Positions 1 through 64,000 of a stretch of DNA of 64,000 nt are shown here, one piece after another (position 1 is the first letter of the stretch; each line of letters starts with the position of its first letter). Under the pieces are notes generated by a model. That model was not told the origin of the DNA, did no database searches, and saw only the letters and a list, made by a program, of their open reading frames with translations. Where the stretch lies: the NCBI RefSeq assembly GCF_003634315.1, contig NZ_RBXL01000001.1, positions 4,754,501 to 4,818,500 on the forward strand, read 5' to 3'. The position numbers and the translations under genes were made by a program. The stretch is from Thiocapsa rosea (GTDB lineage: Bacteria; Pseudomonadota; Gammaproteobacteria; Chromatiales; Chromatiaceae).

Positions 1-219
1 TTCGATCAGGAGCGGCAAGTCGTTGACGGCCTCCTCCAGGGTCGCCTCGGCAGCCTTCTCGACCTGTCGCTTGTTCTCGAGATTGGAGACCACGGCAAGA
101 TTGCTGCTGCCCATATCGAAGACGGAGACGGCGATCAGGGTCGTCAGCAGGAGCATGATCAACGCGATCACCAGAACCGCGCCGCGCTGTTGACCGACAA
201 ACACGGAATGAGCATTCAT
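1..219 (-). CDS. pilX: PilX-like minor pilin assembly protein, 3' end outside window
   Basis: Only the first 73 codons are inside the window. After a short basic start comes a long hydrophobic helix (about residues 12-35, beginning RGAVLVIALIMLLL), the usual N-terminus of the PilX family, which helps prime type IV pilus assembly in the inner membrane. The ATG at 219 overlaps the pilW stop (ATGA), which fixes the start and marks this as the last gene of the leftward minor-pilin operon. The family call rests on the N-terminus and gene order only. Confidence 0.8.
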   Translation of the reverse strand, partial: MNAHSVFVGQQRGAVLVIALIMLLLTTLIAVSVFDMGSSNLAVVSNLENKRQVEKAAEATLEEAVNDLPLLIE

Positions 220-1325
220 CGCACGTCCTCCCGTCTGCCCGCAATATTGTTCAAGCGAACGGTGGTGCTATAGGCTTGGCGCTTATAGGCATCGCCCGGC
301 GCCTCGATGACCTCGTCACCGAGGTGATAGATCCGATCGTCCAGGTGCCCGTGCGTCGGCGATGCATTGCGCGCCAAGAGATGCACCCTGACGGCCACCA
401 CGTCCTGCCAGTCGCCCGCATCGACGATGCCGTCCAGATATTCGTCCGGCTCGCCGTTGTCGTCCCTGTCGATTCCGTACTCGAAATGCAAATGCTCGAT
501 CCCTTCCGCAATCGGGGTGACGGCATAGCCGTTCGCCGTCAGGTCGGCCCGTTTCAGCGTCGGAATACCGTCGTTCGGCCGGTTGCTCGGCGCCAGATAA
601 TAGAGCCGGCTGTAGAGTCGGTAGATCGGGGCATAAGCGCCTGCCGTGCAGGAACGTACTCGGGCTGTCAGTGCCGCCTGGGTGGTTCTGATCCAGGGAG
701 AACAATGAGGCGGATCCAAACAGTCGGCCGAGCACGCCGGCTGCTGAAGATGCGGCAGACCGTCCACAAAGGCGTCGCAATCGAGGTCGCCGACGGCACA
801 GGTGCTGGTGCGTCGCACCGCGACCAGATCGTTGCCGGTCAAGACCACGCCGATGTCGGCACAGGCCTGCGGCAGCCCGGCGATGTTGTCCGCACCTTGA
901 ACCGGATAAGCACGCGCCGCGTCGAGATTCGCCGCCGTCGGACAGAGGCTCGGCAGCGCCGCGCCTGCGGGTATGAGCGCTTCGCCATAGAACCCCGCGT
1001 TGCTTATATCGTCCGTGATCATCTGCATCGCGTGGCGCGCGTTCTGGATCTGGCCGATGGATTTCTCGATCTCGTAACGGGTTCGACTGTTGTTGGAGAG
1101 CACCAAGGCGAGCGTACCGAGCAGGAATACACCGATCGTCATCGCGATCATCAGCTCGATCAGGGTGAACCCAGGCGAGCCCGTTCCGCGCCTACGATAC
1201 TCGCCATCGTGGGATCGAGAAGATCGGCGCGCACGGATCGGCATTCCGGCAGGTTTCAACCCGGGGTGGTCGGGAACGCCGATTCGGCGCTTGATCTCGT
1301 CTCGACGGCTTGGCGTGGCGGACAT
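216..1325 (-). CDS. pilW: PilW-like minor pilin
   Basis: Type IV pilus minor pilin. A prepilin cleavage motif ([16 protein letters not shown]) is followed by a single N-terminal hydrophobic helix and a C-terminal globular part of about 300 residues with several cysteines. I chose the ATG at 1325, 11 nt after the pilV stop. It gives 369 residues with a leader of about 50, longer than usual, so the ATG at 1244 (leader about 23) is a serious alternative. The stop overlaps pilX. The product is expected to be cut by the prepilin peptidase and to sit in the pilus initiation complex. Confidence 0.82.
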   Translation of the reverse strand: MSATPSRRDEIKRRIGVPDHPGLKPAGMPIRARRSSRSHDGEYRRRGTGSPGFTLIELMIAMTIGVFLLGTLALVLSNNSRTRYEIEKSIGQIQNARHAMQMITDDISNAGFYGEALIPAGAALPSLCPTAANLDAARAYPVQGADNIAGLPQACADIGVVLTGNDLVAVRRTSTCAVGDLDCDAFVDGLPHLQQPACSADCLDPPHCSPWIRTTQAALTARVRSCTAGAYAPIYRLYSRLYYLAPSNRPNDGIPTLKRADLTANGYAVTPIAEGIEHLHFEYGIDRDDNGEPDEYLDGIVDAGDWQDVVAVRVHLLARNASPTHGHLDDRIYHLGDEVIEAPGDAYKRQAYSTTVRLNNIAGRREDVR

Positions 1326-1336
1326 GTCTACCGGCC

Positions 1337-1912
1337 TCAGTTTAGATCGGCCAAGGTGACCAGCACCGCAAGCACCCGACGCCTGCCCGCGGACCCATAG
1401 TCGGCGCCTTGCCCGCAGGTCAGTTTCGGGGCGAGCGTGTCGCTCAGACCCTGCCAGGCGACGCTCACGCGGAAGGTCACCGGGTCGTCCGGGAGCCGTT
1501 CGATACACCCGCGGGCGCCGATCATGGCGCCGAGAAACGCCTCGGAGTCGTCGGTCGTTCCCGCACCCTTGAGCGCACGGCTCCACTCACAGAGATCACG
1601 CGCGGTCAGATCAACCTGCTCGCACCCTTGCGCCGGATCAAACCCGTCGCCCGAGCCCACGACCGTCATCGTCCCCAAGGCCGCATAGCCCCCCTTCTTG
1701 GCAGCGCTGCGCCGACTGTTGATCCGCGCCGCCATGTCCTCGAGCAGGACCAAGGCATGCGCACGCTGATAGGCTTCCATCTGGGTTGCGGCCATCTTCG
1801 CCTGAAGTCCCGCGAGGCCGAGCAAACCGACCGCGATGATCACCGCCGTCACCAAGACCTCGAGCAAGGTAAATCCGCATTCCGCGCCGCCGATGTGCCG
1901 CACCCCGCGCAT
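1337..1912 (-). CDS. pilV: PilV-like minor pilin
   Basis: Minor pilin with the motif CGFTLLEVLVTAVIIAVG near residue 13: a short leader, the cleavage site, then the hydrophobic helix with the usual glutamate at +5. The PilV family (about 150-200 residues) works with FimT, PilW and PilX in initiating pili. A TTG at 1918 would overlap the fimT stop. The ATG at 1912 is preferred and leaves a leader of about 13 residues. It is the third gene of the leftward cluster. Confidence 0.85.
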   Translation of the reverse strand: MRGVRHIGGAECGFTLLEVLVTAVIIAVGLLGLAGLQAKMAATQMEAYQRAHALVLLEDMAARINSRRSAAKKGGYAALGTMTVVGSGDGFDPAQGCEQVDLTARDLCEWSRALKGAGTTDDSEAFLGAMIGARGCIERLPDDPVTFRVSVAWQGLSDTLAPKLTCGQGADYGSAGRRRVLAVLVTLADLN

Positions 1913-1914
1913 GG

Positions 1915-2433
1915 TCAACAGCCTCCGTCCCTGATCGTCGGCTGACCGCTCGGCTCGATCCGAACACAGCGCTTCTTCGCCCCGGCGTCGCTCTTGGACG
2001 CGACCTCGAAGGCTGCGCTGACGGTCTGCCCGCGCAAACGCCCCGACGAACGATAGGTCACGTCCGCCTGTCGTGTGCTCAGCGTCACCGCCGTCACCGG
2101 ATCGCGCCGGATCAGCTCGACACCAGGCACCGCCGCGCTGGTGGCCTTCCAGCCGGACTCCCAGCCGTCATCGGCAATCAACGGCACGAGGACGACATCC
2201 CGATTGAGCCGGATCGCCTCCGACCGCGCCCGCCAAAATGCCGCCTGCAGATCGCTCGCCGCGGCATGAACACGCTGGTCGGCGATGAAGCGCGTAAAGG
2301 AGGGAACCCCGATCCCGGCCAGGATCGCGACGATGGTGATGACCAGCATCAGCTCGAGCAAGGTAAAGCCCGAAGTACGTGCCGGATGGGTGCGCATCCC
2401 GCGAGCGGCGAACGGCGACGATCGTGTTCTCAT
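1915..2433 (-). CDS. fimT: FimT/GspH-type pseudopilin
   Basis: GspH/FimT-family minor pilin of 172 residues. A leader of about 27 residues ends at SGFTLLELMLVITIVAIL, followed by the typical FTRFIADQRVHAAASDLQAAFWRARSEA segment of the family, here split by the field limit into FTRFIADQRV and SDLQAAFWRARSEA. The ATG at 2433 is chosen because AAGGGG lies 7-12 nt upstream; an in-frame start further up (2487) would overlap pilE. It sits between pilE-like and pilV in the leftward operon. Confidence 0.85.
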   Translation of the reverse strand: MRTRSSPFAARGMRTHPARTSGFTLLELMLVITIVAILAGIGVPSFTRFIADQRVHAAASDLQAAFWRARSEAIRLNRDVVLVPLIADDGWESGWKATSAAVPGVELIRRDPVTAVTLSTRQADVTYRSSGRLRGQTVSAAFEVASKSDAGAKKRCVRIEPSGQPTIRDGGC

Positions 2434-2449
2434 CTCAAACCCCTTAGAA

Positions 2450-3079
2450 TCACCACTTGCCGCTCGGACCCTTGGCGCCCGCCTCATTCAGCGACAAGAC
2501 CGCCCCGCCCAGGTCCAGAACCTGCATCGAACCCGCTTTCGGCGTCGCCGTCAGCGTAAAGGTCGGCCGAGAACCCGCAGGTGCGGAGATCGCAACGGTG
2601 TAGAACTGCGCAACCCGATCAGGCACTGCAGCACTCAACTCCTCGACCGAAGACGCATACCGACGCGCGTCCATCAAAAACTGTTGCTGGCGCTGCGCCA
2701 GATCCATCAGAAAGGACTGTGCATCGGCGCGATTGGCCTTGCGGACATGCTCTTGGTAGCTCGGATAGGCGATCGAGGCCAGGATCCCGATGATGGCGAC
2801 CGTAATCATCAGCTCGATCAGGGTGAAGCCGCGTTTACGGGCTGCCCGATTCCGGCCGCCGGGACCGGGGGGTTCGGATGCCCACGAGTCGCAGGCATCA
2901 GGATCGAGACACCGACACTTGTCTTCGGTCCAGTGACGAGGGCTGATGGGTTTTGGTGTACCGGGCGAGTGCTGCCCATGAACGGATGCAGCGTCGGGAA
3001 CCGTCGGAGAAGGGATTCCCTCCCGAAACTGCTCGCCGCCGAGATCATGGTGGGGCGGTTGATGTGAGTATCTGATCAT
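2450..3079 (-). CDS. pilE: PilE-type pilin with an unusually long leader
   Basis: From about residue 82 this is a clear PilE-type pilin: [19 protein letters not shown], then [17 protein letters not shown] and a C-terminal pilin head of about 100 residues. The only in-frame ATG is at 3079, and I found no GTG or TTG closer to the cleavage site. The leader is therefore about 81 residues, rich in Pro, Gly and His, where 5-30 is normal. Possible reasons are a genuine extended leader, an unrecognised start, or a frameshift in the leader region. It is the first gene of the leftward minor-pilin operon. Confidence 0.75.
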
Positions 3080-3626
3080 GGCGGTCGCTCGCTGTTCGAT
3101 CGTCGTCCGGCGGCCGATGACCGCGGAACCTGCCGACCGAGGAGAACCTCACGCCGTGGGGTCTCCCCTGCCGGGGGATCGTCTAGGGAACCGATGCGAT
3201 CCCCAATCTCGACTCGAAGTATGGCAGCGGGTGATTCCGGCATCCGCGAGGGACTGCACAGATCAAAAAGAAAGATGACCACGCGCCCGAAGCCGAAACT
3301 GTGTCGTCGATCACAACAGGTCAGGGCGAAGTGGTCATACTGAGCTGCCTTGCGTTCTGCGTCGGAGGCGGCTGCCCACCTAAAACCAACGTGACCCGAG
3401 AGCCGGAAATCCCGAATACGCGTTACGTCGCATCCTGACCAATTTGTCCGAAGTGGGCGCTTTAAGATGCAATCATCAGCCTGACCCGGCCCGGCGCCCA
3501 AGCAGACGCATCCGAACGTCTACTCCGGCCCCGCAGCATCACGGCGGTTCGAACATTCGACAAACAAGCCCGGCATGGCGTATATCTTGCGCGATTTCCC
3601 CCATGCACTAAGCTCCGGAGCCCGCC
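3080..3626 (+). other. Divergent intergenic region between two pilin operons
   Basis: This 547-bp stretch separates the leftward and rightward pilin operons. An open frame on the minus strand (3076-3501) has no recognisable family or ribosome binding site and I do not call it. The right part (3540-3610) carries the sigma-54-like site listed separately and is the probable promoter of the rightward operon. Confidence 0.5.
3576..3591 (+). promoter_or_regulatory. Candidate sigma-54 (RpoN) -24/-12 promoter
   Basis: The sequence TGGCGTATATCTTGCG matches the spacing of the RpoN consensus (TGGCAC-N5-TTGC) with the -24 GG and -12 GC elements intact. It lies about 36 bp upstream of the GTG start of the rightward pilE. 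Pilin genes in other gammaproteobacteria are often driven by RpoN with PilR, so the position is sensible. The assignment is by eye only. Confidence 0.45.
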
Positions 3627-4028
3627 GTGACTGATCCATTGACTTGCCGCCGGGGTTTCACGCTCATCGAGCTTCTGGTTGTTGTCGCGATTATCGGGAT
3701 CCTTGCGGCTGTCGCCTACCCGTCCTATCAGGATCATGTGCGTCGGGCGAGGATGACCGATGCACAGATGGTGCTCCTGGAAGCTGCGCAGTGGATGGAG
3801 CGGGAGTACACGAAGGACAACGCCTATCCCAGCGAACTGGATGAATTTCTTGAGCTTCAACCCCGGAGCGTAACAGACTATTATGACATCGCCGTCGATG
3901 AAGCCAACAGCGGCGAGCAAGCATTCACGATTTCCGCGACACCCAAAAGCGGCCAGCAGTGGAGAACTTGCGCTCAGCTTGCAATAACCCATATTGGAGA
4001 ATCGACTCCGGCCGGATGCTGGCAATGA
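3627..4028 (+). CDS. pilE: PilE-type minor pilin (second cluster)
   Basis: A PilE-type pilin of 133 residues with a short leader ([10 protein letters not shown]) cut before [19 protein letters not shown], then [17 protein letters not shown]. Two C-terminal cysteines (TCAQLA and AGCWQ) could form the usual pilin disulfide. GTG is the start; no ATG gives a sensible leader. The stop overlaps the fimT start (ATGA). It is the paralogue of the gene at 2450-3079, and the two face away from each other. Confidence 0.85.
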
Positions 4029-4549
4029 ACAAACGCCTACACCGGCACAGGAAGGCCGACGGTTTCTCGCTGATCGAATTGTTGTTCTCCATCAGCATAC
4101 TTGCGATCTTGCTCGGACTCGGCATTCCAAGCTTTCAGGGTCTCATCGAACGCAATCGTGTAACATCCGCGACCAATGAACTTATCACCACCTTGCAACT
4201 TGCGCGCAGTACGGCCATTCGCCGAAACGAAGTCGTTTCCATATGCCCACTTGTAGACGCCAATACCTGCGGTGGTAGCTGGTCTTCCGGCTGGATGGTC
4301 TTCATAGGAGAGGCATCGGTTACGGAACCATCCAACGCATCGATCATAAGGCAAAACAGCGCGTTGGCGCCATCAGTCACTTTAACTTCAAACCTCGATG
4401 CAGGAGCCGCGATTAGCTACGGCAATGCCGGCCAAATCGTCAGCGGCGGTTCGGTGGATTTCACCTTTTCCGGCGACAGCGAATTCCGATGTCTCACAGT
4501 ACCCTTAAGCGGCAAGACAAGTTTTAGTTACGAGTTGTGCCAACCATGA
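4025..4549 (+). CDS. fimT: FimT/GspH-type pseudopilin (second cluster)
   Basis: 174 residues. The leader ends at [20 protein letters not shown], followed by [19 protein letters not shown], the standard GspH/FimT opening, and a cysteine-containing C-terminus (FRCLTVPL). The ATG at 4025 overlaps the pilE stop by 4 bp, and the end overlaps the pilV start in the same way, indicating translational coupling. The DNA here is visibly less GC-rich than in the leftward operon. Confidence 0.85.
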
Positions 4550-4965
4550 GAAACATACTGCCCTCGACCGCGGGGCCTCGCCATGAGCGAGGTGTCACTC
4601 TGATTGAATCGCTAGTAACGATGGTAGTTGTATCCATTGGACTTCTATCAATAGCCGGGCTGCAACTCAAGTCACTGCAATATTCATCGACTAGCTATCA
4701 CCGATCTGAGGCAACCATTCAATCAGCCGACCTCGTGGAGCGTCTCTGGGCGGGCATTTGTGTTATTCCCGGGGAAGCGAATGCGATAAGGGACGATTGG
4801 CGATCCGTTCATTCATCTAGCCTCCCCGGCTGGGCAGGCGATCTCGACGTTTCCGGAAATGTCTACTCGGTAACCGTCTCATGGGACGAAAGGATCGGAA
4901 ACGAACGTCTTTCTTTTGAATATTCAGCGATTCTCCCGGAACTGAGTGGATGCGCGCAACCATGA
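4546..4965 (+). CDS. pilV: PilV-like minor pilin (second cluster)
   Basis: 139 residues. The cleavage motif ERGVTLIESLVTMVVVSIG is followed by LLSIAGLQLKSLQYSS, as in PilV proteins. The ATG at 4546 overlaps the fimT stop (ATGA); a GTG at 4537 is less likely. The protein has a globular C-terminus with two cysteines. Its stop overlaps the pilW start. Confidence 0.83.
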   Translation: MRNILPSTAGPRHERGVTLIESLVTMVVVSIGLLSIAGLQLKSLQYSSTSYHRSEATIQSADLVERLWAGICVIPGEANAIRDDWRSVHSSSLPGWAGDLDVSGNVYSVTVSWDERIGNERLSFEYSAILPELSGCAQP

Positions 4966-5822
4966 TCTTGACAAGTGGCGTTTCGCTTAAGAAATCATTT
5001 TGCAAAGGTTTCACCATCGTTGAGCTCCTCATCTCAATGGCAATTGGAATTTTTATAATAGCAGGCGCTATAAGTGTTTTCGTTTCAAATCAAAGCGTGA
5101 ATCGCGAGAAAACGACTCTCGACAATGCACAAGATGCGCATCGATTCGCTGCGTTTACGATGTCGCGAGTCGTTCGCCAAGGAGAACTAGATCCATTGGC
5201 AACGGATTCCGAGTTGGTAATCCGTCTTTCAGCCGGACCGAACGTGCGGGATTGCCAGGGCCAGACCGTCGCGTCTGCGCAGGTGATCAATACATTCTCC
5301 GAATCGAACGGCGTTCTTTTGTGCACAACCCCACAAGGAACGTCCTCGGTCATCGAGGGAACCTCATCTCTTGGAATTGCCTATGGAGTTGATTCGAACT
5401 CGAACGGATGGATTAGTGATGACGAATATACCGTGCGTTCAAACGTGTCCAATATTGACTCGGTTAGAAGTGTTCGGATAGAGCTTGGAGCAGAAAGGCC
5501 CGTCGAATTTGTGGCAACGCTGAGGTCAGCCGTTTTCCGGCAGTTAAGAGGCGACGACCCAACAGATCCAGACCCAGATCCAGACCCAGACCCAGACCCA
5601 GACCCAGATCCGGGACCAGATCCAGATCCGGGTCCGGATCCAGAACCAACTTTTGTGGACTGCGGATGTAAGAGGACTGGGAATTCCAACTCCGTGGCTT
5701 TGACGGGAGCCAATCCGGCAGCCTGCACTAATGCATGCTGTCAGACTAAGTGGGATTCGGCTTCCCCGAAGCCCTGCTCGAATAATAATTGTGTTTTTAC
5801 TGCTCAATGCGTCGTTCCTTGA
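4962..5822 (+). CDS. pilW: PilW-like minor pilin with Asp-Pro linker and Cys-rich tail
   Basis: 286 residues. The N-terminus has the prepilin motif KGFTIVELLISMAIGIFI. After about 195 residues of PilW-like sequence comes a low-complexity linker of repeated Asp-Pro (with some Gly-Pro) of about 27 residues. A C-terminal module of about 55 residues follows, with eight cysteines, including CGCK, CTNACC and CSNNNC. Such a linker and Cys-rich module are not part of ordinary PilW proteins. An exposed, disulfide-stabilised tip module is a reasonable inference. The start overlaps the pilV stop. Confidence 0.8.
   Translation: MILTSGVSLKKSFCKGFTIVELLISMAIGIFIIAGAISVFVSNQSVNREKTTLDNAQDAHRFAAFTMSRVVRQGELDPLATDSELVIRLSAGPNVRDCQGQTVASAQVINTFSESNGVLLCTTPQGTSSVIEGTSSLGIAYGVDSNSNGWISDDEYTVRSNVSNIDSVRSVRIELGAERPVEFVATLRSAVFRQLRGDDPTDPDPDPDPDPDPDPDPGPDPDPGPDPEPTFVDCGCKRTGNSNSVALTGANPAACTNACCQTKWDSASPKPCSNNNCVFTAQCVVP
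5575..5645 (+). repeat. CCAGAC/CCAGAT hexamer tract encoding Asp-Pro repeats
   Basis: About 70 bp of near-perfect hexamers (CCAGAC, CCAGAT, CCGGGA/CCGGGT) inside pilW. Changes by whole hexamers would lengthen or shorten the Asp-Pro linker without shifting the frame. Confidence 0.9.
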
Positions 5823-5957
5823 CCGAATTCGCCACCTTGAAATCTGCACCCAAGGTTGTCGGGGATTATAGTCGCAATATCCGCTTCGTTCCCCGGCTTC
5901 ATCTTGCGTTCGTTCGCAGGATGCGCTTCACAGCGCTGATGGCTCAGGAGATTCACA

Positions 5958-7682
5958 ATGTTGAAACCTTCACAAGCTTTCTCTCAGCAGCGCGGTGCTG
6001 CCCTGATTATCGGACTAATCCTTATCGCAGTCGCGAGTTTAGTAACCGTGACCGCTATGCGGGGTACCCATGTTCAAGAAATGATGGTTTCGAACCAGCG
6101 AAACCAATTGATTGCGGCACTATCCGCCGAAGCCGGTGGCGCTGAGTTTTCCAATTGGATATCGGCGCAATACCAAACAAATCCGAGCAAGACATGGCCT
6201 TCGACAGAAGACGCTCTCACATCGTTGCTCGGAGAGCACGGGCTTGAATTACAGCCTGTAGGCGAAGACCCATGGGGACGCTGGGCGCTAGACCCGACAA
6301 GGAGTGCCGTCCTTTCGGCGGACTCGATCCGTGTCGCGATTCTCGGAAACTCCGTAACATCAGGAGTTTCCGTTGCGTCTGCATTTACATTTGTTGATTA
6401 TAAGAAGGGCGTTATTGAACAGGAACGCAACCCAGGTCCGTTCGAAGCCGCTATTATTGGGTGTGAAAGTGTCAAGCTTAAAGGTAGCGGAAACATTTCT
6501 TCAACCACCGGCAAAGCGAATGTGATGACGGTCAAACCCGGAGCCCCACTTGAACTAACGGGACATTCGCCGATTACAGGAGATGTATTTGCAACAGGCG
6601 CGGTCACTACGGATGGAAGCTCCTGGGTGACAGGTGATATCCATGCGAGCGGCGACGTACTTATCAAAGCAAACGCACCATACGGCGGAGGCATTTTTAC
6701 CACCGGAAGTATTTCGGTGAGTAACACAGCGACCTTTGCCGGCAGTCTTTCGGCAAATCAGAATGTAACGTTCACCAATGGCGCTCGGGTTGACGGCAGC
6801 GTAGCTGCAGGTAATGACGTCCGGTTCAACCATACCGATGTTAGGGTTGGAGGGAACACAGCCGCGGGGCATGCTGTTACAACCAATAAGTCGCACATGA
6901 GCCCAGACGATTTTGTCGCGGGGAACGTTACAATCGCCCCCCTTACACCAAACGCACCAGTGAGCCCACCCAAGTGTGATCCGTTGGATATTTCCGAGGT
7001 TATGGGAAGCCTTAATACCATCCCTAGCAACGGAAATGTCGCGATTGGCAACTATCCTCTTGTTAACTGGGAAGCATCACCGCAAGGTCTGAAGGCGTAT
7101 GATGAAACCTGGAACGTAAAGAAGTGGGTCGACAAAGGCACCGGGTATCCTACCGAGCTAATCGGGAACCAAGAGACCGTCATCAGAACAAATAAGCTCG
7201 ATCTGACGAACGGTTCCCTAACGGTTAAGGGCGGAGATGTGGTGTTATATGTTAATGGCGACCTAACACTTGGGACTGGAGGCGGGCCAGGGATAGTCAT
7301 TGAATCCGGTAGCACGCTGACTGTATTTACCACGGGCAAAACCGTTATTGGAAGCGCGATAAAGATGCCTTCAACGAGTGCTCTAACTGACGGACGACCG
7401 ACATTCGCACTGTTCTCTAGCTATGCCGACACGAGTGAGTTCAGTAAAGGAGTAGTTATTAACGGCGATTCAAGGCTTGTTGCAAATGTTTACGCCCCAT
7501 TTGCGAACGTCTCGGTAGCTGCGGGGGGGGGGCTATATGGTTCTGCCAGAGGTAAAACGGTTGAGGTTGCTGGCGGTGCTGGGATCACGTTTGATGGCGA
7601 TATCAGGGACTGGGGCAGCAGCGGATCGGCAGACCCCGGGGATGAAGGAAATGCCATTCCGCTCGTGACCGGTTGGAGATAG
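5958..7682 (+). CDS. pilX: PilX-like pilus assembly protein with large beta-rich C-terminal domain
   Basis: 574 residues, against about 170-200 for ordinary PilX. Residues 1-45 are the PilX N-terminus (QQRGAALIIGLILIAVASLV, then TAMRGTHVQEMMVSNQ). Residues from about 165 onward are a long Gly/Thr/Val/Asn-rich region with repeats of the type GDVFATGAV, GDIHASGDV and VDGSVAAGNDV, suggesting a beta-helix or bactofilin-like stack, ending in SYADTSEFSKGVVINGDSR. AGGAG precedes the ATG. A 135-bp gap separates it from pilW. An extended fold displayed at a pilus tip or held in the periplasm is inference. Confidence 0.78.
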   Translation: MLKPSQAFSQQRGAALIIGLILIAVASLVTVTAMRGTHVQEMMVSNQRNQLIAALSAEAGGAEFSNWISAQYQTNPSKTWPSTEDALTSLLGEHGLELQPVGEDPWGRWALDPTRSAVLSADSIRVAILGNSVTSGVSVASAFTFVDYKKGVIEQERNPGPFEAAIIGCESVKLKGSGNISSTTGKANVMTVKPGAPLELTGHSPITGDVFATGAVTTDGSSWVTGDIHASGDVLIKANAPYGGGIFTTGSISVSNTATFAGSLSANQNVTFTNGARVDGSVAAGNDVRFNHTDVRVGGNTAAGHAVTTNKSHMSPDDFVAGNVTIAPLTPNAPVSPPKCDPLDISEVMGSLNTIPSNGNVAIGNYPLVNWEASPQGLKAYDETWNVKKWVDKGTGYPTELIGNQETVIRTNKLDLTNGSLTVKGGDVVLYVNGDLTLGTGGGPGIVIESGSTLTVFTTGKTVIGSAIKMPSTSALTDGRPTFALFSSYADTSEFSKGVVINGDSRLVANVYAPFANVSVAAGGGLYGSARGKTVEVAGGAGITFDGDIRDWGSSGSADPGDEGNAIPLVTGWR

Positions 7683-7715
7683 CACCAGGGGTTGTGCCGA
7701 GTCGGAGCGAGCGGC

Positions 7716-7753
7716 GAACCAGGGACGGACCACGGTTTCCCGCGATCATCGGA
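7716..7753 (+). repeat. Dispersed repeat, type A (GAACCAGGGACGGACCACGG...)
   Basis: One of five copies of a 27-55 bp unit beginning AACCAGGGACGGACCACGG and continuing TTTCCCGCG. Other copies are at 13548-13574, 14112-14163, 15039-15090 and 17921-17966. All lie at the borders of toxin-antitoxin genes or the IS4 remnant. Confidence 0.85.
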
Positions 7754-7797
7754 TAAACGAAGGAAACCGGACCGGACCGCCAAACGTCATCCAAAGA

Positions 7798-8127
7798 TCA
7801 GTCGGCGGTGCGCAAGTCTTCCGCGACATCCCGCAGGACCTCCGGATGACGCCGAGCGATGGCGAGTAGGGTTCGTGCGGCACCGCTGGGTTGCTTGCGC
7901 CCCTGCTCCCAACCCTGCAGGGTTCGAATCGAGACCCCGAGAAGCTTGGCGAATTGCGCTTGAGAGAGCCTGACTTCCTGTCTCGCGGCCAGTGCCGGTG
8001 GCCATACCACGCGTCCGTCTCCAGCCTTCATTTCACCGATGGCCTGAAGTAGGTCGGCTGCAAGATCGCGCTCGGCCTCGTAGGCATCCAGTTCTGCATC
8101 GTTCAGGGGCTCAGTCTTCGAGTGCAC
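7798..8127 (-). CDS. XRE/HigA-type antitoxin
   Basis: 109 residues from a GTG start at 8127, preceded by AAAGAGA. The C-terminal half is a clear helix-turn-helix (LSQAQFAKLLGVSIRTLQG, then WEQGRKQPSGAARTLL), which would bind its own promoter and neutralise the partner toxin. It overlaps the 3' end of the toxin frame (8111-8422) by 17 nt, the toxin-first order of HigBA-type modules. Because the toxin carries a nonsense codon, this antitoxin may now be an orphan. Confidence 0.8.
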   Translation of the reverse strand: MHSKTEPLNDAELDAYEAERDLAADLLQAIGEMKAGDGRVVWPPALAARQEVRLSQAQFAKLLGVSIRTLQGWEQGRKQPSGAARTLLAIARRHPEVLRDVAEDLRTAD

Positions 8128-8422
8128 GGCGAATCTCTTTAAGTTTCGGGCCAGTGAGGTTGTCGGTCTTCGATTTGGCATACAAAGTCAGAAGAATCAA
8201 CGCGCCCTCGACTGTGCGGGTGTAATAGATCACTCTGACGCCTCCGGACTTGCCGGAGCCTTCTCGTCGCCAGCGTACTTTTCGCAGGCCGCCGGATTCT
8301 GGAACGACATCACCGGTGTTCGGATGCTCGGCAACGTAGGCACAAAAGCTGCCACGCTCTTCCTCGGTTCAGTACAGAGGCCACTGCTTCTGAAACAACG
8401 CGGTCTCGATCACGGTAAGCAT
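8111..8422 (-). pseudogene. HigB/RelE-type toxin with in-frame stop
   Basis: The frame from the ATG at 8422 reads MLTVIETALFQKQWPLY, then TGA (8369-8371), then TEEERGSFCAYVAEHPNTG and LRKVRWRREGSG...GGVRVIYYTR to the natural end. Family members usually have Trp after the Tyr, so a TGG to TGA change is likely. The rest of the toxin is intact to the stop. Expression would give a 17-residue peptide unless the stop is read through. Followed by its antitoxin gene. Confidence 0.8.
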
Positions 8423-8470
8423 TACGGAACGGTACGCCTAAGGCGCAGTCTCGTCTACGGGAAAACCAGA

Positions 8471-8491
8471 GAGCAAACCGGGGACGGACCA
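8471..8491 (+). repeat. Dispersed repeat, type B (GAGCAAACCGGGGACGGACC)
   Basis: A copy of the repeat also found at 13986-14010. Here it ends exactly where the outer group II intron begins, and on the intron's other side the sequence continues GAATGGCACTAACTTAAG as it does directly after the copy at 14010. Confidence 0.8.
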
Positions 8492-8642
8492 GTCGGGTAG
8501 CAGGGTGACCTTACGGTCACCCCGCCCCCTAAGGTAGGGTCGAGAACTGGCGCGCCGAGGTTAGGGTCCGGTGGATCCTCCAGCGCTTTCGCGCTGGCCC
8601 TCAGTCCGGCTCCCATGATCACGTTTCCAGCCCCCGCCACGT

Positions 8643-8676
8643 CAAACCCGGCGTGCCGTTTTCCGGCACCGGGCTT
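8643..8676 (-). ncRNA. Domain V of the inner intron
   Basis: A 34-nt hairpin on the minus strand: AAGCCCGGTGC, then the apical CGGAAAACG, then GCACGCCGGGTTTG. It has the AGC catalytic triad at its base and the two-nucleotide CG bulge on the 3' side that mark group II domain V. Confidence 0.75.
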
Positions 8677-8699
8677 TCCTGCCGACTTCACATCCAGGG

Positions 8700-10010
8700 T
8701 TATGAGACCGCTTGCACTGGGAGCGCTTTCGGCTTACGCAGCCCGATTCGGTACCCGTCGTAGAGCCCGAGCACCTCGTATAGCCACGTCCTACTCCACC
8801 TCTTCCAGCCAAAGCCCTGACGCTGCCGCGCGCGCATCAGATGGCGCCGAATCTTCTTCTCCACCCAATCTTGGACATACCCGAAACAGCGACTGGAGTG
8901 CCCCACCCGAAAGTAGCCTACCCACCCCCTGAGGATCGGATTGATCAAGGCGATCACCCGATCGATCGGCTGCGAGCGGTAGCGGCGGAACACGTCCTTG
9001 AGGCGTTGTAGGATCGCGGTACGCGCCTTCATCCGTGGCGTGTAACGCGCGCCCCAGACCCCGCGCCGAGTCTTGGCCCGGCGGAAGTCAAAGCCCAGGA
9101 AGCTGAATGCCCCTCCCCGGCTCAGGTCCAGCCGTCGTGTCTTGTCTTGATTGAGTTGCACATCGAGCTTGGCCAACTCCTCGACCAAGCGTCGCCAGGC
9201 CGCGTCCTTGAGCCAGTTCCACCGGCGATACCCATCGACCAAGATCACCAGGTCATCGGCATAACGGGCATACTCGATATAGGTATAGCGTCCGTTGCGG
9301 GTGACCTCCTTGGCCCGCTCCAGCATCCGGTCGACCTCGTTGAGGTAGAGGTTACTGAGCAGGGGTGAGATCACACCGCCTTGCGGAACGCCCCGCTTGC
9401 CACTGGCCTTGAGGATACGCTTGAGCAAGCCCAAGACCTGATCATCGCGGACCCGCTCCGCCACCTTCCCCAAGAGGAGATCGTGACGAACCGTGTCGAA
9501 GTAAGACGCCAGGTCCACATCAATCACATAGGTCTTGTTGCTCACAATGGCCTCGGCCACGCGCTGCACGGCTTGATGCGCCGTGCGCTTGGGTCGGTAT
9601 CCATAGCTTCCATCCTGGAAGTCAGCCTCGAAGATCGGCTCCAGAATCAGCTTGAGCGCCCCCTGGACCACGCGATCGCGAATGCAGGGAATCCCCAGGA
9701 CGCGCATGCGCCCGTCTCCCTTGGGAATCTCCCGGCGGCGATTCGGTTGCGGTCGGTAGGTTCCGATGACCAGCTCATCCCGGATGCCTTTCAGAAACGC
9801 CTCCACGCCAGCCGCCTCGATGGCCGCGAACGTCACCCCGTCACTGCCGGGGGCACCGTTGTTCGCTTTCGCCATCGCATAGGCCGCGTGCAGGGTCTCC
9901 TCTTTGCACACGTGGACGTAGAGTCCCCAGAAGCGCCAGGCCGGTTCAGCCTTCGCCTTGATGTAGATCCTCTTCCTCAGGTCTTGCAGATCGATGGGCG
10001 TCGTTGTCAT
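8700..10010 (-). CDS. ltrA: Group II intron reverse transcriptase/maturase (inner intron)
   Basis: 436 residues from the ATG at 10010, preceded by AGGGGCGAG. The order is an RT0/RT domain (NNGAPGSDGVTF, RRREIPKGDGRMRVLGIP, DGSYGYRPKRTAHQAV), the catalytic YADD (ARYADDLVILV, about residue 250), GGVISPLLSNLYLNE, then the thumb/maturase X domain (INPILRGWVGYFR). No HNH endonuclease domain is present. It would assist splicing of its own intron RNA and reverse-transcribe it during mobility. The reading frame is intact. Confidence 0.92.
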   Translation of the reverse strand: MTTTPIDLQDLRKRIYIKAKAEPAWRFWGLYVHVCKEETLHAAYAMAKANNGAPGSDGVTFAAIEAAGVEAFLKGIRDELVIGTYRPQPNRRREIPKGDGRMRVLGIPCIRDRVVQGALKLILEPIFEADFQDGSYGYRPKRTAHQAVQRVAEAIVSNKTYVIDVDLASYFDTVRHDLLLGKVAERVRDDQVLGLLKRILKASGKRGVPQGGVISPLLSNLYLNEVDRMLERAKEVTRNGRYTYIEYARYADDLVILVDGYRRWNWLKDAAWRRLVEELAKLDVQLNQDKTRRLDLSRGGAFSFLGFDFRRAKTRRGVWGARYTPRMKARTAILQRLKDVFRRYRSQPIDRVIALINPILRGWVGYFRVGHSSRCFGYVQDWVEKKIRRHLMRARQRQGFGWKRWSRTWLYEVLGLYDGYRIGLRKPKALPVQAVS

Positions 10011-10524
10011 CTCGCCCCTGCCTCCCATCTTGTTCAAGGATTGCCAACAGTAGGGCGCCTTCGCTCCACGGACATTACCCCGCTTCAGCGCTACTACGCG
10101 CCCATCCGCCACCCGCTCGCCTTCGGTCCACTTCCCGGTGTCGCCGGTTATAAGACCTACCTTGCTCCGGGGATTTCGCCCCGGGGCGAGACGGGCTTCT
10201 CCAGTTGCTTAGCGTGCCCTTGCCACCATGCCGTCGCTACTCACCCCGCCGAAGTGGTCGGATCGTCTCGGTCAGATTTCGACCCGCCATGCTGCCTTCG
10301 CCCCACGGTTGCAGGCTCGGCCTTCGGAGCTACGCATTGTCGAGGCCATCATTGCGTTCACTGTTGTTACGGCCTGGTGACTCGCCACCTCCCCAAGGAA
10401 GGTGCTGTCGATCGGCTTCAGAGTCTTGGTCTCCCGCCACCCTGCGATCCAAGCTACGGGGCTCCTGACTGTTACCCCGGCAGGACTGTCTCCTGCTGAA
10501 CACGCCAGCCTTCGCTGGACACAC

Positions 10525-10557
10525 AACCGTGCTTGCGACTTTCACCGCACACGGCTC
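10525..10557 (-). ncRNA. Domain V of the outer intron
   Basis: Minus-strand hairpin GAGCCGTGTGCGGTGAAAGT, then CGCAAGCACGGTT: a textbook bacterial domain V with GAAA-type apical loop and AGC triad. The inner intron starts at the next base, so the outer domain V is joined to its domain VI only after the inner intron is removed. Confidence 0.8.
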
Positions 10558-10616
10558 AAGCCTTGAAAAGGCACCGTGAAGCACCCGGCGATCAACGGGG
10601 TGGTGGCTGAGACGCG

Positions 10617-12068
10617 TCACGTCACGAGCCATGCAGGAGTCGCGACGGGTCGCCGTCCCCGCTGACGCCCGCGACGCTCGACGAAATAGTCGGCCTGTTG
10701 CGGGTCGTAGGGGTTGGCGTCGCCGCGGATCTTCACATGGCGTCGAATCGGGATACTCGCCATCCGAAAGAGCGTGACCGATCCGTCCGTGAACACCCAG
10801 TCTCGGCCGTCCCTGTGGGCATAATAGCGATCCTTGAGCCACTTATGGCCTTTTTGGGGATGTCGTCGTTTGGCCCAGTTCCATGTCATGCACCAGATCG
10901 CGTGATCGATGTCGCTGAAGACCTCCTTGCTCACGACATGGCGGTAGTAGTGTCCCCAGCCCCGGATGACCGGGTTGAGGCGCCGGATCAGGACGTCTTG
11001 CGTCAGGCTCGCACCTGCTTTCAGAATGTCCCGAACCTTTTCCTTGACCGCCGCGATACTGGGTTTGGCCGGTGTGATGAGCAGTTTTCCATGATACTTG
11101 CGTAGATTGAAGCCGAGGAAATCGAACCCGTCGTCGATATGCACGATCCGGGTTTTCGCTTCGGACAGCTCCAGGCCTCGCTCCATGAGGAACTGCTGCA
11201 CCTGCGGTTTGACCTCGTCGGCCAGCAGCGTCGAGGACGCGCCGGTGATGATGAAGTCGTCCGCGTAGCGGACCAGGTTGACCTTGTGACGGGGGTGGAA
11301 CCGCGCGCGCAGGCGCTGCTCTAGCCCGTCGAGGGCCATATTGGCCGCCGTCGGGGAGAGGATCCCCCCTTGCGGAGTGCCTTGCGTCGTAGGACGGAAG
11401 ACCCCGCGTTCCATGAAACCGGCCTTGAGCCAACCCCGCAGCTTCCCTTGGTTCGTCGGGACATGTTCGAGGAGCCACGGATGTGACACTTCATCGAAAC
11501 AGGCCCGGATATCCCCTTCCAGAATCCATTCGGCGCTGTGCCGTCGACACAGGGCGAGAAAACACCCGGCGATCGCATCATGCGCCCCGCGCGCCTTGCG
11601 AAAGCCATAGGAGCACGGGTCGGCCAGGGTTTCCGACACCGGATCCAGCGCCAGCAACTCCAGGGCCTGTTCGGCCCTGTCGGCGTGCACCGGAATGCCG
11701 AGCGGGCGGCGTTTTCCGTTTTTCTTGGGGATGTAGATCCGTCTAAGCGGTTTTGGCCGGTAGTCCCTTGCATTCAACCGATGGGCTTGTCGCCACTTGC
11801 GCGCGGGGGTATTCAACAGCACACCATCGACCCCCGGCGTGTTCTTGCCCCGATTGGAGCTCACCCGCTGCACCGCCAAGAGTTTGGCGGCGAGCGAGTT
11901 GGCGAGCAGGCGTTGCAGCGACCGTACGCGGTGCCACTTGCCGGCTCTGACCGCCTTCACGATTCGCGCTTGGAGTCGGCCGACGAGACGACGTATCCTG
12001 GTCCAGTCGATGGCAAACCAGGGCGCCGTCCCATCCCGAGGGCCTTCAATGATGCCGAGGGCGATCAT
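10617..12068 (-). CDS. ltrA: Group II intron reverse transcriptase/maturase (outer intron), HNH domain lost
   Basis: 483 residues. It has RT motifs (SSNRGKNTPGVDGVL, RIYIPKKNGKRRPLGIPV, CSYGFRKARGAHDAI, TPQGGILSPTAANMALDG), the active-site VRYADDFIITGA, and the maturase domain (RLNPVIRGWGHYYRHVVSK and VKIRGDANPYDPQQADYF). Relatives continue into a Cys/His HNH nuclease domain. Here the protein ends about 25 residues after ANPYD, so second-strand nicking activity is probably missing. The RT core looks intact. Not closely similar to the inner maturase. Confidence 0.9.
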   Translation of the reverse strand: MIALGIIEGPRDGTAPWFAIDWTRIRRLVGRLQARIVKAVRAGKWHRVRSLQRLLANSLAAKLLAVQRVSSNRGKNTPGVDGVLLNTPARKWRQAHRLNARDYRPKPLRRIYIPKKNGKRRPLGIPVHADRAEQALELLALDPVSETLADPCSYGFRKARGAHDAIAGCFLALCRRHSAEWILEGDIRACFDEVSHPWLLEHVPTNQGKLRGWLKAGFMERGVFRPTTQGTPQGGILSPTAANMALDGLEQRLRARFHPRHKVNLVRYADDFIITGASSTLLADEVKPQVQQFLMERGLELSEAKTRIVHIDDGFDFLGFNLRKYHGKLLITPAKPSIAAVKEKVRDILKAGASLTQDVLIRRLNPVIRGWGHYYRHVVSKEVFSDIDHAIWCMTWNWAKRRHPQKGHKWLKDRYYAHRDGRDWVFTDGSVTLFRMASIPIRRHVKIRGDANPYDPQQADYFVERRGRQRGRRPVATPAWLVT

Positions 12069-12686
12069 CGTCTAAAGAAACCCGTCGGGTTGAGCCTGTC
12101 GTGGGCGTGTTTCGTGAGTCAAGACCCGCCGGAAGTCTGCCCCCTTTCGGGGTAGGGCAAAGTTTGAACCCCTATCCGACCCATTACGGATCGGCCTTCG
12201 CTTGCTCCGGCATCCTTTACCCGCTCGCCCGCGGGTCGACCCTTGCGGGCCGCTGTCCACCGTCCTTGTGGGAGCGATCGGGCTTACCACGTTTCGCATG
12301 TGTACCATTCCCGAAGGGGTTAGGCTCCGCCTCTCCGCCGGCAGCGCGACATCTGCGCGGGGCCAACATTGGAAGCCCCGACCTGACTGCCCACCTTTTG
12401 GTCCATGCCTGGTCAGCCTCTTTGGCATGTTCTTAGTAACGACGGCTCGACAGCGGTTCACCTGAGTTAGCCTTGCCCTTCAACCCCGGCTCCCGACCGC
12501 CTCGAGGCTGGCAGTCGCGACCTCCCCTCGCGGTTTGGTCACCCGTCTTATCGACGGAGGCTACCGTGTCCCGGACGCTTCGCACCTCGGGGTTACCCCC
12601 GACGCACGGCCCGGTAGGGTACCGGCGGCAGAACGCCGGATCTCTTTGATCTCCTTGATAAATACACATGCGACCTCGTGTCGCAC
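12069..12686 (-). other. Non-coding 5' part of the outer intron (domains I-III)
   Basis: 618 nt without a credible gene between the intron 5' end and the maturase gene. Open frames on both strands have no family features. This is the length and place expected for the structured ribozyme domains I-III. Confidence 0.6.
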
Positions 12687-12762
12687 GAATGGCACTAACT
12701 TAAGCCAAAACCGCTGTAAAAACAGTCCGTCCTGAGCGTCATCCGCAACGCGCGAGCGGCGC

Positions 12763-13547
12763 TCAACGCTGTTTCTTGGGGTGGCCATGTTCGCGGACCT
12801 CCTCCTGCGCGATCTTCCGCGGCTTGGTCAACAGCGGGTAGCTTTTCAGGCGTCGCTTCAAGGCGCGCGGCTCGATCCGACCGCCTCGTCGACCCACGCG
12901 GGGTTGGGCCATCAGCACCAACAGGGCATGGATGCAGACGCTGTCGTGTGTGCCGCCGCACTGCTGCACGCAGATCCAAATCTGCACGACATGCTTGAAG
13001 CTGAGCTGGCGCGGGATCTGGTCCGCCAGCAGAGCGGCCTGCGCCATCAAGAGCCGGATCAGATTGTAGGCCAAGAGGTAGACCCACAGTTCCTTGAGCG
13101 CCATCGCCGGGGTTTTGCAGCGCAGATGCTCCATGCCGAGCGTGGTCTTGAGGTTTCTCAGATCCAGCTCGACGTGCCAGCGCTGCCGGTACAGCACCTT
13201 GAGCATGGACTTGGGGGTCGCCTTGGGGCAGAGCAGCGTGGTGACCATGATCTTGCCGCCGGCCTGAAACTCGCGCACCTTCAGAGTCGCCGGGGCTTGC
13301 GCGTATTCCTCGGGGCTCATCCAGTCGGGTCGCTTCGTCGGCTTGCTCAGCACGATCAGGTGATCGCGCGTGCCGAGCCGCTCGCCGAGGCGGAAATCGG
13401 TGCTGCGCTTGCGCGCCCCGTGCTGCTCGAACAGCCCGTCCACGCCGCCGCGCACCAGCTCGCAGAGCAGAAAATAGGTCGCGTAGAAGGCGTCGCCGAG
13501 AAGGATCTCCCCGCTTTGGAGGCTGTCGAGCAGCTCGCGCAGCAGGG
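12763..13547 (-). pseudogene. IS4-family transposase, N-terminus missing
   Basis: The C-terminal part of an IS4-type DDE transposase: GEILLGDAFYATYFLLCELV (second Asp region), ERLGTRDHLIVL, then YRQRWHVELDLRNLKTTLGM (the Y-(2)-R-(3)-E-(6)-K signature) and LLAYNLIRLLMAQAA. The frame from the GTG at 13455 gives 230 residues. Homology extends to about 13547, where a type A repeat replaces the N-terminal half including the first catalytic Asp. The right-hand end (12687-12762) is the IS terminal region with GAATGGCACTAACTTAAG. Confidence 0.85.
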
Positions 13548-13574
13548 GAAAACCAGGGACAGACCACGGTTTCT
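13548..13574 (+). repeat. Dispersed repeat, type A
   Basis: GAAAACCAGGGACAGACCAC, then GGTTTCT. It marks the point where the IS4 transposase reading frame is cut off. Confidence 0.75.
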
Positions 13575-13715
13575 GGGCTATATCGGCAGATCGAGCTGAT
13601 CAGTGTCGGCCAACTCTTCCCACGGTCGGCCGGACGTGCCGGGCCTTCGGGACCGCACCGAGCCGATTTGGGATCACGCTTTGCCGCCCAGCCGAGATCG
13701 CGAGGAATTTGCGCC

Positions 13716-13967
13716 ATGAGCAAGAGTAACTACGCCTTGAGTACGCCGGAGAGCATTCTGGCGGCGGCACGCCGCGCCGCCAAGCGTGACGGCGTGAGCT
13801 TGAACCAGTTCATCAACACCGCCTTAGCTGAGAAGGTGGCCGCGCTGGCGACCGAAGAGGTATTCACGCACCGCGCCGCTCGGGCCGACCGAGCGCGCTT
13901 CCTGGATGTGCTGGAACGCCTTGGTCGGGAATCGCCACGGACAGGAGATGAACTCGACATCGACTGA
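13716..13967 (+). CDS. Small antitoxin-like protein (HicB/ribbon-helix-helix type)
   Basis: 83 residues: YALSTPESILAAARRAAKRD, then GVSLNQFINTALAEKVAALA and a charged C-terminus. The pattern of a beta strand followed by two helices with SLNQFIN is that of ribbon-helix-helix antitoxins often annotated HicB-like. GAGGAA lies upstream of the ATG. No toxin gene accompanies it; the next element is a type B repeat, so a partner may have been lost or never existed. Confidence 0.7.
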   Translation: MSKSNYALSTPESILAAARRAAKRDGVSLNQFINTALAEKVAALATEEVFTHRAARADRARFLDVLERLGRESPRTGDELDID

Positions 13968-13985
13968 CGAGAGCCCGACATCGGG

Positions 13986-14010
13986 GTCAGAGCAAACCGG
14001 GGACGGACCA
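13986..14010 (+). repeat. Dispersed repeat, type B, intact junction copy
   Basis: AGCAAACCGGGGACGGACCA, then continuing without interruption into GAATGGCACTAACTTAAG. This is the sequence that the outer group II intron splits at 8491/12687, so it shows the unoccupied target arrangement. Confidence 0.8.
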
Positions 14011-14111
14011 GAATGGCACTAACTTAAGCAAAAACTGCGGCAAAAAGAGCGGGTTCTGGCCGTAATCCAGCACGCGGAACCGGCGCTCAACGCTGTTTCT
14101 TGGGGTGGCCA
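14011..14111 (+). repeat. Short IS4-derived stub
   Basis: About 100 bp resembling the terminal region at 12687-12787: GAATGGCACTAACTTAAG, a variable middle, then CGGCGCTCAACGCTGTTTCT and TGGGGTGGCCA. The transposase is absent and a type A repeat follows directly. It looks like an internally deleted, MITE-like copy of the same element. Confidence 0.75.
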
Positions 14112-14163
14112 CGAAACCAGGGACGGACCACGGTTTCCCGCGACCATCGGAGAACCGATAGAA
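14112..14163 (+). repeat. Dispersed repeat, type A
   Basis: GAAACCAGGGACGGACCACG, then GTTTCCCGCGACCATCGGAG and AACCGATAGAAA. Almost identical to the copy at 15039-15090, the pair bracketing the parDE-type module. Confidence 0.85.
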
Positions 14164-14282
14164 AACGCTTTTTTTGTCGAACGGACGACGGTTGCGCCGG
14201 CGTGTGGCGGACGTTCCTTGCTAATCAGGTGGCGCGAAAGGTGCGTCCGAGTCTTCGCCGGCGAGGGATTCTGATGGCGTGG

Positions 14283-14591
14283 TCAGGGCAGGGGGTCGAT
14301 GTCCGTGAAAATCGCCGTTAGGTTTCGCGCGCCGTGGAGGACACGGACGATCTCGACCGCATCGGCGAGAACTCGGTAGAGGATGAGGTAGTCGTCGCAG
14401 ACGAGATAGCGGAAGTCGCGGGCGATCTCCGGTCGCGCAGGGCCGAGGAAGGGATGATCGGCAAGGCGGTCGATCCGCGCATCGAGCATGTCGAGCAGGC
14501 GATCGGCGGCGGACGGGTTGTTGTCGGCGACGTACTCCCAAATAGCGATGAGATCCTCTCGTGCCTGGTTGCTGATGGTGACATCGTGCAT
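14283..14591 (-). CDS. parE: ParE/RelE-type toxin
   Basis: 102 residues with the ParE fold pattern: ISNQAREDLIAIWEYVADNN, then PSAADRLLDMLDARIDRLADH, PFLGPARPEIARDFRYLVCDD and YLILYRVLADAVEIVRVLHGAR near the end (each given in part). Family toxins poison DNA gyrase or cut mRNA; which applies here cannot be read from sequence. It is downstream of its antitoxin with a 23-bp gap, the usual ParD-ParE order. Confidence 0.88.
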   Translation of the reverse strand: MHDVTISNQAREDLIAIWEYVADNNPSAADRLLDMLDARIDRLADHPFLGPARPEIARDFRYLVCDDYLILYRVLADAVEIVRVLHGARNLTAIFTDIDPLP

Positions 14592-14614
14592 GGCTGTGCA
14601 ATCTTGCGAGCGGT

Positions 14615-14881
14615 TCAGCGCGAGGCTTTGACCGTGCGTGCCTCGCGTTTGATTTCGGCCATATCGAGCCGGCCGGCCGAACCGCTAGCGAGCCCCGCCT
14701 GCCACAAACGGCGCAGGTGTTCGACCTGCTCCTGTTGCGACGTGCGTTTGAGTTGCCAGTCGCGCAGGGCCTCGCGAATGACCTCGCTCGTGGAGGCGTA
14801 ATCGCCGGCGTCGACCGCAGCGCGGACATTGTCGGCGATCTCTTTGGTGAGTGCGATGGTGATCTTTTCGACGGTAGGCAT
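14615..14881 (-). CDS. parD: ParD-type antitoxin
   Basis: 88 residues from the ATG at 14881 (MPTVEKITIALTKEIADNVR). It contains a ribbon-helix-helix DNA-binding N-terminus with GDYASTSEVIREALRDW, the conserved ParD core, and a charged C-terminal tail that would wrap the toxin. A frame extension to 14935 is possible but ParD proteins normally start at this position. Confidence 0.88.
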   Translation of the reverse strand: MPTVEKITIALTKEIADNVRAAVDAGDYASTSEVIREALRDWQLKRTSQQEQVEHLRRLWQAGLASGSAGRLDMAEIKREARTVKASR

Positions 14882-15038
14882 GACGAGTACTTTAGGGGTA
14901 AGGAAGCTCTGGCGATGTTTTGGCGGCGTCTGCATGGTATGACTTATTCATACCATGAGACCCTGAAACAGGCAACGCACCGCGCGAGTGTCCGCAGTAA
15001 ACGATACCGTGCGACACAAGAAAGCGAAACCAGAAAGC

Positions 15039-15090
15039 GAAACCAGGGACGGACCACGGTTTCCCGCGACTATCGGAGAACCGATAGAAA
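15039..15090 (+). repeat. Dispersed repeat, type A
   Basis: GAAACCAGGGACGGACCACG, then GTTTCCCGCGACTATCGGAG and AACCGATAGAAA. It stands between the parDE-type module and the relE-type module. Confidence 0.85.
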
Positions 15091-15179
15091 CCGGGCCAGA
15101 CCACCAAACCCAGCCCGAATCCCGCACCGCATGTTAAGCAATACTTTACAGACTCCGTGCGCGCCTTTAACATGTGGTC

Positions 15180-15437
15180 ATGTTCGCCTTGCGCTTCAGC
15201 AAACAATCCCAGAAGGCCCTGCGCAAGATGCCGTCCGGGATCGCCACGCGGATTCGAGCCGAACTCGACGCCATTGCGATGAACCCAGGCGCTTACCGCG
15301 GCGACTGGACACCGCTCGCGGGCTCGGATCTTTGGCGGCTGCGAGTCGGCAACTGGCGCGCGATATGCGAACTGCAAAACGGCGAGCTGGTCTTATTGGT
15401 CGTCAAGATCGGACCACGGGGAGATGTCTATCAATGA
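15180..15437 (+). CDS. relE: RelE-type toxin
   Basis: 85 residues: MFALRFSKQSQKALRKMP, SGIATRIRAELDAIA, YRGDWTPLAGSDLWRLRVGN and WRAICELQNGELVLLVVKIG, then PRGDVY. The LxGxDLWRLRVGNWR stretch is typical of RelE/ParE ribosome-dependent mRNA interferases. The ATG at 15180 is preferred over the GTG two codons upstream. Its stop overlaps the antitoxin start (ATGA). Confidence 0.88.
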   Translation: MFALRFSKQSQKALRKMPSGIATRIRAELDAIAMNPGAYRGDWTPLAGSDLWRLRVGNWRAICELQNGELVLLVVKIGPRGDVYQ

Positions 15438-15835
15438 GCGTCCAAATTATCGAGCTGAACGGCGTCCCTGCCTTGGCCGTGTTGCCGATCGATGAATGGG
15501 AAACATTGCTGGAGCGACTGGAAACGCTCCAAGACATCGCGGATGCCAAGGCGGCCGCGAGCGAGGAGACCTTCCCGGCGGCATTCGTCGATCGTTTGCT
15601 GGCGGGGGAGGCCCCGCTGAAGGTCTGGCGCGAATATCGCGGATTGACACTCCAAGCCTTGGCCGAAGCCTCCGGCACGACCCGGCAGATGCTGTCGATG
15701 GCGGAAAACGGCAAAGCGAATCCCTCCGCCGATCTGCTGGCGCGCCTTGCGCGCGCACTCGACTGCGATATGGACGATCTTCACGGCGAGACCGCGCAAC
15801 GCTGCACGACATCGGGGTCAAGTCTTTCCTTGTGA
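15434..15835 (+). CDS. XRE-type antitoxin with repeat-derived C-terminus
   Basis: 133 residues. The N-terminal half (IIELNGVPALAVLPIDEWET, LLERLETLQDI) resembles a Phd-like toxin-binding region. The C-terminal half is a helix-turn-helix (EYRGLTLQALAEASGTTRQM, LSMAENGKANPS, ADLLARLARALDCDMDDL). The last 12-15 residues (TAQRCTTSGSSLSL) are encoded by a type C repeat, so the native end has been replaced. The DNA-binding core is complete and the module could still work. Confidence 0.85.
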   Translation: MSVQIIELNGVPALAVLPIDEWETLLERLETLQDIADAKAAASEETFPAAFVDRLLAGEAPLKVWREYRGLTLQALAEASGTTRQMLSMAENGKANPSADLLARLARALDCDMDDLHGETAQRCTTSGSSLSL

Positions 15836-15845
15836 CATTCCAGGG
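15810..15845 (+). repeat. Dispersed repeat, type C (CATCGGGGTCAAGTCTTTCC)
   Basis: ACATCGGGGTCAAGTCTTTC, then CTTGTGACATTCCAG. The same unit is at 17858-17896. GGGGTCAGGTCTT...TGTGACATT motifs often stand near REP-associated tyrosine transposases, but no such gene is seen here. Confidence 0.8.
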
Positions 15846-16574
15846 GAGAAGTAGGGGACGTGCAACGTAAGATGAACTTCACTGTGAACCTCAAAGTCCG
15901 CCTCCCCCCAGGTCTCTCCCCCAGGTCTCTCCCTCAGGTGCCGACTGAAGTCGGCGTACCCGGCGCTAAACCCTCGCCGATCCCGCCATCGGCGGGCTTC
16001 ATGCCATCATTTGCGCGGGCAAGCCACGCGCCTACGGCGGGGTGGCTTCTGTCGGTCTCGCCAGAGACGGGCTTTCTCGGAAATCACCGAAGTCGAGCAC
16101 CGAATCCAGTCGTTGTCGTGATCGCGGTCGATGACGACAACGACGAGAACCGAGCAAAATCGCGGGCAAACCAGCGACCAAAGCCGTCGCGCTGTTCCGA
16201 TGTCAGAGAACCAACCGGCATTGATCACAGCACCTCGGCGCAGAACACAGCGGGCGTGACGATCCGCGTGCGTTCGATGTGCCCGCGTTGCAACAGGCCA
16301 GCGCGACGATCACCGGCCACCAGTATCCTACACGACCCGCATCAGCGCTTACGCCAATCACAAAGTGATCAAGTCAGCAAAACCAGCGAGGGCGAGCTTG
16401 GAGAGCCGCGTTGCGGCAGTTTGTGTCGAGCGCCAACGGTGCGATCGATGTTAGCCCGGGGCAAGCCCTGGGTATCGCGAGGAGGTTTTTGCATCCGGCC
16501 CCCACATCAATGGGGAACACTGAGCAGGGGTGTCGAAGGGCCGAAAATCGTCTGGGAATCTGGAGGTGCCTCTC
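15846..16574 (+). other. Gene-poor stretch, probably decayed sequence
   Basis: About 730 bp with open frames on both strands but no family features, no convincing ribosome binding sites and low-complexity patches (16105-16150). Compositionally it resembles fragments of former accessory genes. The GGAGG at 16562 belongs to the next gene. Confidence 0.5.
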
Positions 16575-17471
16575 ATGTCGACGCGCGGATGGTATGAATA
16601 CTACGTGTTAGACCCAACGACGAACCGCCGGACGTTGGCGATGCAGTTCTACAAATGGGGCGATGCAGTCCCCGAGCATGCGCTGGAGGAATGGCGGGTG
16701 TTCAGCGACCAAATCGAAAACGCCGACGGTTTGCTGCCCGTGGTGTGGTTGGATGATCTGCTGCGTCAACAACTCGGCGAGCTGTATGCGCGACTCCCGA
16801 CCCACTTCTCCGTGGCGGCTTTTCTGTTTCTCATCCAGCGTGCTGAAGAAGAGCACAGTCCATTCCGCAACTGGGAGTTCCGGAATCTCCCCAAGGAAGA
16901 GCGTCCGGACTATCGCCTCGGCTTCGCGATCGGTAAGGCCATGGCTCTGGCCGGCTTCCAACCCCAAGAGCACCCCGACGCGCTACTCAACAGGGTGCTT
17001 GGCTTCATTGGGGCCGGCCACTTCGTGCGCCCCTGGCGCGATTACGGTCTGACCTGGTCGGTGTTGAAGTGGCTGCAGTATCTGACCCAGGTGACCTTGA
17101 AGGAGGAGATGGGCTCGATTGCCGGGGATCTTCAGGCGCCGGTCTGGGATATCAGCTACCGCTATCGGTTCTTCATCTGGATCGATTCGAGGACACCCTT
17201 CAAAATCTCCCGGCTCGCGGTCGAACTCTGTAATGAGCATGGCGGTGATCTGCTCGTCGAGCTGGAAGACCACCCGGATAAGACCGCCATGCAGGCCGAA
17301 TATGATCGCAATCAAGCGAATCGGCTGATGGATCTGATCGCTGAAGGCAAGATCGATCGTTTCTCCCTCAAGGAAGCGGACGAAACATTCCAAGCCGACG
17401 AGGATTCCTTCTGGGGGCCGGATTGCCATGAGCGTCCGCCGTTACCGCCCGCTATTGCGCTCAAGCGCTAG
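16575..17471 (+). CDS. Conserved-looking protein of unknown function
   Basis: 298 residues starting MSTRGWYEYYVLDPTTNRRT at the ATG 16575, with GGAGG 8 nt upstream; an earlier GTG (16530) is less likely. It is soluble, with no signal peptide or transmembrane segment, rich in Trp, Tyr and acidic residues, and ends in a charged tail (CHERPPLPPAIALKR). The middle (HFSVAAFLFLIQRAEEEHSP and RLGFAIGKAMALAGFQPQEH) looks helical. I do not recognise the family. It lies between two broken toxin-antitoxin modules. Confidence 0.7.
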   Translation: MSTRGWYEYYVLDPTTNRRTLAMQFYKWGDAVPEHALEEWRVFSDQIENADGLLPVVWLDDLLRQQLGELYARLPTHFSVAAFLFLIQRAEEEHSPFRNWEFRNLPKEERPDYRLGFAIGKAMALAGFQPQEHPDALLNRVLGFIGAGHFVRPWRDYGLTWSVLKWLQYLTQVTLKEEMGSIAGDLQAPVWDISYRYRFFIWIDSRTPFKISRLAVELCNEHGGDLLVELEDHPDKTAMQAEYDRNQANRLMDLIAEGKIDRFSLKEADETFQADEDSFWGPDCHERPPLPPAIALKR

Positions 17472-17558
17472 GGTCGTCATTCGCTAATCCCATTGTAGGA
17501 TCTCCAGTCGGCCTGTTCGATCACCGTAGCGCCAACCGGATCGCGACGGAATGCTCAC

Positions 17559-17657
17559 CTGCACTGCTTTGTGAAGAAAACCACCAAGACACCCGTACGT
17601 GAACGGCGTGTCGCCGAGGCGCGCATGCAGGAGATTAAACATGCAGACCCACGATGA
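17559..17657 (+). pseudogene. 3' remnant of a HigB-type toxin
   Basis: Frame reading LHCFVKKTTKTPVRERRVAE, then ARMQEIKHADPR and a stop: the C-terminal end of a phage Gp49/HigB-type toxin (HCFxKKTxKTP). Everything upstream of the Leu codon is lost. The antitoxin start at 17641 overlaps its end, preserving the original toxin-antitoxin order. Confidence 0.72.
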
Positions 17658-17857
17658 CTTGATCGAGACGCTGATGCGCCGTCCCGGTGTACGGACCGAG
17701 GTGGAGCGTTTGGAACGGGAAGAATTCGCCCTGCTCGATCTGCTGCTGAAGGCGCGTCACGAGGCTGGGCTTTCCCAGGCTCAGGTTGCAGAGCGCATGG
17801 GAACCCAGGCACCCGCTGTTGCTCGCTTGGAACGGGCGCTGGCGACTGGCCGACACT

Positions 17858-17896
17858 CACATCGGGGTCAGGTCTTTCCTTGTGACATTCCAGAGA
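17858..17896 (+). repeat. Dispersed repeat, type C
   Basis: ACATCGGGGTCAGGTCTTTC, then CTTGTGACATTCCAGAG. It cuts the XRE antitoxin frame and is followed by a type A copy at 17921. Confidence 0.82.
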
Positions 17897-17920
17897 GTCC
17901 GGCCTGGCGGAAACCAGGGG

Positions 17921-17966
17921 GAAACCAGGGACGGACCAAGGTTTCCCGCGAGCATCGAGAAGACCC
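17921..17966 (+). repeat. Dispersed repeat, type A
   Basis: GAAACCAGGGACGGACCAAG, then GTTTCCCGCGAGCATCGAG. The fifth type A copy; the 5' portion AAACCAGGG is partly duplicated just before it. Confidence 0.8.
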
Positions 17967-17967
17967 G

Positions 17968-18095
17968 AGTGCGTCGCGTTGAAAGCGACCTTGCGGGCCG
18001 GCGGAAGAGGACGACTGCAAGTCGTCTATCCCGGGGATGTCGGCGCTTCGCGATGAACGTCGGCGTCACTTCCGGCCGATCGTCTGCGCCGTTGA
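17968..18095 (+). repeat. Long interspersed repeat with GACGACTGCAAGTCGTC palindrome
   Basis: About 125 bp that recurs at 57671-57800 in the same orientation: GTGCGTCGCGTTGA, a GCGGGCC stretch, GAGGACGACTGCAAGTCGTC, TATCCCGGGG and TCGGCGCTTCGCGA. A shorter inverted copy is at 57522-57575. The core is a perfect GACGACT-GCA-AGTCGTC dyad. Confidence 0.85.
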
Positions 18096-18256
18096 GATCC
18101 CTCTCCTGCAGTCAGTGATCAGGGACTTGCTTTAATGTTAGTAAATCCTTATATTCTTACTTTCCTATTTTCTTAAACCTGTCCAGGGCCGGCGAGTCGA
18201 CACTCGGTTCAAACGAGCGCCCGACTTGGCCGTCATCTACCCCGGGAGTCTTCGCA

Positions 18257-19060
18257 ATGACCACAGAATCAATCCCCTTTCCCTCAACCGATACGCATCA
18301 GGATGTCGTCCAGGCCGATACATTATCGATCCGGCGAGTGGCCTCGAATGCACCCCTGAAGTGGCTCGGGCAAGGCTGGAGCACACTGAAGAAAACGCCC
18401 TTCGTCAGTCTATTTTACGGTTCGCTCTGCGCCCTAGCCGGTTTCGGGGCACTGACCATGAGCCAGGCGATGCCGGGTTTGGCGTTGAAGTTTCTGATTG
18501 TGCTCCTGCTGGTGGGCCCCTTTCTGGCCGCTGGGCTCTACGTCACCGCGCGTCGCCAGTTGGGCGGTGAAGAGATCGGGATTCGCGCCAGCTTCGCTCT
18601 GTATGGTCAGCGGCGCTCAAGCCTGGCATTGTTCGGGCTGTTTCTGATGTTCGTTGTCGCCTTCTGGGCGTTGGCCACGGCGGTGATCTTTGCCATCAAA
18701 GTGACGACTCTGGCGCCGACCTCCAGTGGCTATGTGACCCTGTTGGGAGGCGGGATGGACCCATTGATGATGCTTTTCACGCTGGTGAGCAGCGCCTTGC
18801 TTGGCGCGGCGGTGTTCGCGGCCAGTGTGATCGCGGTTCCGCTGATCGTCGATCGTGATGCCGGCCCGGTTGCCGGTGTGCAGGCGAGCTGGCGGGCCGT
18901 CACCCTCAATCCCGGGCCGATGTTGCGTTGGGCGGGATTGATCCTCGGCCTGATGCTGGTCGGCGCGCTGACGGCTTTCGTCGGCATGGTCGTGATCTTC
19001 CCGTTGCTTGGCTACGCGAGCTGGTATGCCTATCGCGATCTGGTCGGCGAGGCCGTTTAA
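18257..19060 (+). CDS. DUF2189-family integral membrane protein
   Basis: 267 residues. The N-terminus (about 45 residues) is cytoplasmic, followed by WLGQGWSTLKKTPFVSLFYG, which is typical of DUF2189, and about six hydrophobic segments (around 50-95, 120-150, 165-200 and 225-260). Function in the family is unknown. An AT-rich stretch at 18120-18180 before it is a likely promoter region, and the gene is preceded by the interspersed repeat. Confidence 0.85.
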   Translation: MTTESIPFPSTDTHQDVVQADTLSIRRVASNAPLKWLGQGWSTLKKTPFVSLFYGSLCALAGFGALTMSQAMPGLALKFLIVLLLVGPFLAAGLYVTARRQLGGEEIGIRASFALYGQRRSSLALFGLFLMFVVAFWALATAVIFAIKVTTLAPTSSGYVTLLGGGMDPLMMLFTLVSSALLGAAVFAASVIAVPLIVDRDAGPVAGVQASWRAVTLNPGPMLRWAGLILGLMLVGALTAFVGMVVIFPLLGYASWYAYRDLVGEAV

Positions 19061-19306
19061 CGGACACGCCAGCCCCTTGCGCCAATGGATGGCGCGCGAT
19101 CCAACGCCCAACCTTGAAGAACCCTAACGGCCTGATCTGGACCCGGCAGCAATATTCGATCGACCTCAAAGAGATGGTGATGGCCGCAAGCCGTTTGCCG
19201 GCGTTGTTCTTCGCGTACATGACAGGCCATCGCCGAGCCGTTACGCTGAGATCGGGTCGCTCAATCGCTGCTACGCCCGTCACGCACCAGCCTGCCGAGG
19301 TTCCCC

Positions 19307-20854
19307 ATGCACCGCCGCAAACTGCCGATCGGGATTCAGACCTTCGCCAAGATCCGAGAAGAAGACTATTACTATGTCGACAAGACCGACTTCATCCGGC
19401 AATTGATCGACGAAGGCAGTCAGTATTTCCTCTCGCGTCCGCGGCGCTTCGGAAAATCGCTGCTCATCGACACCCTGGCCGAGCTGTTCGCCGGCAACGA
19501 GCCGCTGTTCCGGGGTCTGGCGATCCATCCGCACTGGGACTGGTCCACTCGCTATCCGGTGATCCGGATCAGCTTTGCCGAGGGTGTGCTGCAGAGTCGC
19601 GATGCACTGGAGGCGCGCATCGCTGATCTGATCCGCATCAACCGCGAGGCCTTGGCGGTCGAGGTGCATCCGGGTCTCGACATCGCCGGGGCCTTCGGCG
19701 AGCTGATTCGCAAGACCCACGCGCACTACGGGCAGCGGGTCGTGGTCCTGGTGGACGAGTACGACAAGCCGATCCTGGATAATCTCAGCGACCCCGGCAT
19801 GGCGCGCGCCATGCGCGACGGGCTGCGCAACCTCTACTCGGTGATCAAAGGGTCGGACGCCCATATCCGCTTCGCCTTCCTCACCGGGGTGAGCAAATTC
19901 AGCAAGGTCAGCATCTTTTCCGGGCTGAACAACCTGAACGACATCACGGTGGACACAACCTATTCCGCGATCTGCGGCTATACCGAGCAGGATGTGGATA
20001 CGATCTTTGCGCCGGAGCTCGAGAACCTGGACCGGGATCGGATGCGCGACTGGTACAACGGCTACAACTGGACGGGGGCGCCCGTCTACAACCCCTTCGA
20101 TCTGTTGTTGCTGTTTCAGAAACGCGAATTTCGCTCCTGGTGGTTCGAGACCGGCACGCCGACCTTTCTGGTCGATCTGCTCACCACGCGCGGCTATTTC
20201 ACGCCCGATCTGGCCGGCGTGCGTGCCTCGGAGGCACTGCTGTCGACCTTCGACGTGGACAGCATGTCGGCCGAGGCATTGCTGTGGCAGAGCGGTTATC
20301 TCACCTTGACCGGCTCGCGACGCATCGGCGCACGCATCGAATACAGCCTGGGGTACCCGAACCTGGAGGTCGAGTCGGCATTGAACGACGCCCTGCTCAA
20401 GGGATTGATGGGCGACCCCATGCAGGCCGATCGCGCCGTCAGCCGGCTCTACGACGTGCTGGTGAGTGGCGATTTCAGCGCCCTGCGCGCCCATGTGGAG
20501 GCGCTCTTCGCAGCCATCCCGCATCAGTGGCACGACGGCCACCCGATCGCCCGATACGAGGGCTTTTACGCCAGCGTCTTCTACAGCCACCTTGCCGCGC
20601 TGGGGCTGGACCTGACACCGGAGGATTCCGCCAATCAAGGCCGGATCGACCTGACCCTCAAGTTCAACAGCCGGATCTGGCTGTTTGAATTCAAGGTGGT
20701 GGAGCTGGCGCCCGAGGGACGGGCACTTCAGCAGATCAAGGATCGTGGTTACGCGGACAAGTACCGCGCCGCCGGCCAGCCCATCCATCTGATCGGCATC
20801 GAATTCAGTCGCGAGCGGCGTGCCCTGGTGGGGTTCGAGGTCGAAACAGTTTAG
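19307..20854 (+). CDS. AAA-ATPase-like protein with PD-(D/E)XK C-terminal domain
   Basis: 515 residues. The N-terminal AAA-ATPase-like domain opens with KLPIGIQTFAKIREEDYYYV and DKTDFIRQLIDEG, then Walker A-like SRPRRFGKSLLIDTL (residues about 45-60) and Walker B-like VVVLVDEYDKPILD. The C-terminal nuclease-like domain has GRIDLTLKFNSRIWLFEFKV (D...E-x-K). Proteins of this layout are widespread in bacteria and variable in copy number; their role is unsettled, with mobile or defence roles suggested. It is a single gene with its own upstream space. Confidence 0.88.
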   Translation: MHRRKLPIGIQTFAKIREEDYYYVDKTDFIRQLIDEGSQYFLSRPRRFGKSLLIDTLAELFAGNEPLFRGLAIHPHWDWSTRYPVIRISFAEGVLQSRDALEARIADLIRINREALAVEVHPGLDIAGAFGELIRKTHAHYGQRVVVLVDEYDKPILDNLSDPGMARAMRDGLRNLYSVIKGSDAHIRFAFLTGVSKFSKVSIFSGLNNLNDITVDTTYSAICGYTEQDVDTIFAPELENLDRDRMRDWYNGYNWTGAPVYNPFDLLLLFQKREFRSWWFETGTPTFLVDLLTTRGYFTPDLAGVRASEALLSTFDVDSMSAEALLWQSGYLTLTGSRRIGARIEYSLGYPNLEVESALNDALLKGLMGDPMQADRAVSRLYDVLVSGDFSALRAHVEALFAAIPHQWHDGHPIARYEGFYASVFYSHLAALGLDLTPEDSANQGRIDLTLKFNSRIWLFEFKVVELAPEGRALQQIKDRGYADKYRAAGQPIHLIGIEFSRERRALVGFEVETV

Positions 20855-20992
20855 CGGCGAACCGAAAGACGGGGGTGATCACGCCGGTCGATCCTTTCCC
20901 CGAAATCACCTAAACCGCGCCGGCTCCAGCGGTCGTCAAAACTGCCGGGGCCGATCCCATCCAAAAAGATCGCATACCGCGTGGGGCGCGGT

Positions 20993-21922
20993 TTAACCGC
21001 CCGACTTCGCCCAAAAGCCGTCGAGAGCTGCCACGGTCTCGGGCAAGCGCTCCCATTGCGGCAGGCCCATGTTCGGCGCCAATCGCTGGCGGGACCAATT
21101 CGGGTGACGGGCGATGAAGTCGTCGAGCCGCTCGAAGTCGATGTAGGGGTCGCGGTCGGCGATGGCGAGCACAGGCAGATCGGTCAGCTTGGCGTAGAGC
21201 CGGTCGCCCGCTTCGGGCGTGAAGAGCTGCATCGAGAGAAAGACCAGTGGGGCGTGTCGTGCTCCCGGCTGATGTGACGTGGCGTAGGCGTAGTCGAGGA
21301 TCTCCTGTGTCGGCTCGCCGACAAAGGACTGTCCGAGGTAGTGGCGGATGCTGCGCTTGGATGCGACGAGATCGAAGAGGGCTTGGCTCAGTCCGGGCGT
21401 CTTCAGGATCGGGTGGACGATCCGACCGAACCCCGGCCCCGGCGGGACGCGTTTGCTGAATCCGGTCGGTGCGATCAGGGCCAGCGAGGCGACCGAGCCG
21501 GGCTTGGAGCCAATCATGCGTGCCGCGAATTCGGCACTCAGCGACAAGGCGACGACATCCGCGGGCTGCCCGACGACCTGATCCAGGAACTGTCCGAGCA
21601 CGTCGGCAAAGAGCTGCGGGGTGTAACCCGCGGGGCGACGCTCGGAGTGGCCGAACCCGGGAAGATCCAGGCTGTAGACGGGGCGTTGCGATCGATAGTG
21701 CTCGAACAGCGGCTTCACCTCGAAGCTGCTCGGCGCGGCGTTGACGCTGTGAACGAGCACCAGCGGGCGCCCGCTCGCCGAGGTGTCGGCGTAATAGGCG
21801 ATCCGCCAGCCGTCTGCACTCGTAAACTGCGAACGCGGTGCATCGACCGCCTCGCCGAGCGGGATCCCCCGCCCCTTTCGATCGCCCTTATGCTCGCCTG
21901 CTGCCAGGGTCTCTCCGGTCAT
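20993..21922 (-). CDS. Alpha/beta hydrolase-fold protein, catalytic His not evident
   Basis: 309 residues. The fold shows PLVLVHSVNAAPSSFEVKPL (oxyanion loop), YSLDLPGFGHSERR, and a nucleophile elbow VVALSLSAEFAARMI with Ser in S-x-S-x-E instead of the usual G-x-S-x-G. The acid is in VLAIADRDPYIDF. Where hydrolases have a terminal His (GHxPxxE), this protein has NMGLPQWERLPETV. It may be a family with altered chemistry or a non-enzymatic member. The N-terminal 30 residues look disordered. Confidence 0.82.
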   Translation of the reverse strand: MTGETLAAGEHKGDRKGRGIPLGEAVDAPRSQFTSADGWRIAYYADTSASGRPLVLVHSVNAAPSSFEVKPLFEHYRSQRPVYSLDLPGFGHSERRPAGYTPQLFADVLGQFLDQVVGQPADVVALSLSAEFAARMIGSKPGSVASLALIAPTGFSKRVPPGPGFGRIVHPILKTPGLSQALFDLVASKRSIRHYLGQSFVGEPTQEILDYAYATSHQPGARHAPLVFLSMQLFTPEAGDRLYAKLTDLPVLAIADRDPYIDFERLDDFIARHPNWSRQRLAPNMGLPQWERLPETVAALDGFWAKSGG

Positions 21923-22055
21923 AGATACTCTCCCGCCTTGGAATCGTCGATGGTGGACGGCCGTTTTCGGTCAGGCCGCTCGACAGGAGCCAACCCCGGG
22001 CCGCTTTGAAGCCAAACAGCTCACGCGATTATACCCCCAAGCACCCGAACCGGCC

Positions 22056-22144
22056 GTAGGATGGGTAGAGCGAAGCGAAACCCATCCTACACGCTCCAGC
22101 ATCTCGGTTCCGGCACCGGCAAAGCGCAGCGAAACCCATCCTAA
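22056..22144 (+). repeat. Dispersed GTAGGATGGGTAGAGCG repeats
   Basis: One full copy (22056-22090, GTAGGATGGGTAGAGCGAAG, then CGAAACCCATCCTAC) and one half copy (22121-22144). Others are at 24725-24756, 24795-24815, 24850-24883 and 51194-51228. The unit is an inverted repeat (GTAGGATGGGT...ACCCATCCTAC). Confidence 0.85.
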
Positions 22145-22250
22145 CCGCTCCAGCGTCTCGGTTCCGACACAGACAAAAAAGATCGCATACCGCACCGGGC
22201 CCGGTTTAGCATGATCGAAATGTTCCCGATCACCCGCTTCATGAGCCACG

Positions 22251-22547
22251 ATGACGACCGCAAACACACCTGCTTTCAGCGACCGCTACATCTCTTTCCT
22301 CGGACTCGACTGCGACGCACGGGCGCAGCGTTTCGTCTCCGGACTACGCGACCTGATGCTCGACCCCGATCGCCAAGACCCCTTCTGGACCTACCTCGCG
22401 GCCAAGCTCGACGGCGAGAAAGGGCCGGCGCACGACGAGCTCTATCACATCCACTGTCATCTCAACGACATCCGCGATCTGCTCGACCGTCTCGACGCGC
22501 CTGAGCTGATCGCCGAGCTCGACGTCCTCGAGACGGAGTGTTGTTGA
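22251..22547 (+). CDS. cowN: CowN, protects nitrogenase from carbon monoxide
   Basis: 98 residues matching CowN: DRYISFLGLDCDARAQRFVS near the N-terminus, DPFWTYLAAKLDGEKGPAHD, then ELYHIHCHLNDIRDLLDR and the terminal LDVLETECC. CowN sustains N2 fixation when CO is present. No nif gene is in the window, so the link to nitrogen fixation is by family knowledge. I saw no clear RpoN/NifA promoter directly upstream. Confidence 0.88.
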   Translation: MTTANTPAFSDRYISFLGLDCDARAQRFVSGLRDLMLDPDRQDPFWTYLAAKLDGEKGPAHDELYHIHCHLNDIRDLLDRLDAPELIAELDVLETECC

Positions 22548-22778
22548 ACCGCGTCTCGTGCCCCGGGTGCGGGTTGTGGTCGGGCGCGACCTCGACCCGT
22601 CACTCGAGCTCGGCGCGGACGCGGTTCAAGACATGATTTTAAGATTCTAAAACGCGCCCTTGCCGAGGTTGTTTACCGCGCGAGGCCGAATCCGAACACC
22701 AAACCCGCCATGCCCTACCGAGCGCGTTTTAGCCGGGTATACTTGGCGGGATCCTATCCCCCCGCCAGGTAGCCTCTC
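22548..22778 (+). other. Intergenic space before ilvD
   Basis: 231 bp with an inverted pair GAACCGCGTC...GACGCGGTTC (22546-22630) just after cowN, which may act as a terminator-like structure although no T-run follows. No gene seen. Confidence 0.4.
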
Positions 22779-24692
22779 ATGCCCCAGTACCGCTCCCGCA
22801 CCACCACCCATGGCCGCAACATGGCCGGCGCACGCGCGCTCTGGCGCGCCACCGGCATGACGGACGGGGATTTCGACAAGCCGATCATCGCCGTCGTCAA
22901 CTCCTTCACCCAGTTCGTCCCCGGGCATGTCCATCTCAAGGACATGGGCCAGCTGGTCGCGCGCGAGATCGAGGCGGCCGGCGGCGTGGCGAAGGAGTTC
23001 AACACCATCGCCGTCGACGACGGGATCGCCATGGGTCACGGCGGGATGCTCTATTCGCTGCCCTCGCGCGAGGTGATCGCGGACTCGGTCGAGTACATGG
23101 CCAACGCCCACTGCGCGGACGCCTTGGTCTGCATCTCCAACTGCGACAAGATCACGCCCGGCATGCTGATGGCCGCATTGCGTCTGAACATCCCGGCGGT
23201 CTTCGTCTCGGGCGGGCCGATGGAGGCCGGCAAGGTGTTGCGCAACGGCGAAGAGCTGCATCTGGACCTGGTCGACGCCATGGTCGCCGCGGGTGACGAG
23301 AAGCAGAGTGACGCATCGGTTGCCGAGCTCGAGCGCTCCGCCTGTCCGACCTGCGGCTCCTGCTCCGGCATGTTCACCGCCAATTCCATGAACTGCCTGA
23401 CCGAGGCGCTCGGGCTCAGCCTGCCCGGCAACGGCTCGCTGCTCGCTACCCATTCCGCGCGCAAGGATCTCTTCCTGGAGGCCGGCCGTCTGATCGTCTC
23501 GCTCGCGCGCCGTTGGTACGAGCAGGACGACGCCAGCGCGCTGCCGCGCTCGATCGCGACCTTCGAGGCGTTCGAGAACGCCATGAGCCTGGACATCGCG
23601 ATGGGCGGATCCACCAACACGGTGCTGCATCTGCTGGCGGCGGCCTACGAGGGCGGCGTGCCCTTCAGCATGGAGGACATCGATCGGCTCAGCCGTCGCG
23701 TGCCCAATCTCTGCAAGGTCGCGCCCTCGACCCAGAAATATCATATGGAGGATGTGCATCGCGCCGGCGGCGTGATCGGCATCCTCGCCGAGTTGGACCG
23801 TGCCGGGCTCATCCATCGCGATCTGCCGACCGTGCACAGCGCCACCCTCGGCGAGGCGCTCGCGCGCTGGGACGTGCGCTACACGGAAGATCCGGAGGCG
23901 CGCCGTCGCTATCTGGCCGCGCCGGGCGGAATCCCGACCCAGGTCGCCTTCAGCCAGGCGCAGCTCTGGCCGGATCTGGACCTGGATCGCGCCGAGGGCT
24001 GTATCCGTGATCTCGAGCATGCCTACAGCCGCGACGGCGGCCTCGCGGTGCTCTTCGGCAACCTGGCAGAGGACGGCTGTATCGTGAAGACCGCCGGGGT
24101 CGACCCGAGCATGTTCGAATCCGACGCGATCGAGAAGGACGAGCTGCGCTATACCACCAGCGTGCCGACCTCGGTTCTGCGCGCCTTCGTCGGGCCGGCC
24201 CGTGTCTACGAGAGCCAGGAGGATGCGGTGACCGCCATCCTTACCGAGCAGGTCAAGGCAGGCGACGTGGTGGTCATCCGCTACGAAGGACCCAAGGGCG
24301 GACCCGGCATGCAGGAGATGCTCTACCCGACCAGTTATCTCAAATCGAAGGGGCTCGGGAAACACTGCGCACTCATCACGGACGGGCGCTTCTCCGGCGG
24401 CACTTCGGGGCTGTCCATCGGCCACGTCTCGCCCGAGGCGGCCGAAGGGGGCTTGATCGCACTCGTGGAGGAAGGCGATACGATCGAGATCGAGATCGCG
24501 AGCCGGCGGATTCATCTTGCCGTCGACGACCAAACCCTCGCCGCCCGCCGGGCCGCCATGGAGGCACGCGGCTCGGCGGCCTGGAAGCCGCTCGACCGCC
24601 AGCGTCAGGTCTCGACGGCACTCAAGGCCTACGCCTTGTTGACGACCAGCGCCGCCCACGGCGCCGTGCGGGATGTGTCGCGCCTCGGATAA
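22779..24692 (+). CDS. ilvD: Dihydroxy-acid dehydratase
   Basis: 637 residues, slightly longer than the usual 612-616. It dehydrates 2,3-dihydroxy-acids to 2-keto acids in isoleucine and valine synthesis, using an Fe-S cluster. Seen: [60 protein letters not shown] (cluster cysteines), [18 protein letters not shown] and [20 protein letters not shown]. The start [20 protein letters not shown] is conserved in the family. A monocistronic setting is likely. Confidence 0.97.
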
Positions 24693-24724
24693 CCAAGGGA
24701 ACGATTCAAGAACAACCGAAGTAT

Positions 24725-24883
24725 GTAGGATGGGTAGAGCGCAGCGAAACCCATCCTCACAGCTCAACCGCCTAATCCGGGTGGCGGCACGGAAAGGATG
24801 GGTTTCGCTGCGCTCGGGCGAGGTTCCTCGTTTTGGGCGTGGTGCCGGAAGGATGGGTTTCGCTGCGCTCTACCCATCCTACG
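24725..24883 (+). repeat. Cluster of GTAGGATGGGTAGAGCG repeats
   Basis: Three copies or part copies (24725-24756, 24795-24815, 24850-24883), in both orientations, between ilvD and the DUF1640 gene. Paired copies can fold into long hairpins and may serve as terminators for the two convergent genes. Confidence 0.85.
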
Positions 24884-24933
24884 CATCCGCTAGACCGTGC
24901 CGAGCGCGGTGGGTTTGCCGTCGGCGGTGTCGG

Positions 24934-25185
24934 CTACGCGGGGAAGAATGACTTGAGCAAAAGGGCCATCACGCCTCCGAGCAGGATCCCCATCATCCAC
25001 TTGATGAGGCTGATGTCCGACCGGACGGGCGCAAGTTCGATCTGCAGGTCTTTCTTTGTGATCAGCTCTGCTTCTCCGGACGCATCCCGGAACGCTTCGG
25101 AGATGACCTTCGCCCGATCCTCAGAAATTCCCCCTGATTTGAGCTTCTCGACAAATTTCAATGTATCGAAGGAGGTGGTGGCCAT
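24934..25185 (-). CDS. DUF1640 coiled-coil membrane-anchored protein
   Basis: 83 residues from the ATG at 25185 with GGGAG upstream. It reads MATTSFDTLKFVEKLKSGGI and SEDRAKVISEAFRDA, as in DUF1640 (CCDC90-like) proteins, then an amphipathic coiled-coil-prone segment, and ends in one hydrophobic helix (WMMGILLGGVMALLLKSFF). Family members are small anchored coiled-coil proteins of unknown bacterial role, sometimes present in strings of paralogues; here there is one. Confidence 0.85.
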   Translation of the reverse strand: MATTSFDTLKFVEKLKSGGISEDRAKVISEAFRDASGEAELITKKDLQIELAPVRSDISLIKWMMGILLGGVMALLLKSFFPA

Positions 25186-25331
25186 GCCCGCAACTCCCGA
25201 CCGACGAAGATGATGTGTTGTGACCATAGCATAATGGATCCGAGAGCCGTCGAACCGCGAGGAAGGATCCGAACCGAATGGTGCCTCGATCCTGGCGGGC
25301 AGCACGGTGCGCCGGGCGGAATCGAAGGCTC

Positions 25332-25952
25332 ATGCTGACCATCATCGAAATCGGCGCCATCATCGCCTTTGCCGTTTCGGGGCTTATCGAGGCGGCGCGC
25401 CGGCGGATGGATATCGTCGGGGTCTTCACCGTTGCCTTCGTGACCGCATTCGGCGGCGGGACGCTGCGTGACGTGCTGCTCGACCGCCGCCCGCTCTTCT
25501 GGGTGCAGCATCAGGAGTATGTCTGGCTGGTCTTGGTGCTGACCTTGATCGGCTCGCCCTTGCTCGGCTTGATGCGGCATCGTTGGGCGGAGCGGGTTAT
25601 GAACGTCACGGATGCCATTGGGCTCGGGCTGTTCGCCGTCTCGGGCGCCGCGCTGGCGATGGCGGCTGAGATGCCGCTCATCGTCGTGGTGATGATGGGG
25701 GTCGTGACGGGCGTCTTCGGCGGGGTGCTGCGCGATGTGTTCTGCAACGAGATCCCGGTCGTGTTCCAGGATCACAGCCCCTATGCGCTCTGCGCCTTCG
25801 TGGGCTGCTGGGTCTTCATCGGCGTCGATGCCCTCGGCGCCGAGCCCTGGCTGACCTTGCTGGCGGGTGCCGGCACCACGACCGGGCTGCGCCTCTTGGC
25901 GCTGAGTCTGGATTGGCGGATCCCGCCTTGGCCGCGCAACATGGGGGACTGA
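25332..25952 (+). CDS. TRIC-type cation channel family protein (UPF0126)
   Basis: 206 residues with two tandem UPF0126 repeats. Each has a glycine-rich GGGTLRDVLL or GGVLRDVFCNE motif after a transmembrane helix, and there are about seven hydrophobic segments in all. Bacterial members are trimeric intracellular-type cation (K+) channels. The ATG at 25332 (MLTIIEIGAIIAFAVSGLIE) is preferred to 25278, which adds a basic stretch not typical of the family. Confidence 0.87.
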   Translation: MLTIIEIGAIIAFAVSGLIEAARRRMDIVGVFTVAFVTAFGGGTLRDVLLDRRPLFWVQHQEYVWLVLVLTLIGSPLLGLMRHRWAERVMNVTDAIGLGLFAVSGAALAMAAEMPLIVVVMMGVVTGVFGGVLRDVFCNEIPVVFQDHSPYALCAFVGCWVFIGVDALGAEPWLTLLAGAGTTTGLRLLALSLDWRIPPWPRNMGD

Positions 25953-26063
25953 TACTGCCCCGTAAGCATGAGTCGCGACCGGGATTCCGACCGACGCGGA
26001 CCTGGCCGCATCCGGAAAGACGGCGGACAATGGCACGATCACCGGGCTTGACCGAGGCGACCC

Positions 26064-26378
26064 ATGGGCGAGGAGATCAGAGGACATTGCTGGAATTGCG
26101 GGCGGGGACTGACTAAGCTCGATTACGGTCGCGAGCTGCGCTGTCCCGGTTGCGACAAACCGACCCATTGCTGTCGCAACTGTCGGCACTATGCGCCCGG
26201 ACGACCCAACGAGTGTCGGGAGCCGATGGTGGATCGCGTCATTGCAAAGGATCGGGCCAACTTCTGCGACTGGTTCCAGCCTCTGCTGCGATCGCCCTCG
26301 CCGCAAGCCGGCGAGACGCCGAGCGCGACGACCGACCCGGACGCGCTGAAACGTGCCGCGGAGGATCTGTTCAAATGA
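26064..26378 (+). CDS. Small zinc-ribbon protein
   Basis: 104 residues with paired Cys motifs: CWNCGRGL, CPGCDK, HCCRNCRHYAPG and NECREP, enough for two zinc sites. The C-terminal 30 residues are low complexity. Its stop overlaps the pcm start (ATGA), so the two are cotranslated. Function unknown. GTGCGAGG-type ribosome site is weak; the start is chosen for the conserved HCWNC N-terminus. Confidence 0.75.
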   Translation: MGEEIRGHCWNCGRGLTKLDYGRELRCPGCDKPTHCCRNCRHYAPGRPNECREPMVDRVIAKDRANFCDWFQPLLRSPSPQAGETPSATTDPDALKRAAEDLFK

Positions 26379-27151
26379 CCGAGCGCCGAAGCCTTTTCCG
26401 TTCACTCCACGGGTTACTCCTCGCCGTCGGACTCTGTCTGGTCGCGACGGTCAACGCCTGCGCATCGGAACAGGACATGACCGCGGAACGTCAACGACTC
26501 GTCGAGAAGATCGAGGCCGAGGTCCGTATGACGGCGCCGGAGCTGGGTTTCGCGCGGCTCGATCTTCGGGTCGCCGAGGCCATGCTTCGGGTGCCTCGCC
26601 ACGCCTTCGTGCCGAGCGCCCAACGGGCCTTGGCCTATGCCAATCACCCCCTGCCGATCGGCGGCGGGCAGACCATCTCTCAGCCCTACATCGTCGCCAT
26701 CATGAGCCAGCTGCTCGATGTCGGTCCGGGCGACCGGGTCTTCGAGCTGGGCACCGGATCCGGTTATCAGGCGGCCGTGCTGGCTGCAATGGGGGTCGAG
26801 GTCTATTCGGTCGAGATCGTCCCGGAGCTGGCCGAGCGCGCCGTCGCAAACTTGGAGGCCGCCGGCTATCCGCCCGGCTCCGCTCAAGTGCAGGTTCGGG
26901 CCGGAGACGGTTGGCTCGGCTGGCCCGAGGCCGCTCCGTTCGACGGCATCATCCTGACCGCCGCCGCGCCCGTGATTCCGGACCATCTGATCGCTCAGCT
27001 CAAACCCGGTGGCCGTTTGGTGATGCCCATCGGCGAGACGCTAGCCGTTCAGCAACTTGCAATCTTCGCTAAGGACGATGACGGCAGCCTGCGCCGACGC
27101 GACATCCTGCCGGTGCGCTTCGTCCCGGTGACCGGCCCCCTGGGCGACTGA
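26375..27151 (+). CDS. pcm: Protein-L-isoaspartate O-methyltransferase with signal peptide
   Basis: 258 residues. It uses SAM to methylate isoaspartate in damaged proteins. Seen: RVPRHAFVPSAQRALAYANH, LPIGGGQTISQPYIVAIMSQ, and SAM motif I VFELGTGSGYQAAVLAAM. Residues about 1-30 form a hydrophobic signal (LLLAVGLCLVATVNACA), so this copy is probably exported to the periplasm, unlike the usual cytoplasmic enzyme. It overlaps the zinc-ribbon gene by 4 bp. Confidence 0.92.
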   Translation: MTERRSLFRSLHGLLLAVGLCLVATVNACASEQDMTAERQRLVEKIEAEVRMTAPELGFARLDLRVAEAMLRVPRHAFVPSAQRALAYANHPLPIGGGQTISQPYIVAIMSQLLDVGPGDRVFELGTGSGYQAAVLAAMGVEVYSVEIVPELAERAVANLEAAGYPPGSAQVQVRAGDGWLGWPEAAPFDGIILTAAAPVIPDHLIAQLKPGGRLVMPIGETLAVQQLAIFAKDDDGSLRRRDILPVRFVPVTGPLGD

Positions 27152-27290
27152 CCGATGCGGGCGCCGGACATCGGCTTAGGTCAAAGGCGAAAGGTCAAAG
27201 GGCAAAGAAGGGGCGGCATCCGGCTGGCAGGCCAGCCGTTTCGACGCGATCCGCCGGCAGGCGACTGCATCATGCGCGGGGGCGATCTCG

Positions 27291-29729
27291 ATGCCGTCGA
27301 AAGACCTCACCCCTTCCTGCATCTGTCTCGCTATGGCTGAAGACGCACGCGTGCCGCTCCATGACGACACACTCGAAGCCCTCGCCCGCACACTGCAGCG
27401 ACAGGCGCAAGCCACCGGACATCGCGCGACCCTGCTGCTGAGCGGCGATGCGGACTGGACCGCAACCCATGCATGGCGTTGCGTCGCCGCCCTCCCGGAT
27501 CAGGTTCCGACATGGCTGACCGAGCGACCCCTGGCCGACGGCGCCCTGCCACTGCGGGCCGCAGACCGGCTGCTCGGCAGCGATCTCGACCTCTTGGTCT
27601 ACGACGCCCATCGCGGTTTCGACCCGGATGGTTTCGGCGCAGCGACCGGGGCGATTCGCGGAGGCGGTCTCCTGCTGTTGCTGACCCCGCATTTAGAGGC
27701 ATGGCCGGACCTGACCGATCCGCAGGCCGAGCGCATCGCCGTTTGGCCGAATACGGCCGCATCGGTCGGCGGACGCTTCCTCAGGAGGCTCGCGCGGCTT
27801 CTCGGCTCCGAGCCGGGGCTCATTCACCTTGCGCAAGCCGATGCAGTGAGTCTCTCGACCGCGCAGAGGGTCGTCTCGGACGCCGCGCGCAACATGCCGG
27901 AGTCGAGCGACCCCGGACGGACGGCCGCAGAGAACGACCCGGACCTCACCGAACCTGCCACATCGGACCAGGATCACGCCATCGCGGCCATCCTCGCGGT
28001 GGCGCATGGCCGTGCACGCCGCCCGCTCGTCATCCGAGCCCACCGCGGACGCGGCAAGAGTGCTGCCCTGGGCCTCGCCGCCGGCAAACTCCTAGGCGAG
28101 CGGCCGCTGCGTATCCTGGTGACCGCACCGAGACGCTCGGCGACCGATGCGCTCTTCAAGCACGCCGCTGCCGTGCTGGCCGGTGATGCTCAGACCCGCG
28201 CCCCGGATGCCGAAAGCGGGTCGAGAACGGACAAGACGACCGCAGCTGCGGCAAACCGATCCGGGTACGGCGAGGCACCGGGATCCCTCGAATTCGTCTC
28301 CCCCGCCGACCTCGCCGCGCAAACACCGGCGGCCGATCTGCTCCTGATCGACGAGGCCGCCGGCATCCCCGCGCCCATGCTAGAAACCCTGCTCGCCCGT
28401 TACCCGCGCGTCGTCTTCGCGACCACGGTCCACGGCTACGAGGGCACGGGACGCGGCTTCGACGTGCGCTTTCGCGACACACTGGATCGGCTCACGCCGA
28501 ATTGGCGCGAGATCGCGCTCGACACACCGATCCGCTGGGCGGACGGGGATCCACTCGAAGCCCTGACCTTCCGCGCCCTGCTGCTCGACGCCGCCCCCGC
28601 CACGGCCGAGGTGCTGAGCGACGCAGACGCCGCAGAGATCCGCTGCGAGCGCCTCGACCGCGACGCCTTGGGCCAAGATGAGAAGACCCTGCGCGAACTC
28701 TTCGGTCTGCTCGTCCTGGCCCATTACCAGACCCGACCGATGGACCTGCGCATGCTGTTGGACGGCCCGAATGTTCGGGTCTATGTGCTGCGATGGCGCG
28801 ATCATGTCGTCGCCACGCTCCTCGCCGCGGAGGAAGGCAGCTTCACCGACCCGGACTTGCGCGAAGCGATCTTCACGGGGCGACGCCGTCCGCGCGGCCA
28901 CCTCCTCCCGCAGACCCTGTCGACGCATGCCGGGCTCGCCGAGGCCCCTGCCCTGCGCTATCTGCGCGTGATCCGCATCGCCGTCCATCCGGCGCTCGCA
29001 CGCTGCGGTCTCGGCCGCAGACTGCTGCGCCGGCTCGCGCACGACGCTCGCGCCGAGGGCGTCGATCTCCTCGGCGCCAGCTTCGGCGCGACGCCCGAAT
29101 TGATCCGCTTTTGGGACCGCTGCGGTTTTCGTCCGGCACAGATGGGCACCAGCCGGAATGCCGCAAGCGGCGAGCATGCGCTCGTCGTGCTGCGCCGTCT
29201 CGGCACGCGCGGTTGGCGCTTTGCCGCAGAGGCCGAGGCACGCCTGGAAGCCCGGCTACCTGTGCTGCTGGCCGGTCCTCTGCGCACGCTCGACCCCGTC
29301 ACCGTCGTCGCGCTCGTCGCCGCGCTCCGCGCCGAGCCCGAGCCCGAGCCGCCGTCGGCCGCATGCCGAGACGCGATCGACGATCATGAGCTGAGCGGTT
29401 TCATTGATGGCCATCGCTCCCTGGACGCCACCCTCCCGCTCCTGGCCGATCTCACCCGGCGGCGACTCGGACCATGTCTCCGGGCCGCCCGCATCGCGAT
29501 CGAAGACGCCGCACTTTTGATCGCAGCCACCCGCCAGCTCCAAGGCCCGGCCGCGTTGGCGAGCCGCTTCGGTGCGAGCGGTCACGACGCGATCCTGACC
29601 CGCATCCGACACGCAGCCGAGATGCTGCGGTCCGACCTCCTCGAAACCGTGCCTCGCGTGACAGTCATGCAAGACGCGGCGCCTCTATCACTCCCGTACA
29701 AACCTGCAATGCGGGAGCGCGCAGAATGA
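27291..29729 (+). CDS. tmcA: tRNA(Met) cytidine acetyltransferase
   Basis: 812 residues (798 if it starts at the ATG 27333). It acetylates C34 of elongator tRNA-Met using acetyl-CoA and ATP. The order is a DUF1726-like N-terminus, a helicase-like ATPase with Walker A VIRAHRGRGKSAALGLAAGK and DEAAGIPAPM, then a GNAT acetyltransferase region (YLRVIRIAVHPALARCGLGR), and a C-terminal tRNA-binding part. Its stop overlaps the Nudix gene start (ATGA). Confidence 0.92.
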   Translation: MPSKDLTPSCICLAMAEDARVPLHDDTLEALARTLQRQAQATGHRATLLLSGDADWTATHAWRCVAALPDQVPTWLTERPLADGALPLRAADRLLGSDLDLLVYDAHRGFDPDGFGAATGAIRGGGLLLLLTPHLEAWPDLTDPQAERIAVWPNTAASVGGRFLRRLARLLGSEPGLIHLAQADAVSLSTAQRVVSDAARNMPESSDPGRTAAENDPDLTEPATSDQDHAIAAILAVAHGRARRPLVIRAHRGRGKSAALGLAAGKLLGERPLRILVTAPRRSATDALFKHAAAVLAGDAQTRAPDAESGSRTDKTTAAAANRSGYGEAPGSLEFVSPADLAAQTPAADLLLIDEAAGIPAPMLETLLARYPRVVFATTVHGYEGTGRGFDVRFRDTLDRLTPNWREIALDTPIRWADGDPLEALTFRALLLDAAPATAEVLSDADAAEIRCERLDRDALGQDEKTLRELFGLLVLAHYQTRPMDLRMLLDGPNVRVYVLRWRDHVVATLLAAEEGSFTDPDLREAIFTGRRRPRGHLLPQTLSTHAGLAEAPALRYLRVIRIAVHPALARCGLGRRLLRRLAHDARAEGVDLLGASFGATPELIRFWDRCGFRPAQMGTSRNAASGEHALVVLRRLGTRGWRFAAEAEARLEARLPVLLAGPLRTLDPVTVVALVAALRAEPEPEPPSAACRDAIDDHELSGFIDGHRSLDATLPLLADLTRRRLGPCLRAARIAIEDAALLIAATRQLQGPAALASRFGASGHDAILTRIRHAAEMLRSDLLETVPRVTVMQDAAPLSLPYKPAMRERAE

Positions 29730-30184
29730 AACGTCCACAGATCCTCTCCGCCGGCGTCGTACCGGTCCGTCGCTTCGGACCCGAGATGCGTTTCTTGATT
29801 CTGCGCTGCTTCAGCTACTGGGATTTCCCCAAGGGCGAGACCGAGCCCGGCGAAGATCCGTTGAACACGGCAAGACGCGAGGTCACCGAGGAGACGGGGC
29901 TGCTCGATCTGGACTTCCGATGGGGAACGTCTTTCGTCGAAACGCCGCCCTACGGTCGCGGCAAGGTCGCGCGGTATTATCTTGCGGAGTCACCGCGCGG
30001 CGACGTGACGCTCGGGATCAACCCGCAGCTGGGGTTTCCCGAGCACCAGGAGTTTCGCTGGGCCACCGAAGCCGAGGCTCATGCGCTCTTGAACGATCGC
30101 GTGCGCGCCGTCCTGGACTGGGCCGTGCGACGCATCGGCGAGTTGCCCGAAGCCCCGGCACCAGGTCCATCAACCGACCACTAG
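29726..30184 (+). CDS. Nudix hydrolase (diadenosine tetraphosphatase-like)
   Basis: 152 residues. The Nudix box is complete: GETEPGEDPLNTARREVTEE, then TGL, placed at about residues 40-62. The N-terminus (ILSAGVVPVRR) and the short SYWDFPKGE resemble the Ap4A-hydrolase (NUDT2-like) subgroup. It is translationally coupled to tmcA. The substrate is inference. Confidence 0.88.
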   Translation: MKRPQILSAGVVPVRRFGPEMRFLILRCFSYWDFPKGETEPGEDPLNTARREVTEETGLLDLDFRWGTSFVETPPYGRGKVARYYLAESPRGDVTLGINPQLGFPEHQEFRWATEAEAHALLNDRVRAVLDWAVRRIGELPEAPAPGPSTDH

Positions 30185-30197
30185 AGAACCGCCAACC

Positions 30198-30866
30198 ATG
30201 ACGATCGAGCACGAATCCGACACCTCCGATGCCATGCTGACCCCGACGGAAGCACGCGTCCTCGGCTGCCTCATGGAAAAGCAGCGCACCACCCCCGACC
30301 AATACCCCTTGACCCTGAACAGCCTCGTCAGCGCCTGCAACCAGAAGAGCGCCCGCCATCCCGTCATGAACATGACCCCCGGCGAGGTCGGTCACGTCGT
30401 CAACCAACTGCGCGACCGCGGCCTCATCTACGCCAGTCTCTCGGGGCGCACCGAGCGCTACGACCACAAGATCGTCGGCACCTTCCTGCTGAGCCGAGAA
30501 GAACACGCCCTGCTCTGTGCCCTGATGCTGCGCGGCCCCCAGACGACCGGCGAGCTACGCACCAACACCGCACGTCTGGCCGACTTCAAGGATCTCGAGC
30601 AGGTCACCCGGACGCTGCACGGCATGGCCGAGCGCGACCGCCCGCTCGTCGTCGAGCTGCCGCGCCAGCCCGGCAAGCGCGAGGAGCGGTTTGCCCACCT
30701 GCTCTGCGGCCGACCCAAGATCGAGGACATCCCGGAGTCCGCTCACGCGTCGAGCGGCGAGCCGACCCGCAGTGCTCGCATTGAAGCGCTGGAGGCCGAG
30801 GTCGCGGAGCTGCGTGCTCAGATCGACAGGCTTTGGTCCCTGACGGGGCTTGAGGATCAGCGCTGA
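30198..30866 (+). CDS. yceH: YceH family protein (DUF480)
   Basis: 222 residues. Two winged-helix units: LTPTEARVLGCLMEKQRTTP, DQYPLTLNSLVSACNQKSAR, HPVMNM, then LSREEHALLCALMLRGPQTT, GELRTN. The C-terminal coiled coil (IEALEAEVAELRAQIDRLWS) is typical of the family. Role not established in bacteria generally. It follows the Nudix gene after 13 bp and probably ends the tmcA-nudix-yceH operon. Confidence 0.93.
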   Translation: MTIEHESDTSDAMLTPTEARVLGCLMEKQRTTPDQYPLTLNSLVSACNQKSARHPVMNMTPGEVGHVVNQLRDRGLIYASLSGRTERYDHKIVGTFLLSREEHALLCALMLRGPQTTGELRTNTARLADFKDLEQVTRTLHGMAERDRPLVVELPRQPGKREERFAHLLCGRPKIEDIPESAHASSGEPTRSARIEALEAEVAELRAQIDRLWSLTGLEDQR

Positions 30867-31182
<316 letters not shown>

Positions 31183-31301
31183 TCACACACGCCTGATGTG
31201 CCTCACCTTTTCCCACACCTCCGTTCGCTTCAGAATCAACTGCTTACGATCGTGATCGCGGTGTGGCGTAGCGTGAAAAATTGGCGTGTCTTGGGTAGTC
31301 G

Positions 31302-31322
31302 TTGGCTCAGATTTGGCTCAGA
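31302..31322 (+). repeat. 21-bp direct repeat, left end (TTGGCTCAGA twice)
   Basis: TTGGCTCAGA-T-TTGGCTCAGA, identical to 49644-49664 near the other end and in the same orientation. Each unit holds two tandem decamers, as arm-type binding sites of tyrosine integrases often do. Confidence 0.8.
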
Positions 31323-31560
31323 CCTAATCGCGCCCAATCGCCCATCGTCGGGGTATCCCCGAGCTTGCCCCGGACCAGCCGCGCGAACTGTGGTTTTCTG
31401 TAGCGGCTCGGCGCCGTCGCCGGTCCTAGCTTTTCCCAGTCGCTCGCCTGCTCCGGTTGCGGCTGCTGCTGGTGCGATCTTCGCCCGACGCGCGCCGCGG
31501 GCTCTACGAGCTGACTGTGCGGTCTCGGGGCCCATCTCGACCGGGGGGCCTGCACCGCCC

Positions 31561-31585
31561 ACAAAAAACCCGGCCTGAGCCGGGT
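31561..31585 (-). terminator. Rho-independent terminator of the leftward island operon
   Basis: On the minus strand: ACCCGGC-TCAG-GCCGGGT followed by TTTTTTGT. It lies just after the last small gene (31610) and before the island's end. Confidence 0.85.
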
Positions 31586-31609
31586 GTGGTCGCGTGACTG
31601 TAACGTCGC

Positions 31610-31767
31610 TTACTGCTTTCGCCTCCAGGTCGTAAACTGCGCCTCGGTGGCAAACACCATCCATCCTTCCTCGACCTCCAGGATCTCGGCCGCTCCCGGA
31701 TAAGCCGCTCGCACGGCATCGATGTCGGGGTACTGCGCTGCGCTGCGCTGGCGAATCGCGTGCTCAT
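31610..31767 (-). pseudogene. Small conserved island protein, frameshifted at a GCGCA repeat
   Basis: The ATG at 31767 has AAGGAGCAAGGAG upstream and reads MSTRFASAAQ, but then leaves the conserved frame. The neighbouring frame continues YPDIDAVRAAYPGAAEILEV, EEGWMVFATEAQFTTWRRKQ to 31610. The switch is at a triple GCGCA repeat (31739-31753); removing one 5-bp unit restores MSTRFASAAQYPDIDAV. Either a disabling slippage mutation or a switchable frame. Confidence 0.72.
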
Positions 31768-31815
31768 GCTCCTTGCTCCTTGAGGTTGAGCCCGGCCGAT
31801 GCCGGGCGGGTTGGT

Positions 31816-32019
31816 TTACTCGGTCTCGCTCGGCGCGGACACTCGTGTCAGTGTCGCAGCAATAACGTCGAGCTCGGCGGCGGTCTCGCTCAAGATGTCC
31901 GCCAGACCAGCCAGCGCCTTGCTGTCCAACATGCTGCACTGGTCGATCATCGCGGCGAGACTGGAAACCCTCGCGCGGGCATGGTCGAGCTGGTCTCGGG
32001 CGTCCAATATGTCGCTCAT
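31816..32019 (-). CDS. Small island protein, unknown function
   Basis: 67 residues, wholly helical in appearance (MSDILDARDQLDHARARVSS, LAAMIDQCSMLDSKALAGLA, DILSETAAELDVIAATL). The ATG at 32019 overlaps the preceding stop (ATGA). It resembles the small helical proteins common in integrative elements; no function known to me. Confidence 0.7.
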   Translation of the reverse strand: MSDILDARDQLDHARARVSSLAAMIDQCSMLDSKALAGLADILSETAAELDVIAATLTRVSAPSETE

Positions 32020-32156
32020 GTCGCATGCTCCGTGAGGTTGTCGAACTCGATCCGGTAGACCGCTTTCAGGTCTTCACGCGCGGCAGCAGCAGCGCCGAGA
32101 CGATTATGCAGTCGGTTGATGATGTCGAGCGCTGCGTGGAGAGTCTTATAAAACAA
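32016..32156 (-). CDS. Small island protein, unknown function
   Basis: 46 residues if started at the TTG 32156 (LFYKTLHAALDIINRLHNRL, GAAAAAREDLKAVYRIEFDN, LTEHAT), with AGGAGA about 15 nt upstream. A longer frame to 32267 runs through a terminator and is unlikely. The end overlaps the next gene by 4 bp, which supports it being real. Start uncertain. Confidence 0.55.
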   Translation of the reverse strand: MFYKTLHAALDIINRLHNRLGAAAAAREDLKAVYRIEFDNLTEHAT

Positions 32157-32224
32157 ATGCTTAGGTGCTCTCCTATCTAAGCGTTCGTCCTTGTGCCACA
32201 CTTTTTCCACAGATTGCGTGCGCA

Positions 32225-32250
32225 CAAAAAATCCGCCGAAGCGGATTGTG
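32225..32250 (-). terminator. Rho-independent terminator after the DUF1828 gene
   Basis: On the minus strand: AATCCGC-TTCG-GCGGATT followed by TTTTTGTG, about 25 bp after the stop at 32275. It separates the DUF1828 pair from the small genes downstream. Confidence 0.85.
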
Positions 32251-32274
32251 TGGGCCGAGAGAGTCAAGGAGTCG

Positions 32275-33012
32275 CTAGTGGTGCAGTCGAGCAGCCACTA
32301 ACTCTCCAAGAGCAGTGGGCGCGGTAAACTCTACGGTCTTGTCGGTGTAGTAATTGGCTCGGGTGTATTGAGAGAGGCCAATCTCCCGCGCGCTCTCTAC
32401 GGCAGCCAGAACGTAAACCGGCGACTTCCTGCGCGCCGCATCCAACCAGATGATCTCGGCTTCCATGAGACGTTTTGGTGTGGTGGCGGCGATGACGAGC
32501 AGTGGTGTGCGTGAGCACACATAAACATCAACGTACAGAGTTTTACTCTCATCGGCCGGCACATTGCAGCGCGACTCAACCCCGGCAGAGGTTGCCGCGT
32601 CTTGAACCACGCGAATCACGCGGTCACGAAAATCGGATGTCTGTCGCTCCCGACGAAGGACGGACAATGCTTGGACTTGGGACGACGCTTCAGCAACGGC
32701 CGATGCCGTACGTTCAAATTCTGAGTGATCGGCCTCCGCGTAAAGACATTCTCCGTCCTCGTCCACGGAAACTCCGAGCAAGAGGGGGAACGCAGACAGT
32801 CGGGCTTGGACCCGTTCGGACTCCGGGTCGACGCCGGCCGCCGAAAGCCGAAATAGCCCTTCTCCGTTGTCATCCAACCGCCAGCCAGATCCCCGTCGCT
32901 TCGCAAAAACCACGACTTGATCCCCATCGTCATACCGAAGCGGGGTTACCAGACGCCCTCCATCTTTGCTGGCAAACCACTGGAAATCTTTGCAAAAATT
33001 AAAGTGGCTCAT
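32275..33012 (-). CDS. DUF1828/DUF1829-type protein
   Basis: 245 residues. The N-terminal DUF1828-like part (VTPLRYDDGDQVVVFAKRRG, WRLDDNGEGLFRLSAAGVD) is followed by a Glu/Arg-rich middle and a C-terminal alpha/beta region (LYVDVYVCSRTPLLVIAATT, EIIWLDAARRKSPVYVLAAV). The ATG at 33012 overlaps the stop of the partner gene. Family function is unknown; such genes are frequent in islands. Ended by its own terminator, so it is the second gene of a compact two-gene unit. Confidence 0.78.
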   Translation of the reverse strand: MSHFNFCKDFQWFASKDGGRLVTPLRYDDGDQVVVFAKRRGSGWRLDDNGEGLFRLSAAGVDPESERVQARLSAFPLLLGVSVDEDGECLYAEADHSEFERTASAVAEASSQVQALSVLRRERQTSDFRDRVIRVVQDAATSAGVESRCNVPADESKTLYVDVYVCSRTPLLVIAATTPKRLMEAEIIWLDAARRKSPVYVLAAVESAREIGLSQYTRANYYTDKTVEFTAPTALGELVAARLHH

Positions 33013-33488
33013 AACAGTTGATCATCATTTGGCGCAATTTGGATGCCGCATCGCTCGCAAAAAATATGGATTAGGTGAAAGCGACCATTCTGGTCGGCAG
33101 GATCGATGCCCGCCGGGGTTCGCAGTGCCAACTCTGGAGCTCCGGGAAGTTGGCGCTCAGTGTAGTCGCGATCAGAACGGCAGTTCGCCTGAGCATGCAC
33201 TCCTTTGTGACTTGGATGATAGTGCAGGATGACGAGAGGTAACAGGCCGGCGGTGGTGTGCCGCAGCCAGTAGGCGAAGAACGCCCGTCGTTCTAAGGTT
33301 TCACCGGCACGCGCAAGAAACAAGACCTTGGAATCGTCAGCAACCTCAATCAAGCCGGAATGGGTCATCCGGGCGCCGCCCATCTTGTCGAACGGCTTGG
33401 GCAGGGTGTTTTTCTTAAGCGGCTTGAACTTGACGCCCCGCAGCACTTTTGGTTCGCGCTTATGCCGAAGAAGCTCTTTGCGGTCCAT
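33009..33488 (-). CDS. Partner of the DUF1828 gene, unknown function
   Basis: 159 residues from the ATG at 33488 (MDRKELLRHKREPKVLRGVK), with GAGGCAAG before it. Notable stretches are FDKMGGARMTHSGLIEVADD, HTTAGLLPLVILHYHPSHKG and FHLIHIFCERCGIQI. A longer open frame to 34043 exists, but its first part belongs to another, damaged gene. The end overlaps the DUF1828 start (ATGA). I do not recognise the family. Coupled with DUF1828, it forms a candidate two-component accessory system. Confidence 0.65.
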   Translation of the reverse strand: MDRKELLRHKREPKVLRGVKFKPLKKNTLPKPFDKMGGARMTHSGLIEVADDSKVLFLARAGETLERRAFFAYWLRHTTAGLLPLVILHYHPSHKGVHAQANCRSDRDYTERQLPGAPELALRTPAGIDPADQNGRFHLIHIFCERCGIQIAPNDDQLL

Positions 33489-33744
33489 CTTGCCTCTGTC
33501 TCTCGGGTTGTCCCACCAAAAGTCCACCAACACCAATGCCAATGCCCTCACCGGGATCTGGGACAAGCGAGTGGTTTGAAGTGCCCGTGCCAGAGCGGCA
33601 TCCAACGCGGATGGTCTCGCGTGTGGCTCCTCAGCTAATCTGCAGTATGCCGAACCGAGTTGCGCCCGCACAAGATAGAATCGGCGAGCCGCTGTTGGAT
33701 CGGCTCCATCGTCTCGGGTCTCGCGCTGGTTCTCGAAAAGTAGC

Positions 33745-34231
33745 CCGCGGTCTGGCGGCTTGACGTGGCCAATGTCGATTGCAGCCTGTCGCGCGGAGAT
33801 CTCCCCCGCCTCGATACTCCCGAGCAGCGCCCCCGCCTTCGGATCGGTCGCCGCGTCGCGCTTGAGGCGGGCTATCCAGTATTCGGCGTCGCGCTTCGGC
33901 TTCTTGCCTTGGCTGCTAGAATCAAAGGTAGAGACGCTACCTTTGTTTTCCTCCCCGTTCGCAGCATTCCGGTTGCCCTCGGGCGCCCCGCGCTCCTTCG
34001 CCGCCTTCGCCTTCACACTCGCCCGAGCCCGCTCCTTCTCCACGCGCGCGTCAAACTCGGGGATCTCTTGGCGTAGGGCAGTGCGGCATAAATCTCGGCG
34101 AGTTTGTCGGCTTTACAGTGACGCTCGGGATATGCGTCAGCGACGAGAACGCAGGCCAAGCCGTGACGGTTTGTCACGGGTGCGCTCGCGCGCGCGGAGA
34201 CTGCTCTCGGGCCGGTGGTCCGATCCTTCAC
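33745..34231 (-). pseudogene. Mobile-element protein, frameshifted and 3'-truncated
   Basis: From the ATG at 34231 the frame reads GLACVLVADAYPERHCKADK, LAEIYAAL, then leaves at about 34070. The next frame carries on QEIPEFDARVEKERARASVK, AKAAKERGAPEGNRNAANGE and RDAEYWIARLKRDAATDPKA, IEAGEISARQAAIDIGHVKPP. An extra CCCTA (5 nt) explains the shift. The natural C-terminus after VKPP is missing and the frame runs into unrelated sequence before the DUF1828 partner. Its role in the element is unknown. Confidence 0.65.
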
Positions 34232-34267
34232 CCGACGCTCGCCGTGCGGTCTCGGGGCGGGTTTGCG

Positions 34268-34621
34268 TCAGTGACGAGATAGGGCGAGATCCGCATCGGC
34301 CTGCACCTTCGCCGCGCGTGCTTGGTCCCGTTCGGCGGTCGCGGCATCGAGACGCTTGCAGAGATCCGACTCGCGGGTCTCCTTTGCCTTCAGCCTGCGC
34401 TTCAAGGCGTCGTTCTCGACCGTGAGCCGGTCGTTCTCCTTGTTCAGTCGCGCGACCTCATCCAAGGCATCCGCCAGCTTCCGACGAAGGGCCTCGGGCT
34501 CACCCTGGGCAGGTGCCGGTGCGGTGCGTGCCTTGAGGCGTTCCATGTACTGACGCTGGCGCTCGGCGCCGGTCATGGCAGAACCCGTTGCGGGTCGGCC
34601 TCGCTTCTTCGTTTCGGGCAT
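34268..34621 (-). CDS. Coiled-coil mobile-element protein
   Basis: 117 residues. The basic N-terminus MPETKKRGRPATGSAMTGAE, RQRQYMERLKAR resembles small plasmid and island proteins with a GRPATG AT-hook-like motif. Residues 45-110 are a long coiled coil (LADALDEVARLNKENDRLTV, ENDALKRRLKAKE). Possibly a DNA-associated dimer. It lies upstream of the damaged gene at 34231. Confidence 0.72.
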   Translation of the reverse strand: MPETKKRGRPATGSAMTGAERQRQYMERLKARTAPAPAQGEPEALRRKLADALDEVARLNKENDRLTVENDALKRRLKAKETRESDLCKRLDAATAERDQARAAKVQADADLALSRH

Positions 34622-34778
34622 GGTTCGTTTCCTGTCAGTGACGATAAGTAAGAGTATTCGTCAGTGACGGGAAAATGCAAGGTCTCGGGCGAGGTGGCGC
34701 GGAGTATGGCGGTCGGCGGGTGCGGTTGGAGGGCGTCGCCTGAAATCCCGGCGCAAAAATGTAGCTTTTCCCTACCTC

Positions 34779-35072
34779 TCAAGGGCTCGGGTTTCGTTTG
34801 GGGCGTCCGCCCTTCCTCCCGTTGATCCTGGATTGCTCCCGGCCGGCCTCGGTCTTGGGGCCTGTGCTCAGCCCACCGTGGAGCCGACAGCGCCCGGACG
34901 GGTAAATGTCTCGGCGCTTGCAGGGTGTCCCCGCGCGGGTCTTGGCTCCGCAAAACTCATTCGTCGGCGCGTTCGCGCGGAGCTTTGCCACGCGCCGCAT
35001 CATCTCGGCGTGTTCTAGCTCCAGCTCCGCCAGGTGCTCGCTCAGAATCGCCTGCACGCTCGGAAACATCAT
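34779..35072 (-). CDS. HGGxSTGPKT-motif protein
   Basis: 97 residues from the ATG at 35072. It contains CGAKTRAGTPCKRR and SGRCRLHGGLSTGPKTEAGR, a Cys/His motif family common in phages and integrative elements. A helical N-terminus (ILSEHLAELELEHAEMMRRV) precedes it, and the C-terminus is basic. Function unknown; nucleic-acid binding is plausible from composition. Confidence 0.78.
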   Translation of the reverse strand: MMFPSVQAILSEHLAELELEHAEMMRRVAKLRANAPTNEFCGAKTRAGTPCKRRDIYPSGRCRLHGGLSTGPKTEAGREQSRINGRKGGRPKRNPSP

Positions 35073-35086
35073 GCTGCGCACCCTTC

Positions 35087-35425
35087 TCACCAGCGCCGCG
35101 CCAACCAATCGAAGGCGCTCACGGAGGGGCGCTCAAGAGCATGTCGGCGTGCCTCGCGATCTTGCGGGCAACGCCGGATCTCGGTCTTCCCGCTCCATAA
35201 ATACAACGCAGCTTGGTAGGGCAAACCGCATCTGTCTCGACGCGCGACTTTCCCGGCAGGGCGAAGGATCGACGCAGCCACGAGCCAAGCCACCGCGCCC
35301 CGGGCCCGCATCTCGGAGACCCCGAGCCCGCGCGCGATGTCGTGTGTTGTGAAGGCCCCGACCGGGAATCGACGCCGAACCAGATCAAGCACGTCCTCGC
35401 GACGGAGGGGGGTCTGCTGCTGCAT
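35087..35425 (-). CDS. Winged-helix-like small protein
   Basis: 112 residues: LRREDVLDLVRRRFPVGAFT, THDIARGLGVSEMRARGAVA, WLVAASILRPAGKVARRDRC, a plausible winged helix-turn-helix, then a basic C-terminal part. It may be a regulator of the downstream small genes. It is the first gene of the left part of the island's leftward operon. Confidence 0.68.
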   Translation of the reverse strand: MQQQTPLRREDVLDLVRRRFPVGAFTTHDIARGLGVSEMRARGAVAWLVAASILRPAGKVARRDRCGLPYQAALYLWSGKTEIRRCPQDREARRHALERPSVSAFDWLARRW

Positions 35426-35835
35426 AGCGGGGCTCCTGTAGATTCCAGCATTCCTAACATCGTACCGCCCTAAGTGGAAGCAATCGGCGAGGTTGGAGCG
35501 TGCGCGAGATCAATCAAAAACGGGAGGTGTGAGGTCATAATCCGTGTCCGTGTCCGTGTCCGTGTCCGTGTCCGTGTCCGTGTCCGTGTCCGTGCGAGCA
35601 GCCGAAACATAATCGTGCGGGATCAGCCAGGGCCTTACCTGACGTTCCCGCTAGTCCACGCAAACAACACTAACGCCTGAGGTTCCGCAAGGACACCGCA
35701 GCCGCTTGGCCGTCGAAGTGTGGTTTCCCTTGCGCTAAAGCTCAGGCTAACCCGCGGCGTGCAACCGACCTGCCCCCGCTGATGGGCAGCGCCCTGGAAT
35801 AAGGTGACGGAGAACGAGGGAGCGAGACTACTCAG
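35426..35835 (+). other. Intergenic space with microsatellite, upstream of cargo genes
   Basis: 410 bp between divergent units. It contains nine tandem TCCGTG hexamers (35541-35594) and otherwise no gene. The last 80 bp include GAGAACGAGGGAGCGAG before the J-domain gene. Confidence 0.6.
35541..35594 (+). repeat. Hexanucleotide microsatellite (TCCGTG)9
   Basis: Nine uninterrupted TCCGTG units. It is non-coding as far as I can see and lies between the divergent winged-helix gene and the J-domain gene, so copy number could affect promoter spacing. Confidence 0.95.
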
Positions 35836-36636
35836 ATGTCGGGAATCAAAACACACTACGATAACCTCAAAGTGGCGCGTAATGCTCCACCAGAGGTTAT
35901 TCGCTCGGCATATAAAGCTTTGTCGTCTAAGTATCACCCGGACAAGAACCCAGGGAATCCGACGGCAGAGCGGATCATGAAATTGGTTAATCGGGCTTAT
36001 GAAGTCCTTTCGGATCCAGTAAAGCGAAGGCAACATGATATCTGGATTGAGCGGATGGAGCGCGTGGAAGTGGCGAACCTGCAAATGGGAATAGAATCCG
36101 AAGGAACACGAAGAAAAAAGAGCGGGCCGCGATACCTGGAGCGCATAATCAAGAGCATTGGATCAAGTTTATGGGATATCCTCCGAGTTCTGGCTTTCAC
36201 GTTTAAGCTCATAATTATTATTGCTGTGTTTGCGGGTATCATTAATTATTCAATCACTTGGCTAATAGCTCCTGACGAATCCCCTGTGCGAGAGATCGAT
36301 GCCGCAGAATCTTCTTCTGAGGGATCGATCAATAATGGGGTTTGGTGCGCACCTGCGCCATCTCCTCAAGCTACGGCAACGACGGAACCGGATTTCCGGC
36401 TGGCGCCGAACGGATTTCCTTGGCCAGCCAAGGCAGGATACTTAGAGGGTTATGAAATTCTCAATAGAGCAGGGCTATCAAGCATCACAATCGACAACAG
36501 CAGGAATGGCGCCGATGTATTCGTGAAACTCGTTGTTTGCGATGACAGAAAACTTAAAGTGGCGCGGCAGTTATTTATCCCGGCTTATGGAGTCTTTACT
36601 CTGGACCGCGTGACCGCGGGAGCATATGACATACGC

Positions 36637-38507
36637 GGCCTTGATCATCGGTTGGTCCAAAACCGCGTGTTTCGGTAGGCGATCAAGCATCCTGAAGGAG
36701 TGGCAGGAGCGCCGGGGAGGCGTACCCTTGGAAGTGCAAACTGACCGAGGGAAACGCCGTTGTCCGATGCTCCTGCCTGTGTCGACTCTAGTGCAGATCG
36801 ACGCCCCACGCCAATCCACGATCGCTTGGATCGCGCCAAGCACCTGCATGCGGTGGCGCAAGCCCAGCAGGATGGGCAGAGTCAACGCGCGGCGGTCAGC
36901 GGCGCCGGCGTGGCGCGCAGCACCCTGCGTCACTGGAACGCGTCCCCTGCGCCATCGGCGCCGGCGGCGCTGTCGGCCTTCGTCGAGACGCCCGAGGGCG
37001 TGGTGTGGCTGCGCCGGATCCTGGTTGCCGCGCACTGGAGCATCGGCGAGCAGGGCGGCGCGGGCGTGCGCGTGGTCTGCGATTTTCTCGAGCGCAGTGG
37101 GCTGTCGGCATTCATCGGCGCCTCCTACGGTGCGCAGCAGGCGTTCCATGCCGGCTTGGAGGAGCAGATCGTCACCGCCGCCACCGAACTGCGCGGGACG
37201 CTGGCCCAAGCCATGCCCCATCGCACACTGAGCATCGCCGAAGATGAGACGTGGAAAGACGGCATGCGTTTGGTGGGCATCGATGCGGTCTCGAACTTCA
37301 TCCTGCTCGAGCACAGGAGCGATGAGCGCTCGGCGGCGGCCTGGACACGGGCGCTCGAGGGTGGACTCGAGGGGCTGAATGTCACGGTGGTGCAAGGCAC
37401 CAGCGATGAGGCCAAGGGGCTGTTGGCGCATGTCGAGCGTGATCTGGGCGCACACCATGCCACGGACCTGTTTCATCTGCAGCATGAGGTCAGCCAGGCG
37501 ATGAGTCTGTCGCTGAAGCGCGCCGAGCAACAGGCCGAGACGGCGGAGACCGAGGCGAAGGCGCGCTGGCAAGACGAATGCGCCGCCGAGCAGGCCTATC
37601 ATCGGCGCCGCCACGGCCCCGGGCGCCCGCCGGCGTTCGCCGCGCGCATCGACGAGGCGCTGAGCGCTTACGTCCAAGCCAGCCTTGCGCGCGAGCAGGC
37701 CCACGCGCACCGCGCCGAGGCCAAAGCCCTGATCGGTGCGTTCAGCGAGGTCGATCATCCCTACGAGATCCAACAGGGACAGGCGCAAACCCCCGAGCAG
37801 TTGGAGGCGCGTCTGGGAACGCTGTTTGCGCGCCTGGAGGCGATCGCCGAGGAAGCGGATCTTTCCGAGCGTCTCTGCGCACATCTGGCCAAGGCGAAGC
37901 GCCTGACTCAAAGCCTCGTCGCCACGCTGACCTTCTTCTTCATGATGGTCAACACCCGGGTGCAGGCGCTGGACCTGGCATCGGCCATCGAGCAGGCGAT
38001 GCTCGACGATCTGATCCCGGCGCTTTATCTGGAGCGCGTCGCCGCACGCAGCACCCGCGCCGAGCCCCGTCATCGACTCCGAGCACTGAGTGCGCAGCGT
38101 CTCGCCCCGCTGAGGCAGCCCTCGCACCCGATCCAGTCGCTGGATCCGCAGACCCGTCACCATCTCGAGCAGGTCGCCGGGGAGTGTGCCGATCTGTTCC
38201 AGCGCAGCAGCTCCTGTGTCGAGGGACGCAACGGCTTCCTCGCGCTCTATCAGCACGGGCATCACCGACTCAGTCCGCGCAAGCAGCAGGTCTTGACCGC
38301 CCTGCACAACTTTGCGATCAAGCGGCCCGACGGCACCACGGCCGCCGAGCGCTTCTTCGCTCAACCCCACCCATCCTTGTTCGAGCAGGTGCTCGAGCGC
38401 ATGCCCTGGCCCGCCCGACCGGCCCGACGACGACCGCGCCCGGCAAGGCAGCCTTACCTCGTTCCTGTGGCGGCTTAGCAACAGTGGACCAATCGATGAT
38501 CAAGGCC
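36637..38507 (+). mobile_element. Insertion sequence copy 1 (1871 bp)
   Basis: The ends are inverted repeats GGCCTTGATCATCG...GGTCCA and their near-complement; the outer 23 bp match at 22 positions. It is flanked by the 8-bp target duplication ACATACGC (36629-36636 and 38508-38515). It encodes one transposase. Confidence 0.93.
36760..38478 (+). CDS. Transposase, DUF6399-like, copy 1
   Basis: 572 residues. The N-terminal helix-turn-helix-like part (GQSQRAAVSGAGVARSTLRH) precedes an RNase H-type core with DETWKDGMRLVGIDAVSNF and DLFHLQHEVSQAM, a long coiled insertion, and the terminal SSCVEGRNGFLALYQHGHHR with the catalytic Glu. I believe this is the DUF6399 transposase family. It differs from copy 3 by one residue (LASAIEQ against LAPAIEQ). 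The start is the first ATG-like codon after the left inverted repeat. Confidence 0.88.
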   Translation: MSDAPACVDSSADRRPTPIHDRLDRAKHLHAVAQAQQDGQSQRAAVSGAGVARSTLRHWNASPAPSAPAALSAFVETPEGVVWLRRILVAAHWSIGEQGGAGVRVVCDFLERSGLSAFIGASYGAQQAFHAGLEEQIVTAATELRGTLAQAMPHRTLSIAEDETWKDGMRLVGIDAVSNFILLEHRSDERSAAAWTRALEGGLEGLNVTVVQGTSDEAKGLLAHVERDLGAHHATDLFHLQHEVSQAMSLSLKRAEQQAETAETEAKARWQDECAAEQAYHRRRHGPGRPPAFAARIDEALSAYVQASLAREQAHAHRAEAKALIGAFSEVDHPYEIQQGQAQTPEQLEARLGTLFARLEAIAEEADLSERLCAHLAKAKRLTQSLVATLTFFFMMVNTRVQALDLASAIEQAMLDDLIPALYLERVAARSTRAEPRHRLRALSAQRLAPLRQPSHPIQSLDPQTRHHLEQVAGECADLFQRSSSCVEGRNGFLALYQHGHHRLSPRKQQVLTALHNFAIKRPDGTTAAERFFAQPHPSLFEQVLERMPWPARPARRRPRPARQPYLVPVAA

Positions 38508-38722
38508 ACATACGCTATCGCGATCTCAGCAATGGCGGTTTATATCGCTCCGAAGACTTTACGGTTCAAGAGTACAGTGCGGACGGAAGCGTGCACTATG
38601 CCGTTCTGACGATAACGATTTACAAGGTGGAAGATGGCAATATGGACACTTATCCCTTAACCGAAGAGGGATTCTTGTAATCAGCTATTGCATGCCGACG
38701 CCGAGACTTATTGGGGTGAAAT

Positions 38723-39112
38723 ATGTCACGAGGCCAGAAATTTGTTATCTTGGGATGGGTCTGTTTTTTGATGTTTCAGATGGCGTATCCGCCGTTTCAC
38801 CGAATAAGCGACGGCAAAGATACTCTTTTGGGTTACAAGTTCTTGGCGAGTTCGATGACGCCATCGGACAGGTATGACCGAAGTAACGACCACTATATCG
38901 CGAATATAGACGCCAACCTGCTGTTTGTTCAGATGGTCGGCTCGACGCTTGTTTTTCTGGGCTTCTTTATGTTGCTTCATCCCGGCAACGAAAGGGATGG
39001 ATCAAGCGGGCGAGGAGAGCCTGCTCATTCAGGAAGCGGGCAAAGCAACAAGCAGTCCGAAGAGTTTTTTGACGTCGGCGATGATGGGAACCCTTACAGG
39101 AATGTCAGGTAG
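38723..39112 (+). CDS. Small membrane protein, cargo
   Basis: 129 residues with two hydrophobic helices (FVILGWVCFLMFQMAY and LLFVQMVGSTLVFLGFFMLL) and a polar, Gly/Ser/Glu-rich C-terminus (HSGSGQSNKQSEEFF). It follows the J-domain gene by 42 bp on the same strand, so the two probably formed a cargo pair. Not recognised. The DNA is less GC-rich than the leftward operon. Confidence 0.68.
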   Translation: MSRGQKFVILGWVCFLMFQMAYPPFHRISDGKDTLLGYKFLASSMTPSDRYDRSNDHYIANIDANLLFVQMVGSTLVFLGFFMLLHPGNERDGSSGRGEPAHSGSGQSNKQSEEFFDVGDDGNPYRNVR

Positions 39113-39175
39113 CCCGCAGCCTTGCGGGCCTGATAACCGGGGTCGATGTAGGTCTCGTCGAACATTGCACTCACC

Positions 39176-39355
39176 TCAATGCCACGTCGGCAGCGAAGCC
39201 GAGCCGCGGACGATCTCCAGCCATTCGGCTTTCGCCTGCAAGGTGCGCTCGAGCTGTCGGACCTGAGCCTGAAGCTCGGCGATCTCCCGACGCAGGGCCG
39301 CGACCTCTTGTGTGTCCCACGGGCGCGGGGTTGTGGTGTCGGGGGTCATGGTCAT
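39176..39355 (-). CDS. Small coiled-coil island protein
   Basis: 59 residues from the ATG at 39355 (MTMTPDTTTPRPWDTQEVAA, LRREIAELQAQVRQLERTLQ, AKAEWLEIVRG). It is mostly one coiled coil. The start overlaps the stop of the gene upstream (ATGA). Function unknown. Confidence 0.65.
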   Translation of the reverse strand: MTMTPDTTTPRPWDTQEVAALRREIAELQAQVRQLERTLQAKAEWLEIVRGSASLPTWH

Positions 39356-40056
39356 AGCGTCGGGATCTCGGTTGATTTCGGCTCGAAGTGCTCGCAGCGA
39401 ACATCGGCATCTGGCCAAGGCCAACAGGCACCGGGTCTGCGACTCGTAGGCGATGCCGTGAGACATTGGCCCATCCCGCCCTCGGGATTGATCGGGCTCG
39501 GTGCCCAATGCCCGCAGCGAGCACACACGGCGCCCGTAGCAGATGTAGCAACCGTAGCCGTAGCAATCGCCTCTGGCGCCGGGTCGTAGGTCGCGATCCC
39601 GAGCCGCACGGCCTCGGCGTAGATCTGCTTCAGTCGCTCGGGCTTCGCTGCGAGCCCGTCAATCCACTCTTGGCCGATGCCGGTGTCCGTCTCGCCCCAT
39701 TGGCGCAGCAGGGCATAGGCGAGGGCCATGTCATCGGGGCGCAGGGCAGCGCCGGGCGCGGGCTCGGGCTCCACCAGGGCGCCGGGGTAGTCGGCCCGGA
39801 TCTCGGCGAGGGTTGCCGGTGGCGTGCGCGACAGGCTGAAGACCTCGCCCTCGGGTGTGGTGACGAGCCAGGCGCGGGGTGGCGTGCTTTCGGCGTTCGG
39901 TGGGTTTGCTACGGCTACACTTGCTACGTTTGCTACGCTTCGGACCTCAACGCGCGGTTGAGCCCTTGCATTCGCTCCATGTGTAGCAGGTGTAGCAACT
40001 GTAGCCGTAGCAACTCGCCGAAAGCTCGGTTTTTGGATCAGGGCCGCGATGCTCAT
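39352..40056 (-). CDS. Island protein with C-terminal Cys cluster
   Basis: 234 residues from the ATG at 40056, overlapping the stop of the DUF3987 gene (ATGA). The N-terminal part is Ala/Val-rich and low in order. The middle has LVTTPEGEVFSLSRTPPATL, AEIRADYPGALVEPEP. The C-terminal part has a zinc-like cluster CARCGHWAP...GQCLT...GACWPWP...RCEHFEP that is common in integrative-element proteins next to replication genes. No assigned function. Confidence 0.75.
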   Translation of the reverse strand: MSIAALIQKPSFRRVATATVATPATHGANARAQPRVEVRSVANVASVAVANPPNAESTPPRAWLVTTPEGEVFSLSRTPPATLAEIRADYPGALVEPEPAPGAALRPDDMALAYALLRQWGETDTGIGQEWIDGLAAKPERLKQIYAEAVRLGIATYDPAPEAIATATVATSATGAVCARCGHWAPSPINPEGGMGQCLTASPTSRRPGACWPWPDADVRCEHFEPKSTEIPTL

Positions 40057-41248
40057 GATTCGGCCTCGCAAAGCGCCGGATTGAGCGTCAGGGCAATCTT
40101 CCTGCCGTCCTTCTCGACCCGGAGTCGATCCATCTCGACCAGTTCGCCGATTGCGGTATCCAGGCGCGCCCCGTCTCTCAGTGGGCCATGTTGCCGGACG
40201 TGCCGCTTACCGACCGTGTTGCTGCGGTGGCGCCGGCAATGCTCGATCAGCCATGCGTCCAGCTTCGCCGCGTCCACCAGCTCGGACGGTAGGGCCAGCT
40301 CGCCGAAGAAGCGCCGGGCCTCGGTCAGGTGCCATGCCGCGATTCGGCTTGCTCCCTCGAAGGCGTCCAGACTGATGGGGCCGATACCGCCCTCGAAGAC
40401 ATGGAACAGTGCGGCGATCCGAACCGCGTTGTCCGCGCACTTACTGGCCACGTCCCGCACGTCGTACAGCTCGCCGCTTGGGCGCAGTTCGGCCTCGATC
40501 GCATCGGTGAACTCGACCCATGCGGCCTTTGCGTCGGGTGCCAGCGTGAGCATGACGGGCTCAAGCGTCCCGTCCTCGGTGATCGAAACAGGTTGCTCAA
40601 GGATGTCGGTCAGGCGCCGATTGAATGCCTCCAGGTGCGGCCATTGATCCGGGGCCTCGGTGAACAGGCGGTAGCCCTGAGTTGATTCCGGCCAAGAGAA
40701 CAAGAACCGTGCGAGGAACCCTGTACCGCGGGCTAGCCCGCCCGATCGCTCGAAGAAGCTGCGGAGCGTCGGCTCTTGGATCTGAAGCGCGACCGTGAGC
40801 CTGACGCCACGCATGACGAACGACTCGGTTGTCTTCCGGCCTACGGGCAGCTCGCCGCCGTCCCACGCGATGTTCAGCAGTGCGAGGTTGCGCATGATGC
40901 TGTCCTTGCCCATGCCGTGCGCCCCGAAGATTACGCCGGCCTCGCTCGAAATCACGCCGGATGATGGCCAGAGCTTCGCCAGACTCCACGCCAGGCTCTC
41001 GGGGGTCTCGTCGCCCAACAGCAGCCTCGGGATACGCGGGGGCTCCGGTATGCTCTCTTCCAGCCGCTCCATCTCGGCGTCCAGTTCATCGGTAGGCTTG
41101 GCCTTCTTGGCTGCGTCCCGAGTAGCGGCTAGAACGCCTTCCTGCTTGGCCTTCCATGACGCCATGTTCGCGTTGTAGCGTTTCAGCTCGGGTTTCGCGG
41201 TCTCGGATGCGCGGGCCTGGAACTCGCGAAGCGCGGATGTGAAGAACG

Positions 41249-43119
41249 GGCCTTGATCATCGATTGGTCCACTGTTGCTAAGCCGCCACAGGAACGAGGT
41301 AAGGCTGCCTTGCCGGGCGCGGTCGTCGTCGGGCCGGTCGGGCGGGCCAGGGCATGCGCTCGAGCACCTGCTCGAACAAGGATGGGTGGGGTTGAGCGAA
41401 GAAGCGCTCGGCGGCCGTGGTGCCGTCGGGCCGCTTGATCGCAAAGTTGTGCAGGGCGGTCAAGACCTGCTGCTTGCGCGGGCTGAGTCGGTGATGCCCA
41501 TGCTGATAGAGCGCGAGGAAGCCGTTGCGTCCCTCGACACAGGAGCTGCTGCGCTGGAACAGATCGGCACACTCCCCGGCGACCTGCTCGAGATGGTGAC
41601 GGGTCTGCGGATCCAGCGACTGGATCGGGTGCGAGGGCTGCCTCAGCGGGGCGAGACGCTGCGCACTCAGTGCCCGGAGTCGATGACGGGGCTCGGCGCG
41701 GGTGCTGCGTGCGGCGACGCGCTCCAGATAAAGCGCCGGGATCAGGTCGTCGAGCATCGCCTGCTCGATGGCCGGTGCCAAGTCCAGCGCCTGCACCCGG
41801 GTGTTGACCATCATGAAGAAGAAGGTCAGCGTGGCGACGAGGCTTTGAGTCAGGCGCTTCGCCTTGGCCAGATGTGCGCAGAGACGCTCGGAAAGATCCG
41901 CTTCCTCGGCGATCGCCTCCAGGCGAGCAAACAGCGTTCCCAGACGCGCCTCCAACTGCTCGGGGGTTTGCGCCTGTCCCTGTTGGATCTCGTAGGGATG
42001 GTCGACCTCGCTGAACGCACCGATCAGGGCTTTGGCCTCGGCGCGGTGCGCGTGGGCCTGCTCGCGCGCAAGGCTGGCTTGGACGTAAGCGCTCAGCGCC
42101 TCGTCGATGCGCGCGGCGAACGCCGGCGGGCGCCCGGGGCCGTGGCGGCGCCGATGATAGGCCTGCTCGGCGGCGCATTCGTCTTGCCAGCGCGCCTTCG
42201 CCTCGGCCTCCGCCGTCTCGGCCTGTTGCTCGGCGCGCTTCAGCGACAGACTCATCGCCTGGCTGACCGCATGCTGCAGATGAAACAGGTCTGTGGAATG
42301 ATGCGCGCCCAGATCACGCTCGACATGCGCCAACAGCCCCTTGGCCTCATCGCTGGTGCCTTGCACCACCGTGACATTCAGCCCCTCGAGTCCACCCTCG
42401 AGCGCCCGTGTCCAGGCCGCCGCCGAGCGCTCATCGCTCCTGTGCTCGAGCAGGATGAAGTTCGAGACCGCATCGATGCCCACCAAACGCATGCCGTCTT
42501 TCCACGTCTCATCTTCGGCGATGCTCAGTGTGCGATGGGGCATGGCTTGGGCCAGCGTCCCGCGCAGTTCGGTGGCGGCGGTGACGATCTGCTCCTCCAA
42601 GCCGGCATGGAACGCCTGCTGCGCACCGTAGGAGGCGCCGATGAATGCCGACAGCCCACTGCGCTCGAGAAAATCGCAGACCACGCGCACGCCCGCGCCG
42701 CCCTGCTCGCCGATGCTCCAGTGCGCGGCAACCAGGATCCGGCGCAGCCACACCACGCCTTCGGGCGTCTCGACGAAGGCCGACAGCGCCGACGGCGCCG
42801 ATGGCGCAGGGGGCGCGCTCCAGTGACGCAGGGTGCTGCGCGCCACGCCGGCGCCGCTGACCGCCGCGCGTTGACTCTGCCCATCCTGCCGGGCTTGCGC
42901 CACCGCATGCCGATGCTTGGCGCGATCCAAGCGATCGTGGATTGGCGTGGGGCGTCGATCTGCACTAGAGTCGACACAGGCAGGAGCATCGGACAACGGC
43001 GTTTCCCTCGGTCAGTTTGCACTTCCAAGGGTACGCCTCCCCGGCGCTCCTGCCACTCCTTCAGGGTGCTTGATCGCCTACCGAAACACGCGGTTTTGGA
43101 CCAACCGATGATCAAGGCC
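41249..43119 (-). mobile_element. Insertion sequence copy 2 (1871 bp)
   Basis: Same ends as copy 1 but inverted. The target duplication GAAGAACG lies at 41241-41248 and 43120-43127. It interrupts the DUF3987 gene, transposase in the same direction as the gene. Confidence 0.93.
41278..42996 (-). CDS. Transposase, DUF6399-like, copy 2
   Basis: 572 residues with the same domains and catalytic motifs as copy 1. Differences are few (AKHRHAVAQARQ, HWSAPPAPSAPSAL, HHSTDLFHLQHAVS, AETAEAEAKA), so this is the most diverged of the three copies but presumably active in length and motifs. Confidence 0.88.
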   Translation of the reverse strand: MSDAPACVDSSADRRPTPIHDRLDRAKHRHAVAQARQDGQSQRAAVSGAGVARSTLRHWSAPPAPSAPSALSAFVETPEGVVWLRRILVAAHWSIGEQGGAGVRVVCDFLERSGLSAFIGASYGAQQAFHAGLEEQIVTAATELRGTLAQAMPHRTLSIAEDETWKDGMRLVGIDAVSNFILLEHRSDERSAAAWTRALEGGLEGLNVTVVQGTSDEAKGLLAHVERDLGAHHSTDLFHLQHAVSQAMSLSLKRAEQQAETAEAEAKARWQDECAAEQAYHRRRHGPGRPPAFAARIDEALSAYVQASLAREQAHAHRAEAKALIGAFSEVDHPYEIQQGQAQTPEQLEARLGTLFARLEAIAEEADLSERLCAHLAKAKRLTQSLVATLTFFFMMVNTRVQALDLAPAIEQAMLDDLIPALYLERVAARSTRAEPRHRLRALSAQRLAPLRQPSHPIQSLDPQTRHHLEQVAGECADLFQRSSSCVEGRNGFLALYQHGHHRLSPRKQQVLTALHNFAIKRPDGTTAAERFFAQPHPSLFEQVLERMPWPARPARRRPRPARQPYLVPVAA

Positions 43120-44885
43120 GAAGAACGCATCGACGGTGGTCTTTCGTTCGCCGGAATCAGCGATGGTCATCTGATAGAGCGACACGGGGCCGGACAGCTT
43201 CTCGGCTCGGCGAACGTCATAGTGGGCCTGCATCGCCAACGACAGCGCCGACAGCGAGCTCGATGCAACCATCGGCAGCGGCGCCTTCACGAATCCGTGA
43301 ACCTCGTTGACGGCAGCCAGAACCGTAGCAGGCAGCGCGTCCAGCGGGTACGGCTCCGAGTCCACTTTGACGGTGATCGGCTGAGGTTCCGGCCAAGGTG
43401 GCGTGATCCGCTCCAACAGTTCGCGCGCGGCCTCGCCCGAAACCTTGAGTGCCGCAACGCTCTCTGCCCACTGCCGCGCATGGCGCCCAAAGTCATCCGG
43501 GCCGGCCGTCTCCTTGTCGCCGGTGTCCTTGCTGAATCGGGTGTCGATCTGAGCGTCGGCACGCTCGATGAACTCCGCGGCCGTCTGCGATTGCCAGCCG
43601 AGCGAGCACCACGGACCCGAGTTATCGCCGATACCGATCCGCACGCGGAGCCGATCGAACGGCTTGCCGGTCTTTGGGTTGGTCCGATCGCTCTCGAATT
43701 GCTCGCGTGCCGGTGGGAGCGCCTTGCCGGTCCGCCAGCTCCAGGCGATCAGTTGCTCGGCTTCGACCTGGGTGAGCTTGCGCGAGGTGTGCTCGGGCTC
43801 GGCAGGCGCCTTCCTCTCGCTGGACACGCCGACGAACCGCGCCCGCTCGGCGATGCGCTCGGGCGTCCAGCCTTCGGCCAAGGCATCAGCCGCGTCCCAT
43901 CCTTCGTCCAGCGACTCGGCCAGGCTCGACAGGTCCAAGACCTCGACCGACAGCGCGCCGGCAGCCAAGGCGAGAGTGGCGGCCTCGCGTGCGAAGGCGC
44001 TACCCGGCTCGTCGGCGTCGGGCCAGATCCGCAGCACGCGACCGGACAGCGGCGTCCAGTTGGTTTTCGTTGGCGACTTCGCTCCCATCATCGAAGCGAT
44101 GTGGACGGACTCAGGCAGCAGGGCGCCCGCAGCGTCCGCGGCCTTCTCGCCCTCAGCCAGAATGACCGGTGCGTCGGGGCGAGCCGCGAGCCGGTCCAGC
44201 CCGTAGAGCGGTCGCGGCTGGGCAGGGGCCTTCCAGAACCAACCCTCCGCGGTGCGGGTGATCGGGCGAAACTCCTTGTCGGGGTTGCCCTCCTTATCCG
44301 TCGTCTCGAAACGCAGCACGGCACAGAGCACGCTGCCGGATGCGTCCATGTAGTCCCATGACTTCGACACTGCTCCGAGCGTCGGATGAATCGTCGGGCG
44401 GGTCGCCATCGGGCGCTGCGTGCGCTTCGGCGCCGGGGTCGGGCCTTGCGGAATCGGCGCCGTGCCAATCCATTCGGCCAGGGTGCGCGCGGCCTCGGCC
44501 TGACTAGTGCCATCCAGGTAGGCGACGAGCGCAACCAGGTCGCCCTTGTCGCCGGTGGCGAAGTCGGACCAAAGGCCGGTTGTCAGGCTCACGGAGAACG
44601 AGCCGGGATTCTTGTCGGCCCGAGTCGGATTGCGCGAGACCCATTCCGAGCCCTTCCGCTTGCCGTCCGGTAGCCATCGGCGACAGATCGCCTCGGCCGA
44701 AGACAGCGCGCGTGCGGCGGTGTCCTTGATGTCGATGCGCGGGGGCTCGGGCGCCCGGACCTCGAAGCCCTCCAGGTTACCGCGCGGGGGCGCCGGCTCG
44801 GCCTCGTTCGCCGCGCTCGGCATCTGCACCCGCATGGATGCAGCGACTTCGGGCGGGAATTGATTCAGGTCGATTGCGGCGGAGC

Positions 44886-45026
44886 TCATGCGGACACCTC
44901 CGTAGCATGGCACGGCGAGCTAACCGCCGTGCTATACTTCGTCTCGCCAATCGGTTGTTTGTCTTGCTGTTTTGCGCCTTGGCCGCTCCTCACGGTCGAG
45001 GCGTTTTCATTTGTGGACAGTGCCAT
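44886..45026 (-). CDS. Small leader-like island protein
   Basis: 46 residues: MALSTNENASTVRSGQGAKQ, QDKQPIGETKYSTAVSSPCH, ATEVSA. The stop (TCCGCATGA) overlaps the start of the DUF3987 gene, so it is probably coupled to it. Too short for domain calls, but the 4-bp overlap argues for a real gene. Confidence 0.55.
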   Translation of the reverse strand: MALSTNENASTVRSGQGAKQQDKQPIGETKYSTAVSSPCHATEVSA

Positions 45027-45119
45027 CGGTAGATCCTCGGGGATGTCGATGCCGGGGGCACTCTTGCGCCTGGGGCGGTGGGTTGGTTCATGGGTTGCGG
45101 GTCCGGTCAGTGGTGCGGG

Positions 45120-45383
45120 TCATTCGTCGCCGTCTTCGGTCGCAAACTCGATCGACTCCCGGAGCTTCGACGCGGATGCGTCAATCAATGCGAGCACCGC
45201 ATCAATGCGTCCCGGATGCCACGTCGCCGGCCAATTGCCGTTGTGGTCGAGCGATTGCTCGGTCATGACATCGCGAAGCATTGCCGTGGTCGTGCCGATT
45301 GCGGCGGCCGTGTCGGTCAATTCGTCGGAATGGGCGAGGATGATTTGCCCGCAGCGTTCGGGGGTGCGTTCGTTGGGTTTCAT
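45120..45383 (-). CDS. Small island protein, unknown function
   Basis: 87 residues from the ATG at 45383 (MKPNERTPERCGQIILAHSD, ELTDTAAAIGTTTAMLRDVM, TEQSLDHNG, WHPGRIDAVLALIDASASKL). Mostly helical. It lies 13 bp after the HTH-like gene and 93 bp before the leader-like gene. No known family. Confidence 0.65.
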   Translation of the reverse strand: MKPNERTPERCGQIILAHSDELTDTAAAIGTTTAMLRDVMTEQSLDHNGNWPATWHPGRIDAVLALIDASASKLRESIEFATEDGDE

Positions 45384-45396
45384 GGTTGGCACATCC

Positions 45397-45675
45397 CTAT
45401 GCCGCGGCCAGCGTCTCGGAGGACGCGGCCAGCCATGCGACGAAGCGCGGGCGAACGACGAACAGCATCGCCTTTTTCGCGCTCGGGTTGACCTTCCGCT
45501 CAACCACAGCGCCGGACGACAGCAAGCCATTCTGTCGGCGATAGCGCATCCACCATTGCAGTTGGGCGCGCGTTGCGAGCTTGCGCTTTTCGCACTCGCG
45601 GCAGAATTCGGCGAAGGGGGTGATGTCGGACAGGTCCAGCGTTGCGCCGGCCTGTGGGGTGGGTTGCGGGGTCAT
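45397..45675 (-). CDS. Helix-turn-helix-like island protein
   Basis: 92 residues from the ATG at 45675: ITPFAEFCRECEKRKLATRA, QLQWWMRYRRQNGLLSSGAV, VERKVNPSAKKAMLFVVRPR. The pattern of a helix pair with W-x-x-R-x-R and a short sheet fits small excisionase- or regulator-like proteins of integrative elements. Its ribosome site lies in the hairpin at 45680-45709. Confidence 0.68.
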   Translation of the reverse strand: MTPQPTPQAGATLDLSDITPFAEFCRECEKRKLATRAQLQWWMRYRRQNGLLSSGAVVERKVNPSAKKAMLFVVRPRFVAWLAASSETLAAA

Positions 45676-45679
45676 GTCT

Positions 45680-45709
45680 CTATCCCTCACGTTTGCTGGT
45701 GAGGGATAG
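45680..45709 (-). promoter_or_regulatory. Perfect inverted repeat covering the ribosome binding site
   Basis: CTATCCCTCAC-N8-GTGAGGGATAG, an 11-bp stem. In the leftward mRNA the GAGGG that would pair with 16S rRNA, 10 nt before the ATG, is inside the 3' arm of the stem. It could be an operator or a translation-blocking hairpin. Confidence 0.7.
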
Positions 45710-45742
45710 AGTAGGAATGCGGCTCGCCGCCAGATAGAGCCA

Positions 45743-45766
45743 TGCGCAGACTATGCGGTCTACGCA
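45743..45766 (-). promoter_or_regulatory. Imperfect dyad, possible operator
   Basis: TGCGCAGAC-TATGCG-GTCTACGCA, 8 of 9 positions symmetric, between the operon's first small gene and the gene at 45785. It stands in the likely promoter region and may bind a regulator. Confidence 0.5.
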
Positions 45767-45822
45767 CACGCCATACTCAAGGGGTCATGCGTTTTTCAAC
45801 CAGTTGCGGACGGTCGTAAACG

Positions 45823-47693
45823 GGCCTTGATCATCGGTTGGTCCAAAACCGCGTGTTTCGGTAGGCGATCAAGCATCCTGAAGGAGTGGCAGGAGCGCCG
45901 GGGAGGCGTACCCTTGGAAGTGCAAACTGACCGAGGGAAACGCCGTTGTCCGATGCTCCTGCCTGTGTCGACTCTAGTGCAGATCGACGCCCCACGCCAA
46001 TCCACGATCGCTTGGATCGCGCCAAGCACCTGCATGCGGTGGCGCAAGCCCAGCAGGATGGGCAGAGTCAACGCGCGGCGGTCAGCGGCGCCGGCGTGGC
46101 GCGCAGCACCCTGCGTCACTGGAACGCGTCCCCTGCGCCATCGGCGCCGGCGGCGCTGTCGGCCTTCGTCGAGACGCCCGAGGGCGTGGTGTGGCTGCGC
46201 CGGATCCTGGTTGCCGCGCACTGGAGCATCGGCGAGCAGGGCGGCGCGGGCGTGCGCGTGGTCTGCGATTTTCTCGAGCGCAGTGGGCTGTCGGCATTCA
46301 TCGGCGCCTCCTACGGTGCGCAGCAGGCGTTCCATGCCGGCTTGGAGGAGCAGATCGTCACCGCCGCCACCGAACTGCGCGGGACGCTGGCCCAAGCCAT
46401 GCCCCATCGCACACTGAGCATCGCCGAAGATGAGACGTGGAAAGACGGCATGCGTTTGGTGGGCATCGATGCGGTCTCGAACTTCATCCTGCTCGAGCAC
46501 AGGAGCGATGAGCGCTCGGCGGCGGCCTGGACACGGGCGCTCGAGGGTGGACTCGAGGGGCTGAATGTCACGGTGGTGCAAGGCACCAGCGATGAGGCCA
46601 AGGGGCTGTTGGCGCATGTCGAGCGTGATCTGGGCGCACACCATGCCACGGACCTGTTTCATCTGCAGCATGAGGTCAGCCAGGCGATGAGTCTGTCGCT
46701 GAAGCGCGCCGAGCAACAGGCCGAGACGGCGGAGACCGAGGCGAAGGCGCGCTGGCAAGACGAATGCGCCGCCGAGCAGGCCTATCATCGGCGCCGCCAC
46801 GGCCCCGGGCGCCCGCCGGCGTTCGCCGCGCGCATCGACGAGGCGCTGAGCGCTTACGTCCAAGCCAGCCTTGCGCGCGAGCAGGCCCACGCGCACCGCG
46901 CCGAGGCCAAAGCCCTGATCGGTGCGTTCAGCGAGGTCGATCATCCCTACGAGATCCAACAGGGACAGGCGCAAACCCCCGAGCAGTTGGAGGCGCGTCT
47001 GGGAACGCTGTTTGCGCGCCTGGAGGCGATCGCCGAGGAAGCGGATCTTTCCGAGCGTCTCTGCGCACATCTGGCCAAGGCGAAGCGCCTGACTCAAAGC
47101 CTCGTCGCCACGCTGACCTTCTTCTTCATGATGGTCAACACCCGGGTGCAGGCGCTGGACCTGGCACCGGCCATCGAGCAGGCGATGCTCGACGATCTGA
47201 TCCCGGCGCTTTATCTGGAGCGCGTCGCCGCACGCAGCACCCGCGCCGAGCCCCGTCATCGACTCCGAGCACTGAGTGCGCAGCGTCTCGCCCCGCTGAG
47301 GCAGCCCTCGCACCCGATCCAGTCGCTGGATCCGCAGACCCGTCACCATCTCGAGCAGGTCGCCGGGGAGTGTGCCGATCTGTTCCAGCGCAGCAGCTCC
47401 TGTGTCGAGGGACGCAACGGCTTCCTCGCGCTCTATCAGCACGGGCATCACCGACTCAGTCCGCGCAAGCAGCAGGTCTTGACCGCCCTGCACAACTTTG
47501 CGATCAAGCGGCCCGACGGCACCACGGCCGCCGAGCGCTTCTTCGCTCAACCCCACCCATCCTTGTTCGAGCAGGTGCTCGAGCGCATGCCCTGGCCCGC
47601 CCGACCGGCCCGACGACGACCGCGCCCGGCAAGGCAGCCTTACCTCGTTCCTGTGGCGGCTTAGCAACAGTGGACCAATCGATGATCAAGGCC
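45823..47693 (+). mobile_element. Insertion sequence copy 3 (1871 bp)
   Basis: Same length and ends as copies 1 and 2, with target duplication CGTAAACG at 45815-45822 and 47694-47701. It is nearly identical to copy 1. Confidence 0.93.
45946..47664 (+). CDS. Transposase, DUF6399-like, copy 3
   Basis: 572 residues, differing from copy 1 at a single residue seen by comparison (LAPAIEQ for LASAIEQ). The same catalytic stretches are present. The near identity to copy 1 implies recent transposition within this island. Confidence 0.88.
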   Translation: MSDAPACVDSSADRRPTPIHDRLDRAKHLHAVAQAQQDGQSQRAAVSGAGVARSTLRHWNASPAPSAPAALSAFVETPEGVVWLRRILVAAHWSIGEQGGAGVRVVCDFLERSGLSAFIGASYGAQQAFHAGLEEQIVTAATELRGTLAQAMPHRTLSIAEDETWKDGMRLVGIDAVSNFILLEHRSDERSAAAWTRALEGGLEGLNVTVVQGTSDEAKGLLAHVERDLGAHHATDLFHLQHEVSQAMSLSLKRAEQQAETAETEAKARWQDECAAEQAYHRRRHGPGRPPAFAARIDEALSAYVQASLAREQAHAHRAEAKALIGAFSEVDHPYEIQQGQAQTPEQLEARLGTLFARLEAIAEEADLSERLCAHLAKAKRLTQSLVATLTFFFMMVNTRVQALDLAPAIEQAMLDDLIPALYLERVAARSTRAEPRHRLRALSAQRLAPLRQPSHPIQSLDPQTRHHLEQVAGECADLFQRSSSCVEGRNGFLALYQHGHHRLSPRKQQVLTALHNFAIKRPDGTTAAERFFAQPHPSLFEQVLERMPWPARPARRRPRPARQPYLVPVAA

Positions 47694-48258
47694 CGTAAAC
47701 GGGAACGGGACCAAGCTCTTTGCCATTTCTTCCGCGGCTTTATTCCTACTGGGCTTGCCCTTGGACAAATAGAGCGATTGGTTCTGTCTCCAATGCTCAA
47801 GAACGAGTCGCTTGCAGTCGGCCTCTTCGCGGCGGTCCGCCCTCTGGCTAGCCATGAACCGCGCGGCGTCGCGTTTCTCTTCTTTCGGATCGACCGGACG
47901 AAAACGCCCCATGTCCTCGCGCGCGTCAGCGAGGATGTTCCAACCGCCTAAGATGTCGCCGTCCTCGAAATGCTTGATTGCAAGGCGAGTGTGCGAGCTT
48001 GCCATTGCGGCGGCGAGCAGCCTGGATCGAGAATGACCGCTACCTGCCGCCCGGTATAAGGCAGGAAAGGTTCGTCGCGATCGAAGGAAATCCTCGAACG
48101 TACCCTCCCGCTCAAGCTCGTTCTGGAGATAGGCGTCAAGGTCGGCACAAATTTCCTGTGCTAGGGTCAGCCCAAGACGCTTAAGCATCATCAGGTCTTG
48201 ATCGGGCTTGCTGAGGGTGCCCAGCCCCCAGCGGGGGGCATGCTCCAAGACATCGGCG

Positions 48259-49386
48259 TCAACCATTACCCTTCCCTCCCGTGATCCCTCCGAGCGCCGA
48301 CTCCATCAGGTCGCGTGAATCCTCCGCGACCAGGTGGACATAGCGGGCGGTCAATCCGGGGCCGGACCGATGCCCAAGTATCGCGGCGATCTGGAAGGCC
48401 GACGCGCCGGCTTTGGCGAGGTAGGAGCCGCACGAGTGGCGAAGGTCATGGATGCGAAGGTTCTCGACCCCCGCGGCAGCCTTGGCGCTGGCCCATGCTT
48501 CATCGACAGGTTGCGCGCTCAGTTCGCGCTCGGCCGGCTGCATCTTCTCTTGCTTGCGGGTACTCCAGGCGAAGACGCGCGGGTCGTCCAGGCGCCGAAC
48601 CTTGGCGCGTTCCTTCAGCAGCGAGCGGACCTCCCCGAGCAGGGGGACGCGCCGATCGTCTCCGTTCTTGGTTGCGCGCAACAGGATCGAACCGCCTTTA
48701 AGGTCCGCGTCCTTCCATTCGAGCTTCAGCAGCTCCCCGCGGCGTGCCCCGGTGGCCAGGGCCAGCCGAACAAAGAGCCCGAGATCCGGCCAGGTGGTGG
48801 ACCGATCGCACGCATCGAGCAGCCGCTCACGCTCGCCGTCTTCCAGGCAGCGCCCGAAGCGGGAGTTGTTCTCCTTGCGCTTGCGGATCCCCGCAGCAGG
48901 ATTGATCTTGATGCCGTACCAACCCGCGTCGATCGCGGTCTTGTAGAGCGTCCCGACAGCCGTCTTGTAGCGGTTCAGGGTAGCGGGCGAGAGCTTGCGC
49001 TCGGTCTCCGTGACCTTGTGCCCCCCTTGCTTGGCGGTGCCCTCGGCGAGCCGGGCAAGACCGTCGCGCAGGGTGTCGTCGGTGAAGTCGGAGATCGAGC
49101 GGTCGCCATACTCATCCTTCCACCAAGCCATGCGCGCGGGCAGGCTGTCGTCCTTGCCTCGGTAGGCGCTCATGTAGCGGTCCACCAGATCCGCGAAGGT
49201 GTGGCGTCGCAGCTCGCCGCCGAGCACCTTGGACCACAGATCGAAATCAGCCTCTACCTTCGCGGCGAACGCTGATGCCTCGCGTTTGGTGCGGAAGTAT
49301 TCGGGTGGGAGGGTTTGACCCTTTCGGGTGATACGGACCTGCCAGGGTTTGTTTCTACCGTCCGTCAGCTTGCGGATAGATGCCAC
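48259..49386 (-). CDS. int: Tyrosine site-specific integrase
   Basis: 375 residues. The N-terminal arm-binding domain opens with MASIRKLTDGRNKPWQVRIT; the SAM-like core-binding domain (RHTFADLVDRYMSAYRGK...) follows; the catalytic domain has Arg in LALATGARRGELLKLEW, Lys in ATKNGDDRRVPL, His-x-x-Arg in LRIHDLRHSCGSYLAKAG, His in AAILGHRSG and Tyr in ARYVHL. It lies immediately beside the tRNA-Ser 3' end, with the same leftward orientation, and catalyses integration and excision of the island. No separate excisionase is identified with certainty. Confidence 0.93.
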   Translation of the reverse strand: MASIRKLTDGRNKPWQVRITRKGQTLPPEYFRTKREASAFAAKVEADFDLWSKVLGGELRRHTFADLVDRYMSAYRGKDDSLPARMAWWKDEYGDRSISDFTDDTLRDGLARLAEGTAKQGGHKVTETERKLSPATLNRYKTAVGTLYKTAIDAGWYGIKINPAAGIRKRKENNSRFGRCLEDGERERLLDACDRSTTWPDLGLFVRLALATGARRGELLKLEWKDADLKGGSILLRATKNGDDRRVPLLGEVRSLLKERAKVRRLDDPRVFAWSTRKQEKMQPAERELSAQPVDEAWASAKAAAGVENLRIHDLRHSCGSYLAKAGASAFQIAAILGHRSGPGLTARYVHLVAEDSRDLMESALGGITGGKGNG

Positions 49387-49466
49387 GGTCTGAACTCCCG
49401 GAGCCCGACCGCGCTACACTCGTATGCAGCCATAGCCGAACCTCCTAACCAGGTTGGTTGTGGTCA

Positions 49467-49507
49467 GAAGCCCCCGGCGTTGCGAGCGTCGCGGGGCTTC
49501 GTTTTTT
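49467..49507 (+). terminator. Rho-independent terminator, possible small RNA end
   Basis: GAAGCCCC-N18-GGGGCTTC followed by GTTTTTT. No gene reads toward it on the plus strand; the preceding 100 bp start opposite the integrase ATG. It may end a small antisense RNA of the integrase leader. Confidence 0.6.
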
Positions 49508-49533
49508 CCGGTGGAAGCTTCGAAATTTCCGGT

Positions 49534-49558
49534 GGGGGGGGGGGGGGGGGGGGGGGGG
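49534..49558 (+). repeat. Homopolymer of 25 G
   Basis: An uninterrupted G25 run after GGT. It is non-coding as far as can be seen and lies between the terminator and the right arm site. Length may be an assembly or sequencing estimate. Confidence 0.85.
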
Positions 49559-49643
49559 TCGCCCTCCGGGTTCGAAATCGTCTCGTCGTGCCTTGTCGAG
49601 ACGACACCACACGGCACCATTATAGACCGGGTTTTAGAAGTTG

Positions 49644-49664
49644 TTGGCTCAGATTTGGCTCAGA
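49644..49664 (+). repeat. 21-bp direct repeat, right end (TTGGCTCAGA twice)
   Basis: Identical in sequence and orientation to 31302-31322. It lies about 60 bp inside the tRNA-Ser 3' end. Confidence 0.8.
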
Positions 49665-49721
49665 TCCGAGCCGGTAATGCGGTAGGGTAGAAGGAGAACA
49701 ACGCCAAGACCTTGATTTATT

Positions 49722-49809
49722 TGGCGGAGAGAGTGGGATTCGAACCCACGGACCCGCGAGGGTCAACGGTTTTCAAGACCGCCGCTTTCGACCGCTCAGC
49801 CACCTCTCC
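49722..49809 (-). tRNA. tRNA-Ser, anticodon TGA
   Basis: 88 nt with CCA encoded. Minus strand: GGAGAGGTGGCTGAGCGGTC, GAAAGCGGCGGTCTTGAAAA, CCGTTGACCCTCGCGGGTCC, GTGGGTTCGAATCCCACTCT, CTCCGCCA. It has a complete acceptor stem, D arm, anticodon loop CTTGAAA, a class II long variable arm and a T arm. Its 3' half must have been supplied by the island, since the original 3' half is at 31125-31182. It decodes UCN codons ending in purine or U by wobble. Confidence 0.95.
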
Positions 49810-50016
49810 GAATCGACCGCCGGGCGCGATCTCGCAGCATCGCTGAATATCGCGCTCCCGAAGGCCGTCCCATAAGGATACCGCATGTCCACGGCGGACC
49901 CAAACGTCTTGACGCTTGCGTGCGCGACTCCATCAGGTATGCTTCAGGAACTCGGATCTTCCCGCCGAGTCTGACTCGGCAGCTTGAATCTTTACGAAAC
50001 CGGAGTGACCACACCC

Positions 50017-50685
50017 ATGGCCAACACTGATTTTTCCATTCCCCGCAGCGCACAGTCGGTCATCTCGGCCAACAAGGTGCTCAAGAACACCTATTTGCTG
50101 CTCGCCGCAACACTCGGCTTCAGCGCCTTCACGGCGATGGTGTCGATCGCCCTCGCCGTGCCGAGCTGGATGTATCTGGTCTCGGTGATCGTCGCGATGC
50201 TGATGGGTATCTTCGTACTTCCGCGCGCGGCCAACTCTTCGAAGGGTATCGGCGTCATCTTCCTGATCACCGGTCTGCTCGGATTCGGGCTGGGTTCGAT
50301 CCTGTCGATGTATCTGGCTCTTCCCAACGGCGCGCAAACCGTCGGCTTGGCGTTCGGCGGAACCGCGGCGATCTTCCTGGGCCTGTCTGGCTATGCCCTG
50401 ACCAGCAAGCGTGACTTCAGCTTCATGGGCGGATTCATCTTCGCCGGCATGATGGTCGTGATCCTGGCGATCGTGGCGAATCTGTTCCTTCAGATGCCGG
50501 CGCTCTCGCTGGCGATCTCCTCGGCCATCATCCTGCTGATGAGCGGCTTCATCCTGTTCGATACCAGCCGGATCGCGCGGGGCGAAGAAACCAACTACAT
50601 CATGGCGACCTACGGGATCTACCTCGCCATCTTCAACATTTTCATCAGTCTGCTACAGATCCTCGGGATCATGGGCGACGACTGA
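50017..50685 (+). CDS. BAX inhibitor-1/YccA-family membrane protein
   Basis: 222 residues with about seven transmembrane helices. The N-terminal segment (DFSIPRSAQSVISANKVLKN, TYLLLAATLGFSAFTAMVSI) and the terminal ALSLAISSAIILLMSGFILF, DTSRIARGEETNYIMATYGI, YLAIFNIFISLLQILGIMG are typical of the YccA branch, which interacts with the FtsH protease in E. coli. The ATG at 50017 (MANTDFSI) is used; an earlier in-frame one at 49984 is less typical. A terminator follows. Confidence 0.9.
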   Translation: MANTDFSIPRSAQSVISANKVLKNTYLLLAATLGFSAFTAMVSIALAVPSWMYLVSVIVAMLMGIFVLPRAANSSKGIGVIFLITGLLGFGLGSILSMYLALPNGAQTVGLAFGGTAAIFLGLSGYALTSKRDFSFMGGFIFAGMMVVILAIVANLFLQMPALSLAISSAIILLMSGFILFDTSRIARGEETNYIMATYGIYLAIFNIFISLLQILGIMGDD

Positions 50686-50704
50686 TCAGCCTCCCCTTCG
50701 GGCA

Positions 50705-50733
50705 CAAACCCCGGCCGAGTGCCGGGGTTTTTG
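50705..50733 (+). terminator. Rho-independent terminator of the YccA-like gene
   Basis: AACCCCGGC-CGAGT-GCCGGGGTT followed by TTTG, 20 bp after the stop. Confidence 0.88.
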
Positions 50734-50778
50734 TTTGAGCCCTCGACACGACCCCGCTCGGGGCGAGGAGACGATTCG

Positions 50779-50964
50779 ATGGAGCTTGCACTAAAGATCG
50801 CCGCTGGCGCGGTTCTCGTCTTGATGCTGTTCTATCTCTGGCCAGCCTACAAGCACTGGCAGGAGAATGGACCGAAGGCGGAAAAGGGGGACTGGCAGGC
50901 GGCCATCCTGCCGCTCGGCGCGGTCGTCGCGCTTGTCGTGCTGCTGATCATGGCGGTGCGCTGA
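50779..50964 (+). CDS. Small two-helix membrane protein
   Basis: 61 residues from the ATG at 50779 with GAGGAG upstream: two hydrophobic helices (LALKIAAGAVLVLMLFYLWP and LPLGAVVALVVLLIMAV) joined by a short charged loop (KHWQENGPKAEKGDWQAA). Function unknown. It is a single gene after the terminator. Confidence 0.75.
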   Translation: MELALKIAAGAVLVLMLFYLWPAYKHWQENGPKAEKGDWQAAILPLGAVVALVVLLIMAVR

Positions 50965-51020
50965 ACCAACGCGACGGGCCTCGATCGTAAGCCGGGCCGC
51001 GCCGAGATCGGTAGGGATCC

Positions 51021-51228
51021 GTAGGGTGGACAAGCGCAGCGCAGTCCACCGGCGCCGGCGTGGGGTTCGGTGGACTGCGCTCTCGCTTGTCCACCCTACC
51101 CCGGCCTGCCTGCGTTTGGCCCGACCTGACCTGGCCATGTCACACCTGTGGCGAGCGATCTACGCCGCGCGGCTTGTTGAGCGTTTGAGTTGTGAGGATG
51201 GGTTTCGCTGCGCTCTACCCATCCTACG
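51021..51228 (+). repeat. Long palindrome and GTAGGATGGG repeat
   Basis: GTAGGGTGGACAAGCG...CGCTTGTCCACCCTAC (51021-51100) forms a long hairpin of the same type as other intergenic repeats, and a GAGGATGGGTTTCGCTGCGC copy lies at 51194-51228. No gene is seen between 50965 and 51355. Confidence 0.85.
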
Positions 51229-51355
51229 TTTTGGTTGTTTTGCCCCGGCGGTCTTCGATTCTCGAATCCTCTGAACCGCGTCCGCTCCAACCTCCAGTGG
51301 ACCATGCGGAGCCGACTGCACGCGCCAAGGCTGCAAGGTTCACCCGAGACGCGGT

Positions 51356-51724
51356 TCAGTCGGCATACATCGGCCGCTCCTCCGCAAGATTGAGCCACCC
51401 CTTCACCACGCGATACAGAGTCCAGAAGTACACCGCACCCCAGATCAGGAAGCCGACCAAGAACACGAGGGTGACCAGACCGACGAGGCCCCACAACACC
51501 TGGAACCAAAAGGTTCTGATCTGCCAGACGAAATGGGATTCGAGCCAAGTGCCTCGCACCTCGGCGAGGCGCAGGTAGTTGACGACGACGCCGAGGACGG
51601 ATGTGACGCCGAAGATGAACGACAGGGCCTGCAGAAGATAGACGAAGCCGGTCGTGCTCTTGAGTGGATCGGTCGTTTCCGGACGAGCCGAAACGGGTTG
51701 AAGGTTGCGGGTCGAGTCATCCAT
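51356..51724 (-). CDS. Small membrane protein, conserved type
   Basis: 122 residues: a polar N-terminus, then three hydrophobic helices (FVYLLQALSFIFGVTSVLGV, FWFQVLWGLVGLVTLVFLVG, FLIWGAVYFWTLYRVVKGW) and GWLNLAEERPMY at the end. It resembles the predicted membrane-protein family COG3671/DUF4870-like. Function unknown. It shares a strand and lies 6 bp from the next gene, suggesting cotranscription. Confidence 0.75.
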   Translation of the reverse strand: MDDSTRNLQPVSARPETTDPLKSTTGFVYLLQALSFIFGVTSVLGVVVNYLRLAEVRGTWLESHFVWQIRTFWFQVLWGLVGLVTLVFLVGFLIWGAVYFWTLYRVVKGWLNLAEERPMYAD

Positions 51725-51730
51725 CGGTGC

Positions 51731-52066
51731 TCACCAAGGGCGGTATTCAAGTCCGGGAATGGCTTCGCGATCGAAGACCGACGGTAGTTCCCGAATGAGT
51801 TGATCCACCTCGTCGAAATCCATGTGCCGACCGTAGGAGGCTTTGGCCGCATCGATCGGCAGCTCGACCCAATACCGGATGGACCCCGGCTCGCGAAGGA
51901 TCTGCAGGGTGTTGTCGGCGTGATCGATGATCCCGAGATAGTCGTCCGCATGTTGCAGGCGAGGCAGCAGTTGCTCGCGAATTTCACGGCTGCTCACCTC
52001 CAGCCCGCTCGAAGACGAGACCGACTCCCCCGAACGCTCGAACAAGTAATAGACGCGATAGTGCAT
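51731..52066 (-). CDS. Conserved small protein, unknown function
   Basis: 111 residues from the ATG at 52066 (MHYRVYYLFERSGESVSSSS, GLEVSSREIREQLLPRLQHA, DDYLGIIDHADNTLQILREP, YWVELPIDAAKASYGRHMDF). A mixed alpha/beta soluble protein. No catalytic motif seen. It precedes the membrane-protein gene by 6 bp. Confidence 0.7.
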   Translation of the reverse strand: MHYRVYYLFERSGESVSSSSGLEVSSREIREQLLPRLQHADDYLGIIDHADNTLQILREPGSIRYWVELPIDAAKASYGRHMDFDEVDQLIRELPSVFDREAIPGLEYRPW

Positions 52067-52294
52067 GGCTGACGATGTTCGCTCTGTGTGTGCTGTAACG
52101 CTCTGGTCTCGACACGGCGTACGGCATAAGATGCGCCCGTATCCGCGTCCGACCGAAAACCCCCTCGAGCACGCCGAGCCGGCTCGACCTTCGGCGAGTC
52201 GAGATCGCCGAGCCCTTCCGCACGGATGCGGGATCCGGCAATCACACGCGCGGCGACCCGTGCCGGACCACCTCAGAGCCATTCGGAGACGTCG

Positions 52295-53590
52295 ATGTCG
52301 GTTCTCAAAATGAAGCTCCACTGGCAGATCCTGATCGCGCTTGTGTTGGCGATCGTCATCGGGCTGCTCATCGAGCGCGACACCGGACTCTTCGGGGTCA
52401 CCCTATACGGGATCTTTGCCTTTCTGGGCGAGCTTTTCCTCAACGCCCTGAAGATGTTGATTGTACCCCTGATCGTGTCTTCGATCATCGTCGGGGTCGC
52501 CGGAATCGGCAGCTCGAGCAATCTCGGGCGTCTCGGAGGCAAGACCATCGGCTACTACGCGATGACGAGCCTGCTCGCCATCATCGTAGGGCTGCTTGTC
52601 GTCAACATCATTCAGCCCGGTGTGGTGGAAGGCACGGCCGAGGAGGTGTTCGGGCTCACGGCCAGCAAGAGCGATCTGGAGGCCCAATTCGCCGACAAGG
52701 GCGCCACCGACATCGTCGAGATCTTCCTGCGCATGGTGCCGACCAACGTCGTCGCGGCGGCGGCGGCGGGACAGATGCTCGGGCTGATCTTCTTCAGTCT
52801 GCTCTACGGTTTCTTCATCACGCGCCTGAACGGCAACTATGCGCAAACACAGCTCGACTTCTGGAACGGCGTCTTCGAGGTGATGATGAAGATCACCGAG
52901 CTGGTGATGCGCTTCGCACCCATCGGGGTCTTCGCACTGGTCGCCAAGACGGTCACGGACACCGGGCTGGAGGCATTCGGGCCGCTTGCGCTCTTCTTCT
53001 TCAGCGTCGTGATCGCGCTGGGCATCCATTTTTTCGTGACCCTGCCCCTGCTGCTCATGTTCATCGGCGGGGTCAAGCCAAGCCGCCACTACCGCGCCAT
53101 GGGAGCTGCGCTGCTCACGGCCTTCTCGACCGCATCCTCCTCGGCCACGCTCCCGCTCACCATGGAATGTGTCGAGAAGAATGCAGGGGTCTCCAATCGG
53201 ACCTCGAGCTTCGTGCTGCCCTTGGGTGCGACGGTGAACATGGACGGAACTGCGCTCTATGAGTGCGTCGCCGTCATGTTCATCGCCCAGGCGTACGGGA
53301 TCGAGTTGGGATTCGCGACCCAGATCCTGATCGTGATCCTCGCGCTTCTGACCTCGATCGGCGTGGCCGGCATCCCGGCCGCAAGCCTCGTGGCCATCGC
53401 CATCATCCTGACCGCCGTCGGCCTGCCGCTGGAAGGGATCGGGCTGATCCTGGCGGTCGATCGACTCCTCGATATGATGCGCACCTCGGTCAACGTCTTC
53501 AGCGACTCGTGCGGTGCCGTCATCATCGCCAAGAGCGAAGGGGAAACCGGCATTCTCGAGAACGATGTGCCAACGCCGGCCAGGGCCTAG
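52295..53590 (+). CDS. Dicarboxylate/amino-acid:cation symporter (DAACS)
   Basis: 431 residues with about eight transmembrane helices and two hairpins. Key motifs are AFSTASSSATLPLTMECVEK (serine-rich hairpin 1), LPLGATVNMDGTALYECVAV (NMDGT), and DRLLDMMRTSVNVFSDSCGA (hairpin 2 with the Asp that contacts the substrate). The GltP/DctA-like family imports glutamate, aspartate or C4-dicarboxylates with Na+ or H+. The ATG at 52295 has GGAG 8 nt upstream. The specific substrate is not readable. Confidence 0.93.
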   Translation: MSVLKMKLHWQILIALVLAIVIGLLIERDTGLFGVTLYGIFAFLGELFLNALKMLIVPLIVSSIIVGVAGIGSSSNLGRLGGKTIGYYAMTSLLAIIVGLLVVNIIQPGVVEGTAEEVFGLTASKSDLEAQFADKGATDIVEIFLRMVPTNVVAAAAAGQMLGLIFFSLLYGFFITRLNGNYAQTQLDFWNGVFEVMMKITELVMRFAPIGVFALVAKTVTDTGLEAFGPLALFFFSVVIALGIHFFVTLPLLLMFIGGVKPSRHYRAMGAALLTAFSTASSSATLPLTMECVEKNAGVSNRTSSFVLPLGATVNMDGTALYECVAVMFIAQAYGIELGFATQILIVILALLTSIGVAGIPAASLVAIAIILTAVGLPLEGIGLILAVDRLLDMMRTSVNVFSDSCGAVIIAKSEGETGILENDVPTPARA

Positions 53591-53772
53591 TCGCCCCCGC
53601 AGCCCCGAGCCGCGAGGACGCTCGCGGCCCCGGGTCGAGCGGTCGATCGGTTTCCTTACCGGGGCCAATGGAATTACGATAGGGCGCGGGGCACGATCCG
53701 GTTCACCGACGCGGCGACCGCTCGCTCGCGCCCTGCTCATGCCGGCCCCTCCGAATCAGCATCGCGAGCCCC

Positions 53773-56700
53773 GTGTCTGACCTTACCCCATCCGCCAGCG
53801 CCGAGACCACCGCGAAGCTCTTCCGCGGGCGCGTCCTTAAACCCGCTGAAGGCGTCTTCCTGTTCCACCCCAGGGCCATGGAGCGCCTGATCACGGACCA
53901 TCTGGCGGCCGAAGCCCGTGACATCTCGATCCCCGAGCTCGCCTATTACCTGATGCCCTCCACGGCCTTTCTGACGGGCCTCGAATTGGAAAATCCGGAG
54001 GCACTGGCGGTCATCGAGGGGCTCAACCTGCCCGACTACGTGATCCTCTTGCCGATCCCGCCGGAACAGCGACTCGACCGGGTCGGCTTCACGCGACTGT
54101 TGCGCGACTACTGGGCACGGCGTTTCGAGGCGGAGATCGCGCGCGCCTGGCAGATGGCTCGCGACGATAATCGCGACGGGGATCCGTTCGGCCCGGTCGG
54201 TCTGGCACGCCGGATCGGCCCGCTGGCCTTGGCCGAGGTGCGCGACATCATGACGCGCGACGGGGTCGTCCCCGCGGGTATCGGCGACGCCTTCGTTTGC
54301 CGCAGCTTCGTCGCCCTGATTGCCCGATTGCGCTATTTCTCACCGGGCGCACGCGGTTTCTTCTTTCCGACGATCCGCGACTGGCACGCGCTCGATCTGT
54401 GGCTCCTCGAGAGCGGGCTCGATCTCCCCGGATCGATGCAGGGCGGGCGGCTGCCGCGTTTGCTGGAGCATACCCGCCCGGATCACCGCTGCGGCGTGCC
54501 CGCGTATCTGCCGCTTCTCCCGTCCAACCTGCCCTACGGCGAGTCGGATCCGGATTTCGCGCGCGTGATCGCGGCCCAGGAGAGCCACGAAGCGCCGCTC
54601 TTCCCGGATGAGCCCGCAACGCCGGACGCCGCCGGTGCGACGCTCGCGTCCCCCGTCGACGAGATCGAGGCACGTTGTCTCGCGGTCCTGCACGGAGCCT
54701 CTCAATTGATGCGTCGGGACTGGCGAACGACGCTTCGGGACATCGTCATCACACCGCTCGGCCCGCTTCTGGACGGATTGCTGGCCATCCCGACGCGGCT
54801 GAGCCGTCGCGGATCCACCGCAGGACCCCGCGGGTTCCTGCTGGACCTGCATCTGGCCCTGTTCGCCGATGCGGTGCGCAAGGCTCAGCGCGCCGAGCTC
54901 GACAATCACTATGCCGCCGCACTCGTCAACCTGTCCTTGGCCCGGCGACGCTTCGACGCGATGGACGTACCCTGCCCGAATGCGCGCGACGCCGTCCGCG
55001 TGATCCTCGCCCAGCGGGCCGCGGCCGCCGAGAGCACCTTGGCGGACCTCATCGCCGTGAACTCGAAGCTCAGCCCGGGCACGGCACGCGAGTTGGCTGC
55101 CTTGACCGCGCTCTTGGGCGAGGAGGTGATGCGCTCCGGGTCGGCACGCTCGGCTTACATGATCCTTCGCAACCTGGAGCGCGCTCTGCTGGAGAGCCGC
55201 ACGACTTACTACCGTCTCCGTCCCTTCCAATGGGCAGCGAGCGGCGGCAAGGTCCAGCTGCGACAGATCCTGCCCTTTCAGGCCCAGCTCAAGGCGCTGC
55301 GTGCGCTCGAGATCGCATCGATCCGGCTTGAACAGATCGAGTGGCCGACCCGCGAAGTCGAGCGGTTCTCGGTCCCCTTGAAGCGACTCTCCGAGCAGCT
55401 TTCCACGCGACTTGCCGGCCAGCTCAGACCCCACCTTCGCGTTTCTCTCGAGGAAGCCGGCTTCAACCCGCGCAATCATCGCGAGAAGGTCGCGGCGCAC
55501 AAGATGCGCGAGGAGCTGCTCGACGTCATCCAGCACCGTCGGCATCTGAAGTTCACCGACGTGCGCGATATCGTCGCACGCAACATCCTGCGCTTGCCCG
55601 ACCCGACCCTCGAGGAGATTCGCCACGGCGACCGCTTGGCGCATTTCGACCGGATCGCCGCCAAGAACCTGCCCGGCGTTTACAAGCCGGGCGAATTCTA
55701 TGTCAAGGGGTTGCAGCAGCTCGGCGCACCTCTGTTCGGCACGCCGCGAGGGCGGTTGATCCTGCGTCATCTCATCCTGCCGACCGGCCTCGCCTTCCTG
55801 GGGCTCAAGACGATCGATATTCTGGTCGGCCTGATCACGCACGAGGAGAGCTCCGTCCATTTGGCGCCCCTCTGGCTCGTGATGCTGCTCGCCCTGCTGA
55901 TCAATGCGTTCGCCTACACCCGCGTCGGGCGTGCGATCGCCAAAACGATCTGGCGCGTCCTCTCTTGGACGGTCCGTCTGCTGCTGTTCGACGGGGTGCG
56001 CAGACTGCTGCGCTGGGCGCCTGTCGCGAGACTCCTGTCGACGAGCATCATCCGCGGACTGGATCGTAACCTCGTCCAGCCGCTGTTCATCGGCTTGCTG
56101 GTCGTGCTCCCGTTCGTGGGAATCGGTCTGCTGATCGAAGAGGTGGAGATCGATTACGGTCTATCCTTGCTGATCCCGGCCTTTGCGATCGGCACGCTCG
56201 CGCGCAACACGCCGGCGGGTCGACGTTTGCTCGACAATCTCGCGAGCACGGCCTGGCAGATGCTGCGTCGACTGAACCAGACCCTGGTGATCGGGTTGGT
56301 TCGAGAGCTGCTCCATTTCTTCAAGGAGGTGACGCGCCGCTTCGAGCAGGGGCTGCATCGGATCGAGGAGCTGCTGAGCCATCAGCTCGGAGAGTCGCGG
56401 CTCGCGCTTGCCATCAAGGCGCTGTTTGCGCCGGTCTGGAAATTCACGGAGGCGTTCATCCAGTTTTACGTGACCGTTTTGGTGGAGCCCCAGGTCAATC
56501 CGATCAAGCATTTCCCTTTGGTCACCATCGCGCACAAGCTGATGCTGCCCTTCTTGCCTGCACTCACCGGGCTGCTGGTTGCACTCACGGAGCCCTTTCT
56601 GCCGAAGTTGATCGCCTATCCCTTCGTGACCGTCACCATCCTCTTGTTGCCGGGACTCGCCGGTTTCCTGGTGTGGGAGCTGAAGGAGAATCGGCGGATC

Positions 56701-57315
56701 TATGCGGCCAACCATGCGAGCGCGCACTCGGTTGGATACGATTCAAGTCGGATCGAGGCGGTGCGCCGATCCGATCTGGAGAGCACGCCGATCGAGGCGG
56801 CCGTCATCGGCAGCCACGGCGAGACCATGCGCGGGATGCTCCGCCGGGGTTTTCACAGCGGAACATTGCCCAAGGCGTTTGACCGGCTCAGACGGGTGCT
56901 GCGCGATGAGATCCGCGACGAGGTCCCCTACCCCCATCGCCTTCGAGACGCACAGCGTCGACTCGCCGAGGTGAATCGTGCCCTCTGCGTCTTCTGCGAT
57001 CGCGAGCTGGGATATGCCTTGCGTCGCCGCTGCGCCGAGCCGAATTGCGGCCTGGTCCGTGTCGAGACCGGACGGCCGCGCCTGTCGAGCAACGCCTTCG
57101 ATCTGACCTTGGAGCTGTTCGCCGCAAATACCGCGAATGATCGGCCGATCGAGCTGCGGCTCTGTGTCTATCTCGAGGAGCCCGACCTCTTCCTGAAGGT
57201 CGAGATCAGCGGCCCGCGCGAGCAGCTCGGTGAGCCCTGTTGGAGCCTGATTCGCTCCGATCTTGCGGTGTTCAGCGGTCGTGCGGGGGTGAAGCAGGCG
57301 CCGTCGGCGGTTTAG
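53773..57315 (+). CDS. Large membrane protein, unknown function (1180 residues)
   Basis: Start GTG. A soluble N-terminal half of about 650 residues (LFRGRVLKPAEGVFLFHPRA, DISIPELAYYLMPSTAFLTG; RLEHTRPD-type loops) is followed by hydrophobic helices at about 665-720, 765-810 and 895-970 and a C-terminal domain that includes FCDRELGYALRRRCAEPNCG, a possible zinc site. Residues 380-480 and 530-620 are helical. I do not recognise a family. It does not appear to share an operon with the neighbours. Broken by no frame defects. Confidence 0.7.
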   Translation: MSDLTPSASAETTAKLFRGRVLKPAEGVFLFHPRAMERLITDHLAAEARDISIPELAYYLMPSTAFLTGLELENPEALAVIEGLNLPDYVILLPIPPEQRLDRVGFTRLLRDYWARRFEAEIARAWQMARDDNRDGDPFGPVGLARRIGPLALAEVRDIMTRDGVVPAGIGDAFVCRSFVALIARLRYFSPGARGFFFPTIRDWHALDLWLLESGLDLPGSMQGGRLPRLLEHTRPDHRCGVPAYLPLLPSNLPYGESDPDFARVIAAQESHEAPLFPDEPATPDAAGATLASPVDEIEARCLAVLHGASQLMRRDWRTTLRDIVITPLGPLLDGLLAIPTRLSRRGSTAGPRGFLLDLHLALFADAVRKAQRAELDNHYAAALVNLSLARRRFDAMDVPCPNARDAVRVILAQRAAAAESTLADLIAVNSKLSPGTARELAALTALLGEEVMRSGSARSAYMILRNLERALLESRTTYYRLRPFQWAASGGKVQLRQILPFQAQLKALRALEIASIRLEQIEWPTREVERFSVPLKRLSEQLSTRLAGQLRPHLRVSLEEAGFNPRNHREKVAAHKMREELLDVIQHRRHLKFTDVRDIVARNILRLPDPTLEEIRHGDRLAHFDRIAAKNLPGVYKPGEFYVKGLQQLGAPLFGTPRGRLILRHLILPTGLAFLGLKTIDILVGLITHEESSVHLAPLWLVMLLALLINAFAYTRVGRAIAKTIWRVLSWTVRLLLFDGVRRLLRWAPVARLLSTSIIRGLDRNLVQPLFIGLLVVLPFVGIGLLIEEVEIDYGLSLLIPAFAIGTLARNTPAGRRLLDNLASTAWQMLRRLNQTLVIGLVRELLHFFKEVTRRFEQGLHRIEELLSHQLGESRLALAIKALFAPVWKFTEAFIQFYVTVLVEPQVNPIKHFPLVTIAHKLMLPFLPALTGLLVALTEPFLPKLIAYPFVTVTILLLPGLAGFLVWELKENRRIYAANHASAHSVGYDSSRIEAVRRSDLESTPIEAAVIGSHGETMRGMLRRGFHSGTLPKAFDRLRRVLRDEIRDEVPYPHRLRDAQRRLAEVNRALCVFCDRELGYALRRRCAEPNCGLVRVETGRPRLSSNAFDLTLELFAANTANDRPIELRLCVYLEEPDLFLKVEISGPREQLGEPCWSLIRSDLAVFSGRAGVKQAPSAV

Positions 57316-57415
57316 GGCTTCCTGCCTCCTGCCTCCGGCGTTCAACGATCTGGTGATTTCCGGGAAAGGATCTAGCGACAGAGCCGGAACCAAGGTCAGT
57401 CGTCGAAAGTTCTAC

Positions 57416-57450
<35 letters not shown>

Positions 57451-57521
57451 ATCGGATTCCGGACGAACCGATCCTTCCTTGCACATCCGATCGGCCGGAA
57501 GCAACGTCGCGAAACGGCGCG

Positions 57522-57575
57522 CCCCCGGGATAGACGACTTGCAGTCGTCCTCTTCCACGGGCCTCGCTCGCACGA
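57522..57575 (-). repeat. Interspersed repeat, inverted partial copy
   Basis: The complement of the GAGGACGACTGCAAGTCGTC, TATCCCGGGG core. It faces the direct copy at 57671-57800. Confidence 0.85.
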
Positions 57576-57670
57576 CCGTCGCGTCGGGCAACACCTGAAA
57601 GGAGAGGAAGATCGCGAACGGATGAGCAAAACGGACACCGGTGCCAAGGCGCGTTCGGCGCGGTTCTCAA

Positions 57671-57800
57671 GTGCGTCGCGTTGACCAGGACGTCGCGGGC
57701 CGTCGGGCCGGCTGAAGAGGACGACTGCAAGTCGTCTATCCCGGGGAGTGTCGGCGCTTCGCGACGACCGTTGGCGTCACTGCCAGCCGATCCTCTGCGC
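57671..57800 (+). repeat. Interspersed repeat, direct copy
   Basis: The second long copy of the element at 17968-18095, with the same GTGCGTCGCGTTGA start, core palindrome and TCGGCGCTTCGCGA tail, at about 40 kb distance. Confidence 0.85.
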
Positions 57801-57833
57801 AGTTGGAGTGTTGATTCCCGGTAATCGCCTAAG

Positions 57834-57881
57834 CTCTCCTCTCTCCTCTCTCCTCTCTCCTCTCTCCTCTCTCCTCTCTCC
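57834..57881 (+). repeat. Microsatellite (CTCTCCT)n
   Basis: About six and a half heptamer units of CTCTCCT, just downstream of the GTPase gene end. Confidence 0.9.
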
Positions 57882-57910
57882 AGGCCATACTCGCGCAGTC
57901 CGCCGTCTGA

Positions 57911-59461
57911 CTACCGTCGGTTGCGCCCGCCCGTGCTTCGATTGGGCAGCTCGAGCAGGAAGCGCCCGGCGTTGGCCAGTTGTCTGCGCACCAGCGACCA
58001 GTTTTCCTCGCGTTTGCGCGCGTCTTGGCAGCGCAGCAGTCGCGAGCGTTGCGCGGCGTCCAGCCGATCGAGGATGGCCGCCCAGAGGACATCCTCGACG
58101 TTGTAGACCCGCCCGCCGGCGAGACAGACCGGGATGACGCTCGCGATGGGGATCGCGAGATCGGACGCGACCACCTCGACGGCGGCGAGAATGCTCTCGG
58201 CCTTCAGACTCTTGGGCTCGGCCAGATCATAGGGCGGCAGCCACTCGCGCACCGGGCGCAGCCGATCGATATGACTGAGCGCGACGAGCACGGGCGGAGG
58301 ACGCCGGGTCATCCGCTCGGCGAAGGCCGCCCGCAAGCTGTCCAGGGTCTCGCGATCGGCGTGACGGTCGGGACGATCGGCGGCACTGACCCAGAGGATC
58401 ATATCGGCGTCGCCCGCCGCCGTGCGCAGGGTCTGATCGTCGATCGCGTCGGATCCCGGGGTGTCGTAGATCAACGCGAGATCGAGACCTTCGCGCGCCA
58501 GACGATAGGGCGTGAGCATCTTGGTGGTGTCGGGCAGCAGATCGGTCGCCACACGCAGTTGGCCGAACAGGGCGTTGATCAGACTGGACTTGCCGGCGTT
58601 GGAACGTCCCAACACGAGGATCCTTAGGGGCTCGCCGGCCGGCTCGTCGGACGCGTCGGACGCACGCAGATCGCGCTCGGATGTCGTGGTGGGCCGGGCA
58701 TCGGGCGCAGCATCCGAGAGCAGGAGCCGTCCGCTGTAGAGCTCGATTGCATAGGAGCCGACCTTGCGCACGTACTCCTTCAGGATCCAACCATAGAGCT
58801 CATCCTGCGCCAAGGCGTAACCGCGCCCGCGCAGCTGCGCCAATGCCTCGGTCAAAAAGGCATGGGCCGGATTCACGACCCACTGTCCGGCGCGATACAG
58901 CCCCAACAAGCGATCCGCAAAGGGCTTCCAGCGATAGGCGCGCATCAGCGAACCCACGGTAAGCCGGTGGCTGAAGGGGATGTGATCCGTGATGGTCTCG
59001 CGCAGATCGCGGCTCGCGCGCTCGACGATCAGGAGCGTGTGCGGCACCGTCAGCTCCAACAAGGGCTCATCCACATCCGGATGAAAATGCCGTGCGACAC
59101 GCTCGAGCGTCTGTTGGCCCAAGACCCCGAGCCGGTCGCCCTCCCCGATCGGCCAGTCCTCGGGTTTGGTCTGTGCGGCCAGGTCCTCGACCAGCGCCCA
59201 GGCGACGTCGGCCGCCGGCGGCCAATCGGGATCCGGTTCGGTCTCCGCGTCGAGGAGCAACCGGCGCTCGTGACGATGGAGCCACGCCTGAAGACCGTAC
59301 CCGGCCGCGCTGAAGAGAACGAGCGCACCCAACCAGTAGCGCAGCGCCTCGACCTGCCACAACCAGAAGAGACCCAACGGCAAGAGCGCGACGACGGGAA
59401 CCGCCCACAGCAGCAGGGCAAGAAGGCGCAGGCGATCGATGCGGCCGAGGAGTTTCTTCAT
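57911..59461 (-). CDS. Membrane-anchored GTPase (first of a pair)
   Basis: 516 residues. Two N-terminal hydrophobic helices (about 12-60) precede a linker and a middle region. The Ras-like G domain follows: G1 VLGRSNAGKSSLINALFG, G2-area LLPDTTKMLTPY, G3 DTPGSDAIDDQ, G4 SHID. A leucine-rich end closes the protein. It belongs to the Era/EngB-like superfamily with membrane anchor; the substrate process is unknown. It overlaps the upstream GTPase gene by 4 bp and so shares its mRNA. Confidence 0.85.
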   Translation of the reverse strand: MKKLLGRIDRLRLLALLLWAVPVVALLPLGLFWLWQVEALRYWLGALVLFSAAGYGLQAWLHRHERRLLLDAETEPDPDWPPAADVAWALVEDLAAQTKPEDWPIGEGDRLGVLGQQTLERVARHFHPDVDEPLLELTVPHTLLIVERASRDLRETITDHIPFSHRLTVGSLMRAYRWKPFADRLLGLYRAGQWVVNPAHAFLTEALAQLRGRGYALAQDELYGWILKEYVRKVGSYAIELYSGRLLLSDAAPDARPTTTSERDLRASDASDEPAGEPLRILVLGRSNAGKSSLINALFGQLRVATDLLPDTTKMLTPYRLAREGLDLALIYDTPGSDAIDDQTLRTAAGDADMILWVSAADRPDRHADRETLDSLRAAFAERMTRRPPPVLVALSHIDRLRPVREWLPPYDLAEPKSLKAESILAAVEVVASDLAIPIASVIPVCLAGGRVYNVEDVLWAAILDRLDAAQRSRLLRCQDARKREENWSLVRRQLANAGRFLLELPNRSTGGRNRR

Positions 59462-60690
59462 GGTCGGTCCGATCTCACCAGGTCTTTCAGGAGGGCCGAG
59501 CCGGTGTCGAATCCTTCGGCGAAGGTACGGCGCAACCCGTCGGGGTCAGCCGGCAGACCGCGGCGTCGGCGATTGAAGTGAAACCCGGCGGCCTTGCCGA
59601 GCGCATAGGTCGTCGCACCGCTGGCGGTCGCGCCCCAGATGGCTCCGGCCGTCTGTCCCCACACCGGAATCAGCTTGACCACCGCACGGCCGGCGCTGCG
59701 CGCGGCATAGGCCACACCGATGCCGGTCCCGAGCAGCCCCAGAAACTCGAGGATGGCGCGACGATCCCAATCCTGACCGTAGAGCGCGGCGAGGCTTTGC
59801 AGCATCTTCGCCTGGATCGCCGGCACGCCGACCAGATCCACCAATGGAAGCGCGCCGACGCCGGCCGCCGCAATCGCATAGCCGACGATGTGCGGATGGG
59901 CGGATCGGGCATAGGCGTCGCGCACACCGGCATCGCTGCGCAGCAGGGCTTGGAGACGCAGCGACGAGACCCCGTCGATCGCCTGCCACAAGGCATCCAG
60001 GCCGTAGTCCGGCGGATCGAATCCGTCCTCCGGAAGGGTAAGATCGATCGGCACCCAGCGCACCGGGATCTCGCCCGGCAACGCGCCGAAGCGATCGCGT
60101 TGCGCCCGCAGTGCACGCACGAGGTCGAGCGGGACGGCGTCCGGCCAGCGCTCATCCTCGAAGGGATACGGCAAAGGATGCTCGCCGCCCGGCGGATAGG
60201 CGTCGTGCAGTCCGGTCTGTGCGATGACCAAGGGCCATTCCGGGTGGCGTCCGCGCACTTGGCGCAGCACCTCCAAGACATCATCCTGGCGGATGTCGGT
60301 CGCCTTCATCACGGCCAACAGCAGATGCGCCTGCGACTCGCAGTAGCGGATGTCGGCACTCGCGTCATAGGCAACCTCGCCGAGTCCGCGGGTATCGAGA
60401 AAGCGCACCAAGGGCGCCTCCGCAGGAAAGTCATAGAGGCGCGTGGTCGCCGTACAGGGCTGGAAACCGTTGCCGATCTCGGCCAGGCCGCTCCCGGTCA
60501 GCGCTCGGATGATGGAGGTCTTGCCGGATTGGGTCTTGCCGATCAGCCAGACCACGGGAAGGGGATGGCGCGCACGCGCCTCGCGCAAGGCCGCACGGAG
60601 GCTCGCGTCGTCGACCCGTGGCTCGAGCAGCGCCTCGCGCAAGCCGCGCCAGCGATCCGACCACTGTGTCCAGGGATTTCGCATAAGCAT
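59458..60690 (-). CDS. GTPase with C-terminal DUF697-like membrane domain
   Basis: 410 residues from the ATG at 60690. Walker A/G1 is WLIGKTQSGKTSIIRALTG, G3 DTRGLGEVAYD, and G4-like VIAQTGLHDAYPP. The C-terminal third has glycine-rich hydrophobic segments (YAIAAAGVGALPLVDLVGVP and IPVWGQTAGAIWGATASGAT) as in DUF697 GTPases, with a predicted membrane association. Its stop overlaps the next GTPase start (ATGA). The pair is likely to act together. Confidence 0.85.
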   Translation of the reverse strand: MLMRNPWTQWSDRWRGLREALLEPRVDDASLRAALREARARHPLPVVWLIGKTQSGKTSIIRALTGSGLAEIGNGFQPCTATTRLYDFPAEAPLVRFLDTRGLGEVAYDASADIRYCESQAHLLLAVMKATDIRQDDVLEVLRQVRGRHPEWPLVIAQTGLHDAYPPGGEHPLPYPFEDERWPDAVPLDLVRALRAQRDRFGALPGEIPVRWVPIDLTLPEDGFDPPDYGLDALWQAIDGVSSLRLQALLRSDAGVRDAYARSAHPHIVGYAIAAAGVGALPLVDLVGVPAIQAKMLQSLAALYGQDWDRRAILEFLGLLGTGIGVAYAARSAGRAVVKLIPVWGQTAGAIWGATASGATTYALGKAAGFHFNRRRRGLPADPDGLRRTFAEGFDTGSALLKDLVRSDRP

Positions 60691-60986
60691 CTTGATCCCG
60701 ACTCTCCGATGAAACAGCAGCACCCGCGAGCCCGAGCTTCCGGCAGCCCGATCCGAGCCGAGCCGAGCCCGGCCCTCTCGACCCCGGGCGCTGACCCGAT
60801 CCTGTGCAATAATTATCGCCGACGCCGGGTCTCCAGCCACCCGTAGCCCGACGTCGACGCAATCGAACCGCGTCCGCCACTGCTGCTGCCTCGGACTGAT
60901 GCCGGGGCCTATCCCCCGGCGGGAACGGCGCATGTCCTCGCGGACAGGTTTCACATACCACTCATTATCGCCGAGATGCCCTTCTC

Positions 60987-61922
60987 ATGCCCCCATCGCC
61001 GTTGTCGCCGATCAATCCACTCAACACGCTCTATCTGCTGCCCCGGCAGGGTGACGCGTTCAAAGACATCGGCCGGATCCTATTGTCGGCGCTCATGCTC
61101 GCCGGCCTGATCCTCTGCAGCGACGCCTTCGCGGCGAGCCAAAACCAGGGCTCGGGGACCTCCGGCCCGACGATCAATTCCGCGAGCGCCCTGATCGTGG
61201 ACGAGCAGGGCCGCCGGATCTACGGCAAAAACACCCGCGAGGTGAAACCCATCGCCTCCGTCACAAAGCTGATGACGGCGATGGTGGTCTTGGACTCCGG
61301 CGTTTCTCTGGATGCGCCCATCACCATCATCGAGGCCGATCGCGACACCATGCGCCACAGCCGCTCGCGCCTGCGCATCGGCCAGGCGACCTTAACGCGC
61401 CGAGAGATGTTGATGGTCTCGCTCATGTCCTCGGACAACCGCGCCGCCGCCGCCCTGGCCCGGACCTCGCCGGGCGGGACCCCGCAGTTCGTCGCGGCCA
61501 TGAACCGCAAGGCCCAAGCACTCGGGATGCACGACACCACCTTTGCCGACAGCAGCGGTCTGGACAACCGCAACCGCTCAACGGCCGAGGACTTGGTGAA
61601 GATGGTCCGCGCGTCCGCCCGATACCCCTTGATCCGCGAGGCCAGCTCGCGTGGGGAGATGACGGTCCACCCCTTCGTCGACAAGAGCACCCTGGAGTAC
61701 CGCAACACCAATCCCTTGGTGCGCAACCCGGAATGGCATGTCGAGGTGAGCAAGACCGGGTTCATCAACGAGTCCGGCCATTGCCTGGTGATGCAGACCC
61801 GGATCGACGGGCGCCGACTCTATGTCGTCTTTCTGGACGCGGTCGGCAAGCTCACGCCCGTCGGTGATTCGAACCGACTGCGCACCTGGCTCGCCGGCGG
61901 ACAACGCATCGCCGGGAATTGA
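60987..61922 (+). CDS. pbpG: PBP7-like D-alanyl-D-alanine endopeptidase
   Basis: 311 residues. After an N-terminal hydrophobic segment (about 28-50, ILLSALMLAGLILCSDAFAA) the active-site SxxK is in PIASVTKLMTAMVVLD, followed by SDN in SLMSSDNRAAAALA and KTG in VEVSKTGFINESGH. It is a low-molecular-weight serine peptidase that cuts peptidoglycan cross-links in the periplasm. The family is also called DacA-like; the endopeptidase PbpG branch fits the short length. Confidence 0.9.
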   Translation: MPPSPLSPINPLNTLYLLPRQGDAFKDIGRILLSALMLAGLILCSDAFAASQNQGSGTSGPTINSASALIVDEQGRRIYGKNTREVKPIASVTKLMTAMVVLDSGVSLDAPITIIEADRDTMRHSRSRLRIGQATLTRREMLMVSLMSSDNRAAAALARTSPGGTPQFVAAMNRKAQALGMHDTTFADSSGLDNRNRSTAEDLVKMVRASARYPLIREASSRGEMTVHPFVDKSTLEYRNTNPLVRNPEWHVEVSKTGFINESGHCLVMQTRIDGRRLYVVFLDAVGKLTPVGDSNRLRTWLAGGQRIAGN

Positions 61923-61943
61923 TCGCGCGAGGAATCGCATCCG

Positions 61944-62558
61944 ATGTACGCAGGCGAACGCTTCAACAGCATCTCGCATCTGGTCGGCGCGGCCCTCGCG
62001 CTGATCGGGGTCGTCGTGCTCGTGACCTTTGCCGGGATGCAGGGCGGTGCACTGCGCATCGTCAGCTTCAGCGTCTACGGGGCGACGCTGTTTCTGCTCT
62101 ACCTCTTCTCGACGCTGTATCACAGCCTGCGGGGCCGCGCAAAACGGATCTTCAAGGTTCTGGACCATGATGCCATCTATTTGCTGATCGCCGGCACCTA
62201 TACCCCTTTCAGCCTGCTGGTGCTCAAGGGGGCGACGGGGTGGTGGATGTTCGGCGCCATCTGGACCCTGGCCGGCATCGGCATCCTGATCGACAGCATT
62301 CCGCATCGCGGGCGACGGATCCTGCCGATGATCATCTATCTCACGATGGGTTGGCTCATCGTCGTCGCCCTCGAGCCCTTGGTGGCAAGCCTACCCCCGG
62401 CAGGTTTATGGGGACTCGTCGCGGGCGGTCTCTTCTACACCTTCGGCGTCATCTTCTACGCACTCGACAGCCGCTTCTCCTGGTCGCACGGCGTATGGCA
62501 CCTCTTCGTGCTCGCGGGCAGCATCAGTCACTATCTAACGATCCTGTTCTTTCTCTGA
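61944..62558 (+). CDS. Hemolysin III/PAQR-family membrane protein
   Basis: 204 residues with seven hydrophobic segments. The family motifs are ERFNSISHLVGAALALIGVV, FSTLYHSLRGRAKRIFKVLD, HDAIYLLIAGTYTPFSLLVL and the terminal SWSHGVWHLFVLAGSISHYL, which bring the metal-binding His and Asp residues together. It is the YqfA-type member; described roles include membrane homeostasis. It follows pbpG after 21 bp, so it may be cotranscribed. Confidence 0.93.
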   Translation: MYAGERFNSISHLVGAALALIGVVVLVTFAGMQGGALRIVSFSVYGATLFLLYLFSTLYHSLRGRAKRIFKVLDHDAIYLLIAGTYTPFSLLVLKGATGWWMFGAIWTLAGIGILIDSIPHRGRRILPMIIYLTMGWLIVVALEPLVASLPPAGLWGLVAGGLFYTFGVIFYALDSRFSWSHGVWHLFVLAGSISHYLTILFFL

Positions 62559-62619
62559 CTTTCGCCTCAACCGCGGTTTAACATGGGCGACCGACCAAAA
62601 ACCGGGAAGCACAGCCCCC

Positions 62620-64000
62620 ATGCACGCCGGCCGAGACCAGACGCACGACCTCGATCCCTTCACGCTCGATCACGATCAGCTCCACGCCTTGGCCACCGCC
62701 GATCTGGTGCGCGACGGCTTGCGCCATTACAAGGACAACCGCGTCGCCGAGTTGCAACTGGACGGCGTCTGCCTGCGTGCCGACGTCGAGGACGAAGAGG
62801 AGGAAGAGATCGTCGCGCTCGAGCTGTCCTATGACGGCGACGGCAATCTGATCTGTCTGTGCGACTGCGGGACACCCCCGGACCAACCCTGCGTCCATGC
62901 ACTCGCCGCGCTCTTTGCGCGATCGGCACGCGGGGCGGCCGAGGGCGAGCTGCTCGGCGCGGTGGAAGGTGCGATCGACGAGCGCGTCAAGCGCGGACGG
63001 ACCGAGGTCCGGGTCGAGCACCTCTCGGGCGATCCGGCCTATGGGGCCTGGACCGCGCGCTCGCTGGTCTCCTCCACCCATGTCCCGGTCAGCTACCGGG
63101 TGCATATCCGATCGCTGGAGCGGCGCGCCAACTACTGCACCTGCCCGGATTTCGCGACCAACCAGTTGGGGACCTGCAAGCACATCGAGGCGGTGCTGCA
63201 CCGCATTGCCAAACGCCGCGACGCCAAGCGCTTGCAGTCACTCGGGCCGCCCTCCCCCTTCGTGTATCTGGACTGGGAGGGCGACCCCGCACCCCAGATC
63301 CGTCTCCACCGTGCGATGCAACGTCCGGAGGATCCGCTCGATCCCGAACTGGTCGCGCTGCTGGACGCGCATTTCGACGACGCCGGCGCCTACCGTCGGC
63401 GTCTGCCCGAGGACTTCCTGCGTCTGGCCGATGCCTTGGCCGGGCGCGCGGATATCGATCTGGGCGAAGACGCACTCGGCTTCGCCCGCCGCCTGGCCGA
63501 GCAGGCGGCCCAACGGCAGCGCGCACGCGACATCGGCGAGGCGATCCGCGCCTCGGGCGGGCGCCTGCCCGGTGTCACCGCACGGCTCTATCCCTACCAG
63601 GTCGAGGGCGTGGCCTTTCTGGCCGCCAACGGGCGCGCGCTGCTGGCAGACGACATGGGTCTCGGCAAGACGCTCCAGGCCATCGCGGCAGCGGCCTGGC
63701 TGCATCGCCATGCCGAGGTCGAGCGGATCCTGGTCATCTGCCCTGCCTCGCTCAAGCAACAGTGGGCACGCGAGATCCGCAAGTTCACTGGACAGGAGGC
63801 GCGGGTGATTCAGGGACCGGCCGCCACGCGAGCCGCCCAGTACCGAGGCAGCAGCGGCTTCCTGATCGTCAACTACGAGCTGATCCTGCGCGACGGCAGT
63901 GTCATCGCGGAGACCTTGCGTCCGGATCTGGTGATCCTGGACGAGGCGCAGCGCATCAAGAACTGGCGCACCAAGATCGCCGCGGCGGTCAAACGCATCC
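62620..64000 (+). CDS. SWIM/SNF2-type helicase, 3' end outside window
   Basis: The first 460 codons. Two SWIM-like Cys/His clusters are seen: CLCDCGTPPDQPCVHALAAL (about residue 85) and YCTCPDFATNQLGTCKHIEA (about 175). The SNF2 ATPase begins with LYPYQVEGVAFLAANGRALL, Walker A ADDMGLGKTLQAIAAAAWLH, ICPASLKQQW and the DEAQ box ILDEAQRIKNWRTKIA. It is a DNA translocase that likely acts in repair or recombination; the rest of the motor is beyond the window. It is not listed as a closed frame because it has no stop inside. Confidence 0.9.
   Translation, partial: MHAGRDQTHDLDPFTLDHDQLHALATADLVRDGLRHYKDNRVAELQLDGVCLRADVEDEEEEEIVALELSYDGDGNLICLCDCGTPPDQPCVHALAALFARSARGAAEGELLGAVEGAIDERVKRGRTEVRVEHLSGDPAYGAWTARSLVSSTHVPVSYRVHIRSLERRANYCTCPDFATNQLGTCKHIEAVLHRIAKRRDAKRLQSLGPPSPFVYLDWEGDPAPQIRLHRAMQRPEDPLDPELVALLDAHFDDAGAYRRRLPEDFLRLADALAGRADIDLGEDALGFARRLAEQAAQRQRARDIGEAIRASGGRLPGVTARLYPYQVEGVAFLAANGRALLADDMGLGKTLQAIAAAAWLHRHAEVERILVICPASLKQQWAREIRKFTGQEARVIQGPAATRAAQYRGSSGFLIVNYELILRDGSVIAETLRPDLVILDEAQRIKNWRTKIAAAVKRI

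Follow-up and report, generated by a model that had tools for sequence, protein, structure and literature searches.

Among the described systems closest to the locus reported here is the psbF twintron of Euglena gracilis (Copertino and Hallick 1991), which PMC8393795 presents as a group II intron in domain V (DV) of another and which is the one DV twintron already known. The Thiocapsa rosea twintron is alike in having its inner group II intron in the DV of the outer. Whereas the Euglena case belongs to a chloroplast and a protein gene, the T. rosea inner intron is a full bacterial retroelement that has many copies, occupies several classes of outer intron and shows readable EBS-DV pairing. Splicing of the psbF twintron is reportedly sequential, inner intron first. 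In the F3-in-F1 twintrons of Thermosynechococcus elongatus, ORF-less inner introns lie between two IEP start codons in DIV (Mohr et al. 2010, PMC2882425). One family likewise enters a conserved site of another, with several twintrons per genome, but the site is DIV of one family rather than a catalytic DV common to unrelated classes; the T. rosea insertion is in DV and not between start codons of the outer IEP. Nested introns of Methanosarcina acetivorans (Dai and Zimmerly 2003) are attributed, in PMC4424553, to repeated homing into other introns, producing nests. They share intron-into-intron homing with the T. rosea twintron. Their target, however, is said to be related intron ORFs, in contrast to DV in T. 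rosea. The Trichodesmium T.e.I7/T.e.I8 twintron (PMC4649490) has two distantly related IEPs and is spliced sequentially in vivo. It is bacterial and group II, as in T. rosea, but it is a single case with the inner intron in DI of its host, whereas the T. rosea inner intron occupies DV in multiple copies. No bacterial DV-targeting intron was found in the literature searched, in which subscription journals were thinly covered.

We analyzed a 64,000-nucleotide stretch of T. rosea DNA (the window), the minus strand of which carries one group II intron within another (Table 1). Two unlike D1 cores, matching different Rfam models, support the presence of two introns. The first-pass annotation had proposed such a twintron from two different maturase genes and two DV hairpins, all of which were recovered, and its prediction that the joined flanks would restore a continuous DV-DVI-3′ end was confirmed by folding: with the inner intron removed, the flanks form a canonical DV and a DVI with a bulged A. 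The outer DV pairs at 13 of 13 positions when its final nucleotide is supplied by the far side of the insert, a score reached at 9 of 127,918 window positions. The outer ends that had been proposed also stand, as indicated by an intact copy of the outer intron’s own target elsewhere in the window. Comparison of filled with empty sites in a sister species, G001, left both inner boundaries unambiguous; the annotated 5′ end (10524) was correct, and the 3′ end is 8534, one base from the annotated 8533. C8533 pairs with G10557 as the final base of the outer DV; the insertion therefore falls within DV, separating its last nucleotide from the penultimate one, and not at the DV/DVI junction as first thought.

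Table 1. Features of the nested introns in the window.
Feature	Coordinates	Strand	Details
Outer group II intron, interrupted by inner	8492..12686	-	5′ GTGCGAC at 12686; 3′ ...CTACCCGAC at 8492
Outer D1 core, Rfam RF02012 group-II-D1D4-7	12489..12640	-	112.9 bits, E 5.7e-23
Outer IEP (reverse transcriptase/maturase)	10617..12068	-	ORF intact, YADD; RVT_N, RVT_1, GIIM (Pfam)
Outer DV, first 33 nt, GAGCCGTGTGCGGTGAAAGTCGCAAGCACGGTT	10525..10557	-	DV pairing score
Outer DV, last nucleotide (34)	8533..8533	-	Pairs with G10557 once flanks are joined
Outer linker and DVI with bulged A	8492..8532	-	Fold of joined flanks
Uninterrupted copy of outer target site (TTAGTGCCATTC then TGGTCCGTCCCCGGTTTGCTCT)	13989..14022	-	Intron-free copy
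Inner group II intron, 1991 nt, GTGTGTCC...TCGACCCTAC	8534..10524	-	Filled/empty sister-genome sites; seven near-identical copies
Inner D1 core, Rfam RF02003 group-II-D1D4-4	10362..10498	-	118.8 bits, E 5.3e-26
Inner IEP (reverse transcriptase/maturase)	8700..10112	-	YADD; RVT_1 9.2e-31, GIIM 2.3e-16
Inner DV, ends CCGGGTTT, poor EBS1 match	8644..8676	-	DV score, fold
Inner DVI region with bulged A	8534..8643	-	Fold
Inner EBS1, AACCGTG, intron nt 215-221	10304..10310	-	Top match of blind covariation scan, z 6.7
Inner EBS2 region, CAATGCGT, intron nt 186-193	10332..10339	-	Second independent blind-scan cluster, z 4.6
Inner IBS1, CACGGTT, lower 3′ strand of outer DV	10525..10531	-	7/7 Watson-Crick pairs with EBS1
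Inner IBS2 core, CGCA, upper 3′ strand of outer DV	10534..10537	-	Covariation scan and alignment read by eye

The sister genome contains introns of another outer type that lack the insert. There, the 90 nucleotides on the 3′ side of filled locus L153 are identical to those of empty loci L121 and L127 (0/90 differences), and filled locus L150 likewise shows 0/90 differences from empty loci L125 (the same as L159) and L161 in its 3′ flank, and 2 or 1 differences over 70 nucleotides of the 5′ flank. These empty sites show precise insertion, which rules out two introns in tandem. Neither observation named beforehand as damaging to the twintron reading, ends lying elsewhere or relatives with the two introns in simple tandem, was made, apart from the one-base 3′ shift and the revised site.

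The inner intron has the parts of a mobile group II intron. Its core matches RF02003 along the entire model (positions 1-138 of 138; gathering threshold, 49 bits); it is thus a full-length member of that Rfam group, although the match is silent on target preference. The termini (GTGTG...CTAC) follow the 5′ GUGYG and 3′ AY pattern, and the last 146 nt (8679-8534) fold into DV and a DVI whose last stem is preceded by an unpaired A. An RT/maturase with a YADD motif is encoded between the D1 core and DV; no endonuclease domain was found in it by Pfam, and its best PDB match is the GsI-IIC RT (4.2e-55). The nearest PDB chain to the outer IEP is 6me0_C (E 9e-148), named there just “Maturase reverse transcriptase.” We take this chain to be TeI4h of T. 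elongatus, and we presume from its IEP that the outer intron is CL-like.

All seven full inner copies found in the T. rosea genome interrupt the same DV position, as do all five in G001 whose 5′ end could be read, although copies sharing a genome do not count as independent and may have been homogenized by recombination. The T. rosea copies have no mismatches over 1991 nt, one carrying a 1-nt insertion, and these dispersed, near-identical sequences suggest recent movement. One alternative is an accidental twintron, in which a single chance insertion was later propagated as a composite, through either the outer intron or recombination. Three type-A outer introns with their insert are 99.95 to 100% identical at three loci, which fits composite movement for those three, and no empty type-A outer intron was found in the T. 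rosea genome. However, the identical inner intron also sits in diverged or unrelated outer introns: types A and B in this genome, and types A and C in G001. The type-A outer intron of the window differs from the other three at 69 to 70 of 2162 positions; the type-B outer intron is unrelated to it. Outer introns span at least four Rfam D1D4 classes (-2, -4, -6, and -7), as assigned from the D1 core upstream on the same strand, and relatives elsewhere enter the DVs of other intron classes with EBS1 matching. We therefore reject a single nesting copied as a unit as the sole cause, and regard the accidental account as very improbable.

The site itself points to recognition by base pairing. EBS1 and IBS1 of the inner intron are fully complementary, and across 19 distinct rows of aligned relatives EBS1-IBS1 positions are paired in 122 of 133 instances (mean of shuffles, 85.6; none of 20,000 shuffles reached 122). 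A blind covariation scan of these rows ranked EBS1 first, with EBS2 as the next independent cluster, the latter drawn from a short IBS2 and an alignment that is gappy around EBS2. At four loci found later (L249-L252), the predicted EBS1 position pairs at 6, 7, 7, and 7 of 7 positions, GU included. EBS1 and DV target change together, as in ATCCGTG with CACGGAT, TTCCGTA with TACGGAA, and AACCGGA with TCCGGTT. DV-type relatives with covarying EBS include an archaeal MAG, Acidobacteria, Rhodothermales, and Bradyrhizobium; EBS1 pairing is imperfect at the DV targets of L049, L056, L101, L105, and L106.

The distribution of filled sites agrees with this pairing. Among DVs found in the T. rosea genome, those ending in ACGGTT are filled in 7 of 7 cases and the others in 0 of 25. 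This census covers at least 37 RF00029 matches, with 150 of 294 candidates scored; the 37 comprise seven DVs of the inner copies themselves, seven interrupted DVs (all ending in ACGGTT), and 23 uninterrupted DVs, none ending in ACGGTT. Two further DVs beyond the RF00029 census end in CCGGAT and are unfilled. A 16th ACGGTT pattern match, on contig C2, scored 8 and does not represent a DV. In G001, at least 11 DVs ending in ACGGTT are empty among its 41 matches, which were partly read.

Class IIC introns choose targets by an upstream stem-loop (terminator or attC stems) and IBS1, without EBS2-IBS2. By analogy, the hairpin shape of DV, rather than its bases read through EBS1 and EBS2, might be what is recognized: DV forms a stable hairpin, and the closest solved relative of the inner IEP is the GsI-IIC RT. 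Against this, DVs lacking the matching 3′ end are unused in this genome, EBS1 and EBS2 both covary with the target, and relatives use EBS1-matched sites unlike DV hairpins (DV scores of 7/12 at L046, 8/13 at L110, and 6 to 8 at L249-L252). On the last two grounds we reject recognition by hairpin alone, and consider a shape-based mechanism improbable.

The same sites limit how general DV targeting is. Fourteen of 40 readable junctions lie outside an intact DV (10 of 36 in the first set and 4 of 4 in the last; 13 of 39 if L092, at 43% identity, is excluded), so the proposal that all relatives with at least 55% IEP identity target DV is rejected. The last four junctions (L249-L252, Gammaproteobacteria) were found after the DV idea had formed; none is in an intact DV, and each still matches its own EBS1. 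Whether a relative inserts in DV or elsewhere follows its EBS1. On the tree, the DV/non-DV label changes at least six times (five without L046); L048, which keeps DVI and the 3′ strand of DV and lacks the 5′ strand, is counted as non-DV among junctions and as DV in this labeling. At L052, an inner copy truncated at its 5′ end adjoins an empty outer intron. Of 55 relative loci, 33 entered the flank analysis and 17 the junction reading (L045-L057, L066, L092, L094, and L095), 12 of the latter with a readable 5′ end (L046-L051, L054-L057, L066, and L092); most relatives below 50% identity aligned too poorly for the 5′ end to be read. Plasmid coverage comprised 12 of 219 matching records, with L108, at which the 5′ end was not found, left out of the junction reading. 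Viral contigs yielded no relative and 0 pattern matches, and phages yielded four records at about 38% identity.

Taken at the level of sequence, namely anatomy, both intron ends, the comparison of empty with filled sites, recurrence of one placement across unrelated outer introns, near-identical inner introns in diverged ones, and EBS1/EBS2-target covariation, the inner intron is very probably a mobile, endonuclease-less element with its EBS set to the DV 3′ strand of other group II introns. Other introns are apparently its habitual landing place, given that it and several relatives carry guides matched to the DV hairpin. In the proposed mechanism, EBS2 (about UGCG) would pair with the upper 3′ strand of the hairpin and EBS1 (AACCGUG) with the lower (CACGGUU), and the intron would reverse-splice directly before the last DV nucleotide, presumably by retrohoming into DNA using its own IEP. 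The inner intron would then be spliced first, rebuilding DV, and the outer next; splicing and mobility of the outer intron would thus depend on prior inner excision. Landing within another mobile intron may also provide a safe niche.

Alternatively, insertion may be targeted while the outer introns are dead, with DV a mere landing pad and no sequential splicing. In G001, filled outer introns L150 and L154 have altered DV catalytic triads (AGT and ATT) and for that reason may be dead. The outer intron of L149 has lost DVI. Against this reading, each of the seven interrupted DVs in T. rosea is fully paired and retains the AGC triad, every outer ORF at these loci is open and encodes YADD, and DVI is kept at six of the seven. 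YADD is present in both IEPs at all seven loci, the inner IEP frame being broken in L146. We judge this alternative to be rather unlikely.

The inner intron’s own DV ends in CCGGGUU and pairs with its EBS1 over only four nucleotides in a row, so self-invasion is not expected. We do not uphold this divergent DV as an adaptation to DV targeting; it looks inherited, because a DV of this kind also occurs in L054, L055, and L112, which are non-DV relatives. A broader reading, to which we give a little less than even credence, is that group II introns may repeatedly have become hyperparasites of many intron classes, in bacteria and in an archaeal MAG, through EBS1 and EBS2 set to the near-universal DV 3′ strand, with host splicing and mobility dependent on excision of the parasite and with a divergent own DV barring self-invasion.

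Catalysis in group II introns centers on DV, which presumably corresponds to the U6 core of the spliceosome. If an intron is programmed for DV, the most conserved sequence of its hosts becomes a common target, and landing there would give the parasite a safe niche and a built-in splicing order. Target choice by intron parasites, self-avoidance, and the mutual control of nested introns are now testable, and the inner intron and its relatives supply natural EBS sets for such study.

Comparison with a sister-species genome (G001), in which the inner intron is 98 to 99% identical to that of the window and fills domain V (DV) of a different outer type, located the ends of the insertion. Between a filled site (L153) and an empty counterpart (L121/L127), the 3′ flanks were identical over 90 nt and the 5′ flanks differed at 14 of 70 nt. 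A second filled site (L150) also had a 3′ flank identical to those of the empty sites L125/L159 (one locus) and L161, and its 5′ flank differed from theirs at 2 or 1 of 70 nt. Because of these filled and empty pairs, we read the inner intron as starting with GTGTG, finishing with CCCTAC, and lying between the penultimate and last DV nucleotides. The first-pass annotation had ended it one base off, at 8533, and had put it at the junction of DV and domain VI (DVI); the pairs in G001 move the site inside DV. When the outer flanks were joined, DV formed 13 of 13 scored pairs, a score equaled at 9 of 127,918 window positions, and the fold comprised a DV with a two-base bulge and a DVI with a bulged A. 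One pair spanning the insert covaries, being G-C in outer types A (the kind in the window) and B (another in this genome, G000) and A-U in type C (another in G001).

Features and loci of the analysis (outer cores were read upstream on the same strand; taxa of metagenome-assembled genome [MAG] loci may reflect contamination)
Feature	Position or loci	Strand	Content or host
Outer group II intron	12686-8492	minus	Rfam D1D4-7 core; intact 483-aa IEP
Inner group II intron	10524-8534	minus	D1D4-4 core; own IEP
Region with outer target	window 12687-14022		
L146, inner copy	G000:C1:3419230-3421221		
L018, tandem DVs (G001)	158-308 and 493-1088		
L046, inner-copy locus	2665-2724 and from 4328		Thiocystis MAG
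L047, intron cluster	633-4449		Syntrophoarchaeum MAG
DV site	L047		Syntrophoarchaeum MAG, 7.8-kb contig
DV sites	L049, L057		Acidobacteria
DV sites	L050, L051		Rhodothermales
DV site	L056		Proteobacterial MAG
DV sites	L100-L102, L104-L106		Plasmids of Bradyrhizobium, Cupriavidus, Paraburkholderia, Caballeronia
Outer core D1D4-2	L047, L100, L104		
Outer core D1D4-4	L101		
Outer core D1D4-6	L050, L105, G001 type C		
Outer core D1D4-7	window		
Non-DV junctions (n = 10)	L046, L048, L054, L055, L066, L092, L103, L107, L110, L112		

Among solved structures, the best relative of the outer intron-encoded reverse transcriptase/maturase (IEP) was 6me0_C (E = 9e-148), which we take to be T. elongatus TeI4h, and the inner IEP was nearest to the GsI-IIC RT; a Pfam search found no endonuclease domain in either protein. 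The target of the outer intron also occurs intact 1.3 kb upstream of it (TTAGTGCCATTC then TGGTCCGTCCCCGGTTTGCTCT), adjoining a DDE transposase ORF; if this target is part of an insertion element, the region would hold three nesting levels.

G000 yielded seven full inner copies, each directly after the ACGGTT of a DV, four in type A outers and three in the unrelated type B. An intact DVI continues in six of the seven 3′ flanks (it is lost in L149). In G001, all five copies with a readable 5′ end occupied the same DV position, in types A and C; for two others (L151 and L156), only the 3′ side was available, and it was outer-intron sequence. The G000 inner copies have zero mismatches, with one extra base in L146, and the type A outer of the window differs from other type A outers at 69 to 70 of 2,162 positions. 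Identical inner introns in diverged outers point to recent, separate insertions, and gene conversion could be an alternative source of the identity. The extra base in L146 breaks its IEP frame, and this copy would rely on other inner copies for splicing help. In one G001 locus (L018), two outer-type DVs stand in tandem; the first (L161) is empty, and the second, which is filled, belongs to a D1D4-6 intron that seems to lack an ORF.

The choice of site is matched by an exon-binding sequence. EBS1 (AACCGTG, inner intron nt 215 to 221) pairs with CACGGTT at 7 of 7 positions. Across 19 distinct intron-target rows, 122 of 133 positions paired (GU included) versus 85.6 in shuffled rows (0 of 20,000 as high), a test that overstates independence because the rows are kin. 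A blind scan of 19 rows, which compared windows over roughly the first 440 nt of the intron with 20 target offsets, returned EBS1 as its top result (z = 6.7), followed by a cluster at nt 184 to 193 against about −14 to −5 (z = 4.6) that we read as EBS2. EBS1 and target change jointly (ATCCGTG-CACGGAT, TTCCGTA-TACGGAA, and AACCGGA-TCCGGTT), and in L047, EBS2 GTGAGA is matched to TCTCAC. The introns' own DVs match EBS1 over 0 to 4 consecutive nucleotides versus 5 to 7 in the target (eight DV-inserted introns plus the non-DV relative L048). This weak match looks inherited rather than evolved for self-avoidance, because non-DV relatives have own DVs of a similar kind.

The Rfam DV-DVI model, applied to 150 of 294 candidates in a census of G000, gave at least 37 matches at E = 0.1 or below: the inner intron's own DV (7), interrupted outers (7), and uninterrupted DVs (23). 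All seven interrupted DVs end in ACGGTT, and the uninterrupted ones end in CCGGAT (17), CCGGTT (4), or CCGGTG (2). Two further DVs (L254 and L255), found below maturase matches without an Rfam match, end in CCGGAT and are unfilled. Thus, among the G000 DVs found, every ACGGTT was filled and 0 of 25 others were. Filling is incomplete in G001, since at least 11 ACGGTT DVs there are empty. The 19 CCGGAT-ending DVs of G000 belong to multicopy introns, none holding the inner intron. Four DV-like elements of G000 (L221, L222, L240, and L241; GAGCCGGATGGTGTAACACTCCAAGTCCGGTTCTGCGAGG), with no DVI evident by eye in the stretch read, may represent a different sort of group II-like RNA; L229 to L231 and L233 in G001 are similar.

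Relatives were gathered by protein search, blind to target (55 to 93% IEP identity). The 5′ junction was readable in 36 of 44 loci analyzed, and 26 lay in a DV (score of 11 or more) and 10 did not (8 or less); the 26 take in 12 G000 and G001 copies and two repeated-site pairs (L105/L109 and L106/L111). In L056 and L057, just the outer DV and DVI are visible, because no more than 170 nt of contig precedes the inner intron. The L047 contig also carries D1D4-3, D1D4-1, D1D4-2, and D1D4-4 matches inside about 2 kb, apparently group II introns arranged as a nest or an array. In the Bradyrhizobium locus L100, the 3′ flank opens with GTGTGTCCAGG, resembling another intron 5′ end, which suggests repeated insertion at one DV site.

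The first twintron, in Euglena psbF, is a precedent for insertion into DV (PMC8393795), a feature it shares with the window. Introns home into introns at a fixed site in T. elongatus (PMC2882425), one inner intron occupies two related outers in Porphyridium (PMC4476101), and intron-into-intron homing is described in Methanosarcina (PMC4424553); the T. elongatus and Porphyridium sites are in DIV, whereas ours is in DV. No account of bacterial introns with an EBS set matched to DV of several classes was found in a search of largely open-licence papers.

We propose that the inner intron would reverse splice into the DV strand of DNA and would then be reverse-transcribed by its IEP; upon expression, its removal would come first, rebuilding DV and allowing the outer to be removed. 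Sequential splicing is described for another bacterial twintron, in Trichodesmium (PMC4649490). Two filled G001 outers (L150 and L154) carry DV triads AGT and ATT in place of AGC, a probable sign of decay after insertion, and these changed triads argue that some outers do not stay alive.

Relatives outside DV bear on whether the preference is fixed. L048 retains DVI and the 3′ strand of DV without its 5′ strand. L046, a copy with 93% IEP identity outside any intron, is an ectopic event in a coding sequence resembling, by eye, cytochrome b561, at a site (GCATGCGCGGTT) that mimics the DV 3′ strand. At the scored non-DV loci (L107 was unscored), EBS1 pairs with its own site at 5 to 7 of 7 positions, GU included. 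Four loci found after EBS1 had been placed (L249 to L252) were all non-DV and paired at the predicted EBS1 position at 6, 7, 7, and 7 of 7 (GU included; best of four offsets); for these, the DV prediction failed and the EBS1 prediction was borne out. On the IEP tree, where many branches are open, the DV label requires at least six changes, or five without L046. Together, the match of non-DV loci to their own EBS1 and these label changes indicate that this intron lineage can be retargeted and that DV targeting is one setting that recurs in it without being fixed.
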